DNA of 64,000 bases. It comes from Oscillospiraceae bacterium. Lineage in GTDB: Bacteria > Bacillota > Clostridia > Oscillospirales > Oscillospiraceae. Below, one piece after another: positions 1 through 64,000 of the stretch. Location of the stretch: NCBI GenBank assembly GCA_009778485.1, contig WRJQ01000001.1:21116-85115 (forward strand), given 5' to 3'. The position numbers and the translations under genes were made by a program. Positions within the stretch are counted from its first letter, which is position 1, and every line of letters begins with the position of its first letter. The notes under the pieces were generated by a model. That model was not told the origin of the DNA. It worked only from the letters and a program-made list of their open reading frames with translations, and searched no databases.

Positions 1-810
1 AGGCAGAAGTCCGTGATATATATGCCAAAAGGCTGCCCGGCCGTTCGCCTGGAAAACATAAGGCGCGAAGGCGCGCAGGCGTATATCACGGAAAGCAATT
101 ATGACGATACCATCCGCTTTACGGCGCAACTCGCCGAAAAGACCCCCGGTGGAGTGATCGTTCAGGATACCGCGTGGGAGGGATATGAAGATATCCCCGG
201 CTGGATAATGCAGGGTTATGGCGTCATGGCGCTGGAGGCCTGCGACCAGTTGCGGGAACGAGGAATCATGCCGACGCATATGTTCATACAGGCCGGGGTC
301 GGCGCATTCGCGGGTTCAGCGCAAGGCCTTGTGTGCAACTATTACGGAGATGAAAGCCCTATCTCGTTCGTGGTGGAGCCGACAGTCGCTGCATGCCACT
401 ACCGAAGCGCACAGAAAGGCGACGGCTCAATCGTAAAAGTCGGCGGCGATATGGATACGATTATGGCAGGGCTTGCCTGCGGCGAGCCGAACATTTTGTC
501 CTGGGACATACTTAGAAACAAGAGTTCGTACTTTACGACGATTGAGGACGAAACAGCAGCCCGGGGGATGCGCGTGCTCGGCGCCCCTCTGCGCGGCGAT
601 CCCAGGGTAATATCCGGTGAGTCCGGCGCTTCGGCGATGGGATTTCTCATCGATCTGCTCACAAGTAGCGAGAGAAGCATGGCGGAACTCCGCGAACAGG
701 CCGGCATTGGGAGAGATTCGCATATCCTGCTGTTCAGCACCGAAGGCGATACCGACCCTGAGAACTATCGGCGTATAGTTTGGGAAGGGCAGCTCCATTC
801 AGGAGTTTAG
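1..810 (+). CDS. ygeX: Diaminopropionate ammonia-lyase (YgeX/DpaL), 3' part; 5' end outside window
   Basis: Open frame from window edge to stop at 810; PLP type II lyase motifs ([32 protein letters not shown]) and synteny with ygeY/ygeW. Confidence 0.9.
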
Positions 811-851
811 CTCGAACCATAAGAATACAAGAGAGGTATTGGGTACACACT

Positions 852-2174
852 ATGGACTATGAAGCAGTTAAGGCGCGAGCCGAGCACTACAAAAACGACA
901 TGACAAAATTCCTGCGCGACATGATACTCATTCCCGGCGAGAGCTGCGATGAAAAAGGCAAGATCGAACGCGCGGCGCAGGAGATGCGCGCCCTGGGGTT
1001 CGACAAAGTTGAGATTGATGCGATGGGCAACCTGCTGGGCTACATGGGCAAGGGCGAAAAGCTCATCGCCTTCGACGGACATATCGATACGGTCGGCATT
1101 GGCAACCGGGATAACTGGCGCTTCGACCCTTACGAAGGCTACGAGACCGATGAAGAAATAGGCGGCAGGGGCGCGTCAGACCAGGAGGGGGGAATCGTCA
1201 GCGCGGTATACGGCGCGAAAATAATGAAGGATCTCGAGCTGCTTAGCGACGAGTATAAAGTACTCGTCACCGCGACCGTTCAGGAAGAGGACTGCGACGG
1301 CCTTTGCTGGCAGTACATTATTAACGAGAGCGGCGTGAGGCCGGAGTTCGTAGTGCTGAATGAACCGACCGACGGCGGCATCTATCGCGGCCAACGCGGG
1401 CGCATGGAGATCCGGGTCGACGTCAAGGGGGTCTCGTGCCACGGCTCCGCACCCGAACGGGGAGATAACGCCATTTACAAAATGGCGGATATCCTGCAAG
1501 ATATACGCGCCTTGAACGAAAACAACGCGGATGATGACGCTCAGGTCAAAGGGCTTGTCAAAATGCTGGACGAGGAGTTCAACCCGCAGTGGCGCGAAGC
1601 CCGTTTCCTGGGCAGGGGAACCATAACGACCAGCGAGATATTCTTCACCTCCCCGAGCCGTTGCGCGGTGGCGGACTCCTGCTCTGTCTCCCTCGACCGG
1701 CGTATGACAGCAGGCGAGACATGGGAATCCTGCCTCGACGAAATACGCGCGCTGCCGGCGGTCAAGAAGTACGGCAATGATGTGGCTGTTTCTATGTATG
1801 AGTACGACCGCCCATCTTACACCGGCTGCATCTATCCGATCGAGTGCTACTTCCCGACCTGGGTCATACCGCAAGACCACCCTGTCACTCGCGCAATGGA
1901 AGAATCGTACACCGGCCTCTACGGCAGCGAGCGCATAGGCTCTGCTGAAACGATCGACGCCCGGCGAGCAAGGCCTCTTACCGACAAGTGGACATTCTCG
2001 ACGAACGGCGTCACAATAATGGGGCGCAACGGTATTGCGTGCATAGGCTTCGGCCCGGGCGCGGAAGCGCAGGCGCACGCCCCGAACGAAAAGACATGGA
2101 AACAGGATCTTGTAACCTGCGCCGCAGTGTTTGCGGTGTTACCGGCAATATATTCAAAGCAGAATGGAGAATAA
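852..2174 (+). CDS. ygeY: YgeY family selenium-metabolism-linked hydrolase (M20-type peptidase)
   Basis: ATG at 852 ([17 protein letters not shown]); M20 motifs [26 protein letters not shown]; synteny. Confidence 0.9.
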
Positions 2175-2176
2175 AC

Positions 2177-3376
2177 GTGAGTATTAACATCGAACAATAC
2201 GCCGGCAAGCTGGCGAGCCTTGACCACGCAAATATGTACGGGAACGACTTTTTCTTCACCTGGGAGAAAAGCGACGATGAACTCCTGGCGCTCTTTGCAG
2301 TCGCGGACGCGCTGAGGCTCTTGCGCGAAAGCAACATTTCGCCGCGGATATTTGACAGCGGCCTGGCGGTCAGCCTGTTCCGCGACAACTCCACCCGCAC
2401 GCGTTTCTCATTTAACTCGGCGGCCAACCTGCTTGGCCTCACGGTGCAGGACCTTGACGAGGGCAAGAGCCAGATCGCGCACGGTGAGACTGTCCGCGAG
2501 ACAGCAAATATGATATCGTTCATGGCGGACGTCATCGGCATACGCGACGATATGTATATCGGCAAAGGCAACGCTTACATGCGCGAGGTCGCCGGCGCAG
2601 TGCGGCAAGGCTACGAGGAAGGCGTGCTCGAGCAGCGCCCGACGCTTGTGAACCTGCAGTGCGACGTAGACCATCCTACGCAGTCTATGGCCGACATGCT
2701 GCACATTATTCACCACTTCGGCGGCGTGGAGAACCTCAAGGGTAAAAAGCTTGCTATGTCTTGGGCGTACTCGCCGTCCTACGGCAAGCCGCTCTCTGTT
2801 CCGCAGGGGATCATCGGGCTGATGACGCGGTTTGGCATGGAAGTCTGCCTCGCTCATCCCGTCGGGTACGAGATCATGGGTGAGGTTGAGAAGGTAGCGG
2901 CGGAAAACGCCGCGAAGAGCGGCGGCGGCTTTTACAGGACCAACGACATGCGCGAAGCGTTCAAGGACGCAGACATAGTTTACCCAAAGAGCTGGGCGCC
3001 CTATGCCGCGATGGAAAAAAGGACGCAACTCTACGGTAACGGCGACGACGCGGGCATAAAGGCTCTCGAGAAGGAGCTGCTTGCGCAAAATGCCGAGCAC
3101 AGGGACTGGGCCTGCACGGAAGACATGATGAAGCTGACAAAAGGCGGCGACGCGCTGTATATGCACTGCCTGCCGGCGGATATAACCGGAGTTAGCTGCG
3201 AGATGGGCGAGGTGGACGCGTCAGTGTTCAGCCGTTACCGCAAGCCGCTGTACAAGCAGGCCGGATTTAAGCCCTATATAATATCCGCGATGATATTCCT
3301 GGCAAAATGCAAGGATCCGGCAGCGATGTTGCGGTACCTTGCGGAAAGAGGACAGGCGAAGGCAGTTAGTAGGTAG
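2177..3376 (+). CDS. ygeW: Knotted carbamoyltransferase YgeW
   Basis: GTG start at 2177; carbamoyltransferase motifs FRDNSTRTRFSF and MHCLPAD; HPTQSMADMLHI; synteny. Confidence 0.9.
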   Translation: MSINIEQYAGKLASLDHANMYGNDFFFTWEKSDDELLALFAVADALRLLRESNISPRIFDSGLAVSLFRDNSTRTRFSFNSAANLLGLTVQDLDEGKSQIAHGETVRETANMISFMADVIGIRDDMYIGKGNAYMREVAGAVRQGYEEGVLEQRPTLVNLQCDVDHPTQSMADMLHIIHHFGGVENLKGKKLAMSWAYSPSYGKPLSVPQGIIGLMTRFGMEVCLAHPVGYEIMGEVEKVAAENAAKSGGGFYRTNDMREAFKDADIVYPKSWAPYAAMEKRTQLYGNGDDAGIKALEKELLAQNAEHRDWACTEDMMKLTKGGDALYMHCLPADITGVSCEMGEVDASVFSRYRKPLYKQAGFKPYIISAMIFLAKCKDPAAMLRYLAERGQAKAVSR

Positions 3377-3420
3377 GGGCGGCATCCTGCCGCCCGTAAG
3401 ATTTAAGGATGGTACCAAGA

Positions 3421-4353
3421 GTGAAAAGAATAGTACTGGCGCTGGGCGGCAACGCCCTTGGCGATAACCTGCACGAACAGATGATTGCGGTGAAGAGCGC
3501 CGCGAAAGCGATCGCCGACCTCATAGAGGACGGATTCGACGTCATAATCACGCATGGCAACGGACCGCAGGTCGGCATGATAAACCTGGCGATGGAGACA
3601 GCCGCCAAGTTTGACGAGCATCTGTTCTATATACCTATGTCTGTCTGCGTGGCGCTGAGCCAGGGATACATCGGCTACGACATACAAAACGCGCTCCGCG
3701 AGGAACTCCTTGACAGGGGCATTGACAAACCCGTTGCGACGATAATCACACAGACCCTGGTGGACGAAAACGACCCGGCTTTCGCCGACCCGTCAAAACC
3801 GATCGGAGCCTACTATTCGCAAGAAGAAGCTGCGCAGATGGCAGAGCGTGGCTACGACATGAAGGAAGACGCGGGGCGCGGTTGGCGCCGTGTCGTCGCT
3901 TCGCCTAAACCAATTGGCATAGTTGAAAGCAAAACAGTCCTCGCGCTCCTGGAAGCAGGGCAGATACCGGTTACCGTCGGCGGAGGAGGAATCCCGGTCA
4001 AAAAAACAGAAGGCAGGCACTTAAAAGGCACGTCGGCTGTCGTAGACAAGGATTTCGCCAGCGCGAAGCTGGCGGAGGAACTCGACGCCGATATGCTTGT
4101 TATTCTCACCGCTGTCGAAAAGGTTGCAATTAACTTTGGAAAGCCGGATCAGCAATGGCTGAGCGAGATGTCCGCAGAAGATGCGGAGCGCTATATAGGC
4201 GAGGGGCATTTCGCGCCGGGATCCATGCTCCCCAAGGTGGAAGCGGCGCTGGAGTTCGTAAAATCCGGGTCCGGACGCAGGGCGCTCATCACGATGCTCT
4301 CAAAAGCAAGGGAAGGCCTCGCCGGCAAGAACGGAACAACCATTCGTTTATAG
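3421..4353 (+). CDS. arcC: Carbamate kinase
   Basis: KRIVLALGGNALGD N-terminus, ITHGNGPQVG, VGGGGIPV, PKVEAALEF motifs; GTG at 3421 fits the family start better than ATG 3409, which has no spacing from AGGA. Confidence 0.88.
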   Translation: MKRIVLALGGNALGDNLHEQMIAVKSAAKAIADLIEDGFDVIITHGNGPQVGMINLAMETAAKFDEHLFYIPMSVCVALSQGYIGYDIQNALREELLDRGIDKPVATIITQTLVDENDPAFADPSKPIGAYYSQEEAAQMAERGYDMKEDAGRGWRRVVASPKPIGIVESKTVLALLEAGQIPVTVGGGGIPVKKTEGRHLKGTSAVVDKDFASAKLAEELDADMLVILTAVEKVAINFGKPDQQWLSEMSAEDAERYIGEGHFAPGSMLPKVEAALEFVKSGSGRRALITMLSKAREGLAGKNGTTIRL

Positions 4354-4394
4354 GTAGTGTCAAATAATCAATGAAAAAGCAATATCTAGAAAAT

Positions 4395-4427
4395 CAAACA
4401 CGAGCCCAACGAAGTGGGTCGTGTTTG
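4395..4427 (+). repeat. 13-bp stem-loop in arcC-xdhD intergenic region
   Basis: CAAACACGAgCCCA-ACGAAG-TGGGTCGTGTTTG, one bulged base. Confidence 0.7.
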
Positions 4428-4514
4428 AAGAGGAGGAGCAACGAAACGGAGCGTATGCCCGAACTTGTGAGGGCGGAGCGGAGTGGAGTTTGCGACGACG
4501 ACTGGAGGCTCTTT

Positions 4515-7196
4515 ATGGGATCTGAAAAGATAATACTCAGTGTAAACGGGAATACAGTGGGGTGCTCAAACGGGGAAAAAAAGCTCCTCGCGTACCTACG
4601 TGACGACCTGCGCCTGACCTCCGTAAAAGAAGGCTGCGGCGAAGGCGCCTGCGGCACATGCATGGTGCTGGTGGACGGCAAGGCGACAAGAGCCTGTATC
4701 CCGACAGTCGCGAAACTGCAGGGGAAAAACATCGTGACGGTCGAAGGGCTCTCACAGCGGGAAAAGGAAGTCTATGCTTACTGCTTCGCCTCGGCGGGCG
4801 CGGTCCAGTGCGGCTATTGCATTCCCGGCATGGTCATCAGCGCGAAGGGGCTGCTTGACGCAAACCCCGACCCGACGCGCGCGGACATACGAAAAGCGAT
4901 TCGAGGGAACATCTGCCGCTGCACAGGATACGTCAAGATCATCGACGCGATCCTCAATGCGGCTGTCTTTTTCCGTGACAACTCCCCGATTCCAAAGCAG
5001 GAATTCTCAGGCAGGCTTGGAGAGGACTTCTTCCGTGTGGACGCGGAAGAGAAAACGCTCGGTACGGGCCTGTACACCGACGACGTAATAGTGGAGGGCA
5101 TGGTCTTTGCCAAAGCGCTCCGATCAAAATACCCGCGAGCGCGCGTGCTCTCAATAGACTTTTCTGAAGCGGAGCGGCATGCTGACTGCATCCGTATCAT
5201 CACCGCCGGCGACGTGCCGGGGGACATCAAATGCGGGCATATCGTCAAAGACTGGGACGCGCTGATTGCCGCCGGAGGGGTAACCCGCTATGTCGGCGAC
5301 GCTATCGCTCTCGCCGTAACAAGCTGCGCAGATACGCTCGACGAAGTGCTTGCGCTTATAAAGGTCGAGTACGAGGAACTTCCCCCGCTGACGTCGCCTG
5401 CCCGGTCTCTCGCGGAAGGTGCGCCGAGCATCCATGAAAACGGAAACCTGATGAACCGCCAGTTCATCAAGCGCGGCGACGCGGACGCCGCTATTGCCGC
5501 TTCAAAGCATGTAGTCTCAAAGCATTACTCCATGCCTTTTATCGACCATGCGTTCATGGAACCCGAATGCGCCATTGCCGTCCCCGAAGGAGACGATGGC
5601 TTGCTGCTCTACACCGGCGGGCAGAGCGTCTATGACGAGCAGCATGAGATTAGCGGCCTGCTTGGGATACCGGTAGAAAATATCCGTGTCAAGTCCATGC
5701 TGGTGGGCGGGGGGTTCGGCGGCAAAGAGGACATGATAGTCCAGCACCATGCCGCGCTTGCCGCCTGGCTTACGAAGAAGCCGGTCAAGGTGAAGTTCTC
5801 CCGCGAAGAGAGCCTTAAAGTCCATCCCAAGCGCCACGCTATGGAAATCGACTTCACGACGGCCTGCGACGAGGACGGGAAGATCACCGCCGTAAAGGCT
5901 GAGATAATTTCTGACACCGGGGCATACGCAAGCCTCGGCGGCCCGGTATTGCAGCGAGCTTGCACACACGCGGCGGGCCCGTATAACTTCCAAAATGTCG
6001 ATATAGTGGGAATGGCCGTCTACACAAACAACCCGCCGGGCGGCGCGTTCCGGGGCTTCGGGGTCACGCAATCGGCTTTCTGCATGGAAAGCAACCTCAA
6101 CCTTCTCGCGGAGATGGTAGGGATCTCTCCCTGGGAAATACGCTACCGTAACGCGATAAGGCCGGGTCAGGTGTTGCCTAACGGGCAGATAGCGGACGAA
6201 TCAACCGCCATGGCGGAGTGCCTGCTCGCTGTGAAGGACGTTTACGAAAAGGCTCCTTACGCCGGAATCGCGAGCTGCTTCAAGAACGCGGGGCGCGGCG
6301 TAGGATTGCCGGACACGGGCAGATGCATCATCTCCGTCGAGGGCGGTAAAATCCACGTACGGTCGAGCGCGGCATGCATAGGGCAGGGGATGCTGACGGT
6401 GCTGACGCAAATGGTGTGCCAGACGCTGAGCGAGACGCAGGGCGAGCCACAAAGCGAACTATTGGCCGAGCCGCGTGGCGAAACGTTCGGGAGGACTGTG
6501 AGCATTTCACCCGGTGTCATAGTCGCTGAACTGCCGGACACCTCGCGTACTCCGGACTCAGGCACGACGACGGCTTCCCGGCAGACAGTCATTTCCGGCG
6601 AAGCGGCGTGCATTGCGGCAAGGAAGCTAAAGGCCGATATTGACGAGCAAATGGCAATCGGCGAACCGATGGCTAACATGACTGCGGAGGAAGCATTGCA
6701 AGCTCTCGAGGGGCGCGAATACTACGGCGAGTTCTGCCCGGAAACAGACCCTATGGGCAGCGAAAAACCTTACCCTGTCAGCCATGTAGCGTACAGCTAC
6801 GCAGCTCAAGTCGTCGAGCTGGACGAGCAGGGGAAGGTTATGAAGATTACAGCAGCCTATGACGTCGGAACTGTTGTAAACCCAAAGGCTGCGCAGGGGC
6901 AGCTCGAAGGCGGTATAATAATGGGCGTCGGATACGGCCTTACGGAGGAGTTCCCTGTCACGGGAGGCTACCCGACGGCGAAACTCGGCACTCTCGGGCT
7001 GCTGCGGGCAACGGACGCGCCGGAGATAGAGACTGTCTTCGTCAACAGCGGCGCGAGCCTCCCGGCAGCGCACGGCGCCAAAGGCATGGGCGAGCTCTCG
7101 ACAATCCCGACGGCGCCCGCGATACAGGGGGCGTATTACAAACTGGATGGCATATTCAGGCAGAAGCTCCCAATGGAAGGCACGTTCTACAAGTAG
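4515..7196 (+). CDS. xdhD: XdhD-like fused [2Fe-2S] + molybdopterin-binding molybdenum hydroxylase (selenium-dependent xanthine dehydrogenase type)
   Basis: N-terminal CGEGACGTCMV and QCGYCIPGM...GNICRCTGY Fe-S motifs fused to a molybdopterin domain (GGGFGGKED, GAFRGFG, HGAKGMGE); SD TGGAGG before ATG 4515. Confidence 0.85.
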   Translation: MGSEKIILSVNGNTVGCSNGEKKLLAYLRDDLRLTSVKEGCGEGACGTCMVLVDGKATRACIPTVAKLQGKNIVTVEGLSQREKEVYAYCFASAGAVQCGYCIPGMVISAKGLLDANPDPTRADIRKAIRGNICRCTGYVKIIDAILNAAVFFRDNSPIPKQEFSGRLGEDFFRVDAEEKTLGTGLYTDDVIVEGMVFAKALRSKYPRARVLSIDFSEAERHADCIRIITAGDVPGDIKCGHIVKDWDALIAAGGVTRYVGDAIALAVTSCADTLDEVLALIKVEYEELPPLTSPARSLAEGAPSIHENGNLMNRQFIKRGDADAAIAASKHVVSKHYSMPFIDHAFMEPECAIAVPEGDDGLLLYTGGQSVYDEQHEISGLLGIPVENIRVKSMLVGGGFGGKEDMIVQHHAALAAWLTKKPVKVKFSREESLKVHPKRHAMEIDFTTACDEDGKITAVKAEIISDTGAYASLGGPVLQRACTHAAGPYNFQNVDIVGMAVYTNNPPGGAFRGFGVTQSAFCMESNLNLLAEMVGISPWEIRYRNAIRPGQVLPNGQIADESTAMAECLLAVKDVYEKAPYAGIASCFKNAGRGVGLPDTGRCIISVEGGKIHVRSSAACIGQGMLTVLTQMVCQTLSETQGEPQSELLAEPRGETFGRTVSISPGVIVAELPDTSRTPDSGTTTASRQTVISGEAACIAARKLKADIDEQMAIGEPMANMTAEEALQALEGREYYGEFCPETDPMGSEKPYPVSHVAYSYAAQVVELDEQGKVMKITAAYDVGTVVNPKAAQGQLEGGIIMGVGYGLTEEFPVTGGYPTAKLGTLGLLRATDAPEIETVFVNSGASLPAAHGAKGMGELSTIPTAPAIQGAYYKLDGIFRQKLPMEGTFYK

Positions 7197-7208
7197 AAGG
7201 AGACTGCA

Positions 7209-10202
7209 ATGAGCGACAAAATGACGCAAATACCATTCGATAAGCTGATGGAAAGGGCGCTCGGCGATTATGAGCGGGATGGATCCATATTTGGCGTGAG
7301 AAAACTCTATTGCGCAACAGGAGTCGAGCCATTAGAGATTTTCGGCAGCAGACTTGAACTGCCCTTCGGCCCCGCAGCGGGACCGCACACGCAGCTCGCG
7401 CAAAACATTATCGCCGCATACGCGGCAGGCGCCAGATTCTTTGAACTCAAAACAGTGCAGACGCTCGACGGAGAGGACCTCCCTGTATCAAAGCCATGTA
7501 TCCTGGCCGCAGACGAAGGGTACAACGTCGAATGGTCCACAGAGCTATACGTACCGCAGGCGCTGGATGAGTACATCAAAGGCTGGTACGCGCTGAAGCT
7601 GCTGAGCCGCGAGTACGGACTCGGCGACCCGGACGGTTTCGTTTTCAACATGAGCGTAGGCTACGACCTCGAAGGCATAAAGACAGAAAAAATCGACAGC
7701 TTCATCGAGGGGTTGAAAAACGCCGGACACACAGAGCCGTGGAGAACTTGCACGAGCTGGGCTCTTGAGAATCTGCCCCGATTTAAAAATGTTGACGAGG
7801 CGTATATAGAAGCGATCGACCCGGGGATATGCGGCTCAATAACCCTCTCTACGCTGCATGGTTGCCCGCCGGAGGAAATCGAGCGCATCGCATCGTATTT
7901 ACTCAATGACAAGAAGCTTCACACATTCGTAAAATGCAACCCGACGCTGCTTGGATACGATTATGCGCGCAAGACACTTGACAGCCTCGGCTATGACTAT
8001 ATCTCATTTGACGACCACCACTTCAAAGCGGACCTTCAGCCGGGCGACGCAATCCCCATGCTGCAAAGGCTGCAAAGCCTGGCCGACAGCCTCTCGCTTT
8101 CGTTCGGAGTGAAACTGACGAACACATTTCCCGTGGATATCACCGCAGCTGAGCTCCCGGGCGAGGAGATGTATATGTCCGGCAGGTCGCTTTTCCCGCT
8201 GTCGATCGAGCTCGCGAAGCGCCTGACGCAAGCTTTTGAGGGGAAGCTGCGGATCAGCTACTCAGGCGGAGCGGAGTTCAGGAATATCAAAGAAATATAT
8301 GAGGCAGGCATTTGGCCGATCTCTATGGCGACGACTCTGCTCAAACCGGGCGGGTATCAGCGAATGAAGCAGATTGCGGAGCTGCTGGCTGAGTCGACTT
8401 CCGGGAGTAAATCCTTTACAGGCGTTAGTGAAAGCAAACTTGGCGCCCTGGTCGAAAAAGCCAATAACGACCCGCTGTACCGCAAGCCCGTCGGCCGGGT
8501 TCCGGAGCGCAAAATGAAAGCGGAAGTCCCTTTGCTGGACTGTTTTACGCCGCCGTGCAGCGACGGCTGCCCGATAGGGCAGGATGTACCGGCATATTTG
8601 CGCCTGGCAGGCGAGGGGAAGCATCTTGAAGCATTGAGGGTTATAACGGCGAGCAACCCGCTGCCTTTCATAACCGGCACGATTTGCTCGCACCGCTGTA
8701 TGGATAAATGCACCCGCGCTTTTTATGAAAAAAGCGTGGATATTCGCGCGGTCAAGCTGGAGGCCGCAGAGACGGCGTTTACGCAGTTGCTGGAAGAAAC
8801 GCGCATACCGACCGAGCGCGCCGGCGATAAAGTCGCTGTAATCGGCGGCGGCCCTGCAGGGCTTTCGGCAGCGTACTTTCTCGCGAAAGCGGGCCGCAGG
8901 GCCACACTCTTCGAAAAGAGAAGCGACTTAGGCGGCATTGTCCGGCATGTCATACCGGAGTTCCGCATAGGCAGCGGCGCAATTGACAACGACGTTGCCT
9001 TTATCAGGGCGATGGGCGTCGAACTGCGGCTCAATAGCGAAGTCATGAGCCTTGAAACGCTGCGCAGCGAAGGGTTCTCGCAAATCATCATAGCTGTCGG
9101 CGCATGGAAACCGGGAGCTCTGGATCTCGATGGCGGCGAAGCTCTCGACGTGCTGGACTTTCTGGAGAGATTGAAGTCAGACCCGGGGTCTGTGATACTG
9201 GGGGAGAACGTCGTGGTAGTCGGAGGCGGGAATACGGCTATGGACGCAGCGCGCGCGGCGAAAAGGGCCAAAGGCGTGAAGAAAGTATCGCTCGTGTACC
9301 GGCGCACGAAACGATATATGCCGGCCGACGCTGAAGAACTCGAGTTTGCGCTCGAAGACGGCATTGAGTTTTTCGAGCTGCTCGCTCCCGTCGGCTTGCG
9401 TGGCAGCGCGCTGCTGTGCGACAAGATGGAACTTGGGGCGCCGGACTCCTCGGGCAGGCGCAGCCCCGTGCCAACCGGCATGAAAATGGAAATCCCTGCG
9501 GATACTGTCATTTCAGCAGTCGGGAACAGTATCGACGGGGGGCTGTTAGAGAGTTTTGGAATCCCGACCGATAGCAGGGGCAGAGCTGTCCTGGACGCCG
9601 ATACGCTTCAAAGCGGCGTTCAAGGAATCTATCTCGCAGGAGACTCCGCAAGCGGCCCGGCTACAGTCGCCGAAGCCATCGCCGGCGCGATCAAGTGCGT
9701 CGAAGCCATCACCGGGCAGAGTATAGAGAGGCATTCAGGCTTGAACCTGAACCCGGACATTAAACCCGCTGAAGCTAAGAAGGGCATACTGTACCGCGAC
9801 TGCTCGTCCGTCTGCGAACCGGAACGTTGCCTCGAATGTGCTACGATATGCGAAAGCTGCGTCGACGTCTGCCCGAACCGGGCGAACGTTTCAATTTGTG
9901 TCGACGGCGCCCGGCAAATCCTGCATATAGACGCGGCGTGCAACGAATGCGGCAACTGCGAGGTATTCTGCCCCTATTCGAGCGCGCCGTACCTTGATAA
10001 ATTCACGTTGTTTGCCAGCGAAGAGGATTTTAGCGGCAGCAAGAACGACGGGTTCCTTCCGCTGGATGGCGATTCTGTGCGGATCCGATTAGGCGGCGTT
10101 GCGAAAGACCACCGCGACGGCAGCGAAGTCTTCCCGGGCATCTGGCGCTTGATTGAAGCCGCGCGACTTCAAATTACACAAAGCAGAAAGGAAAGAAAAT
10201 GA
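7209..10202 (+). CDS. ygfK: Putative selenate reductase subunit YgfK (dihydroorotate dehydrogenase-like + NAD(P)H/FAD oxidoreductase + ferredoxin domains)
   Basis: 997 aa; LPFGPAAGPHTQLAQNI, AVIGGGPAGLSAAYFLAKAGRRATLFEK, C-terminal CNECGNCEVFCPY; SD aaggag; synteny. Confidence 0.88.
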   Translation: MSDKMTQIPFDKLMERALGDYERDGSIFGVRKLYCATGVEPLEIFGSRLELPFGPAAGPHTQLAQNIIAAYAAGARFFELKTVQTLDGEDLPVSKPCILAADEGYNVEWSTELYVPQALDEYIKGWYALKLLSREYGLGDPDGFVFNMSVGYDLEGIKTEKIDSFIEGLKNAGHTEPWRTCTSWALENLPRFKNVDEAYIEAIDPGICGSITLSTLHGCPPEEIERIASYLLNDKKLHTFVKCNPTLLGYDYARKTLDSLGYDYISFDDHHFKADLQPGDAIPMLQRLQSLADSLSLSFGVKLTNTFPVDITAAELPGEEMYMSGRSLFPLSIELAKRLTQAFEGKLRISYSGGAEFRNIKEIYEAGIWPISMATTLLKPGGYQRMKQIAELLAESTSGSKSFTGVSESKLGALVEKANNDPLYRKPVGRVPERKMKAEVPLLDCFTPPCSDGCPIGQDVPAYLRLAGEGKHLEALRVITASNPLPFITGTICSHRCMDKCTRAFYEKSVDIRAVKLEAAETAFTQLLEETRIPTERAGDKVAVIGGGPAGLSAAYFLAKAGRRATLFEKRSDLGGIVRHVIPEFRIGSGAIDNDVAFIRAMGVELRLNSEVMSLETLRSEGFSQIIIAVGAWKPGALDLDGGEALDVLDFLERLKSDPGSVILGENVVVVGGGNTAMDAARAAKRAKGVKKVSLVYRRTKRYMPADAEELEFALEDGIEFFELLAPVGLRGSALLCDKMELGAPDSSGRRSPVPTGMKMEIPADTVISAVGNSIDGGLLESFGIPTDSRGRAVLDADTLQSGVQGIYLAGDSASGPATVAEAIAGAIKCVEAITGQSIERHSGLNLNPDIKPAEAKKGILYRDCSSVCEPERCLECATICESCVDVCPNRANVSICVDGARQILHIDAACNECGNCEVFCPYSSAPYLDKFTLFASEEDFSGSKNDGFLPLDGDSVRIRLGGVAKDHRDGSEVFPGIWRLIEAARLQITQSRKERK

Positions 10203-11131
10203 GCGGAAGACTTAAAGATTACTATGACGCAAAACCAAGCTGGACAACCCCGGTCATAATTGAGTCCCATATAAACGGTCTGCGAACTAAGGAGCACAAC
10301 CCCAACACGCCGATAGGGCACGAAGAAGTAGCCGCTGAAGCGATAAAGTGCTGGGAAGCGGGCGCCTGCGCCATCCATCTGCACAACTCAAACATAGGCA
10401 TGGGCGGGGAAGAGGCATACGAAGACTACATGAGGACAGCCCGCCCCATGATGGAAAAATATCCTGACATCTTCTGGTACAGCACGGGCACCGGCGCGAC
10501 AAGCGACGTGCTCTCAGGCAACGAGCACGTCGAGCTCCTCAAGGAGCGCGCAGGGGTCTGCCTTAGCTGCGTAGACTGCGGCTCTGCGAACTTGCCCTTT
10601 GCTGTTGATGAGCACGGGAACATAGCAGGCGTGACATACGCAGTCCCGTTCAGCGTCCTTAACAGGCAGGTAGAGTCGTGCATCAAGCATGAGATCGGGA
10701 TAATCTGGGGAATCTACGAACCCGGTTATCTGCGCACAGCCCAGCAGTACATCAAAAGGGGGCGCGTGTCGAAAGGCTCCAGCATAGACTTCTACTTCTT
10801 TGGGGATTACGGTTCGGTTGCCCTGCCGCCGATTAACACAAACGGCGTGCCGCCTACTCTTGAGAGCCTGTATTTCTATCTCGACTTGATGGGCGACATC
10901 GGTTTGCCCTGGTTTATTTCGATCTGGGGCGAGGGGAACGCCGATACCCGCCCGTTCATAAAACGCGTCATCGAGCTGGGCGGGCATGTAAAAACAGGCC
11001 TCGAGCTTTTCTACGACCCTGACCGCAACCCGACGAACGTTGAGCTGCTTCAGGAAGCGCAGGAAATCGCGAGGGAAGTAGGCCGCCCGCTGGCGCGCCG
11101 GGAAGAAGCCAAAGCGATACTCGGGTTCTAG
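10199..11131 (+). CDS. BKACE family (DUF849, 3-keto-5-aminohexanoate cleavage-like) enzyme
   Basis: AGACAIHLHN metal-binding HxH, DIFWYSTGTGAT, ETGLEL-like KTGLELF; ATGA overlap with ygfK stop. Confidence 0.82.
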   Translation: MSGRLKDYYDAKPSWTTPVIIESHINGLRTKEHNPNTPIGHEEVAAEAIKCWEAGACAIHLHNSNIGMGGEEAYEDYMRTARPMMEKYPDIFWYSTGTGATSDVLSGNEHVELLKERAGVCLSCVDCGSANLPFAVDEHGNIAGVTYAVPFSVLNRQVESCIKHEIGIIWGIYEPGYLRTAQQYIKRGRVSKGSSIDFYFFGDYGSVALPPINTNGVPPTLESLYFYLDLMGDIGLPWFISIWGEGNADTRPFIKRVIELGGHVKTGLELFYDPDRNPTNVELLQEAQEIAREVGRPLARREEAKAILGF

Positions 11132-11415
11132 GAGCCAGACTTCCCGGTGGTTTTGCCTATGTAATCGACGCCCCATTCTTCCAGCTTTTCCCTCTGGCAG
11201 GTCGGGAACTGATCCAGGCACATGTGGAACACGATGCAAGCCTTGCAATTGTCGTAGTACACGCAGCCGGTGTGCCAGCAGTCGCACTTGTTGGCCTCCG
11301 AGTCGCCTGCGCACGCAAAAGCCGCCTCCATACCCTCTTTGGTGACATTTGTCGGCGGATTGTCCCTCCACCTGAACTTGTCCTTTTGTTCCAGCATATT
11401 CTTCTTCTCTGACAT
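11128..11415 (-). CDS. Small cysteine-rich protein of unknown function
   Basis: 95 aa; CxCx4Cx5Cx2Cx5Cx6C cluster (CDCWHTGCVYYDNCKACIVFHMCLDQFPTC); ATG at 11415 preceded by GAAAGGA; downstream of xdhB-like gene on the same strand. Confidence 0.75.
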   Translation of the reverse strand: MSEKKNMLEQKDKFRWRDNPPTNVTKEGMEAAFACAGDSEANKCDCWHTGCVYYDNCKACIVFHMCLDQFPTCQREKLEEWGVDYIGKTTGKSGS

Positions 11416-11445
11416 TTTAACGCATCCTTTCAAAATTAGATGTGA

Positions 11446-12312
11446 TTAGATGTGATTTGATTCTAGAAAATCGCGGAGCAGATTCATGCAGACTTGCTTC
11501 CTGTAGTCGGCGCTCACTCTGCCGGCGACAGGGACGATAGCCATATTATAAGCGTCGATGTAAGCTTCCTTGAGCGCGGAAGCTTCTTCGACGCTTTTGC
11601 CAACAAGCATACGGTCAATCTCATCCAGGCAGACGATGACATCGCCAATAGACCCGAATGCGGCCGCGCAATTGCATATAATCCCGTCCCGGACATCCAT
11701 TATGCCCGCGAACGCAACCCGCGAGATGGCAAGCGCTCTCCTTCCGCCCACCTTCTTGTAATAATAGTTATCTATGCCATGTATGGGCATGAGGACTTCA
11801 ACAATGAGCTCGTCCGGCGCGAGATCCAGTTTTTTGCGCCCGAGGTAGAACTTCCTGATTGGCAAAATACGCTCGCTGTCAGCGCTTACCAGGCGGAGCA
11901 TCGAGTTTGTTGCCATGAAGATCAGCGCGCTGTCGGCTTTAGGAGAACCGTTGCCGATATTCCCTCCGATGCTACCCATGTTACGTATTGCGGGAGCAGC
12001 GATTTGGAGGCATGCATCCCTGAGGATTCCGGGTGTATGCGCAGAGCATATAAGCTGCGAGAACGTACAAGCCGCCCCAAAACGGATGAACTCATCATCT
12101 TGCGCGATGCGTTTCATCTCAGGCACTTTACCCAAGAACAGGTAAGCGGCGTCTGCTCTGCCTTCTATCATCAGGTCAGTCCCGCCTGCGTAGGGTATTA
12201 GGCCGGGGTTCTCTTTACGCAGCTTGAGCGCTTCATCAAGCGAACCGGCAGTGACGCTGCCGGAAGCGGGTTGATTACTCTGCGCATCGGGGAGCCTTTC
12301 GCTGCCTACCAT
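11446..12312 (-). CDS. xdhB: Xanthine dehydrogenase FAD-binding subunit
   Basis: YAGGTDLMIEGR, IRNMGSIGGNIGNGSPKADS FAD-binding motifs; overlaps xdhC-like gene. Confidence 0.87.
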   Translation of the reverse strand: MVGSERLPDAQSNQPASGSVTAGSLDEALKLRKENPGLIPYAGGTDLMIEGRADAAYLFLGKVPEMKRIAQDDEFIRFGAACTFSQLICSAHTPGILRDACLQIAAPAIRNMGSIGGNIGNGSPKADSALIFMATNSMLRLVSADSERILPIRKFYLGRKKLDLAPDELIVEVLMPIHGIDNYYYKKVGGRRALAISRVAFAGIMDVRDGIICNCAAAFGSIGDVIVCLDEIDRMLVGKSVEEASALKEAYIDAYNMAIVPVAGRVSADYRKQVCMNLLRDFLESNHI

Positions 12313-12782
12313 AATCCGTCTCCTTCCTCGGCGGCAATGCCTATAGCTTTGACTATTGCGTTATATCCTGTACAGCGGCACAAGTTACCGGATATGCCGG
12401 TCCGTATCTCATCTTCCGTCGGGTGAGGGGTGGCCGCCAGGATGCACTCCGAAGCGAGTATCATGCCGGGTATGCAAAACCCGCACTGCACGGCGGAGAC
12501 CGACTCATATGCCTTGTCGAGCGCGGCAAACCGCGCTGTTTTGCTGTAGCCCTCAATAGTGGTAACGCCCGAGCCGTCTATGCTCCCCATAGCCACTAGG
12601 CATGAGTTTGCGAGCTTTCCGTCAATTATGACCGAACACGCCCCGCATTCGCCCTCCCGGCAGCCGCATTTTGTGCCTGTCATGCGGTATTCGTCTCGCA
12701 GCACGTCAAGGAGCCTGGCTTCGGGCGAGCCTGTATAGAGCATCTCGTTTCCGTTAAGGTTGAAGTTGATTCCGGCAGGCAT
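12306..12782 (-). CDS. xdhC: Xanthine dehydrogenase [2Fe-2S] subunit
   Basis: KCGCREGECGACSVIIDG and VQCGFCIPGMI...GNLCRCTGY. Confidence 0.9.
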   Translation of the reverse strand: MPAGINFNLNGNEMLYTGSPEARLLDVLRDEYRMTGTKCGCREGECGACSVIIDGKLANSCLVAMGSIDGSGVTTIEGYSKTARFAALDKAYESVSAVQCGFCIPGMILASECILAATPHPTEDEIRTGISGNLCRCTGYNAIVKAIGIAAEEGDGLW

Positions 12783-12812
12783 ATATGACCAACCTTTCTG
12801 AAGTGTACTTTT

Positions 12813-14912
12813 TCAATATAAAGCCTTTACCACATCTTCGGGCAGGAAAGGCGTTTTGCTGAGCTTTACACCGATTGCGTTTTCGATTGCCTCAATGGTC
12901 GCCGGAGCGCCGCCTACGAGAGGCAGCTCGCCTGCGCCCTTCGCGCCGTAAGGACCCTCCGGGTACTCTTCGACGTGAAGCGATACGTCAACGGCAGGGA
13001 AGTCGACTGCCGTCGGGATCAGGTAATCGCTGAAAGAGTTGTTCCTGATACGCCCGTTTACTGCGGCGATGCTTTCCATCATCCCATACCCCAGGCTCTG
13101 GACAAGGCCGCCCTCCATTTGACCTACGGCGATGTTCTCGTCGATAGGCGTGCCGATATCGTAAGAGCCCCAGGCTCCGAGAATGCGAATATCTCCGGTA
13201 AACGTATCGACTTCAACCTCTACGGCTGTTGCAGCCCAGGAAAATGTCGGGTAGGCGTCGCCCTGGAATTTGTCTATATCGAACGTAATCATAAAGTCCG
13301 GATGGACGTACCGCTCCTCGATTACCTGCTCCTCGCCGTCCAGCCATTCATCCTTGAGCCGGGCGGCTGCGCGCCGCAGGAGCTCGCCGACGACCATGAC
13401 CGATCGAGAAGCGACTGTCGGGCCTGAGTTCGGGACCCTCCCTGTATCGGGGAGCTTTATTATTACACGGTCGAAAGGCAAGCCAAGTTCCTGAGCCACG
13501 ATCTTCGTGAACGCTGTACTTAAGCCCTGCCCTATATCAGTATTGGCGACGAGGATTTCCGCATAGCCATCTTTATCCTTGCGCAGCCTGACGACCGCCT
13601 TGATAATATCGCGTTCACCGATGCCTGTGAAGCCAGCCCCGTGGTATACAGCCGACATCGCGATCCCCTTGCGGAGCCGCCCCTGTTGATCCGCGTACGC
13701 TTCCTTCTTCCTGCGATAGTCGCAAGCCTGCGCGACCTCGTCCATCATCGCAGGCAAGGGTACGTTGAAATGATGCATGCCGCTCGTGGAAGTCGCGTCG
13801 CCCAGCTTTGCCGTGTGCGCAAGCTTGAAATCCAGGGGATCCTCGCCGAGGTCCTTGGCGATATGTGACATCATCATCTCAACCGCGAAAAACATCTGCG
13901 GCCCGCCGAAACCCCTGAAGGCTCCGCTTGGCACGGTGTTTGTCTTGCGCGCCTCGCCCTTGACTTTCAGGTTCTCTATGCTGTATACCCCTCCGCCGGC
14001 AATGACGCCGCGCTGGAGGACGACAGGGGTCATGGTTGTGTATGCGCCGGCGTCGTATACCGCCTCGATCTGCATTGCGGTGACGCGCCCATCTTTGACA
14101 GCGGCTTTTATATCGCAAAAAGCAGGGTGGCGCTTGCTTGTGAACTCGACGTCTTCCCTGCGGCTGAGCACGACCCGCACCGGTTTCCCGGTCACATACG
14201 CCGCGACTGCAGCCTGGCATGCCAGTACGGAAGGGTAGTCCTCCTTGCCGCCGAAGCCGCCGCCCGTGACGTCCTGCGCGATTATCACGTCTTCGGGGAG
14301 GAGCCCGGTAGCCTCGGCGACTGCCGTGTGCACGTAATAGGGGCATTGCATCGTGCCGTGTACAAGCATTTTCCCCTGCGCGTACTCAGCGATCATGCCG
14401 TTCGTCTCGAGATACATCTGCTCCTGCCGGCCTGTTTCAAAGCTTTCTTCGTATATCCTGTCCGCATGCGCGAACGCTATCGCGATGTCGCCTTTTTCGT
14501 AGCCGTACTCGAAGAACGCCACAGGCGACTTGCGCGCGTCAAACTCAGGGGTAAGTATATCGTACTCAACCTCTATGCAAGCAAGAAGCCTGTCGACCTC
14601 GCGCTCTTCGGGTCCGACGATAATTCCTATCGGGTCGCCTATATACTCGACTGTCCTCTCCGCGAAGACAGGCGTATCGTCCTGTACTATATGGACACGG
14701 TTCAAGCCCGGTATTCTGCGATGGTCAATGAAATCGTAGCCCTCCGGCATCGCGGGGAGGTTTATGCTCAGCACGTCCGCTTTCGCGTGCTTCGAGCGTA
14801 AAATGCGCCCGTACAGCATACCTGTGGCGTCGTAATCGCAAACATATTCCGCCAGACCCCGCGTTTTGGCGCAGTGGTCTATCTTGGGGACTGACTTACT
14901 GATCGGTTTCAT
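12813..14912 (-). CDS. xdhA: Xanthine dehydrogenase molybdopterin-binding subunit
   Basis: GGGFGGKEDYP, GAFRGFGGPQ, YGAKGAGELP molybdenum hydroxylase motifs. Confidence 0.88.
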   Translation of the reverse strand: MKPISKSVPKIDHCAKTRGLAEYVCDYDATGMLYGRILRSKHAKADVLSINLPAMPEGYDFIDHRRIPGLNRVHIVQDDTPVFAERTVEYIGDPIGIIVGPEEREVDRLLACIEVEYDILTPEFDARKSPVAFFEYGYEKGDIAIAFAHADRIYEESFETGRQEQMYLETNGMIAEYAQGKMLVHGTMQCPYYVHTAVAEATGLLPEDVIIAQDVTGGGFGGKEDYPSVLACQAAVAAYVTGKPVRVVLSRREDVEFTSKRHPAFCDIKAAVKDGRVTAMQIEAVYDAGAYTTMTPVVLQRGVIAGGGVYSIENLKVKGEARKTNTVPSGAFRGFGGPQMFFAVEMMMSHIAKDLGEDPLDFKLAHTAKLGDATSTSGMHHFNVPLPAMMDEVAQACDYRRKKEAYADQQGRLRKGIAMSAVYHGAGFTGIGERDIIKAVVRLRKDKDGYAEILVANTDIGQGLSTAFTKIVAQELGLPFDRVIIKLPDTGRVPNSGPTVASRSVMVVGELLRRAAARLKDEWLDGEEQVIEERYVHPDFMITFDIDKFQGDAYPTFSWAATAVEVEVDTFTGDIRILGAWGSYDIGTPIDENIAVGQMEGGLVQSLGYGMMESIAAVNGRIRNNSFSDYLIPTAVDFPAVDVSLHVEEYPEGPYGAKGAGELPLVGGAPATIEAIENAIGVKLSKTPFLPEDVVKALY

Positions 14913-14923
14913 GTAAGCTGCTC

Positions 14924-16201
14924 CTAATCTAGATCGATTTTTGCTCCGCGGACGTATTTGTCGCGGATGATACTGTCGTCTGAGAAGTAGATTATCCTGG
15001 CAAGGCGTTCTTCGAATGTAAGTGGGTTTGAGGAAGGTATGGCGCTATCGTCTATGACGACCGCGTCAAACTCGTACCCTTCGATAAAGCTGCCCGCTTT
15101 CCCGAAGAAAGCGCCGCCCCCTGCTGAGCCGAGGTAGAATGCCTCCTGGACGGAGAGCGGGGGGTCGTCATGCGCGACGATCCTCCAGTAAAGCTTTGAG
15201 GATTGTATCGCGTCGCTCATCGCGCGCAGTATCGACAGGTGGCAGCCGCCCGCGACGTCGCTTCCAAGGCCGACCTTGATGCCTTGGGTAATGAATCTGC
15301 GGATTGGCGCGATGCCGGAGGACAGGTTTATATTCGACTGCGGGCAGTGGGCTACGAAGACGCCGTTATCCTTGAGCAGGTTTTCCTCGGAGCCTTCGCT
15401 CCAGACGCAGTGAGCCATGATTGTCGGCGCTCCGGCTCCCCCGAAAAGCCCGAAGCGGTCGTAAGCCCCCGCGTACGAGTCTGCCTGCGGGCACAGCTCG
15501 CGCACCCAGGCGATTTCTTCCTTGTTCTCCGATAGATGGGACTGGACAGGCAAGCCATATTTCCTCTGCAGCGCGCCCAGCCCTTCCATGAGCTCGTCGC
15601 TGCAAGCAGGCACGAAACGCGGCGTGATGATAGGCGAAGTGTTTTTATATCTATCCTTTGTGGATCGTATCCATACGTCTGTCGCTTTTATGGCCGCGTC
15701 CGCGCTCTCGGAGCGGAGCGTGTCGGGGCAGTTCCTGTCCATATTCACCTTGCCGACGTATGTGACAATCCCCGAGCGATCGAGCTTGTCCATAAGCAGC
15801 ATCGTCGCCGGAGTATGCAATGTGGCAAACACGCATGCCCTTGTCGTCGCGCTGCGCCTCATCGCGTCGGCGAAAATGCTGTAGGCAGAGTTCGCGTAGT
15901 CGATCTCAACGTATTTCGACTCTTCAGGGAATGTGTAGGCCTCGAGCCAGTCGAGCAGCTCCGCGTCCATGCCGAGCCCCCTGAATGCGTATTGCGGGGC
16001 ATGCACGTGGAGGTCGCATAAGCCGGGTATGATGAGGCAGCCGCTGTGGTCGGCGACGGGGAATGAAGCGCACTCGGCGGGGATTTCCGCGAAAATTCCT
16101 TTTACAAGCGCGTTTTCACAAATAAGGTATCCGTCTTTGAGCGTTTCAAGCTCTTTTTGGGACTTACAGCAGCAAATATCGCCTTTTAGTATAAAGTTCA
16201 T
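14924..16201 (-). CDS. guaD: Guanine deaminase / SsnA-like amidohydrolase
   Basis: PGLCDLHVHAPQYAFRGLGMD, MAHCVW, GLGSDVAGG amidohydrolase motifs. Confidence 0.85.
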   Translation of the reverse strand: MNFILKGDICCCKSQKELETLKDGYLICENALVKGIFAEIPAECASFPVADHSGCLIIPGLCDLHVHAPQYAFRGLGMDAELLDWLEAYTFPEESKYVEIDYANSAYSIFADAMRRSATTRACVFATLHTPATMLLMDKLDRSGIVTYVGKVNMDRNCPDTLRSESADAAIKATDVWIRSTKDRYKNTSPIITPRFVPACSDELMEGLGALQRKYGLPVQSHLSENKEEIAWVRELCPQADSYAGAYDRFGLFGGAGAPTIMAHCVWSEGSEENLLKDNGVFVAHCPQSNINLSSGIAPIRRFITQGIKVGLGSDVAGGCHLSILRAMSDAIQSSKLYWRIVAHDDPPLSVQEAFYLGSAGGGAFFGKAGSFIEGYEFDAVVIDDSAIPSSNPLTFEERLARIIYFSDDSIIRDKYVRGAKIDLD

Positions 16202-16210
16202 AGTGCCGAC

Positions 16211-16239
16211 ATTTTACCACATAAAAAAAGTGTTGACAA
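16211..16239 (-). promoter_or_regulatory. Predicted sigma-70 promoter for guaD-xdh operon
   Basis: On minus strand TTGTCA-N17-TAAAAT ending 9 nt upstream of the guaD ATG. Confidence 0.6.
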
Positions 16240-16261
16240 CATTCAGATTATAAGCTATTCT
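16233..16261 (+). promoter_or_regulatory. Predicted sigma-70 promoter for tRNA cluster
   Basis: TTGACA-N17-TATTCT, 33 nt upstream of tRNA-Asp. Confidence 0.7.
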
Positions 16262-16294
16262 AGTCTACGCCCAACCTTTGGTTGCGGTCTGCGA

Positions 16295-16371
16295 GGCCCA
16301 GTAGTTCAGTTGGTTAGAACGCCAGCCTGTCACGCTGGAGGTCGACGGTTCGAGCCCGTTCTGGGTCGCCA
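16295..16371 (+). tRNA. tRNA-Asp (GTC)
   Basis: GGCCCAG/CTGGGTC acceptor stem, CCTGTCACG anticodon loop, TTCGAGCC T-loop, encoded CCA. Confidence 0.97.
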
Positions 16372-16467
16372 ACAATTTTTCCGGTCAACGACGCGGCGGC
16401 GGCGCCTGTGTTGGCCGCCTGTCAGGCAAAGCGATGCTCGCCTTGGGGCGGCGTCCGGTTTTCATGC

Positions 16468-16543
16468 GCCTCTGTAGCTCAGTCGGTAGAGCAGTGGACT
16501 GAAAATCCACGTGTCGTTGGTTCGATTCCGACCGGAGGCACCA
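16468..16543 (+). tRNA. tRNA-Phe (GAA)
   Basis: GCCTCTG/CGGAGGC acceptor, CTGAAAATC anticodon loop, CCA end. Confidence 0.97.
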
Positions 16544-16587
16544 GCATTATGTTCAAGCGCCGCAAGCGCGCTGTCAATATATCTCAC

Positions 16588-16663
16588 GCGGGCGTAGCTC
16601 ATCCGGTAGAGCGCCACCTTGCCAAGGTGGAGGTAGCGAGTTCGAGCCTCGTCGCCCGCTCCA
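16588..16663 (+). tRNA. tRNA-Gly (GCC)
   Basis: GCGGGCG/CGCCCGC acceptor, CTTGCCAAG anticodon loop, CCA end. Confidence 0.97.
16634..16663 (+). repeat. 30-bp direct repeat, copy 1 (3' end of tRNA-Gly)
   Basis: TAGCGAGTTCGAGCCTCGTCGCCCGCTCCA. Confidence 0.95.
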
Positions 16664-16781
16664 GAGTACAACAGTAGAGCTCCAGTACTGCGGCGTTGCC
16701 TTGAATCGCTACCTCCACCTGTGCCGAAGGCACGTTAAATCCGAGGTGGGGCCCCCGAAAAGCTTGCTTTTTGGGGTAATA

Positions 16782-16811
16782 TAGCGAGTTCGAGCCTCGT
16801 CGCCCGCTCCA
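16782..16811 (+). repeat. 30-bp direct repeat, copy 2 (orphan tRNA-Gly 3' end)
   Basis: Perfect copy of 16634-16663. Confidence 0.95.
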
Positions 16812-16833
16812 TCGTCCTCACAAGCAGAGCTAT

Positions 16834-16908
16834 GGCGACATAGCCAAGTGGTAAGGCAAGGGTCTGCAAAATCCTCACGCCCCGGTTCAAATCCGGGTGT
16901 CGCCTCCA
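16834..16908 (+). tRNA. tRNA-Cys (GCA)
   Basis: GGCGACA/TGTCGCC acceptor, TCTGCAAAA anticodon loop, CCA end. Confidence 0.96.
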
Positions 16909-17003
16909 GAAAAAAAGCCTCTTAGTGCATTGCATAGCAAGCATTAAGGGCTTTTGCTATGTATAAACGGTTCATAAGTACAAATAATGAATTTTTTTAT
17001 ATG

Positions 17004-17032
17004 TTGACAATAAGTGTGTACTTTTGTAAAAT
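17004..17032 (+). promoter_or_regulatory. Predicted sigma-70 promoter for hppA
   Basis: TTGACA-N17-TAAAAT. Confidence 0.75.
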
Positions 17033-17093
17033 ATGTAGTTGGACTATACGTTTTACGGACGTACCCTTCACCGGAAAGGACTGATGTGTAACC

Positions 17094-19196
17094 ATGGGTT
17101 ATGAGAACCTGCTTTGGCTGGGCGGCGTAGGAGCTCTTATGGCGCTTATCTTCGCGTTCATACAAAGCCGCAAAGTTATGAAGTTTTCTGAAGGAACACC
17201 CGCTATGGTCAAAGTCGCGGCAGCCATCAGAAAAGGCGCAAACGCCTTTCTCAAGCGCCAGTACAGGACCGTAGTGATATTTTACATAATAATGGCAGCA
17301 ATACTTACGGTAATCGCGCTGCTCGGCTTCGTATCGCCCTTCATGCCCTTCGCGTTCGTGACAGGCGGCATATACTCCGGGCTCGCCGGGTTCATCGGCA
17401 TGAAAATCGCGACCTCTGCCAACTCCCGCACCGCAAACGCAGCGAGCGAAAGCCTGAACAAAGGGCTGAAAGTCGCCTTCTCATCCGGAGCGGTCATGGG
17501 CTTTACAGTTGTTGGCCTCGGCCTGCTCGACATATCGGTGTGGCTCATGCTCCTCCGGTACGTCTTCAACCGCGACGCAGGGGAGATAGCAAGGACAATG
17601 GTTATGTTCGGCATGGGCGCTTCCGCGCTCGCGCTCTTCGCTCGCGTCGGCGGCGGCATATTCACGAAAGCCGCTGACGTCGGCGCAGACCTCGTAGGCA
17701 AAGTCGAAGCCGGCATACCGGAGGACGACGCGCGCAATCCGGCAGTTATAGCCGACAACGTCGGAGACAACGTCGGAGACGTCGCCGGTATGGGGGCGGA
17801 TCTCTATGAAAGCTATGTGGGCTCGATACTCGCGTCGTTCGCGATAGGCAGCGCCGCCGGGTACGGATGGGCCGGCATGGTCTTGCCGCTCCTGCTTGCC
17901 GTCGTTGGGGTGATCTCTTCAATCATCGGAACGCTGTTCATAAGGACAGGCGAAAAAGCAAGCCAGAAAGAACTCCTACGCACATTGCGCACCGGGACAT
18001 ACGTCGCCGCTGCTATAGCTGCGGTCGCCGCTGCTCCGCTTACGGTGATAGTCATGGATGGCAACTGGGGGATTTACATTTCCATCATCATAGGGCTGCT
18101 CGCCGGCTGCCTCATCGGGTACTTCACTGAATACTTCACATCGGAAACATACAAACCGACTAAAGAGCTCGCGCAAGCTTCGGAGACCGGCCCCGCAACG
18201 GTGATTATCGGCGGAGTCTCGCTCGGGATGAAATCTACGCTGGCGCCTGTCCTGATAGTCGGCATATCGGTCATAATCAGCTTCCTCGCGTCCGGGGGTA
18301 TCCTCACCACAGGGTCGCCGGACTATGCGCACCTTTTCTCCAAAGGGCTCTACGGCATTGGCATCTCCGCTGTGGGGATGCTTTCAACCCTGGCTATAAC
18401 GCTCGCGACGGACGCCTACGGCCCTGTCGCGGATAATGCGGGTGGAATCGCGCAGATGTCCGGGCTCGGGCCGGAAGTCCGCGAACGGACGGACGCTCTC
18501 GATTCGCTCGGAAACACGACTGCAGCTACGGGCAAGGGCTTCGCAATAGGCTCTGCCGCGCTGACTGCGCTCGCGCTGCTCGTGTCATACGTAGACATCG
18601 CGCAAGATAAAGTAGCGCATAAACTGGATTTAAGCGTGACTAACCCGGCTGTCCTCTCCGGGGTGTTCTTCGGGGTGATGCTCGTCTTCGTTTTCTCCGC
18701 GCTGTCAATGTACGCAGTGCAGCGCGCTGCGCAGAACATTGTCGTCGAAGTAAGGAGGCAGTTCAGGGAAATCACGGGACTCATGGAGGGTACCGGTGAG
18801 CCCGATTATGAACGCTGCGTCGACCTTTGCGCAAAAGGCGCGCTGCGCGAGATGGTAACGCCGTCCCTACTTGCCGTAATCGTGCCTGTCGTCACAGGCC
18901 TTGTTCTCGGAGTAGAGGGCGTGGTGGGCCTGCTCGTGGGGGTCATGGCAAGCGGCTTTGCGGTCGCTGTATACATGGCTAACGCGGGCGGCGCGTGGGA
19001 TAACGCGAAGAAGTATATAGAAAGCGGAGAGCATGGCGGCAAAGGCTCCGAAAACCACAAAGCGGCGGTGATCGGGGATACTGTCGGCGATCCCTTCAAG
19101 GACACGGCAGGCCCTTCGCTTAACATTCTCATAAAGCTGGTTTCTACTGTATCAATAGTATTCGTAGGGCTTATTGCCGCATACTCCGTATTCTGA
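17094..19196 (+). CDS. hppA: Membrane-bound ion-translocating pyrophosphatase (K+-dependent type predicted)
   Basis: DVGADLVGKVEAGIPEDDARNPAVIADNVGDNVGDVAGMGADLYESY; GNTTAATGKGFAIGSAALTALAL. Confidence 0.95.
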   Translation: MGYENLLWLGGVGALMALIFAFIQSRKVMKFSEGTPAMVKVAAAIRKGANAFLKRQYRTVVIFYIIMAAILTVIALLGFVSPFMPFAFVTGGIYSGLAGFIGMKIATSANSRTANAASESLNKGLKVAFSSGAVMGFTVVGLGLLDISVWLMLLRYVFNRDAGEIARTMVMFGMGASALALFARVGGGIFTKAADVGADLVGKVEAGIPEDDARNPAVIADNVGDNVGDVAGMGADLYESYVGSILASFAIGSAAGYGWAGMVLPLLLAVVGVISSIIGTLFIRTGEKASQKELLRTLRTGTYVAAAIAAVAAAPLTVIVMDGNWGIYISIIIGLLAGCLIGYFTEYFTSETYKPTKELAQASETGPATVIIGGVSLGMKSTLAPVLIVGISVIISFLASGGILTTGSPDYAHLFSKGLYGIGISAVGMLSTLAITLATDAYGPVADNAGGIAQMSGLGPEVRERTDALDSLGNTTAATGKGFAIGSAALTALALLVSYVDIAQDKVAHKLDLSVTNPAVLSGVFFGVMLVFVFSALSMYAVQRAAQNIVVEVRRQFREITGLMEGTGEPDYERCVDLCAKGALREMVTPSLLAVIVPVVTGLVLGVEGVVGLLVGVMASGFAVAVYMANAGGAWDNAKKYIESGEHGGKGSENHKAAVIGDTVGDPFKDTAGPSLNILIKLVSTVSIVFVGLIAAYSVF

Positions 19197-19273
19197 TTAC
19201 AAAGTATTCCGATGTGTTGCGGGGCGGAGTCCCACGTTAGGTTACGGAGCACGGGGAAAGGGGATATACAGAT

Positions 19274-20524
19274 ATGACCGCCATAGAAGCTCAAGGCGCC
19301 GCGGCTAAGGCAGCAGCCGGCATTCTTATGAACTGCGCCTCGGGGGTAAAGAACGACGCTCTGCTAAAAGTCGCAGATGCCCTGGAAGCCGGGACCGACG
19401 CGATACTCGAGGCGAATGAAGCCGATATGGACGCCGCCCGCGAATCAGGGATGCAGCCTGCGCTGCTCGACAGGCTCGCGCTTGACGAGGGGCGCATAGC
19501 GGGAGTCGCGAAAGGCGTGCGCGACGTAGCTGCGCTGGCTGACCCGATAGGGCAGATCACCCGGATGGAGACAAGGCCGAACGGGCTTGTCGTAGGGCGC
19601 ACAACGGTACCGCTTGGCGTCATCGCCATGATATATGAAGCAAGGCCGAACGTCACGGTCGACGCGGCGGTTTTATGCCTGAAGTCCGGGAACGCGGTAA
19701 TCCTGCGGGGCGGGAAGGAAGCCTTCAGGTCAAACAACGCATTTACAAAGATAATGCGCGCAGCCCTTCGTGAGTCAGGCCTGCCCGAGGACTGCGTATC
19801 GCTCGTCCAGGATACCGCTCGCTCCGGAGTGGACGAGCTTCTCTCGCTGACAGAGTACATCGATATCCTGATACCGAGGGGCGGGGCCGGGCTCATCGAC
19901 CATGTCGTAAAGAACGCAAGAGTGCCTGTCATTGAGACAGGCATAGGGAACTGCCACATCTACGTCGAGGCGTCGGCGGATCAGGATATGGCAGCGCAGA
20001 TCACATATAACGCAAAGTGCCGTAGGCCGTCCGTGTGCAACGCGGCGGAGGCGCTGCTTGTAGACAGGCGCATTGCGGAGAGCTTCCTCCCAAAAGCGAA
20101 GAAACTGCTGGACTCGAAAAACGTCGAAATCAGGGGCTGCGCCGAAACTGCGGCCATACTCGGCAATTGCGTCAAGCCTGCTGCGGAGGAAGATTATTAC
20201 GCCGAGTTCCTGGACTACATAATCGCCGTCAAGGTCGTAGGCGGGCTCAGCGAAGCGATTGAGCACATCAACAAGTATGGTACAGGTCATTCCGAAGCGA
20301 TAGTCACAAACGACTACGACGCGTCGAGGCGCTTCCTGAACGAAATTGACGCCGCCGCGGTCTATGTGAACGCCTCGACAGCCTTTACCGATGGCGGAGA
20401 GTTTGGCCTCGGCGCCGAGATAGGGATCTCGACGCAGAAAATGCATGCGCGCGGGCCCATGGGGCTGGCAGAGCTCACGTCGTCCAAATTCATCATCTAC
20501 GGAAACGGTCAAGTGAGACCATAA
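19274..20524 (+). CDS. proA: Gamma-glutamyl phosphate reductase
   Basis: PLGVIAMIYEARPNVTVDAAVLCLKSGNAVILRGGKEA and overall 416-aa match to ProA. Confidence 0.96.
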   Translation: MTAIEAQGAAAKAAAGILMNCASGVKNDALLKVADALEAGTDAILEANEADMDAARESGMQPALLDRLALDEGRIAGVAKGVRDVAALADPIGQITRMETRPNGLVVGRTTVPLGVIAMIYEARPNVTVDAAVLCLKSGNAVILRGGKEAFRSNNAFTKIMRAALRESGLPEDCVSLVQDTARSGVDELLSLTEYIDILIPRGGAGLIDHVVKNARVPVIETGIGNCHIYVEASADQDMAAQITYNAKCRRPSVCNAAEALLVDRRIAESFLPKAKKLLDSKNVEIRGCAETAAILGNCVKPAAEEDYYAEFLDYIIAVKVVGGLSEAIEHINKYGTGHSEAIVTNDYDASRRFLNEIDAAAVYVNASTAFTDGGEFGLGAEIGISTQKMHARGPMGLAELTSSKFIIYGNGQVRP

Positions 20525-23500
20525 TGCGTATTAACAAGACGTCTGTTCCGGTACCCGGTTTTGGTGCTGCTATGAAGAAAGTGAGAAGACTGCTGGCCTT
20601 TGCGCTGGCCTTTTCCGTTGTACTCGCGCTGCTGCCGGGGATTGCGCCGCGTGCGCGCGCCGCCGGGCCGCAGGAAGAGCCTGTTGAGATTATCCTGCGG
20701 GACGGCGCGGCCATGTCAGGGACGAGCGGCCCGGGTTGGGTCTCGCCAGGCGAATACATGGGCAGCGACGATATACACCCTCTTATAATAAATGATAACG
20801 GCTCGTACCACATTAAAGGCGCGAGAGGAGCGACCTACCGGGATATCTTCATAAGCGTTGAGAGCGGCCTGACAAACGTGAACATAACGCTCGAAAACGT
20901 GAGCATCGATGTGACGGAGTATTGTGCCAGAGCAGGGGGTTGGCAGAGTGTAAGCGCCCTTGACATCGCCGGCTCGAGAGTAAACCTGGAGCTCATCGGA
21001 AGCAACAGCCTTAAGAATTCCGGGAGTATGGCCTGCGTGCATGTACCTGCGGGCGCGTATCTGGATATTGGCGGCGAGGGGAGCCTTGACGCGGCGAATA
21101 TTTCTGCCGCGTCCTATTTATATGCAAATCCAGACGGGCAAAGCAGCATCACGCCGGGCGGCGCGGGCATCGGGGGCAGCGCGAACCCCGGCGCCGACGG
21201 CGAGAATGCGGGATATATCTCAATAAACAGCGGGACAATCAAAGCAACCGGAAGCATCAACGGCGGCGCGGGCATCGGAGGCGGAGGCGCGGCCGTTTAC
21301 CCTGCCGCGAAAGCTGCCTGTTCGGGCGGCGACAGCGGCACGGTCGTCATAGACGGCGGTTATATCATAGCCGCAGGCGGCCTGTGCGCAGCAGGCATAG
21401 GCGGAGGCGGCGTCTGCGGCGCTGCCGGCGCTGCGGCAAGGCCGGACGCGGGAAACGGCGGGAACGGCGGCAGCGTGACGGTAAGCGGCGGGACAGTCAA
21501 CGCGACAGGCGGCCTCTGCGGCGCGGGAATCGGCGGCGGAGGATCGCAGTACGCGCACGTTGACTCTGAGCAAAACGCCGGGGGATACGGCGGCAGGGGC
21601 GCGAAAGTCACGATAGCCGCAGGACTCGTAACCGCGACCGGGCAATCCGGCGGCGCAGGCATAGGCGGAGGCGCGGGCATTGAAGGCGGCTCGGGAAATG
21701 CCGTGACGATATCCGGCGGAGCCGTTAAGTCAACAAGCGGCGGCAGCTACGGCGCCGGCATAGGCGGCGGAGGCAGCTTCGGGTACTATAACGGCCTCAA
21801 AGCGCGCGGAAGCACCGGACCGGCGCTCGCGCGCGGCGGTGAAGGCGGAGATGGCGGGAGGATTATTATCTCAGGCGGTGACGTCGAGGCGCAAGGCGGC
21901 GGACAAGGGTCGGAAATAAAGAGCGCGGCGATCGGCGGCGGCGGCGGAGACAGTTGGAGCTGCAGCGGAGGCGACGGCGGCTATATAAGAATATACGGAG
22001 AGGGAACCAGGCTGAACCTGCCCGGCGAAGGAAGCCCGGTCGGGAACGCCCGGTACCCCAGAGGGCGCTACTTGTGCGATGTTTTCGTAGCCATCCTAAG
22101 GGAGAATATATGCCCCGGCTTTGGAACGACACTGAAGCTCAAGGCCGCTATAGAGACCGGAGACGCGGTTGTGTTCGGGGATTTCGTCGTACTCAGCGGC
22201 CTGCCGGATGAGTACTGCGACCGGGCCACCTTAGCTGTATTCCGGGAGTCCGCAAGCGCCGCAGGAGCGCTCAGCGACCGATTCAGCCTGGCTTTGTCAA
22301 AGCGCGGGCTGGCGCAAAGCTTTAGCCTGGGGCAGGCCGGCATCTGCGAGCATGAGTTCCTTAACGATTCCGGTTTTTCCGTTGCAACGGCTGAAGAGGG
22401 CTGGACATATACCGGGCAAACGCTCAGCATTGAGCAAAGCGGCGAGTACATTATTCGCATGAGCGACGTCGGCGCATCTACACTGCATAATATAAAGGTA
22501 AGCCCCGGGGTTACCGCAGACATTACCCTGGACAGCATAAGCGCGAACTGCGCCAAAAGGGGAGCGTGCGCCTTTGACATGACAGGCGCGAAAGTCAATC
22601 TGACACTTATCGGAGACAGCGTTCTCATAAGCGGCGGAGACAATGCGGGGCTGCAAGCCCCGTCAGGCTCCGTACTGAGGATCGAGGGCGAGGGCAGCAT
22701 CGCGGCATACGGCTCGGGAGGCAACGCGGGGATCGGCGGAGGCGATAGCGGAAGCATATATATCGCAGGCGGAACAGTCATCGCGGAAGGCTCTGCGGGC
22801 CCGCTTGGCGCAGGAGCAGGAATCGGAGGCGGAGCGGGCGGAAGCGGCGGCCGAATACTCATCTTTGGCGAGAACACATCAGTTACCGCGAATGGCAGCG
22901 GCAGCGCACGGGACATCGGCGCGGGCGAAAACTGCCCGGACACATCCAGGGACCGTATTTTCGCTGCGGTTCCGCAGGGCAACTTGAGGAATTACACAGG
23001 CGAGATAGGAAACCCGGTATCTATATCCACCGACCCGAAAACGCGCGACGACGTGACCGTGTACACATTCAGCGGCCCGATATGCCTCAGCCCGTTTTGG
23101 GGCGCGCCGGTGTTCGCTTTCCTGGTCTATATGCCGGACGGCGAGGCAGAGGGAGGGTTTGCCGAACCCGTCTGTTTCAGTCTTGACGGGTACGAAAGCG
23201 TATACAAAAGCCCCTATGAGCTGATGGCGCCCGATGCGGCGGTCAACCTGTACGGGCAGGATTTGCTGCAAAACGGAGCAGATTACCTCGACGAAAACGA
23301 CCGTGAACTCACGCAAGAGGGAACCAATTACCTCGATGAAAACGGCAATCAGTATAATGAAAGCAGCGCAAGCGTGGACCATTCAAGGCAAATGCAGCCC
23401 GAAATTGCTACGCGCTCCCTGCCGCCCGGCGGTTTAGGCGAAGTCTACAGCCAAACCCTCGAGACAGCGGGCGGGGAGAGGGTCACATGGAGAATAGACC

Positions 23501-25980
23501 GCGGAAGGCTTCCGGCCGGCCTTTGGCTGAACAGCAGGACCGGAGTTATTACGGGCACGCCGGTAAGCCTCGGAACCAGCGATTTTACGCTCAGGGCGAC
23601 GAGCTCCGCCGGATACGGCACTATGAGCTTCACGATCGACATCTGCGCGCCGCCTGCAGGGAAAATACGGATCGACGGAACGGACTTGACATTCGATGGC
23701 CGCAGCAGAAACCGCAGGGCTGCCGCCGGCAAGCATCTGTTCAGGAACGGGCAGCAGGTCTCGGTCGCCGATGTCGAAGGTTGGCGCGGCGAAGAAGTCA
23801 AGGTCGAGTATCACGTGAGCGGCTCGCCGATTGACGCCGGTTCGCATGACGAATGGCGCATTTATAACGGGCCTGTCACTCTTGGGCATGACAGCGCGAA
23901 CTATGTATACATCAAACTGACAGGCGCGCGCTCTGGATTGACTTCGTATATCTTCGCGGATAACCTCGTATGCTACGGGGAGGTCTCGCTGCTCACTCCT
24001 TTCGTATACCACACAAAGTTCAGCGGGGACAAGACAGCCCTCGTCCTGCCGGGCGGCAACATGATTGTAGGCGCGAAGAACGGCGCAAGGCCAATGGCGG
24101 CAGGGGTGGACTACTGCGTCGAGTACCCGGAACCCGGGTCGCAAGAGGGTTTCGGCGAAGCTTCGGCCATCGTCATCAGCGGGGCATACCTCGACGAGTT
24201 GCCTGCCGGGAACCACACCCTGACATTCGAGTACGCGCCGCCCGGGTTCAGCGGGCAAGGAGCCGGGGGAGCCGGCGGCTTGCCTGCGTTCGAGCTATAT
24301 CTGGTGGTGAGCAAAGCGGCTTCGCTCGTAGTACTAAAAGCAGATACAGAAGATGAAAAAACAACCCTGGCGGCTGAAGCGTACGGCGGCGGCCTGCTGC
24401 CTACCGGGACTGTTGAGTTTTTCGACGGGGAGGTATCACTCGGAGCCTCGCCTCTGTCGGCCGGGACAGCGGCCATTGCTGCGAACCTCGAACCCGGCAG
24501 CCACGATTTAAAGCTTGTTTACTCGGGAGACTCGCACTACGCGGCTTATGAGGACTCAATCCCGGGCTACGACACGGCCGTGGTAAACGCGCGCGCGCCG
24601 TTCATCCCGGAGCAGCCCTCCGGAGGAGCCGCTGCATATAACGAACCGCACATACTGGCTGCCGGCGCGATTTCGCCCGACGGCGGAACGCTGACGTACC
24701 AATGGTACAAAAACAGCTTGATCGTTTACGGAGCGACACAAGCGCAGTACGAGCCGGATGTAACAGAGCTTGGCAGCGCCACATATCACGTCGTCGTGAC
24801 GAACGTTCTTGACGACAACGGCGACGGAGGAAAAAAGACGGCGTCGTCAGAGAGCTGTAGGGTTGCGCTCGACGTCCGCTATGAGGCTCTTGGCGGCAGC
24901 ATTGAGGTTTCCGGTGACTGCAGCGTCGGCAGCCTTCTGCGGGTTGATACAAGCCGGGTGACCGGCGGAAAAGAGCCTCTCACATATCAATGGCAAGCCG
25001 GGGGAGAGGACGTCGCCGGAGCGAACGACGAGTTATACCTGCTCAGGAAAGAGGACGCCGGAAAAACCATTTCGTGCACAGTCGCGCGGCCGGATGCAGC
25101 CGGGGAGCTCGTTGCGGTTATGCCGCGCCCGGTGGGCTACGTAATACGGGTTGTGACAGTTGGCAACCTTCCCGGCGAAACGACCCGAGGGCCTTTCGCT
25201 CTCACAGACTCCCTGCATGGGGAAGAGGCGCTCTTCTCCTACGGACTGTACGACCGGAGCGGCACGGAAATATTCGATAACAATATGATACATTTTACCG
25301 GCGCCTCCGGGCTTATTCCGACCGGCCAAATCGGGGGAGGGTTGTTCAGGTACACGATCAACTCTGAGGACGTTGTGGATGGCGTAATCACGATAACCGC
25401 GACGTATGTCCATACGAATCTGCAGACGCGCACCCTCGCTTTCCCGGATGGTAATAGGATCCTGGAGTACGACCCGGAAACTACCATAAGTTCCGAGGCT
25501 GAAATCTCGGCCGGCAGCGGCGAGATCGAGTATGCGAGCAGCAATGAAAACGTCGCCGTTATCGACGGCGACGGCAATGTGACGCTTACAGGTTCGGGAA
25601 CGGCTACGATAACGGCTGTAATCGGTGAGGATGAGGAGTACGCAGGGGCGACGGCAAGCTACGTGCTTCATGTAATAAAAGCGCCTCAAGATGCGCCCCC
25701 GGGCGTCAGCGGGACAAACGCTTCATATTGGGGTAACGACGGTTTGCTGAGCGGCGTGACCGCCGCCATGGAGTACAAGGGGGAAATGGACGCGAAATAC
25801 ATGCCCGTAACCGGGGCTGCGGTCACGGGCTTATCGCCGGGTTATTACCGGGTTCGTTACGCCGCAGACGCGAATCACTTTGCCGGCGCAGACGTGGAGA
25901 TACTGATTAAAGCGTACGGGAAACAGGAGCCCGGCAGCGCGGAAGGCGCAATCGGCGGGACAAGTTATATAAGGAATTAA
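20524..25980 (+). CDS. Large secreted protein with Gly-rich repeat (beta-helix-like) regions and bacterial Ig-like domains
   Basis: 1818 aa; signal peptide-like MKKVRRLLAFALAFSVVLALLPG...ARA (alternative start 20572); repeated GAGIGGGG/VTVSGGTVNATGG units; putative Ig modules (GRLPAGLWLNSRTGVITGTP, PTGTVEFFDGEVSLG, TGSGTATITAV). Confidence 0.75.
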   Translation: MRINKTSVPVPGFGAAMKKVRRLLAFALAFSVVLALLPGIAPRARAAGPQEEPVEIILRDGAAMSGTSGPGWVSPGEYMGSDDIHPLIINDNGSYHIKGARGATYRDIFISVESGLTNVNITLENVSIDVTEYCARAGGWQSVSALDIAGSRVNLELIGSNSLKNSGSMACVHVPAGAYLDIGGEGSLDAANISAASYLYANPDGQSSITPGGAGIGGSANPGADGENAGYISINSGTIKATGSINGGAGIGGGGAAVYPAAKAACSGGDSGTVVIDGGYIIAAGGLCAAGIGGGGVCGAAGAAARPDAGNGGNGGSVTVSGGTVNATGGLCGAGIGGGGSQYAHVDSEQNAGGYGGRGAKVTIAAGLVTATGQSGGAGIGGGAGIEGGSGNAVTISGGAVKSTSGGSYGAGIGGGGSFGYYNGLKARGSTGPALARGGEGGDGGRIIISGGDVEAQGGGQGSEIKSAAIGGGGGDSWSCSGGDGGYIRIYGEGTRLNLPGEGSPVGNARYPRGRYLCDVFVAILRENICPGFGTTLKLKAAIETGDAVVFGDFVVLSGLPDEYCDRATLAVFRESASAAGALSDRFSLALSKRGLAQSFSLGQAGICEHEFLNDSGFSVATAEEGWTYTGQTLSIEQSGEYIIRMSDVGASTLHNIKVSPGVTADITLDSISANCAKRGACAFDMTGAKVNLTLIGDSVLISGGDNAGLQAPSGSVLRIEGEGSIAAYGSGGNAGIGGGDSGSIYIAGGTVIAEGSAGPLGAGAGIGGGAGGSGGRILIFGENTSVTANGSGSARDIGAGENCPDTSRDRIFAAVPQGNLRNYTGEIGNPVSISTDPKTRDDVTVYTFSGPICLSPFWGAPVFAFLVYMPDGEAEGGFAEPVCFSLDGYESVYKSPYELMAPDAAVNLYGQDLLQNGADYLDENDRELTQEGTNYLDENGNQYNESSASVDHSRQMQPEIATRSLPPGGLGEVYSQTLETAGGERVTWRIDRGRLPAGLWLNSRTGVITGTPVSLGTSDFTLRATSSAGYGTMSFTIDICAPPAGKIRIDGTDLTFDGRSRNRRAAAGKHLFRNGQQVSVADVEGWRGEEVKVEYHVSGSPIDAGSHDEWRIYNGPVTLGHDSANYVYIKLTGARSGLTSYIFADNLVCYGEVSLLTPFVYHTKFSGDKTALVLPGGNMIVGAKNGARPMAAGVDYCVEYPEPGSQEGFGEASAIVISGAYLDELPAGNHTLTFEYAPPGFSGQGAGGAGGLPAFELYLVVSKAASLVVLKADTEDEKTTLAAEAYGGGLLPTGTVEFFDGEVSLGASPLSAGTAAIAANLEPGSHDLKLVYSGDSHYAAYEDSIPGYDTAVVNARAPFIPEQPSGGAAAYNEPHILAAGAISPDGGTLTYQWYKNSLIVYGATQAQYEPDVTELGSATYHVVVTNVLDDNGDGGKKTASSESCRVALDVRYEALGGSIEVSGDCSVGSLLRVDTSRVTGGKEPLTYQWQAGGEDVAGANDELYLLRKEDAGKTISCTVARPDAAGELVAVMPRPVGYVIRVVTVGNLPGETTRGPFALTDSLHGEEALFSYGLYDRSGTEIFDNNMIHFTGASGLIPTGQIGGGLFRYTINSEDVVDGVITITATYVHTNLQTRTLAFPDGNRILEYDPETTISSEAEISAGSGEIEYASSNENVAVIDGDGNVTLTGSGTATITAVIGEDEEYAGATASYVLHVIKAPQDAPPGVSGTNASYWGNDGLLSGVTAAMEYKGEMDAKYMPVTGAAVTGLSPGYYRVRYAADANHFAGADVEILIKAYGKQEPGSAEGAIGGTSYIRN

Positions 25981-26891
25981 GTAGTATATATTGAGTAGAA
26001 GATTTTAAAAGTTCTCTCCATTCCCTCGGCGAACGGAGTATAGTTGAAGTCGAACGTGCGCGATATCAAACTTCCGTCGTAGAGGGTGTTCTCCGTCAGC
26101 GGGAACGGGAGCTGTATATTCTCCTTTTCGACCTGAGCGACCGTCACTTCCCGCGTTTCGAAAGGACCGTTGTTAAAGCGCTCGAAGTCAGCGATGAGCC
26201 GCGTATATGTGATGGCTTCTTCACCGGCAAGGTTGAAAGTCGCGCCGTACGCTTTTTTTTCGCCGATTATCCTCATCAGCGCTTCCGCGACGTCGAGAAC
26301 ATAAACGAAATTAAAGCGCGCTTCCGCTCCGATTGGTACGGGAACCGCGTATTTTTTTGCGATCATTTCGATGAAGAAAGACTCGCGCGGTGCGTAGTTG
26401 AACGGGCCGTAAATAAAGGCGGGGCGCAGTATCGTATACTTGATCCCGGCGCTGTCGCAGGCTGCTGCCAGTTCGCGCTCCAGTTCAATCTTTTTTGCCA
26501 CGTAGTCAAGCGCAGGCGTGTTTTCGGCATTGCTTACGTCTGCGATTGGCGAGTTTTCGTCCAGAAATGTCTCGGACGGCGCGTAGACGCTTGCCGTGCT
26601 AAAGAGTATATATTGCTTAACCCTGCCGCCCAGCGCGTCTATCACAGACTTGACGTCTCCCGGGTCGTATGCGCAAAAGTCGACCAGCGCGTCGTAGGTC
26701 ACGTCAGGTATGAGCCTCGCCATCATCCGCGGGCTGTGGCGGTTGCATTTATACTGCGTTACGCGCTCGAGTTCCATAGGGAAGTTTCCCCTGTTTACAA
26801 CGTGCAGGTTAAACGCTCCGCTTTTTGACGCCTGGATAGAAAACACACGGCCTGTGAATAGGCTCCCGCCTATGGCTATTACATTTTTCAT
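25977..26891 (-). CDS. NAD-dependent epimerase/dehydratase family (extended SDR) protein
   Basis: NVIAIGGSLFTGR Rossmann start, DYVAKKIELE, LRPAFIYGP; ATG at 26891. Confidence 0.8.
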   Translation of the reverse strand: MKNVIAIGGSLFTGRVFSIQASKSGAFNLHVVNRGNFPMELERVTQYKCNRHSPRMMARLIPDVTYDALVDFCAYDPGDVKSVIDALGGRVKQYILFSTASVYAPSETFLDENSPIADVSNAENTPALDYVAKKIELERELAAACDSAGIKYTILRPAFIYGPFNYAPRESFFIEMIAKKYAVPVPIGAEARFNFVYVLDVAEALMRIIGEKKAYGATFNLAGEEAITYTRLIADFERFNNGPFETREVTVAQVEKENIQLPFPLTENTLYDGSLISRTFDFNYTPFAEGMERTFKIFYSIYTT

Positions 26892-26911
26892 CGTGTTGAC
26901 CAATCCTGTTT

Positions 26912-26944
26912 TAGTTAGTAGTTAGTAGTTAGTAGTTAGTAGTT
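26912..26944. repeat. Heptanucleotide tandem repeat (TAGTTAG)x4.7
   Basis: Four perfect TAGTTAG units plus partial fifth. Confidence 0.95.
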
Positions 26945-26967
26945 TGCGGAGGTTTTGTCCAAGGCTC

Positions 26968-27873
26968 CTAGACTTCAGACTGCATTGCCAGCAGCTTTTT
27001 CTTTGCGTTGAGAGCGGTGTCATGATTCTTGCCGAGCAACCTTTCGTAAATGCGCGTTGCCTCAGCCATTTCCTTCACAGCGGAAGCCGTATCGCCCAAA
27101 AGCTGGTACACTTCCGCAATGTTGCTCTTGCAAGCTGCGTACTCTATGTTCTCACCGAAAAAATGCCGGGTCAGTTCGGTGGCTTGCTTGAAGCCCTCCA
27201 GAGCCTCGCGATGCTCGCCGGCGCGGGCCCGTATCACGGCTTTCGTCGTGAGCGCGGCAGCGTGGTGCACGTCGGGGGAGGGCATTGCGTCATAGATGCT
27301 CAAAGATTCGTTTATGCACTCGTCTGCCTTTGCCGCATCCCCGAGGCTTATATGTATTGCGGCGAGATTGCTGAGCGAGGTGGCGATCTCGTGCTCGTTT
27401 GAGTCGCCGGTACGCATCCTTTCAAGCGCTGCTTCCGCGAGAGTCAGCGCTTTGCTGTGTTCGCCTTTTTCCTGGTATGCAAGGGCTGTGTTATTGAGGA
27501 CGCTGGTATAGGCGTAGCTGTCAGATGCTCCGGCTGCTTCGAGTTTGTCAATCGCGTCGAGGAACAAAGCAAGAGCTTTATCCGCTTCTCCTTTAATGCG
27601 GTAGAGGCCGGCGAGGTTCAGCAGCACGGTGGCGTATTGGGGTGAAGCTCCCATCCCTGAACTCTCGAAGAGGTTCATTGACCGCACAAAGGCGTCCTCC
27701 GATTCATCATAGCGGCTTACGCCTCTGTAGAATGCTGCCAGTTCATTGAGCAGCCCGGCGCTCCGGACTGTGCCTTCCCCGGCGTCCATGATCCCGCTGA
27801 GGATGAACTCCTCGACCGCCTTGAGGTCGCCGGCGTTATACAGCTCGTCCAGTTTTTCGTAGAATTGTTCCAT
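26968..27873 (-). CDS. Tetratricopeptide repeat protein
   Basis: Repeated TPR signatures (YATVLLNLAGLYRIKGEADKALALFLDAI etc.); start MEQFYEKLDELYNAG. Confidence 0.85.
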   Translation of the reverse strand: MEQFYEKLDELYNAGDLKAVEEFILSGIMDAGEGTVRSAGLLNELAAFYRGVSRYDESEDAFVRSMNLFESSGMGASPQYATVLLNLAGLYRIKGEADKALALFLDAIDKLEAAGASDSYAYTSVLNNTALAYQEKGEHSKALTLAEAALERMRTGDSNEHEIATSLSNLAAIHISLGDAAKADECINESLSIYDAMPSPDVHHAAALTTKAVIRARAGEHREALEGFKQATELTRHFFGENIEYAACKSNIAEVYQLLGDTASAVKEMAEATRIYERLLGKNHDTALNAKKKLLAMQSEV

Positions 27874-27889
27874 GTCACTACCTCTTGAG

Positions 27890-28540
27890 TCATTGTGGGC
27901 CTGCCCCGCCTTCGTGCTCCTCTTCGAGTGCGCGCGTAGTCTCTTCCGCCGACTCCAGTGAGTCGTAACCGTAAAAACCAACGGTGTTCTCCAGTATAAT
28001 GCGCGCGAGCGGCATGCCTGCCTTTTCGAGCGCGAGGGCGTGCGCTTTCAGTTCGCGCAGCGTGTTTTCAGAAAAAGTCAGGAGTTCGCCGTGCTGGTAA
28101 GTCTCGACCGAGGTACCTATGCTGTCCTGCGAGGAGTACAAAGGCCGCCCCTGCCCCGCAACATGCGGGTAGCTCTCGAAGAGCTCGCGTGTCTGCTCGA
28201 GGAGAAGATCCGACAGCTCCGCAGCAAGTTTGCGAGCTTCCTCAGTAGGGGCGGGGATAGCGCTGATGAGCGCTTTATATACAGTAGGCTCGGTGGAGCT
28301 CATCATGTGGATGTATTTTTCCGCAAGAAGGTTTCGTCCGCTTGCCTGTGCCAGTTCAAGATCGCTGAGATACGACCGGGCAGCATCGCGCGACCACGCG
28401 CTGAACTGCGCTTTGCGCATGCCTGTGAATGTCGGCTTGTCCTCCTGGCAGCTCGCCAGCGCGGCGCCTTCGTTCACACTGACGAACATCTCCCATTCGA
28501 TTGCGATTATCTTTTCTATAACTCCGGCGTCATTGTTCAC
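27890..28540 (-). CDS. DUF4125 family protein
   Basis: IEKIIAIEWEMFVSVNEGAALASCQEDKPTFTGMRKAQFSAW; GTG start (VNNDAGVI) preferred because the predicted TSS lies downstream of ATG 28594. Confidence 0.7.
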   Translation of the reverse strand: MNNDAGVIEKIIAIEWEMFVSVNEGAALASCQEDKPTFTGMRKAQFSAWSRDAARSYLSDLELAQASGRNLLAEKYIHMMSSTEPTVYKALISAIPAPTEEARKLAAELSDLLLEQTRELFESYPHVAGQGRPLYSSQDSIGTSVETYQHGELLTFSENTLRELKAHALALEKAGMPLARIILENTVGFYGYDSLESAEETTRALEEEHEGGAGPQ

Positions 28541-28596
28541 TATGCCACCCGATCTTTCTGTGCATATCGTGTCTGTTCGGTTACTGCGTTTCATAC

Positions 28597-28625
28597 ATTA
28601 TAGACCGCTGAGCCCATTGTTTCAA
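28597..28625 (-). promoter_or_regulatory. Predicted promoter for DUF4125-TPR operon
   Basis: Minus strand TTGAAA-N17-TATAAT. Confidence 0.7.
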
Positions 28626-28698
28626 GAGGCAAATTTCCGGTAACTGTACAGGATATTATTACTGGATATTATTGCGTACTAAAATGATGAAAAAATCG

Positions 28699-28727
28699 TT
28701 GACATTTTGTGCAATTTGGTGTAAGCT
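28699..28727 (+). promoter_or_regulatory. Predicted promoter for giant adhesin gene
   Basis: TTGACA-N17-TAAGCT; SD AAGGAG precedes ATG 28823. Confidence 0.6.
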
Positions 28728-28822
28728 TGGAAATGATACGTTCTGTTTCGCGACCGAACGAGCATCACCAAACAGATTAGCAGGACCGATAAACACACGA
28801 ACAGATTATAAGGAGAGTTGAA

Positions 28823-31800
28823 ATGAGTAGGTTTAGTGCGCACAAAAAGGCATCGGGCACGATAGCCCTGGCGCTGGCAGCCGTGATGGTTTTCACATGC
28901 TTTTGCGTAATACCGGCGCGTGTGAACGCAACCACGGAGAATGGGGACGCCGCGGACGTCAACGCTTATGAAGCGGTGATGGACGCGGTTTTGGACGTTG
29001 AGGAGTTATCGGAGTTCCTTGATGTCGGAGCAGCTGAGACTGCGGACATGGAGGACATGTCGGGCTTGGCTGCGGAACCTGTGCAGCGTTCGCCGGAACG
29101 TGATTCGCAGGCGAATGACGATTTGGAGAGTTCCGCGTACGGTCAAACCGGAGTCGCCAACGACATTCAACCGTCCAGGCCGGACTACGCTTACGTTGGA
29201 TTCGAGGACCCGGTAGCAATCCGTGACGAGAAATCCGGGGAGGAACAGGTTGCGCCTCTGCGGGGGGCGGAAGCGCGAATGGCCTCCGCTGCCCTGTCCG
29301 GAGACCCGACGGAGCCGATTCCGGACGGCCTTGACTATTACATAGCGGAGCGCGACACCAACTATAGGATAGTCCTCGGCAAGCCTCCCAATGTGCAGAT
29401 GTTCACCTATTGCCTCGACTTCTCGCGTGAGTTTTCAGACGACGCAAACTACTTCCTGAAACCCAACGGCGACGTGACGTATGACGAGGTTCTGTTTATT
29501 CTCAATAACTCGTTCCCGGTTTTGAGCGTCGAACAAGTAAAGCTGCTATGGGGGCTTACAGGAGCTTTAGACGACGTTCAGGCTTACTTCGCGACGCAGT
29601 ATGCGATCTGGAACTTCACCAACGTTGATAAACTTGGAGCAATTGAGACTATCGTAGAAAACGGCTCGGGAAGCGCCAACCAGTATCCGGAGCTATATGG
29701 TGCCGGCAAAGACTTGTACGATAAACTTCTTGTGGCCGCAAAAGCCACCGCAACGGGCGGATACCTCGCGTCTGCGGACAGGTTTGAGATCGAGCTCGTA
29801 CCGCCTGAGAGCAGTGACCCGAAAGAACTGGCAAGCCAGCATTATCTGTATGGCCCGTATATGGTAAACTCAAACGTAAACGGCAGCGCCCCTGTATACA
29901 GCAAATTGGCCGTGCGGATAAGCCTACTGGATTCACATCCTATTACTGACAGCGGACCGCTCAACTTTGAGGTATGCTACGATGAAGACACTCCTATCAG
30001 CAAACAAGGGACGTCACCGGACGAGTACTGGCTTGTAGACCTTGACAAGGAGTTTTACATTCAGACCAGCACCGCCTTCCTCGGTGGATTCGAGTTTGAG
30101 TGCACGCTACTCCTAGGCGGCGTAGCATACACAGAAACCAACGCTTTTGACTACCTGACAAGCGCGAAGTACCTCTACCACCCGACCACAGACTACTTTG
30201 AACACCAGGAGATCCTCTATTACGGTCACGACAAGGGTGCTGCCCCCGGGACTCTCGGCCCTGAGTTCAACAGCAACTTAGATCCCGCCCGCGAGAAAGT
30301 AACTATAAATAAAGTCGTTGATTCGGACAGCGATCCGATAAGCGGGCCGTTTGACCTCGCGCTGTACATATACGACAGCAGCGGTAACTTGGTTGCTACC
30401 GATAAGACGAAGAACGTATCGGACGCAGGATCTGTCGAGTTTGACTTGTCTCACTACATTGGGAAGGGATACAGCGCAGTTATTATTGAAGAGTGGCCGA
30501 ACTACACCGACAAGTTCGAAGACTCCATGTACAATACTCAATCTACAGAAATAACGAGCAGCCTGCAGACACGGCACTACGTGCTGCCGAACTACGATAG
30601 TTCGAGCAATGTGACATCCAAGCCAACGGCGGCGGGTGCTGAGTATTATGTCGGAGTCAGTTTTAACATCGACGAAATGGGTACTGCTTTCTCAATCGCC
30701 TTCACGAACAAGAGAACTGTGGAAAACCCGCTCGACCGGTACAACGGCGTAATCAAACTGACAAAAGAACTCGTGACCTGGAAGACGGGCAGCGACAAGC
30801 TCACGGAGGTACGCTTCCTGCTCTACAGCGAAAAAGGCGGAGTCGTTGCAACGTATGAACCTTTCTACGTCACAGTCGGAGCGGAAGGGGAAGTCAACCT
30901 TTCCGCAAAAATACTCGAGCTCTTTGAAGGCAGGGAAAACGAACTCGAGGGAGTCACGTTCACGATTATTGAGGACTTCCCGAAAATAGTGCCGGATGAC
31001 AGCAACGGTGGACATGAAGCGCATACAAAGCTTATTGTTGACGGAGTTCTCGCTGATGAGATCAACCCCGGCGGCTACAGCATCGTCACAGGCGCGGGCA
31101 CACCAGGCGTTTACGGGAACTCGTCATTTCTCTACCCCGGATATAGCTTTACCCTGGCAGCTAACAGAACTGTCACATTCAAGAACTACGAAGAGTCAGC
31201 GGTTCCAATGACTCTGAACATTTCGAAAACGTTTGCGACCAGCGGCGGCGATGGTAGTTTGGCCGGCGAAACCGAGTTCGAGTTCGACCTCTACGAGGTC
31301 ACGTACTCCGCGACAGGCGGCGCGCCCTCGTATGCATTTGTCGATACGTTCAAGCTCAAGAGTTTAGAATCCAAAGACATCGTCGCGCTGCTCGAAGCGA
31401 CCGACGCCTACAAGGAAGGCGCCTATTTTGGAAAAAGCTTCGCGGTCATTGAGACGAACTTCCCGTTGATTACGGACTTCTACGCAGACTTGACCCACAC
31501 TACGACCATAGGGCAGTCTATTGCCGGGACGGCGACAGAGTACTACTATAACATGAGCGGCACAGCCCCGCTGCGGACGACGATGGCGGACGGGGTTTGC
31601 AAGGGCATCGAGTTCTCGCTGCACGTCGGCCAGATTTCGCCCATCACTTTGACTTTCGCGAACGTCGAAGCCGGGCAGACCGAACCAGATATCAAGCTAC
31701 AGAAAATTAAAACAGTCGATGTGAGTGAGACCATTTTCAACTTCCATCTCTACGAAGTCGTTGACGGTGCGTACACATATAAAGCCACGATACCGGTCAC

Positions 31801-34800
31801 AGCCGGAGCTGCGGCAATCGAGATCTTCCAAGACTATATCAAACCGCTTTATGATGGCGACTTCTACAACAAGAAGTTCGCACTCGTGGAGGAATGGGCT
31901 AACGACAGTTGGAAGTACTGGGGGACCAGAAGGAAGACCGACATCGTCACGCATGGCGGCATCGACAGTACCGGCTACTATTCGCTATCGGGCGGCGCGG
32001 AGCCTGCGGCGGCCAGGGGTGCGAACGGCGTATGGAGCAGCTCCCATAAGTATTACGGAGTCGAGTTCACGCTGATACCCGCGAACGTCAACACTGAGGT
32101 CACTAAAGACAAATCTTTCGAGTTTACAAACCGCATCATTGAGCATGTTCCGGTACCGGGCGTCAAATCCTTCGTGGGCCAACCAACGTTCGAGGTCGAC
32201 TTCTATATCTACCATTTATCCGGCACGTCGCACACCTTCCTCGGTAAGTTCACCCTGACTAATGATGCTTCGGAAGTGGACGTCTTTGCCCTCATTGCCG
32301 AGGAATACTCGGACTGCATAGGCGAGACCTTCGTCGTCATTGAAGACTGGGCGCGCAGCGACGTAGGCAGCAAGCAGTTTACTGTGATGTCCGTCAACAT
32401 CATGGGCGCCGGAATGGTTGGATACCCGACAGCTCCGGGCGAGGTGGACTTCACCGCGACGCCGGGCACATACAATGCGACAAACATGTATCCCGGCCTA
32501 AAGTTCACGATGCCGGCGGTGGATCCATCGGTCAACCTAAGGTTTGGATTTGTGAACAACGTCATTCTCTATGACCCGCCGGAAGTCTGGCTGAGAAAAG
32601 CTGATGCGGTCACCGGCTCTGCAGAAGTCCCGGCTGAAGAGTTCAGCTTCAACCTCTACGCTGTCGTCGATGGGGCATATGTGCTTATCGAAGAAGGCAT
32701 CTCGCTGGCACGCGGCAACACGGACAGCGACACGAACGACATCTTTGCACTCGTCCACGACGCGTACGGCGAGGCCTGCTACGGAATGATCTTCGCCATC
32801 GTGGAAGACCATGTGTTCAGCGATTACGAGACTGACGCGTACGACGCCTGGTGGCACTACACGACGATAGACGTCGCTACGCATTCTGTCGATGAGAACC
32901 TGGGGCCGACGCCGGTATCGACGAAATATGGATACAGTACACTGCCTGAGAATGGCGATTTAGTAACCGACTTCAGGAGCGCAGCTTCGTCGGATCAGAA
33001 CACAGGCACGTACAATAAAGATTACAAGTACTTCGGCTGCGAGTTCACGATCCCGTACCTTTGCATCGAGGATCCGGATGACCCGACATGTCATGTCAAC
33101 CGGCTCGTGATCACCTTCACCAACACGGACACGCCGCGCCCGAACCTCGCCGTCAATCTGGCGAAGGACTTCACCAATACGAGCGAGACTGCAGTCGACT
33201 TCTACCTGTACAGCATTAGTGCAACGGGTGTGTGGGCGCAGGTAGGCAGCAAGATAACTATTAACAAAACCGATACTACAAGCACAGACCTCCTCGCTCT
33301 TATCACCGCTGAGTACTCAGACTCGTACCTCGACTTCACCTACGTGCTGATAGAGGATTACGAGACGACGGTGCCAACATACGGGGTCACAGGCCAGAAC
33401 ATCGTGACAATCACGCTCAACAGCGGCGCGGCCGCGCCGAGCCTCTTCAGCTCTGCCGTGGTCAACTACCGCGCATGTGAACCGCCTGTCGGTGATGAAG
33501 CGATTGAAGTCGCTGACGGCGCAGAAGCGCACTACTATAAAGGTCTGCGCTTCAGCTTCAACAAGGCTTACCTCAACCCGAACATCACAGGCTACAATGC
33601 GACCCCGCAACTGTCTATATCGTTCGCCAACGTTGATGAGACGACGTGGATCGACCCGGCGCTCAGCCTCTCAAAGGGCTGGGTCACCGGCAAGGACAGG
33701 CCCGGCCCCTACGGCGGGACGGAGGTCAAGATCCATATCCTTGAGCTTGGCGCCGACGGGAAAGTCAGCAAGAACCTCACGGGTGCAACGCCGCAGACGC
33801 GCAGCCCGACCACTGCTGCAACCTCCCGCGACATTATAGCTTTCCTTAAGGCCAACGCTACTGGCGGGGACTACAGAGGCAAGACATACATTGTATATGA
33901 AGAGTACAGATTCCAGCCCGACCTGCCGGACAAGGCGCGCCAGGCTACGACGGTCACGATAACCGACGCGGGAGAATTCTTTAAGACTAAGGATGCGGGC
34001 TACATCATCGGCGGCGCTATAGTAGACGGGTTCATTAGAAACACACTCTTTGCCGCTGCGAGCGAAGTGGAGTTCGTGGGCGCTGCCACAGCAACCGACG
34101 CCTACGTCAAGTCGGATGCAGGCAACGTCTACTACCCGGCCGCGAAGATTGCGTTCCCGACGGCAGCCGAAAACCCGGACGTCCCGACCGATCTTGCGAT
34201 ACTCTTCACGAACGAGTACACTGCGGTAACTACGCCGACTTTGAACATCGTGAAAGAGTGGGCGGGCGGCGTGATCGCGCCTGAATACACAGGCGGCTTC
34301 GTGACAGCCACGCTCCACGCATACGCACCGGACGGAACAGAAGTCTCATTCCTCTCGAACACAGGAGCGGCTAAACCGGTCGTTGTAAACATCGGCAGCA
34401 CGCCGGTGGATATCATCAACACGCTGCTCACCGGCGGCTACTACTACCTCGACGGCACGATAAAGGGCGTCGACGCCGACTTCCTGTACTCGGACAAGGT
34501 CAAAACATTCGAGCTCGTGGAGAACTATCCGCAGTACAGCAACGACTTCCTCTATGGGACGCGCACGACGGCTATTGCATTCGAGACGCCCGGCGACACA
34601 ACGACGATAGAAGACTGGAACGCATCGACGGACGCGACGGATCCGCTGCTGGCTACATTTGAGCTCCCGGACCGGAAAGTCGGGACGCAGACGCTGCAGA
34701 TCAGATTCACCAACACATACGTTCCGACGACGTTCAGCCTGACAGTCGGCAAAAACACAGGCGACTTCAGGTCGGTTCACTACATCCTCCCGGCGGATCT

Positions 34801-37555
34801 TGCCGTCGCAGCAAAGAAGGACGGCCCCGTAGACCTCTACCTGCACAGCGCGCGGTCAGCGGGGGACAAGGGGATATCGGCGACTTCCGAGAAGATAACC
34901 ATAAAGTATGGCGAGACCCTTGACCCGGCTACCTTGCTCGAAGCAATGAAAAAGCAGGCGGCAAAGCACTCGGACGATCCCAGCTATGACGTTTTCCTGC
35001 TGGTCGAAGATTTCACGATCGACAAGGCCGGCGCGGGCAAACGGACGGGGAGCTTCGTGTCAGGCGCAACCGGCGCCAACGTGAAACTCGTATACGCCAA
35101 CGCGACCGGCACTGTGACAAGCTACGCCGAGAGCGAACCAATGACCGACTTCCGCCTTGGCGTCCTTATAACGCCGGCGGGCGGCGCGGAAGAGTCGCTT
35201 GTGTTCGTCAACGAAGACATCGATTCATATAAATACGCGCTCGAGGTTGACAAACGCAACGAGAACGGCGGCGCGTTCACGGCTACAGACCTGCGCAACG
35301 CGAAGTTCACAATCTACGAGCTTATCGCCGGCGAGAAGGTCTCCGATCAGTTTAACGCCGGGGGCAGGACGCCCGTCGCAACGCTTACAAGCTCGAACGG
35401 CAAGTTCATATCCGGATACATCCTCGAAAAGGACAAAGGATATGTCGTAGTCGAAGAGGAAGTGCCCGCTTTTGCGGACCCGGCGATAAAGAACACGATA
35501 GTCGCCGTGGTGCAGCCAATGCCGGACGACTATACGACCTACGAAGTGAAGGTCGAAGTGAGAAACCAGCGCCTCGGGTCCTTTGACATCTGGAAGAGGA
35601 ACAGCAAGGGCTCCGACTTCCTGGCGGGCGCAGAGTTCGAGCTGTATGAGTGGGTGGACGGATACACCTACGCGCAGTACAGGACAATAGGCGTGCCGGT
35701 CAAGGGCTTCGAAGTCATCAACATCGACGTAGCGAGAGCCGTCAGCGTGACAGGCGTGCCGTTCGGGACATACGCGCTGATTGAGACTAAAGCGCCCACA
35801 GGCTACGAGATTTATACTTTAGACGGCGGCGGCAATCCGGTATTCACGATAACGAAAGTGACCGTCAACGCGACTAACACCGGTGTCTCCAACTGGTACG
35901 CGGTTCTCAACTACATGGGCAGGACGCTGACGCACGAGTTCACCTTCGTAAAAGTAGACGCGTCGAAGCTGGCCGACTGGCAGGACGGCGACCCGCTTGA
36001 CGTCCTCCTGGGTCCGGCTGATCTGGACGCGGGCGTCAAAGGAGCGAACTTCCTCGTGGAAATGGCGGCCGGCGACGGCTGGACTCCGTTCATGCGCTTC
36101 ACGGATACCAGCGACGTGTTCTCATTCGTAATTGACCGCGCGAACGCCGGCAGATACCGCGTAAGCGAAATCAAGGCTCCGGACGGCTACCTGTATGACG
36201 ATTCGATCTACTTCTACTTCGATATTCAAGAGAGAATTGACAACTCCGGCGAAAGATACACAGTCGTCACATCATTTAAAGCCGGTAACAGTAGTGGTCC
36301 GAATACTGACGGGCCGGAGCTGATCAGGGCTTACATCGAAGGCGACGAAGGCCACGAGATATATGCGTACGTGATTGAGAACTACCCGTTCGGATCGCTG
36401 GAGCTGACGAAGACAGTCGACGACGGGGACCAAAACAAGGGCTTTGACTTCACGGTGACATTCGAAGGCGACTACCTCGACCGCATCAAGAGCCTCCCCA
36501 CAGCATATATCGAGACAGATGAAGAAGGCGGCGAGGTTTCGCGGCAGTCGGTGGCGTTCGCATCCGGCGACGGCGGAGCGACCTGGACAGGGACGCTCTC
36601 GCACGGGCAAAAAGCGATTTTCACCGACATACCTTACGGAGCCGTCTACACCATAACCGAGGCGGAAGGCGACGGGAAGTATAAAGCGAGGCTGGGCCCG
36701 GTAGCCGACGACAACGACGCTGACGCGGACGACGACGACGATGGCGACGCGGATGTGCTCACGGCGGAGGAGGGCGACGAACCCTTCGCTGCGACAGGCG
36801 AAGTCCTGAGCGACGAGACAGTCGAGGTCGAAGTCGTCAACACACTGATACCCGAGCCGCTTGACGACGGCGATGACGACGGCGACGGAGACCGCGGAAG
36901 GCCCAGGCCGCCAAGGCCGCCCGGAGACGGAGACGCCGACGCTGATGGCGACGGAGACAGCGATGGAGACGGAGACGGCGACGGGGATGGCGACGGCTAT
37001 GGCGGCGGCGACGGCGATGACGATGCGGATAACGACGGCGACGGCGACAACGACGCGGATAACGACGCTGACGGAGACGCAGACGCGGATAACGACGCTG
37101 ACGGCGACGGCGACGACGATGACGACGAAAGCGACCGCACCCCCTGGGACAGGCCGCGCAACCCATACTACGACCCGGAGCATCCTGACGACTATCCGGA
37201 GCCGGGCGGGCATATACATGAACTGCCGCCCGTGCCGCTGTCAGCCTTCCATACGGAGACGCCTTTCATAGGCGACGACGGCGAGATCTGGTACATGGAG
37301 TTCGATGAAGACGGAGTGCCTCTGGGGGCATGGCATTGGGACGACGATCTCGAGGAGTGGATCTTCGACGAGATGATCCCCCTGGGCGACTTCCCATGGA
37401 ACGACACTGAGGACGCGGAGGTCGACCTGCCTCAGACCGGGCGGATTATAACGGCCTTGCTCTGCACGGCGCTGACATTCGCCGGGCTGGTGCTCATTGG
37501 CGCGGGAGTGCTGCCGGAGAAGATCAAGCGCAGGCGCGCGCAACGCAAACCATAA
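28823..37555 (+). CDS. Giant LPXTG-anchored surface adhesin with thioester domain and isopeptide/Cna-B-like repeats
   Basis: 2910 aa; signal peptide; thioester-type motifs (MFTYCLDFS ... ATQYAIWNF); many K...E isopeptide-like modules; C-terminal LPQTG + TM + RRRAQRK. Confidence 0.88.
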   Translation: MSRFSAHKKASGTIALALAAVMVFTCFCVIPARVNATTENGDAADVNAYEAVMDAVLDVEELSEFLDVGAAETADMEDMSGLAAEPVQRSPERDSQANDDLESSAYGQTGVANDIQPSRPDYAYVGFEDPVAIRDEKSGEEQVAPLRGAEARMASAALSGDPTEPIPDGLDYYIAERDTNYRIVLGKPPNVQMFTYCLDFSREFSDDANYFLKPNGDVTYDEVLFILNNSFPVLSVEQVKLLWGLTGALDDVQAYFATQYAIWNFTNVDKLGAIETIVENGSGSANQYPELYGAGKDLYDKLLVAAKATATGGYLASADRFEIELVPPESSDPKELASQHYLYGPYMVNSNVNGSAPVYSKLAVRISLLDSHPITDSGPLNFEVCYDEDTPISKQGTSPDEYWLVDLDKEFYIQTSTAFLGGFEFECTLLLGGVAYTETNAFDYLTSAKYLYHPTTDYFEHQEILYYGHDKGAAPGTLGPEFNSNLDPAREKVTINKVVDSDSDPISGPFDLALYIYDSSGNLVATDKTKNVSDAGSVEFDLSHYIGKGYSAVIIEEWPNYTDKFEDSMYNTQSTEITSSLQTRHYVLPNYDSSSNVTSKPTAAGAEYYVGVSFNIDEMGTAFSIAFTNKRTVENPLDRYNGVIKLTKELVTWKTGSDKLTEVRFLLYSEKGGVVATYEPFYVTVGAEGEVNLSAKILELFEGRENELEGVTFTIIEDFPKIVPDDSNGGHEAHTKLIVDGVLADEINPGGYSIVTGAGTPGVYGNSSFLYPGYSFTLAANRTVTFKNYEESAVPMTLNISKTFATSGGDGSLAGETEFEFDLYEVTYSATGGAPSYAFVDTFKLKSLESKDIVALLEATDAYKEGAYFGKSFAVIETNFPLITDFYADLTHTTTIGQSIAGTATEYYYNMSGTAPLRTTMADGVCKGIEFSLHVGQISPITLTFANVEAGQTEPDIKLQKIKTVDVSETIFNFHLYEVVDGAYTYKATIPVTAGAAAIEIFQDYIKPLYDGDFYNKKFALVEEWANDSWKYWGTRRKTDIVTHGGIDSTGYYSLSGGAEPAAARGANGVWSSSHKYYGVEFTLIPANVNTEVTKDKSFEFTNRIIEHVPVPGVKSFVGQPTFEVDFYIYHLSGTSHTFLGKFTLTNDASEVDVFALIAEEYSDCIGETFVVIEDWARSDVGSKQFTVMSVNIMGAGMVGYPTAPGEVDFTATPGTYNATNMYPGLKFTMPAVDPSVNLRFGFVNNVILYDPPEVWLRKADAVTGSAEVPAEEFSFNLYAVVDGAYVLIEEGISLARGNTDSDTNDIFALVHDAYGEACYGMIFAIVEDHVFSDYETDAYDAWWHYTTIDVATHSVDENLGPTPVSTKYGYSTLPENGDLVTDFRSAASSDQNTGTYNKDYKYFGCEFTIPYLCIEDPDDPTCHVNRLVITFTNTDTPRPNLAVNLAKDFTNTSETAVDFYLYSISATGVWAQVGSKITINKTDTTSTDLLALITAEYSDSYLDFTYVLIEDYETTVPTYGVTGQNIVTITLNSGAAAPSLFSSAVVNYRACEPPVGDEAIEVADGAEAHYYKGLRFSFNKAYLNPNITGYNATPQLSISFANVDETTWIDPALSLSKGWVTGKDRPGPYGGTEVKIHILELGADGKVSKNLTGATPQTRSPTTAATSRDIIAFLKANATGGDYRGKTYIVYEEYRFQPDLPDKARQATTVTITDAGEFFKTKDAGYIIGGAIVDGFIRNTLFAAASEVEFVGAATATDAYVKSDAGNVYYPAAKIAFPTAAENPDVPTDLAILFTNEYTAVTTPTLNIVKEWAGGVIAPEYTGGFVTATLHAYAPDGTEVSFLSNTGAAKPVVVNIGSTPVDIINTLLTGGYYYLDGTIKGVDADFLYSDKVKTFELVENYPQYSNDFLYGTRTTAIAFETPGDTTTIEDWNASTDATDPLLATFELPDRKVGTQTLQIRFTNTYVPTTFSLTVGKNTGDFRSVHYILPADLAVAAKKDGPVDLYLHSARSAGDKGISATSEKITIKYGETLDPATLLEAMKKQAAKHSDDPSYDVFLLVEDFTIDKAGAGKRTGSFVSGATGANVKLVYANATGTVTSYAESEPMTDFRLGVLITPAGGAEESLVFVNEDIDSYKYALEVDKRNENGGAFTATDLRNAKFTIYELIAGEKVSDQFNAGGRTPVATLTSSNGKFISGYILEKDKGYVVVEEEVPAFADPAIKNTIVAVVQPMPDDYTTYEVKVEVRNQRLGSFDIWKRNSKGSDFLAGAEFELYEWVDGYTYAQYRTIGVPVKGFEVINIDVARAVSVTGVPFGTYALIETKAPTGYEIYTLDGGGNPVFTITKVTVNATNTGVSNWYAVLNYMGRTLTHEFTFVKVDASKLADWQDGDPLDVLLGPADLDAGVKGANFLVEMAAGDGWTPFMRFTDTSDVFSFVIDRANAGRYRVSEIKAPDGYLYDDSIYFYFDIQERIDNSGERYTVVTSFKAGNSSGPNTDGPELIRAYIEGDEGHEIYAYVIENYPFGSLELTKTVDDGDQNKGFDFTVTFEGDYLDRIKSLPTAYIETDEEGGEVSRQSVAFASGDGGATWTGTLSHGQKAIFTDIPYGAVYTITEAEGDGKYKARLGPVADDNDADADDDDDGDADVLTAEEGDEPFAATGEVLSDETVEVEVVNTLIPEPLDDGDDDGDGDRGRPRPPRPPGDGDADADGDGDSDGDGDGDGDGDGYGGGDGDDDADNDGDGDNDADNDADGDADADNDADGDGDDDDDESDRTPWDRPRNPYYDPEHPDDYPEPGGHIHELPPVPLSAFHTETPFIGDDGEIWYMEFDEDGVPLGAWHWDDDLEEWIFDEMIPLGDFPWNDTEDAEVDLPQTGRIITALLCTALTFAGLVLIGAGVLPEKIKRRRAQRKP

Positions 37556-37571
37556 GAACGTTTCAAGTTAC

Positions 37572-37606
37572 CAATCGGGGGTCGGCAATAGTCCGACTCC
37601 CGATTG
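37572..37606 (+). terminator. Stem-loop downstream of adhesin gene (possible terminator)
   Basis: CAATCGGGGGTCGG-N7-CCGACTCCCGATTG, 14-bp stem with one G.U; no clear T-tract. Confidence 0.55.
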
Positions 37607-37805
37607 CGTAAGCAATATAGATTTAGAGAAACGTAAACAGGAGCAAATGCCCCGTGGCATACAGAAGATACAGATCAACTCATAACCGTAATAGCGACAT
37701 ACGAATCACCCGCCGCCTGCGGGCGGCCCCTCTTCACTAAAGGGCAAGGATTGCTATGAACAGAGCGAAAGCCCAATGGGAGCAGGTGCTGAGACCATGC
37801 GAGAA

Positions 37806-37842
37806 AAAGGGTATCCTGACTGCAACGGCTCGGGTACCCTTT
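37806..37842 (+). other. Stem-loop in adhesin-rpoB intergenic region
   Basis: AAAGGGTATCC-N15-GGGTACCCTTT, 11-bp stem with one G.U. Confidence 0.5.
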
Positions 37843-37890
37843 CATGATACGCAGCATTACTCATTAACAGCCCATGCCGCCCCCAAAAGC

Positions 37891-37918
37891 CAAAACAGGC
37901 GCGTGCGCGCCTGTTTTG
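37891..37918. terminator. Putative bidirectional intrinsic terminator
   Basis: CAAAACAGGCGCG-TG-CGCGCCTGTTTTG, perfect 13-bp stem with A/T flanks. Confidence 0.7.
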
Positions 37919-38002
37919 ACTAGAAAGAGATGCTACATGAATAAAAAAGCAAAGAACTTCGAAGAGACTTCGGAAAAATCATATAAAATTGCGAGAAAAG
38001 AC

Positions 38003-38030
38003 TTGACAGATGAAATTAATGTGGTAGAAT
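38003..38030 (+). promoter_or_regulatory. Predicted rpoBC promoter
   Basis: TTGACA-N16-TAGAAT about 190 nt upstream of the rpoB ATG. Confidence 0.7.
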
Positions 38031-38220
38031 ATATAGTTGTGCGCAAAAATCAACGCATAAACACAACTTTACTCGTGTAGTCTAGCACATATCCTGAAAG
38101 TTGTCAATACATTTATTCTCGATTGTTTACAACTGCGCCGGGCGTGCGCAGAAAACGTCATTGCAATACCGCCGAAACAGACCGCCGATATAGCAAATTA
38201 GCGCGAACAGGGGGATAAGA

Positions 38221-42066
<3,846 letters not shown>

Positions 42067-42092
42067 CCTGAGGGAAAGGAATTGACTTTAAT

Positions 42093-45731
<3,639 letters not shown>

Positions 45732-45738
45732 TGCCTGA

Positions 45739-45929
45739 GTGTCTGTTCAGGTACCCACTACGTAACTATTCAGTGCCACCTTAGTTCGGCCGTTACATCA
45801 CGTTCCTTTCGCTCGAATGCGCATCCATGCGCATACTCGCGCGCTCCGGCATCCATGCCTCCGCTATTCGGAACGTGCCTCACCGAGGCACAGAATAGTT
45901 GCCCCACTACCTCCAGGCGTTACATTTCA
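45739..45929. mobile_element. Nested MITE-like intergenic element (family member A)
   Basis: Shares 23-bp end, 43-bp core and 27-bp arm with the 56758-57011 element (opposite orientation); inner palindromic unit 45762-45902 flanked by CCCACTAC direct repeats. Confidence 0.75.
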
Positions 45930-45943
45930 GATTTTCAAACATA

Positions 45944-45972
45944 TTGACTAATTGTTAATAATGTGTTAATAT
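45944..45972 (+). promoter_or_regulatory. Predicted promoter for rpsL operon
   Basis: TTGACT-N17-TAATAT. Confidence 0.65.
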
Positions 45973-46015
45973 CATGGTTCGACCATACAACACCACTTGA
46001 GAAAGGAGGAAAACG

Positions 46016-46432
46016 ATGCCGACATTCAATCAACTCGTCAGAAAAGGAAGGGAGACGACAGCCTACAAGTCGAACTCCCCGGCCATGCAAAAAGGCCTGA
46101 ACACCCTTAAGAACAGGGAGACAAACCAGTCGTCCCCGCAAAAACGCGGCGTATGCACGGCAGTGCGTACTTCGACGCCCAAGAAACCGAACTCCGCGCT
46201 GAGGAAGATTGCGCGTATCAGGCTCACGAACGGCTATGAAGTAACAGCCTACATACCCGGCGTAGGACACAACCTGCAGGAGCACTCAGTCGTCATGATC
46301 CGCGGCGGAAGGGTAAAGGACCTGCCGGGCGTGCGATACCACGTAATCCGCGGCACTCTTGACACGCAAGGCGTAGCCGACCGCGCGCAGGCTCGCTCGA
46401 AGTACGGCGCGAAAAGGCCCAAGACCAGATAA
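46016..46432 (+). CDS. rpsL: 30S ribosomal protein S12
   Basis: SSPQKRGVC...[30 protein letters not shown]. Confidence 0.98.
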
Positions 46433-46611
46433 ACCCCGCAAAGCCCGTCCCCGGGACGGACGGCAGCAGCTACGTACTGTAGATCGGTTATTAATGAAAC
46501 TATCGTTTCGGGTAAGCGCTCTTTATCGCGTTTGCGGGAACAGTACGGGCGATTACCGGGAGAACATCCCGGAGTACCTGTGAAATCATTCATTTGAGGG
46601 AGGGAAGTTGT

Positions 46612-47082
46612 ATGCCCAGAAGAGGCAACGTTCCAAAAAGAGAAGTCCTGCCCGATCCTATGTATAATTCCGTTATGGTGACCAGGCTCATCAACAGCAT
46701 TATGCTCGACGGGAAGAAAGGCGTAGCCCAGAAAGTGGTCTACGGCGCATTCGACATCATCGGCGAAAAGTCAGGGAAGCCGCCGCTGGACGTGTTCACG
46801 ACAGCGCTGGAAAACATTATGCCCACGCTCGAAGTCAAAGCCAGGCGTGTCGGCGGCGCCACGTACCAGGTGCCTATCGAAGTCAGGCCTGACAGGCGCC
46901 AGACGCTCGGGCTCAGGTGGCTCACGAGCTACGCCAGGGCGCGCAACGAGAAAACAATGAGAGAGCGCCTCGCGGGGGAGATCCTCGACGCCTCCAACAG
47001 CGTCGGCGCAGCAGTAAAAAAACGCGAGGATACGCACAAGATGGCGGATTCCAACAAGGCATTCGCACACTACAGGTGGTAA
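46612..47082 (+). CDS. rpsG: 30S ribosomal protein S7
   Basis: [20 protein letters not shown]...[20 protein letters not shown]-type sequence. Confidence 0.97.
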
Positions 47083-47121
47083 GCTCGAAGGCAAACAAAG
47101 GAATAGGTGAGTTTTTACAAC

Positions 47122-49194
47122 ATGCAACGGCAATATCCGCTTGAAGAAACCCGCAACATCGGCATAATGGCCCACATCGACGCGGGAAAGACGACGACGA
47201 CCGAACGCATCCTTTTCTACACGGGGCGCACGTACAAACTCGGCGAAGTGCACGAAGGCGCCGCCACGATGGACTGGATGGAACAAGAGCAAGAGCGCGG
47301 CATAACGATAACGTCAGCCGCGACTACTTGCTATTGGAACGACCACCGCATCAACATCATAGACACGCCCGGGCACGTCGACTTCACGATGGAAGTCGAA
47401 AGATCCCTGCGAGTCCTTGACGGCGCGGTGGCGGTCTTGTGCGCCAAAGGCGGAGTAGAGCCGCAGTCGGAAACTGTCTGGAGGCAGGCCGACAGGTACG
47501 ACGTGCCGAGGATTATCTATGTAAACAAAATGGACATAGTCGGCGCGGACTTCCACAACGTAATAGCCATGGTCCGCGACAGGCTCAAGGCAAACGCCGT
47601 CGCAATCCAGCTCCCGATAGGCTTCGAAGCGGACTTCAAAGGCATGATCGACCTCATAGAGATGAAGGCCGATATTTACTACGACAACCTCGGGACGGAC
47701 ATGCGCGTCGAGGATATACCGCCGGATATGCTGGAAACCGCGCAAGACTACCGCAACAAGCTCATCGAAGCCGCATCCGAGTATGACGACACGGTACTGG
47801 AAATGTACCTCGAAGGTGCACAGATCCCGAAGGAACTGCTTATAGCCGCTATTCGCAAAGCGACGCTGTCGGCACAAATGATCCCAGTGCTCTGCGGCTC
47901 GTCCTACAGGAACAAAGGCATACAAAAACTCCTCGACGCAATCGTAGACTACCTGCCGTCGCCCGTTGACATTCCTGACATTACAGGAACGAGGCCGGAT
48001 AGCGGCGCGGAAGAGTCGCGCCCGCCGTCTGACGACGCGCCATTCGCAGCGCTTGCATTCAAGATCATGACTGACCCCTTCGTCGGCAAACTATCGTTTT
48101 TCAGGGTGTACTCAGGCTCAGCCGTATCCGGCGACACAGTCTACAACTCGACGAGGGGCCACAAAGAGCGCCTGGGGCGCATATTGCTTATGCACGCCAA
48201 CCACAGGGAGGACGTCGACGCCACGTTCACAGGCGACATTGCCGCCGCTGTAGGCCTCAAGAACACGACGACCGGCGACACGCTATGCAGCGAGAAAAAG
48301 AAAATCGTCCTCGAATCCATGCTTTTCCCCGAACCGGTAATAAGAGTCGCCATAGAACCAAAGACGAAAGCCGGGCAGGAGAAAATGGGGCTCGCGCTTG
48401 CAAAGCTCACGGAGGAAGACCCCACATTCAAGGCGTACTCCGATGAAGATACGGGCCAGACCATCATCGCGGGCATGGGCGAGCTGCACCTGGAGATAAT
48501 CGTCGACAGGCTCCTTCGCGAGTTCAAAGTCGAAGCCAACGTCGGCAAGCCTCAAGTCTCGTACCGTGAGACGATCCTCTCCACGGCCAACGTGGACGTC
48601 AGGCACGTCAGGCAGACAGGCGGCAAGGGCCAGTACGGGCATGTCAAGCTCATCATCGAGCCGAACGAACAAGGCGGCGGCTACCTGTTCATCAACAAAG
48701 TCGTCGGCGGAGCAATACCGAAAGAGTTCATCCCGGCCGTCGACGAGGGAATCAGGGGAGCCATGATGGCCGGCGTCATAGCCGGATACGAGGTAGTCGA
48801 TATTAAAGCTACGCTTTATGACGGCTCGTTCCACGAGGTTGACTCCTCCGAGCTTGCTTTCAGGATTGCCGGCAGCATGGCCTTCAGGGAAGCAATGCTG
48901 AAAGCAGACCCGGTGCTGCTCGAGCCGATAATGAAAGTAGTCGTGACAGTGCCCGAGGACTACATGGGCGACGTCATGGCGGATCTCAACTCGCGCAGGG
49001 GGCAGATAACCGGCATGGAGACTAGGAGCGGCGCCTCGCAGATCAACTCCCTGACCCCGCTTTCAGCCATGTTCGGCTACGCCACGGCGCTGCGCTCCAA
49101 CACGCAGGGCAGGGGCATTTTCGCCATGGAGCCCAGCCACTACGTACAACTGCCTAAGGCAATCCAGGAGGAAATGACCGGCGGCCGCTGGTAA
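47122..49194 (+). CDS. fusA: Elongation factor G (alternative GTG start 47107)
   Basis: [37 protein letters not shown]. Confidence 0.97.
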
Positions 49195-49353
49195 GCACTG
49201 TGTTATTATTGGACATCATCTGGACATAAGGATATTGATGGGCTGGTACCCTTTACAGGTGGGAAGGATATCATAGTCTCTCTGTTATCTGGATAACATA
49301 TACGACTATAGTGTGGAAGCTGTCTACATTAGCTAACGGGTTGCGCCACTGCT

Positions 49354-49374
49354 GCAATTCAGGAGGAAATGACC
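49354..49374 (+). repeat. Duplicate of fusA 3'-end segment
   Basis: GCAATTCAGGAGGAAATGACC matches fusA 49159-49179 GCAATCCAGGAGGAAATGACC (20/21). Confidence 0.8.
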
Positions 49375-49408
49375 AAGCATGGATATTTCACACGAATTAC
49401 GAAAGTTC

Positions 49409-49437
49409 TTGCATAATCGGCGATTATGTGCTATAGT
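49409..49437 (+). promoter_or_regulatory. Predicted tuf promoter
   Basis: TTGCAT-N17-TATAGT. Confidence 0.75.
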
Positions 49438-49504
49438 ACTCGCCGTGCCGGAAATAAATTAAGAAAACTCGGCCGAATGGCCATGAACAAGGAGGATCAG
49501 TAAA

Positions 49505-50707
49505 ATGGCAAAGCAAAAGTTTGAAAGAACGAAACCACACGTCAACATTGGTACGATCGGGCATGTTGACCACGGAAAAACGACCCTGACAGCCGCTATA
49601 ACGAAATACCTGAGCTTTCAGGGCAAGGCGAAGTTTGAGGCATATGACTCGATCGACAAAGCCCCTGAAGAACGTGAACGCGGCATTACGATAAATACCG
49701 CGCACGTCGAGTACGAGACAGACGCCCGCCACTACGCGCACGTAGACTGCCCGGGCCACGCCGACTACATCAAGAACATGATAACAGGCGCGGCGCAGAT
49801 GGACGGAGCGGTGCTCGTCATCGCTGCCTCGGACGGCCCTATGGCGCAGACGCGTGAGCACATCCTGCTTGCCCGCCAGGTCGGCGTCCCTGCGATCGTA
49901 GTATTCCTCAACAAGGCTGACCAGGTAGACGACGATGAGCTCATGGAACTCGTCGAGATGGAAGTCCGCGAACTCCTCACTAAGTATGAGTTCCCGGGCG
50001 ACGATATCCCGATCATCAAAGGCAGCGCCCTGCACGCGCTGGAGTCAGAGTCGACAGACTTCTCCGCACCCGAGTACGACTGCATCAAGGAACTCATGGA
50101 CGCAGTCGACGAGTACATTCCGACTCCGGAGCGCAAATCCGACCTTCCGTTCCTGATGTCCGTTGAAGATGTCTTCACGATAACAGGGCGCGGAACGGTC
50201 GCGACCGGCCGTGTCGAGCGCGGCAAGATCACGATGAACGAAAAGGTCCAAATCGTCGGCCTAATGGATGAGCCTCGCGAGACAGTCGTTACCGGCATTG
50301 AGATGTTCCGCAAGCTGCTCGACTATGCCGAGGCGGGCGACAACATCGGCACGCTGCTCAGAGGCATCGCGAAGACCGAAGTCGAAAGGGGCCAGGTCAT
50401 CGCCAAGCCCGGGAGCATCAAGCCCTACAAGAAGTTCAGGGGCCAGGTTTACGTCCTGACCAAGGACGAGGGCGGGCGCCACACGCCGTTCTTCAACAAC
50501 TACCGCCCGCAGTTCTACTTCCGCACGACTGACGTCACCGGCGTCATCAACCTGCCGGAGGGCGTCGAGATGTGCATGCCCGGCGACAACATCGAGATGG
50601 ACGTCGAGCTCATCACCCCGATCGCCATCGAGGCCGGCCTCCGCTTCGCTATCCGCGAAGGCGGGCGCACAGTCGGTTCCGGAGTCGTCATCGGCATCAA
50701 CGAGTAA
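49505..50707 (+). CDS. tuf: Elongation factor Tu
   Basis: [43 protein letters not shown] aaggagg. Confidence 0.98.
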
Positions 50708-50722
50708 TTTTCCACGATATCT

Positions 50723-50885
50723 AGTAGTGCGATTCCGAAATAGCGGTGTAAAGATTGCGGTGGATATTTTCGTCCGGCTAGGCGAAAGACCGCAGGAATA
50801 TCGGTGCTATTTCAAGGGCTTTCAACGAAGCCGGACGGAAAAAGATGCCACAAGATTTGCATTGTTATTTCGGAATCGCACTACT
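50723..50885. mobile_element. 163-bp snap-back MITE-like palindrome
   Basis: Perfect 20-bp terminal inverted repeats AGTAGTGCGATTCCGAAATA / TATTTCGGAATCGCACTACT plus imperfect inner complementarity (TCGTCCGGCT / AGCCGGACGG). Confidence 0.85.
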
Positions 50886-50890
50886 TGTAT

Positions 50891-50915
50891 CGAACCGCCC
50901 GCTCCGGGCGGTTCG
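50891..50915 (+). terminator. Intrinsic terminator downstream of tuf
   Basis: CGAACCGCCCG-CTC-CGGGCGGTTCG followed by TGTTT. Confidence 0.8.
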
Positions 50916-50956
50916 TGTTTGATATCCAACCCATTACAGAAATTTTACGAAAGTTA

Positions 50957-50985
50957 TTGAAAAGTGCGGCTGTATGAGTTATTAT
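50957..50985 (+). promoter_or_regulatory. Predicted promoter for CdaR/PucR-like regulator
   Basis: TTGAAA-N17-TATTAT. Confidence 0.65.
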
Positions 50986-51064
50986 GTATTTTACATAAAA
51001 ACTTCACATAAACGCACATAGTCAAAATGCCAAAACGTGCGCTGTGAACCGGGAGGGCGGCTTC

Positions 51065-52153
51065 GTGTCGAGCAGGATATTTCAAAGCGTAATACTACAA
51101 ATGAAAGACGCAACGCAGCGGCTGATCGGCGTGGCCGATCCTGATGGGATGGTAGTCGCAAGCAGCGACTTATCGATCATCGGCACGAATATCGGCTTTG
51201 TCCCGGTAATAGCCGACGAAACCGGGGACAAAATCTTCAAAGACGCCGGCAGAACCTATAGGACGCTCGGGACAGCCGCCAGCGAGGACTACTCCGTATT
51301 CGCGGAAGGCGAGGACGACCTCGCCAGGACGATCTGCATGATGGCGGTCATAGCGATCAACGAAGCGGGAGTCTACTTTGAGGAGAACCACGACAAACGC
51401 ACGTTCGTAAAGAACATCATCTCCGAGAACATTCTGCCGGGCGACATCTACGTGCGCGCCAAGGAACTGCACTTCGCTTCCGACGTCATGCGCGGGGTAC
51501 TCGTCGTGCGCCACTCTGCGCCAATAGACATATCGGCGGTCGAGCTGATACAAGAAATCTTCCCGGACAAGCAGCACGACTTCGTCATATCTGTCAGCGA
51601 CACCGATATCGCGCTGATCAAAGAACTGCCCCCATCGGGCGACCAGAAGTACCTCTACAAAATGGCGGAGATGATCGACCAGAAGCTCGAGTCCGAACTC
51701 GCGCTAAGGACACTCATTGGCATTGGCACGCCGGCGCGACAGCTTCGCGAACTCGCGGACAGGTACAAAGAAGCGCTCGTATCGATCGAAGTCGGCAGGG
51801 TTTTCGACGCCGACAAAGCGATAATCAGCTACGAGAGCCTGGGAATCGGGAGGCTTATTTACCAACTGCCTACCACCCTGTGCGAAATGTTCCTGCTCGA
51901 AGTATTCAAAAAGAACCCAATCGAAGCGCTCGACCACGAGACGCTCTTCACCATTGACAAGTTCTTTGAGAACAGCCTGAACGTCTCGGAGACATCGAGG
52001 AAGTTGTTCGTACACAGGAACACCCTTGTCTACAGGCTCGAGAAAATCAAGAAAATAACGGGGCTTGATCTGCGCGAGTTTGACCACGCGATTATATTCA
52101 AAGTCGCGCTCATGGTAAAAAAATACCTGGTCTCACAGGAGACGAAGTTCTAA
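51065..52153 (+). CDS. CdaR/PucR family transcriptional regulator
   Basis: N-terminal sugar-diacid recognition-like region, C-terminal HTH LNVSETSRKLFVHRNTLVYRLEKIKKITGLDLR; GGGAGGG SD before GTG 51065. Confidence 0.8.
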   Translation: MSSRIFQSVILQMKDATQRLIGVADPDGMVVASSDLSIIGTNIGFVPVIADETGDKIFKDAGRTYRTLGTAASEDYSVFAEGEDDLARTICMMAVIAINEAGVYFEENHDKRTFVKNIISENILPGDIYVRAKELHFASDVMRGVLVVRHSAPIDISAVELIQEIFPDKQHDFVISVSDTDIALIKELPPSGDQKYLYKMAEMIDQKLESELALRTLIGIGTPARQLRELADRYKEALVSIEVGRVFDADKAIISYESLGIGRLIYQLPTTLCEMFLLEVFKKNPIEALDHETLFTIDKFFENSLNVSETSRKLFVHRNTLVYRLEKIKKITGLDLREFDHAIIFKVALMVKKYLVSQETKF

Positions 52154-52842
52154 TGATTAAAATGACCGACGTTTTCAAAGTCTACGATAAAGGCATCAAG
52201 GCGCTCAAAGGCGTCACATTTACGTTGAACGACGGGGAGTTCGCTTTCCTTGTCGGACCCTCCGGCTCGGGGAAGTCCACGATCATCAAGCTGCTCAACG
52301 GAGAGATCGCCCCCACTGACGGGGCTGTGATGGTCAACGGCTACAACATGAACAAAATAAAGATGCGCAAGATGCCCTACCTGAGGCGCACGCTGGGCGT
52401 TGTTTTCCAGGACCTGCGGCTTATCAACGAGAAAACAGTCTACGAGAACGTCGCGTTCGCCATGCGCGTTATAGGCGCGACCAACAAAGAAATACGCGCG
52501 CGCGTGCCGTACATACTCAAGCTGGTGGGGCTGGAGCATAAGACAGGCATGACGCCGCCCGAACTGTCGGGAGGCGAGAAACAGAGGGTCGCCATTGCCA
52601 GGGCCCTGGTCAACGACCCCCAGCTTATAATCGCGGACGAGCCGACAAGCGACCTCGACCCCGCGCGCAAACTTGAGATATTCATGCTGCTGCAGGAAAT
52701 CAACAAGCTTGGGACTACCGTGTTTGTCGTAACGCACGAAAAGACGATCGTGGACAGGCTTTCAGAAAGGGTCATCGCGATCGACGGCGGCCGTATCATC
52801 AGCGACGGCATGGATGGGTACTATAACTATGAAGTTGAGTAG
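52153..52842 (+). CDS. ftsE: Cell division ATP-binding protein FtsE
   Basis: VGPSGSGKSTIIKLL, LSGGEKQRVAIARAL, ADEPTSDLDP; followed by ftsX. Confidence 0.93.
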   Translation: MIKMTDVFKVYDKGIKALKGVTFTLNDGEFAFLVGPSGSGKSTIIKLLNGEIAPTDGAVMVNGYNMNKIKMRKMPYLRRTLGVVFQDLRLINEKTVYENVAFAMRVIGATNKEIRARVPYILKLVGLEHKTGMTPPELSGGEKQRVAIARALVNDPQLIIADEPTSDLDPARKLEIFMLLQEINKLGTTVFVVTHEKTIVDRLSERVIAIDGGRIISDGMDGYYNYEVE

Positions 52843-53719
52843 AAACCGGACGGGGTATTACATAAAAGAAGGCGTCGTCAGCATCTTCACGCACGGCTTG
52901 ATGTCATTCGCTTCCGTGTGCATTATCGTGGCCTTTTTGATTATTATGGGCTCTTTCGCCCTCATCGCCCTCAACATTAACGCCGTAGTCGGCGAATTGG
53001 AAAACGAGAACATAATCCTCGTCTACATAGACGAGCACCTGACAGAAAATGAAGCGCGCGCGATCGGGACCAGGCTGCTGGCGACGCCAAACGTAACAAG
53101 CGCACGCTTTATCACGCGCGAGGAAGCGCTCACTGCCTTCATTGGCAGGTACGAGAATACCGAACGATTCAAGGACGTCGACGCGACATGGCTCAGGCAT
53201 CGCTATAACGTATTCGTAGAGGACATCGAACTGATATCGCAGACCCGAGACGACCTGGCGGACATCTACGGCGTCGCGAAGGCCACGGCGAACCTGAGGA
53301 TCGCGCAGGGGCTGGTGACTCTGCGCAACATCGTCAGCGGGGCTTCGGTAATCATCGTGGCCGTGCTGCTCGTCATATCGCTTTTTATCATGTCGAACAC
53401 AATCAAGCTGGCTGCGTTCGAGCGGCGCGAGGAGATCGCCATCATGAAGATGGTCGGGGCGACGAACTCGTTCATCCGCTGGCCGTTCATCTATGAGGGG
53501 TTCATTCTCGGAGTGTTTGGCTCCTCAGCGGCATTCGCGGCTTTATGGGCGCTCTACGGGCTGGTCGCGGACAGGGCCATTGACGTAGAGTCGGGGCTTA
53601 TAAGCCTGATCTCGTTTTCGACGGTATCGGTGCCGTTGTTCGTCGTGTTCACCGTCATTGGTTTCGGGGTCGGCGTGGGCGGCTGCGGCATGGCGCTCAA
53701 CAGATACTTGAAAGTGTAA
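52829..53719 (+). CDS. ftsX: Cell division protein FtsX
   Basis: YYIKEGVVSIFTHGLMSFASV; four predicted TM segments; overlaps ftsE. Confidence 0.93.
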   Translation: MKLSRNRTGYYIKEGVVSIFTHGLMSFASVCIIVAFLIIMGSFALIALNINAVVGELENENIILVYIDEHLTENEARAIGTRLLATPNVTSARFITREEALTAFIGRYENTERFKDVDATWLRHRYNVFVEDIELISQTRDDLADIYGVAKATANLRIAQGLVTLRNIVSGASVIIVAVLLVISLFIMSNTIKLAAFERREEIAIMKMVGATNSFIRWPFIYEGFILGVFGSSAAFAALWALYGLVADRAIDVESGLISLISFSTVSVPLFVVFTVIGFGVGVGGCGMALNRYLKV

Positions 53720-53800
53720 AGCGCATAACTCATGGGATTGCGGCTCGGAGGCCGCAATGACGAGAAGAGTGCTGAACAGAAGCAAAGAAGGATTTTTGTC

Positions 53801-55018
53801 ATGAAGAAAAAACGGGCTGTAAGAATAGTCGCGCTCATATTAATATTAATAATGGGGCTTTCGTTCCTCATCGCCGCGATCGACGCATTGACCGCGAGAG
53901 CCGACGTCTCGCAAGCGCAAATCGACAGGCTGCGCGAGCAAAAAAAGGACTATGAGAAGAGAAGGCAGGAAATCCAGTCTCATATAAACACCATCGAGTA
54001 CGAGAAGATGACGGAAATCGCCAAGAAGAAGATACTTGACGACCGCATAATGCTCACAGGGCTCGAGATCGAAAACATAAACGAGACGATCGAGCAGTAC
54101 ATCGACCTCATAGCCCAAAAGGAAATCGAAGTCACCAAAGCAAAGCAACGTGAAGACGCCCAGCTCGCGGACTATAAAGAGCGCGTGCGCGACATGGAAG
54201 AAAACGGCGTCATAACATACCTCGAGATCATCTTCGACTCAACCAGCTTCACTGACCTTCTTGCGCGCGTCGACTTTGTCACGGACATTATGAGCGCGGA
54301 CGAGACGAAATACTTCAAGCTCATCGACGCCAGGGAAGAGACTATTGCCGCAAAAGAAGACCTTGAACATACGAAGACGGAGCTGGAAGACGAGCGCATC
54401 AACCTGGTGATAAAAGAAAGCGACCTCGCGGAGCAGCTCGAAGAGGCCAACGCCTTGATCGCCGGCATCGAAGCGACGCTTGAAGCGGAGAACGAGCTTT
54501 ACAACTCAACCCTGGACGAAGAGAAAAAAGTCCAGGCTGAGATCAACAAAAAAGTCGAAGAACTGCGCAGGCAGCAGGAAAAAGCCGCTGCTGCCGCAGT
54601 AAAAGGCACAGGCAGCCTGATGTGGCCGACGCCTTCCTCGAACGTCGTGACGAGCGGGTTCGGAAACAGGATGCACCCGGTATACAGGGTACTCAGGCAG
54701 CACACCGGGATCGACATCGCAGCAGGCTACGGCGCAAAGGTGCTCGCGGCGGACTCCGGGAGCGTCCTGACCTCTGCGTACAGCTCCTCCTACGGCAACT
54801 ATGTAGTGCTCAACCACGGCAACGGCGTCACGACCCTTTACGCGCATTTGAGCTCAAGAAGCGTCAGCGCGGGCCAGTCCGTGACCAAAGGGCAGCAGAT
54901 AGGCCTCGTCGGCTCGACCGGCGTATCGACAGGCGCGCACCTGCATTATGAAGTATCCGTCGGCGGGCAGCGCGTGAATCCGCTGCAGTACTACTCTCAA
55001 TATGTCTTTTCCGGATAG
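53801..55018 (+). CDS. Coiled-coil M23 murein hydrolase (EnvC/PcsB-like, FtsEX partner)
   Basis: Signal/TM start, long coiled coil, LytM domain with RMHPVYRVLRQHTGIDIAA and THLHYEV-type GAHLHYEV. Confidence 0.88.
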   Translation: MKKKRAVRIVALILILIMGLSFLIAAIDALTARADVSQAQIDRLREQKKDYEKRRQEIQSHINTIEYEKMTEIAKKKILDDRIMLTGLEIENINETIEQYIDLIAQKEIEVTKAKQREDAQLADYKERVRDMEENGVITYLEIIFDSTSFTDLLARVDFVTDIMSADETKYFKLIDAREETIAAKEDLEHTKTELEDERINLVIKESDLAEQLEEANALIAGIEATLEAENELYNSTLDEEKKVQAEINKKVEELRRQQEKAAAAAVKGTGSLMWPTPSSNVVTSGFGNRMHPVYRVLRQHTGIDIAAGYGAKVLAADSGSVLTSAYSSSYGNYVVLNHGNGVTTLYAHLSSRSVSAGQSVTKGQQIGLVGSTGVSTGAHLHYEVSVGGQRVNPLQYYSQYVFSG

Positions 55019-56255
55019 TGGGTTTGACTCCATCCGCGCAAGCGCGCGCGCGACGGAGCCCGGAATGAGAAGAAAACGCGCGATACTTCCGGTACTGACG
55101 CTGATGCTCCTGGCATCGGCGTTGACGTGCTTGATAATCCTGCTCACCGCCGGGAGGAAACTCGGGATACTCGACGGCTACTACTACGAAATGCGCGAGT
55201 ACGCGGCTCTTATGAAGAACATACAGGAGCTTTACATAGGCAGCTATGAGCGCGAGGACCTGAGCGCGGCCGCGCTGAGGGCGGCGGTCGACGCGCTCGG
55301 CGACAGATGGTCGTACTACATGACGGCGGAAGAGTACGCGAAGTACCTCGACAACACCGCAAACAGGTTCGCGGGTATCGGCGTCACAGGCGCGGTGGAC
55401 GAAGAGACCGGCGGCATGCGCGTATACTCCGTATATAAAGGCTCGGCTGCGGAAACGGGCGGGGTAGTGGCCGGGGACGTCATTATCATGATAGACGGCG
55501 AGAACATATCGGGCCTGACTTTCGACGAGATGCGAGGCTTGCTCTCCAGGGAGCTGGGCGACTGCGTTGAGCTTGGCGTTATACGGCCTGACGGCACGCG
55601 CGCCGACCTGACTGTCATATACAGCCTGGTCTTCGCCGATCCCGTAAGCAGCGAGATGCTGGCTGGCAATATTGGCTACATAAAGCTTGACAACTTCGAG
55701 ACAAGCTCTGCGGACGGGTTCATTATGGCCGTCAAACAGCTCAGCGAGCAGGGCGCGCAGGCCTTCATATACGACGTGCGCGGAAACGGCGGCGGAAGAG
55801 TCGCCGAGATGACCAAAATACTTGACTACCTCCTGCCGGAGGGGGAGATCTTCGTCTCGGTGGACAGAGCCGGGAACGAGAGCATCACGATGTCCGGCCC
55901 TGAGTCGGTCGAGATCCCTTGCGTCGTGCTCGTGGACAGGTACTCGTTCAGCGCAGCGGAATACTTCGCGGCGACAATCGCCGAGTACGGTTACGGCACG
56001 GTCGCCGGCGAGCAGACCACGGGAAAAAACCGCTCGCAGGTCACAGTAACGCTGCCCGGAGGCGGCGCGCTGCATATATCTTCCGGAGAGTACCTGACAA
56101 AAAACAGGGTCAGCCTGTACGACAGAGGCGGCCTGACCCCGGATCATGAGCTCCCCTTAAACGACGAAGATATGTACATGCTCTTCGTGGGCTTATTGGA
56201 AATAGAGGACGACCCGCAAATAGCGCTTGCGATATCCCTGCTGACCGATCAGTAG
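55002..56255 (+). CDS. S41 family C-terminal processing peptidase (PDZ)
   Basis: YYMTAEEYAKYLDNTANRFAGIGV, PDZ region, YDVRGNGGG, DRYSFSAAEYFA, TTGKNRSQV; possible alternative start 55065. Confidence 0.9.
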   Translation: MSFPDSGFDSIRASARATEPGMRRKRAILPVLTLMLLASALTCLIILLTAGRKLGILDGYYYEMREYAALMKNIQELYIGSYEREDLSAAALRAAVDALGDRWSYYMTAEEYAKYLDNTANRFAGIGVTGAVDEETGGMRVYSVYKGSAAETGGVVAGDVIIMIDGENISGLTFDEMRGLLSRELGDCVELGVIRPDGTRADLTVIYSLVFADPVSSEMLAGNIGYIKLDNFETSSADGFIMAVKQLSEQGAQAFIYDVRGNGGGRVAEMTKILDYLLPEGEIFVSVDRAGNESITMSGPESVEIPCVVLVDRYSFSAAEYFAATIAEYGYGTVAGEQTTGKNRSQVTVTLPGGGALHISSGEYLTKNRVSLYDRGGLTPDHELPLNDEDMYMLFVGLLEIEDDPQIALAISLLTDQ

Positions 56256-56283
56256 TACCACGCATATGAAAGGATAAACAGTT

Positions 56284-56757
56284 ATGAGTAAGGAAGCAAA
56301 GTTCAAAATGAGCCAGGAGCGCCTCGACGAGTTAAAAGAGGAGCTCCACTATCTGCAGACGGTGCGCGAGAAAGAAGTCGCGCAGCAAATCAAGGAAGCC
56401 CGCTCTTTCGGCGACCTGACCGAAAACAGCGAGTATGACGAGGCCAAGACAGAGCAGGGCAAGCTCTACTCGAAAATCGCCGAGATAAAGAATCTTGTCG
56501 AGAATGCGGAGATAGTCTACGCCTCGGAAAAGACGGACCGTGTCGGTATCGGAAGCAAAGTCAAAGTCCGCGACATGGAACTCGGCAAGGTCGATACATA
56601 CGAAATCGTAGGCTCGCAGGAAGCCGACCCGGCTGCGCTTCGCGTCTCCGACGACTCGCCTTTCGGAAAAGCCCTGATGGACAAAGTGAAGGGGGAAGTC
56701 ATTTCAATCGACGTCCCCGCAGGCGTCCTGCAGTTTGAAATACTGAAAATAGATTAA
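56284..56757 (+). CDS. greA: Transcription elongation factor GreA
   Basis: ARSFGDLTENSEYDEAKTEQG, SPFGKALMDKVKGE. Confidence 0.96.
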   Translation: MSKEAKFKMSQERLDELKEELHYLQTVREKEVAQQIKEARSFGDLTENSEYDEAKTEQGKLYSKIAEIKNLVENAEIVYASEKTDRVGIGSKVKVRDMELGKVDTYEIVGSQEADPAALRVSDDSPFGKALMDKVKGEVISIDVPAGVLQFEILKID

Positions 56758-57011
56758 CTGTTCAGGTACCCCGTCCAGGCGCTATATTTCATTTCGTAAG
56801 CGAAGCTCGTCGCTGCGGATTGCGCTAAGTCTCGCATTACAGCAAGCTGTAACGCTCGCTCGCTTCATCGCAGCTCCTCTTCGAATCGAAGCAGGCTTCG
56901 ATTCGATACATATGGAAATTATGCGGAGCGCGCGAGTATGCGCATGGATGCGCATTCGAGCGAAAGAAATGAAATGTAACGCCTGGAGGTAGTGGGTACC
57001 TGAACAGACAC
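56758..57011. mobile_element. 254-bp MITE-like element (family member B) with direct-repeat flanks
   Basis: Imperfect TIRs CTGTTCAGGTACCC...TCCAGGCG...CATTTC at both ends; flanked by perfect 12-bp AAAATAGATTAA at 56746-56757 and 57012-57023; internal hairpins TTACAGC/GCTGTAA and CGAATCGAAGC/GCTTCGATTCG. Confidence 0.85.
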
Positions 57012-57035
57012 AAAATAGATTAAGGAATTAACGCG

Positions 57036-58553
57036 ATGACACAAGATGAAAATACTACTCCCGCCCAGCCCTGCGAGGATGAACAGTCCCTGTCAGAGAT
57101 ACTTCAGATCCGCAGGGATAAACTCAGCAAGCTCGCAGACGAAGGTCGTGACCCCTTCGCGGTGACAAAGTACCGGCGGACGGCGTACTCAGCCGATATA
57201 TCAGAAGGGTTCGACACCCTGGAAAACAGCGTCGTTTCAGTCGCGGGGCGCGTCATGGCCAAGCGCGGCATGGGAAAGGCCATATTTGTCGACATAGCCG
57301 ACGCAAAGGGCACGATCCAGCTCTACTACCGCCTCAACGACGCCGGCGAACAGACGTTTGAGGACGTCCGGAAGCTCGATATCGGCGACATCATCGGAGC
57401 GACAGGGTATGTATTCAAAACCAGGACAGGAGAAATCTCCGTCCACTGCGATACGGCGGCCCTGCTTGCCAAGTCCCTGCGCCCGCTGCCGGAAAAGTAC
57501 CACGGACTTACAGATAAAGAGCTCAAGTACCGCCAGAGGTATGTAGACCTCATCATGAACGCGCAGACGCGCAGGACCTTTGAAATCAGGACTGCCTTTA
57601 TCAAGCATGTGAGGGCCTTCCTGGATGCGCGCGGATATATGGAAGTCGACACGCCTGTGCTCAACACGATATCGGGCGGGGCGACCGCCAGGCCGTTCAT
57701 CACGCGGCACAACACGCTCGGGATCGATATGTATATGCGGATCGCGACGGAGCTCCATCTGAAAAGGCTCATCGTCGGCGGCATAGAACGCGTATACGAA
57801 ATCGGTCGGATATTCCGCAACGAGGGCATGGACACGAAGCACAACCCCGAATTCACGACGGTAGAACTCTATGAAGCGTATACCGACTACAACGGCATGA
57901 TGCAGCTTTTCGAGGAACTGCTCTCCTCCGCGGCCATGAACATACTCGGAGAATACTCGCTGACATGGCAGGGCAGCGAAATAAACCTCGCGCCGGGCTG
58001 GAAGCGCATGACGATGGCGGACGCGGTGCTGGAGCATACAGGCGTCGATTTCATGTCCCTGGGCAGCGCGGAAGAAGCAGTGCGCGCCGCCGGCAGCCTT
58101 TGCGTAAAGGCGCGCGAGGGCGCGGAGGCTACCTGGGGCGGGCTGCTGTACGAGTGCTTCGACGCCTGCGTCGAGTCAAAACTCATTCAGCCTGTTTTCA
58201 TTACGGACTACCCTGTAGAGGTATCCCCCCTGGCAAAGAAAATAACTTCGGACCCGAGGCTGACAGAACGTTTCGAGCTGTTTATCTGCGGAAACGAGAT
58301 GGGCAACGCTTTCAGCGAACTGAACGACCCGATCGACCAGATGGAACGCTTCAAGCGCCAGGCGGAACTGCGAAACTCCGGCGACGATGAAGCCGGCATG
58401 ATGGATGAAGACTATGTCAACGCCCTGGAATACGGCCTGCCGCCGACAGGCGGGCTGGGGATAGGGCTCGACCGCTGCGTCATGATGCTAACTGACAACT
58501 CGTCGATCAGGGATGTAATCCTCTTCCCGACAATGAAGCCGCTTGGAGTATGA
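57036..58553 (+). CDS. lysS: Lysyl-tRNA synthetase (class II)
   Basis: IGRIFRNEGMDTKHNPEFTTVELYEAY; GLPPTGGLGIGLDR. Confidence 0.97.
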   Translation: MTQDENTTPAQPCEDEQSLSEILQIRRDKLSKLADEGRDPFAVTKYRRTAYSADISEGFDTLENSVVSVAGRVMAKRGMGKAIFVDIADAKGTIQLYYRLNDAGEQTFEDVRKLDIGDIIGATGYVFKTRTGEISVHCDTAALLAKSLRPLPEKYHGLTDKELKYRQRYVDLIMNAQTRRTFEIRTAFIKHVRAFLDARGYMEVDTPVLNTISGGATARPFITRHNTLGIDMYMRIATELHLKRLIVGGIERVYEIGRIFRNEGMDTKHNPEFTTVELYEAYTDYNGMMQLFEELLSSAAMNILGEYSLTWQGSEINLAPGWKRMTMADAVLEHTGVDFMSLGSAEEAVRAAGSLCVKAREGAEATWGGLLYECFDACVESKLIQPVFITDYPVEVSPLAKKITSDPRLTERFELFICGNEMGNAFSELNDPIDQMERFKRQAELRNSGDDEAGMMDEDYVNALEYGLPPTGGLGIGLDRCVMMLTDNSSIRDVILFPTMKPLGV

Positions 58554-59331
58554 GAAAGTGGACGAGATTAAAAGCAGGAGAAACCCTTTAGCGCAGCATT
58601 TCAGGAGGCTCGGCGCGGACAGCGGGTACAGGGAGCAATGCGGCGAGTTCATTTGCGACGGCCTCAAGCTGCTTGAAGAAGCTGCCGCCTGCGGCGCGGA
58701 AATAACAACCGCGTTCGCGGTCTCGCCGCTGCCGGTCCCGCTGCCTGCGGGGGCGCGCGTATTTGGCGTGCATAAAACCCTGCTGGACTACATCTCGCCG
58801 CTTAAAAGCGCTCAGGATACGATATTCTCATGCAGAAAACCGCCGCAAGGCGGTTTCTCTGACCTTCAAGGCTCATACGTACTGCTCGACGGGATACAGG
58901 ACCCCGGCAACCTTGGAACGATAGTGCGCACGGCGCACGCATTCGGGATGCAAGGCGTCATACTGACAGGAAACTGCGCCGACCCGTATAACCCCAGGGC
59001 GGTACGCGCTACTATGGGGGCAATATTCAAGCAAAGCATATTCACGGCGGATATCAGCCATTTGGCAGCTATGAAAACGGAAGGCCTGAGATTCATAGGG
59101 ACGAGCAGCGGCGCTCAAAGCGGGCGGGGACTCAACGGTTTAAAACCTGCCGGGAGCGGCGCGCGCGGCGTTGCGATATGCATTGGCAGCGAGGGGAACG
59201 GCCTCTCGCGCGAAGTGACGGAGCTATGCGACGATGTCGTCTCCATACCCATGGCCGAAGGCTGCGAGTCGCTTAACGCGGCAGTGGCGGCCGCAATACT
59301 AATGTGGGAGCTACGCAAATGTCATCACTAA
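58543..59331 (+). CDS. TrmH/SpoU family RNA 2'-O-methyltransferase
   Basis: LLDGIQDPGNLGTIVRTAHAFG, IGSEGNGLSREV, IPMAEGCESLNAAVAAAI; GTG 58558 is an alternative start. Confidence 0.9.
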   Translation: MEYEKVDEIKSRRNPLAQHFRRLGADSGYREQCGEFICDGLKLLEEAAACGAEITTAFAVSPLPVPLPAGARVFGVHKTLLDYISPLKSAQDTIFSCRKPPQGGFSDLQGSYVLLDGIQDPGNLGTIVRTAHAFGMQGVILTGNCADPYNPRAVRATMGAIFKQSIFTADISHLAAMKTEGLRFIGTSSGAQSGRGLNGLKPAGSGARGVAICIGSEGNGLSREVTELCDDVVSIPMAEGCESLNAAVAAAILMWELRKCHH

Positions 59332-60443
59332 AATACTGGATATGGCTCAGCGCAAAGGACGGCGTCGGCGCGGTTTCGGCCAAGTCGCTCATCGACCACT
59401 TCGGGACTCCCGAGCAGGTTTACAATGCCGGCACAGAGGAGTACAAGTACGTCGAGGGCCTAAAATCGGGCGACCGCTCAAAACTCTGCGACAAGAACCT
59501 CGACGCCGCCAACAAGATTCTCGCAGCCTGCGCCGAAAAAGGCTGCCGGCCGATTGCCCTGCACGACTCGGAATACCCCGAAAGGCTGAAGTATATATAC
59601 GACCCGCCCATCGTGCTTTATGTGCGGGGCAGGCTGCCCGCTGTCGACGAACTTCCGGTCATCGCAATCGTCGGAACGCGAAACTGCACCCCCTATGGCA
59701 TCGCGACAGCGGAGAACATAGCCTGCGACCTTGCCCGCAGGGGGTTCCTGATTGCGACCGGGCTGGCTCGCGGAGTAGACACAGCCGCGGCGCGCGGCGC
59801 GCTTCGCGGTGGGAGCGGCGTCCTGGGAGTGATAGGCTCAGGGACCGACGTCGTGTACCCGCCTGAGAATAAGGAACTCTATGACGCCGTCGCGGCCAAT
59901 GGCGCGGTCATCAGCGAATACCCGCCGGGGACGCCCTCGCTCGCGGGGCACTTTCCCGCCAGGAACAGGATAATAAGCGGGCTTTCGCTCGGAGTCGCCG
60001 TGCTGGAAGCGCCTAAGAAAAGCGGAGCGCTGATAACCGCAACCAGAGCGCTTGAGCAAGGGCGCGACGTTTTTGCCATGCCCGGGAACGTAGACGCGAA
60101 GAGCTGCGAAGGCTCAAACGCGCTGCTGCGGGAGGGCGCCATACCGCTGCTGTCAGCGGAGAATATTATCGAAGAGTACGAGGACCTTTTCCCCATGATC
60201 GTAAATCCGGAAAAAGGGATTGACAACAAAGGCGTCGTAGAATATATTGACCTGGATGCTATCCTTGCGCAGCTCGAAGGGGACGAGCGGTTGGCGGCGG
60301 AGGCTATAGGCAAGAAGTCGCTGCTGGTTGACGACATAGTCCTCGCCTCCGGGCTGCCGGCGAACCGCGTCCTTTCCGCGCTTACAATGCTCGAAATCAA
60401 AGGATGCGCGCGGCGCGCCGGACAGCTCTACTCACTATGCTGA
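59319..60443 (+). CDS. dprA: DNA processing protein DprA
   Basis: AIVGTRNCTPYG, GLARGVDTAAARGAL, FPARNRIISGLS. Confidence 0.95.
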   Translation: MSSLKYWIWLSAKDGVGAVSAKSLIDHFGTPEQVYNAGTEEYKYVEGLKSGDRSKLCDKNLDAANKILAACAEKGCRPIALHDSEYPERLKYIYDPPIVLYVRGRLPAVDELPVIAIVGTRNCTPYGIATAENIACDLARRGFLIATGLARGVDTAAARGALRGGSGVLGVIGSGTDVVYPPENKELYDAVAANGAVISEYPPGTPSLAGHFPARNRIISGLSLGVAVLEAPKKSGALITATRALEQGRDVFAMPGNVDAKSCEGSNALLREGAIPLLSAENIIEEYEDLFPMIVNPEKGIDNKGVVEYIDLDAILAQLEGDERLAAEAIGKKSLLVDDIVLASGLPANRVLSALTMLEIKGCARRAGQLYSLC

Positions 60444-60481
60444 ACAGAAACTGTTGCTGAAACAGAAAGGGTATTATATAA

Positions 60482-62617
60482 ATGGCGAAAGAAAAGAGTA
60501 ATCTTGTAATAGTCGAGTCACCCGCCAAGGCGAAAACCATCAGCAAATACCTGGGCGACGGGTACAAAGTAACGGCGTCCATGGGACACCTGCGCGACTT
60601 GCCCAAAAGCAAGCTCGGGGTCGACATCGAAGGCGGCTTCATACCAGACTACCAGCCGGTAAAAAGCCGCGAGGCCACCATCGAAGAACTCCGCAAAGCC
60701 GCCCGGGGCAGCGCGAAAGTCTTCCTGGCGACAGACCCCGACAGGGAAGGCGAAGCCATATCATGGCACCTGAAAGAGCTGCTGAAGATACCCGACGAAG
60801 CGACATACCGGGTCACATTTAACGAAATCACCAAAAACACCGTCCGCAGCAGCATCGAGAACCCTCGCCCGATAGACGAAGACCTTGTCAACGCGCAACA
60901 GGCGAGGCGCATACTCGACCGCATAGTCGGCTATAAAGTCAGCCCGGTGCTGTGGAAGCGGATACGCAGGGGCCTATCGGCAGGGCGCGTTCAGTCCGTC
61001 GCTACGAGGATGGTAGTCGACAGGGAGAACGAAATACGCGACTTCGTGCCGGAAGAATACTGGCTGCTGAACGTCGACCTTATGACGCAAGGCAAACCCG
61101 CGCTCTTCACGGCCGCTTTTTACGGCACAGAAAAGAAAAAAATGGAACTGACAAGCGAGAGCGAAGTGAACGCCGTGGTCGAAGCGGTGCGCAAATCCCC
61201 GTTCTCCGTTCGCTCAGTAAAACGAGCCGACAGGAAAAGGTCCCCATCGCCGCCCTTCATAACATCTTCGCTGCAGCAGGAAGCCTCCAGGAGGCTCGGC
61301 ATGACGCCCAGGAGGGCAATGTCTACCGCGCAGCAGCTCTACGAAGGCCTCGACATCAAGGGCGAAGGCTCAGTCGGCCTGATTACATACATGAGGACGG
61401 ACTCCCTTCGCATATCGGACGAAGCGGCGGGCGAGGCGAAGGACTACATCACCAACACCTACGGCAAGGAATATTACCCCGACCAGCCAAACAAATACAA
61501 GTCAAAAAGCAACGCGCAGGACGCGCACGAAGCTATCCGCCCGAGCAGCGTGAATATAACTCCGGAACAAATCAAAGGCAGCGTCACGAATGACCAGTAC
61601 AGGCTGTACCGCTTGATATGGGGCCGGTTCGTAGCCAGCCAGATGGCGGCTGCCGTATACGACAGCGTAACGGTAGACGCGGAGTCGGCGGGATACATAT
61701 TCAGGGCGAACAGGATGGAGAAAAAGTTCCCGGGCTTCACAACCGTATACGAAGAGAGTTCGGACGACGAGAGCAATGAGAAGCAGGCGCCGCTGCCGGA
61801 TATGACCGAGGGCGACCCGCTCGACCTCAAAGACGTCAAGCAGGAGCAAAAGTTCACCCAGCCTCCGGCACGCTATACCGAGGCGACGCTTATCCGCGCG
61901 ATGGAAGAGACGGGGATAGGCCGCCCGAGCACGTACGCGCCGACGATATCGACTATCATCGACCGCGAGTATGTGGTAAAGGAAGGCAAGAACCTCAGGC
62001 CAACGCCCCTGGGCGACACAGTGACCGGATTTATGGTCGACAGTTTCGCCGACGTCGTCGACTTGAAATTCACGGCCAGGATGGAAGAGTCGCTCGACAG
62101 TATCGAAAAAGGCAAGGACAAATGGAAAGACGTCCTGGCCTCGTACTATGAGAATCTCAAAAAATCGCTCGACAGCGCGGAAGCGGCTCCTGACGCAGCG
62201 CGTATAAAAGTACCCGACGAAGTCTCCGACGAAGTTTGCGATCTCTGCGGGCGGCAGCTTGTGGTAAAGTCCGGCCGCTTCGGCAGGTTCCTCGCTTGCC
62301 CCGGATACCCGGAATGCAGCTTTACGAAGCCTATCGTCGTGGAGATGCCGGGCAAGTGCCCGAAATGCGGGCTGCGCATACTTAAAAGGACCTCAAAGAA
62401 CGGCCACACCTACTACGCCTGCGAGAAACTGAAAGAATGCGGCTTCATAACCTGGGACGTCCCCGTCGCGGACAACTGCCCTGAATGCGGGCAGACGATG
62501 TTCAAGACATCAGGCAGAGGCTCCCGTAAGCCGTTTTGCATAAACGAAGGCTGCCCGGCGTTCGTGCCCGAAGACATGCGCAAGTACAAGAAGAAACCGG
62601 CGGCCGTCGCGGAATGA
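60482..62617 (+). CDS. topA: DNA topoisomerase I
   Basis: LVIVESPAKAKTISKYLG, DPDREGEAISWHL, GLITYMRTDS, three C-terminal zinc fingers. Confidence 0.97.
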   Translation: MAKEKSNLVIVESPAKAKTISKYLGDGYKVTASMGHLRDLPKSKLGVDIEGGFIPDYQPVKSREATIEELRKAARGSAKVFLATDPDREGEAISWHLKELLKIPDEATYRVTFNEITKNTVRSSIENPRPIDEDLVNAQQARRILDRIVGYKVSPVLWKRIRRGLSAGRVQSVATRMVVDRENEIRDFVPEEYWLLNVDLMTQGKPALFTAAFYGTEKKKMELTSESEVNAVVEAVRKSPFSVRSVKRADRKRSPSPPFITSSLQQEASRRLGMTPRRAMSTAQQLYEGLDIKGEGSVGLITYMRTDSLRISDEAAGEAKDYITNTYGKEYYPDQPNKYKSKSNAQDAHEAIRPSSVNITPEQIKGSVTNDQYRLYRLIWGRFVASQMAAAVYDSVTVDAESAGYIFRANRMEKKFPGFTTVYEESSDDESNEKQAPLPDMTEGDPLDLKDVKQEQKFTQPPARYTEATLIRAMEETGIGRPSTYAPTISTIIDREYVVKEGKNLRPTPLGDTVTGFMVDSFADVVDLKFTARMEESLDSIEKGKDKWKDVLASYYENLKKSLDSAEAAPDAARIKVPDEVSDEVCDLCGRQLVVKSGRFGRFLACPGYPECSFTKPIVVEMPGKCPKCGLRILKRTSKNGHTYYACEKLKECGFITWDVPVADNCPECGQTMFKTSGRGSRKPFCINEGCPAFVPEDMRKYKKKPAAVAE

Positions 62618-63903
62618 AAGTCACAGTCGTCGGCGCCGGCCTGGCAGGCTGCGAAGCGGCATGGCAGCTCGCTGCCGGCGGGGTAGAGGTCGAACTGGCC
62701 GAGATGAAACCGGCAAAAATGTCGCCCGCTCACGTATCGGCGGACTACGCCGAGCTCGTGTGCTCGAACTCGTTCAGAGGCGACGACATTTCAAACGCGG
62801 TCGGGCTGCTCAAAGAAGAGATGCGTTTGCTTGGAAGCCTTATTATGCGCTGCGCCGACGAAACGAAAGTACCGGCAGGCGGGGCCCTCGCAGTCGACAG
62901 GACGAAGTTTTCCTCGCTGGTCACATCTTCGATAGAGGCACACCCGCTGATAAACGTCAGCCACAGGGAGGTCACGCAAATCCCTGAAGGCAGGGTGATT
63001 ATAGCGACCGGCCCGCTCACCGCCGACAGCCTGGCGGGCGCGCTGGCGTCGCTCCTTCCGGACAGCGGCCTTTTGAGCTTTTTCGATTCCGCCGCGCCTG
63101 TCGTCGCTGTCGAGAGCATCGACATGGGCCATGCGTACTACGCCTCGCGCTACGGCAAAGGCGAAGCTGCGTATATCAACTGCCCTATGACGCGGGAAGA
63201 GTACGAGTCTTTCCGCAGCGAACTAATAAACGCCGAGACGGCGCAGATACACGGATTCGAGGAAAAGCTCGTCTTTGAAGGGTGCCTGCCCATTGAAGTT
63301 ATGGCCAAACGCGGGCCCGACACAATGAGGTACGGCCCTATGAAGCCTGTCGGCCTGCCTGACCCCGCCACAGGCAGGGAACCGTATGCGGTCGTCCAGC
63401 TCAGGCAGGACAACGCCGAAGGTTCCCTGTACAACATCGTGGGCTTTCAGACACATCTGAAATTCCCGGAGCAGAGGCGGGTATTCGGGATGATCCCCGC
63501 GCTCCGCGAGGCGCAGTATATGCGCTACGGCGTAATGCACCGCAATACCTACCTTGACTCCCCGAAAATACTCGACAGGTACGGCCGCCTGAAGCATCTG
63601 CCGCGCGTCAGTTTCGCGGGTCAGATTACGGGTGTCGAGGGCTATGTGGAGTCGGCGTCCTCGGGCCTTTTGACAGGGATCGAAACGCTTCGCGAACTAA
63701 AGGGGCTGCCACCGGTCGATTTCCCGGCAGAAACTGCCATCGGGGCCCTCGCTCTGTACACTTCGGGCGGCGCCGTGTCGGACTTTCAGCCGATGAATAT
63801 CAACTTTGGCATAATAAAGCAGCCCGAGGGCAAGATAAGAGGCAAACGCAACAGGAACCTGGCGACGGCAGAACGCTCTCTTGAAATAATAAGGAGCTGT
63901 TGA
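62614..63903 (+). CDS. trmFO: FADH2-dependent tRNA (uracil-54-C5)-methyltransferase TrmFO
   Basis: VTVVGAGLAGCEAAWQLA, LVCSNSFRGDD, GQITGVEGYVES; ATGA overlap with topA. Confidence 0.96.
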   Translation: MKVTVVGAGLAGCEAAWQLAAGGVEVELAEMKPAKMSPAHVSADYAELVCSNSFRGDDISNAVGLLKEEMRLLGSLIMRCADETKVPAGGALAVDRTKFSSLVTSSIEAHPLINVSHREVTQIPEGRVIIATGPLTADSLAGALASLLPDSGLLSFFDSAAPVVAVESIDMGHAYYASRYGKGEAAYINCPMTREEYESFRSELINAETAQIHGFEEKLVFEGCLPIEVMAKRGPDTMRYGPMKPVGLPDPATGREPYAVVQLRQDNAEGSLYNIVGFQTHLKFPEQRRVFGMIPALREAQYMRYGVMHRNTYLDSPKILDRYGRLKHLPRVSFAGQITGVEGYVESASSGLLTGIETLRELKGLPPVDFPAETAIGALALYTSGGAVSDFQPMNINFGIIKQPEGKIRGKRNRNLATAERSLEIIRSC

Positions 63904-63911
63904 TAAATAAG

Positions 63912-64000
63912 TTGAACAAAATTGCCACAGTATTTTTGCCAGCAGACGAGGCGTCAAAACGCAGTAATGCTTGGAGCCTTGCAAGTTTTGACAACGAAGT
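63912..64000 (+). CDS. Possible start of next gene (truncated by window edge), unknown product
   Basis: Open frame from TTG: MNKIATVFLPADEASKRSNAWSLASFDNEV; no well-spaced SD. Confidence 0.2.
   Translation, partial: MNKIATVFLPADEASKRSNAWSLASFDNE

Follow-up and report, generated by a model that had tools for sequence, protein, structure and literature searches.

The element at the end of greA in the studied stretch of DNA (64,000 nucleotides from an Oscillospiraceae gut bacterium; hereafter, the window) is most probably a non-autonomous MITE that belongs to the ISBst12 group within the IS66 family, a reading to which we attach a probability of roughly 0.87. Judging by its terminal sequences and an 8-bp target duplication, a TnpC-type DDE transposase would have moved it. 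The draft genome of the host comprises 1.69 Mb in 82 contigs and is 64.5% complete. The element is of a known kind; the pattern of its insertions, many of which lie at stop codons, is unusual and worth testing.

The element between greA and lysS

The MITE copy occupies positions 56754-57011 of the window on the plus strand (258 bp). Its left end, of type A, reads TTAA-CTGTTCAGGTACCCCGTCCAGGCGC, and its right end, of type B, reads GTGT-CTGTTCAGGTACCCACTACCTCCAGGCG in reverse complement. A perfect 12-bp direct repeat, AAAATAGATTAA, is present at 56746-56757 and identically at 57012-57023, as reported in a preliminary description of this region. That description placed the repeats directly against both ends of a 254-bp MITE and regarded them as a 12-bp target duplication. 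The MITE was confirmed. However, of the perfect 14-bp inverted repeats CTGTTCAGGTACCC (56758-56771, plus strand, and 56994-57007, minus strand), the right one stops at 57007, and the 4 bp ACAC separate it from the second direct repeat. A comparison of about 115 end copies assigns four further bases on each side to the element (TTAA on the left in this copy, ACAC on the right), which gives the boundaries above. The target duplication is 8 bp long, AAAATAGA, with its left copy at 56746-56753 in the last codons of greA and its right copy at 57012-57019. The rest of the 12-bp repeat, 4 bp, comes from the tip of the element itself, TTAA (56754-56757, plus strand; family consensus GYAA), and the TTAA that follows the right copy is the sequence with which greA ended before the insertion displaced it. 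The exact agreement between the tip and the host TTAA is an unexplained coincidence and a point against this reading; the first base of the tip is usually G in the family.

Inside the terminal inverted repeats, we found a second inverted repeat of 22 bp (56774-56795, plus strand, with its partner at 56966-56987; 91%), a perfect 12-bp hairpin, TCGAATCGAAGC / GCTTCGATTCGA (56881-56906, plus strand), and a core, GCGGAGCGCGCGAGTATGCGCATGGATGCGCATTCGAGCGA (56923-56963, plus strand), that is common to other MITE families of the same genome and of congeners. The terminal inverted repeats and interior hairpins described earlier are thus present, and the folding of the MITE strand is far more stable than that of shuffled sequences (z = -10.2). 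The copy has no coding content and no transposase gene, and related copies are dispersed through the genome, in agreement with the earlier proposal of a non-autonomous family. As expected of a MITE, the element is short and multi-copy and has terminal inverted repeats and a target duplication, and the corresponding site is empty in the congeners that were readable there.

The insertion point is the penultimate codon of greA (AAAATAGA^TTAA). The greA gene (56284-56757, plus strand; 157 aa) has kept its C-terminus (..EILKID): the TAA of the element tip now terminates the gene, and the protein still ends in ILKID. The lysS gene (57036-57698, plus strand, where its reading frame continues) starts with an ATG 16 bp after the right duplication, and its ribosome-binding site, AAGGA, is kept. 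Empty relatives that already contain both repeats would have argued against an insertion, as the preliminary description pointed out. Those congeners in which the 3' end of greA is legible have a single-copy site (for example, AAGATAGATTAAGTGG) with lysS next to it and without a second greA tail.

Copies of the family and their position at gene ends

BLAST detected about 30 longer copies in the same genome at 87-100% identity. As many as 20 contig ends of this genome fall inside the MITE, showing that the element disrupts assemblies. The motif CTGTTCNGGTACC occurs at 144 sites when up to one mismatch is allowed, versus 16 for a reversed control pattern. The exact 13-mer has 96 occurrences in this genome and a single one among 100 other genomes of the same bacterial family, 99 of which have no exact match. 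A similar element was not found in plasmids, phages, Rfam, or viral contigs, and the exact end pattern had no match in genome_contigs. The 117 ends read in 560 kb are of two types: A is GYAA-CTGTTCAGGTACCCCGTCCAGGCGC, with the tips GCAA (6), GTAA (6), and ATAA (4), and B is GTGT-CTGTTCAGGTACCCACTACCTCCAGGCGC, with the tip GTGT (20). The length of the copies varies between about 258 bp and 28 bp, the shortest being palindromes (GTGTCTGTTCAGGTACCTGAACAGTTAC). Because their junctions differ, the short forms probably arose in situ by deletions from one short repeat to another (GGTACC, for example), which would leave palindromes of 28-48 bp. The 28-bp palindromes, the smallest forms of the family, consist of two tips only, joined at GGTACC (L118 11060, L117 4169, L137 2759, L106 2692, L133 1230, and L112 4682), and some of them have recognisable 8-bp duplications.

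With mechanically called ORFs of at least 100 codons, a gene stop lies between 5 bp inside and 8 bp outside the outer tip in 34 of 79 non-genic copies, compared with 8.1% of random intergenic positions (p ~5e-17). The association holds at ORF cut-offs of 60, 150, and 200 codons, and in five cases the tip itself supplies the stop codon. The preference for stop codons or 3' ends suspected earlier is therefore real as a pattern. No fixed sequence motif beyond AT-richness was found at the insertion sites, and convergent gaps are enriched.

A congener (G011) contains about 40 copies of a 133-bp hairpin MITE with the tips GTAACTGTTCAG / GTAACTATTCACC and an interior unrelated to that of the window MITE. 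Among 30 copies examined, six have a perfect 8-bp duplication and four match at 7/8, which independently supports the IS66 reading. Gene stops adjoin 13 of its 25 non-genic copies; the background of 2% in this genome is biased low by short loci, and thus 8% was used. One copy (L094/L219) lies directly 3' of greA, in the greA-lysS gap, apparently as an insertion independent of that in the window.

A further, truncated copy of the first family in the window has its end B at 45739-45761 (plus strand), where 7 bp separate it from the preceding stop codon of a 1213-codon ORF. Nested in this copy, with a perfect 8-bp duplication, CCCACTAC, is a member of a second MITE family of the IS66 type (GTAACTATTCAGTGCC...GAATAGTTGC, 45762-45901), so that in the region 45739-45925 an end B just past a stop codon is split by a MITE of family 2. 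Elsewhere in the genome, family 2 has the 8-bp duplication TATACAGC. The core containing CATGGATG (56923-56963; about 40 nt) is also found in other MITE families, whose stems and tips differ, in the same genome and in the congeners G003, G009, G013, and G014. In the window and at the loci L033-L051, L029, and L109, it caps hairpins whose stems and tips vary from one species or family of the genus to another; its exact pattern occurs in none of the other 294 genomes of an order-wide draw. In G009 and G014 (L031, L032, and L035), an apparent tRNA gene sequence lies directly beside sequence that resembles the MITE's left interior (GTCGTCGCGGACTTCGCTAAGTCTCGCC...).

The stop pattern may be due to selection alone, by which insertions elsewhere, in densely packed coding and regulatory DNA, were lost and those in the harmless spot just after a stop remained; this explanation is compatible with an IS66 MITE. 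Only about 10-14 copies lie inside predicted ORFs, divergent (promoter) gaps are depleted (7/62 versus 25%), and an IS66 copy lies near a gene start in one congener. In addition, old copies that have shrunk are no less biased (27/58) than the younger copies of greater length (7/21; the difference is not significant). On the other hand, a bias is evident even among the longer copies (p 0.001), and family 2 of the same genome, with none of 16 tips at stops, has no such bias. As random intergenic positions give 8%, most other intergenic DNA would need to be roughly as intolerant as coding DNA. On balance, we favour selection acting on AT-rich sites over targeting as a reasonably likely explanation. 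It is rather doubtful that true targeting of translation stop sites by IS66-type MITEs occurs in this genus, with transposition steered to within a few base pairs of stop codons. If they do, the DNA exposed where transcription and translation end might, for example, be the target, and a GTAA or ATAA tip, which can restore a stop codon, would make the insertion neutral by design.

Target duplication and probable IS66 origin

The four bases beyond each CTGTTCAGG are conserved over all copies (GYAA on the left, ACAC on the right) and therefore belong to the element. The preliminary description had suggested that copies be collected to check the duplication length; in the 33 two-ended copies, the flank similarity is highest if these bases are assigned to the element and a duplication of 8 bp is assumed (mean 3.67/8; background ~2.1). 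Perfect 8-bp duplications are present in three copies (AAAATAGA in the window, GAACGATT, and ATAATTAA), and a further four match at 7/8. Many old copies have no clear direct repeats, an outcome that the preliminary description regarded as contrary to its reading, yet 7 of 33 match at 7/8 or better. The chance of such a match is ~0.0006 per copy, and the binomial probability for 7/33 is about 1e-16 to 2e-16. Some of the pairs from early pair-finding are spurious (L137 2503 and L123 18191, for example); these only weaken the statistic, which is therefore conservative.

A true 12-bp target duplication, with descent from a long-duplication family such as the IS4 type, would account for the perfect 12-bp repeat of the window copy. 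One old copy (L026/L109; L109 4764-4950, on the genome's own contig C18) even has a 16-bp flanking direct repeat, AATGCTTGGTGTAGAA, longer than the expected 8 bp. This explanation is very improbable and is already largely refuted by the 8-bp register of independent copies: the bases adjoining the tips are conserved and thus owned by the element, and other copies, like the nested family and the MITEs of the congener, have 8-bp duplications. IS4-type elements have duplications of ~10-13 bp, longer than 9 bp, and the independent copies show 8 bp.

The GTAA tips together with the 8-bp duplication indicate IS66. The tips GTAACTGTTCAG and the duplication length agree with insertion sequences of the IS66/ISBst12 group, and end A, GYAACTGTTCAGGTACC, has the IS66-like start GTAA, as in the IS66 tip GTAACTGTTCAGTTACC. 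A point against this assignment is GTGT at end B, where IS66-type tips usually have GTAA. In a congener (G006; WQWL01000088.1, Oscillospiraceae Emb289P1bin94), we found an intact IS66 element of 1895 bp (L143), whose 514-aa transposase contains PF03050 (E 2.2e-41) plus DUF6444. Its tips are GTAACTGTTCAGTTACC / GTAACTATTCAGTTAGG, with a perfect 8-bp duplication, CTTTTTCA. The first tip (GTAACTGTTCAG.TACC) is identical to end A of the MITE at 16 of 17 bases. Unlike the MITE, L143 carries a transposase, and the interiors do not match; thus, L143 is not the direct parent. A relative with 51% identity, an IS66 element in a Lachnospiraceae MAG, has the tips GTAACTRTTCAG and GTAACTRTTCAGAACCC and the duplication GTAAGATT, and a further congener IS66 (L230) has the tips GTTACTAGTCAC and a 7/8 duplication in the TSD scan. 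The scans failed at the congener IS66 genes L141, L145, L146, and L147; these loci have suffered truncation or decay, or their ends were not recognised.

A matching autonomous element, for which the preliminary description proposed a search, was not found in the incomplete genome of the host; the near-matching element is that of the congener. PF03050 was not detected in the host draft (64.5% complete) and is present in 7 of 19 congeners. A family-wide protein search gave no IS66 transposase match in the host genome, in a search that had no positive control (G006, the source of the query, is not shown to have been sampled). We nevertheless infer that an IS66 transposase moved the family.

The very short palindromic forms (20-28 bp) and the position directly 3' of stop codons recall palindromes of the REP/REPIN type, which would be moved by a Y1 (RAYT) transposase and kept at gene ends for an mRNA hairpin. 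Transposition by Y1 enzymes produces no target duplication, yet the 8-bp duplications here are clear, and the tips match those of a DDE element; this origin is still less probable than a 12-bp duplication. Least probable of all is that the stable fold between two co-oriented genes is a fixed, immobile structure that regulates or terminates transcription of the greA-lysS operon; this is already refuted by tens of dispersed copies and the single-copy empty sites in congeners, and the target duplications also argue against it.

Under the IS66 reading, a TnpC-type DDE transposase would recognise the tips GTAA-CTGTTCAGG and GTGT-CTGTTCAGG, make an 8-bp staggered cut, and insert the element, and gap repair would then duplicate the 8 bp. 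The insertion would have entered the penultimate greA codon, with the left tip bringing a new in-frame TAA and the duplication being laid down before lysS together with the lysS ribosome-binding site, so that both genes would have remained intact. Later deletions between short repeats may then have reduced many copies to the palindromes described above.

Known systems and significance

ISDge4 of Deinococcus (ISBst12 group, IS66 family) has been observed transposing; its tips are GTGACTACTCAGCA / GTAACTGCTCAGCA, and its repeat is 8 bp long (PMC12898284). Like the ends of the MITE, its tips GTAACTGCTCAGCA and GTGACTACTCAGCA are slightly unequal, and the duplication is also 8 bp; unlike the MITE, which is geneless and has unrelated inner sequences, ISDge4 is autonomous, with a 449-aa transposase (PMC12898284). 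MITEAba12 is likewise short and non-autonomous and is found in AT-rich targets, and its tips and the length of its duplication link it to an IS; it has other tips and 9-bp duplications, and the accessible part of that report mentions no association with stop codons (PMC6382973). The small repeats REP, ERIC, and RUP resemble the MITE in being high-copy, hairpin-forming, and mostly intergenic, whereas RUP and its relatives duplicate TA (IS630 type) and REPs duplicate nothing, compared with 8 bp here (PMC2229807).

IS66-type MITEs have hardly been described, and we found no description of them in the open literature. As the present family supplies tips, a duplication length, and a congener IS66 element with matching tips, its mobilisation is directly testable. 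The association with stop codons was seen in two species, with MITEs of unrelated interiors that both hit the greA-lysS gap. This finding raises the question of whether small bacterial repeats come to lie at gene ends through targeting or through selection.
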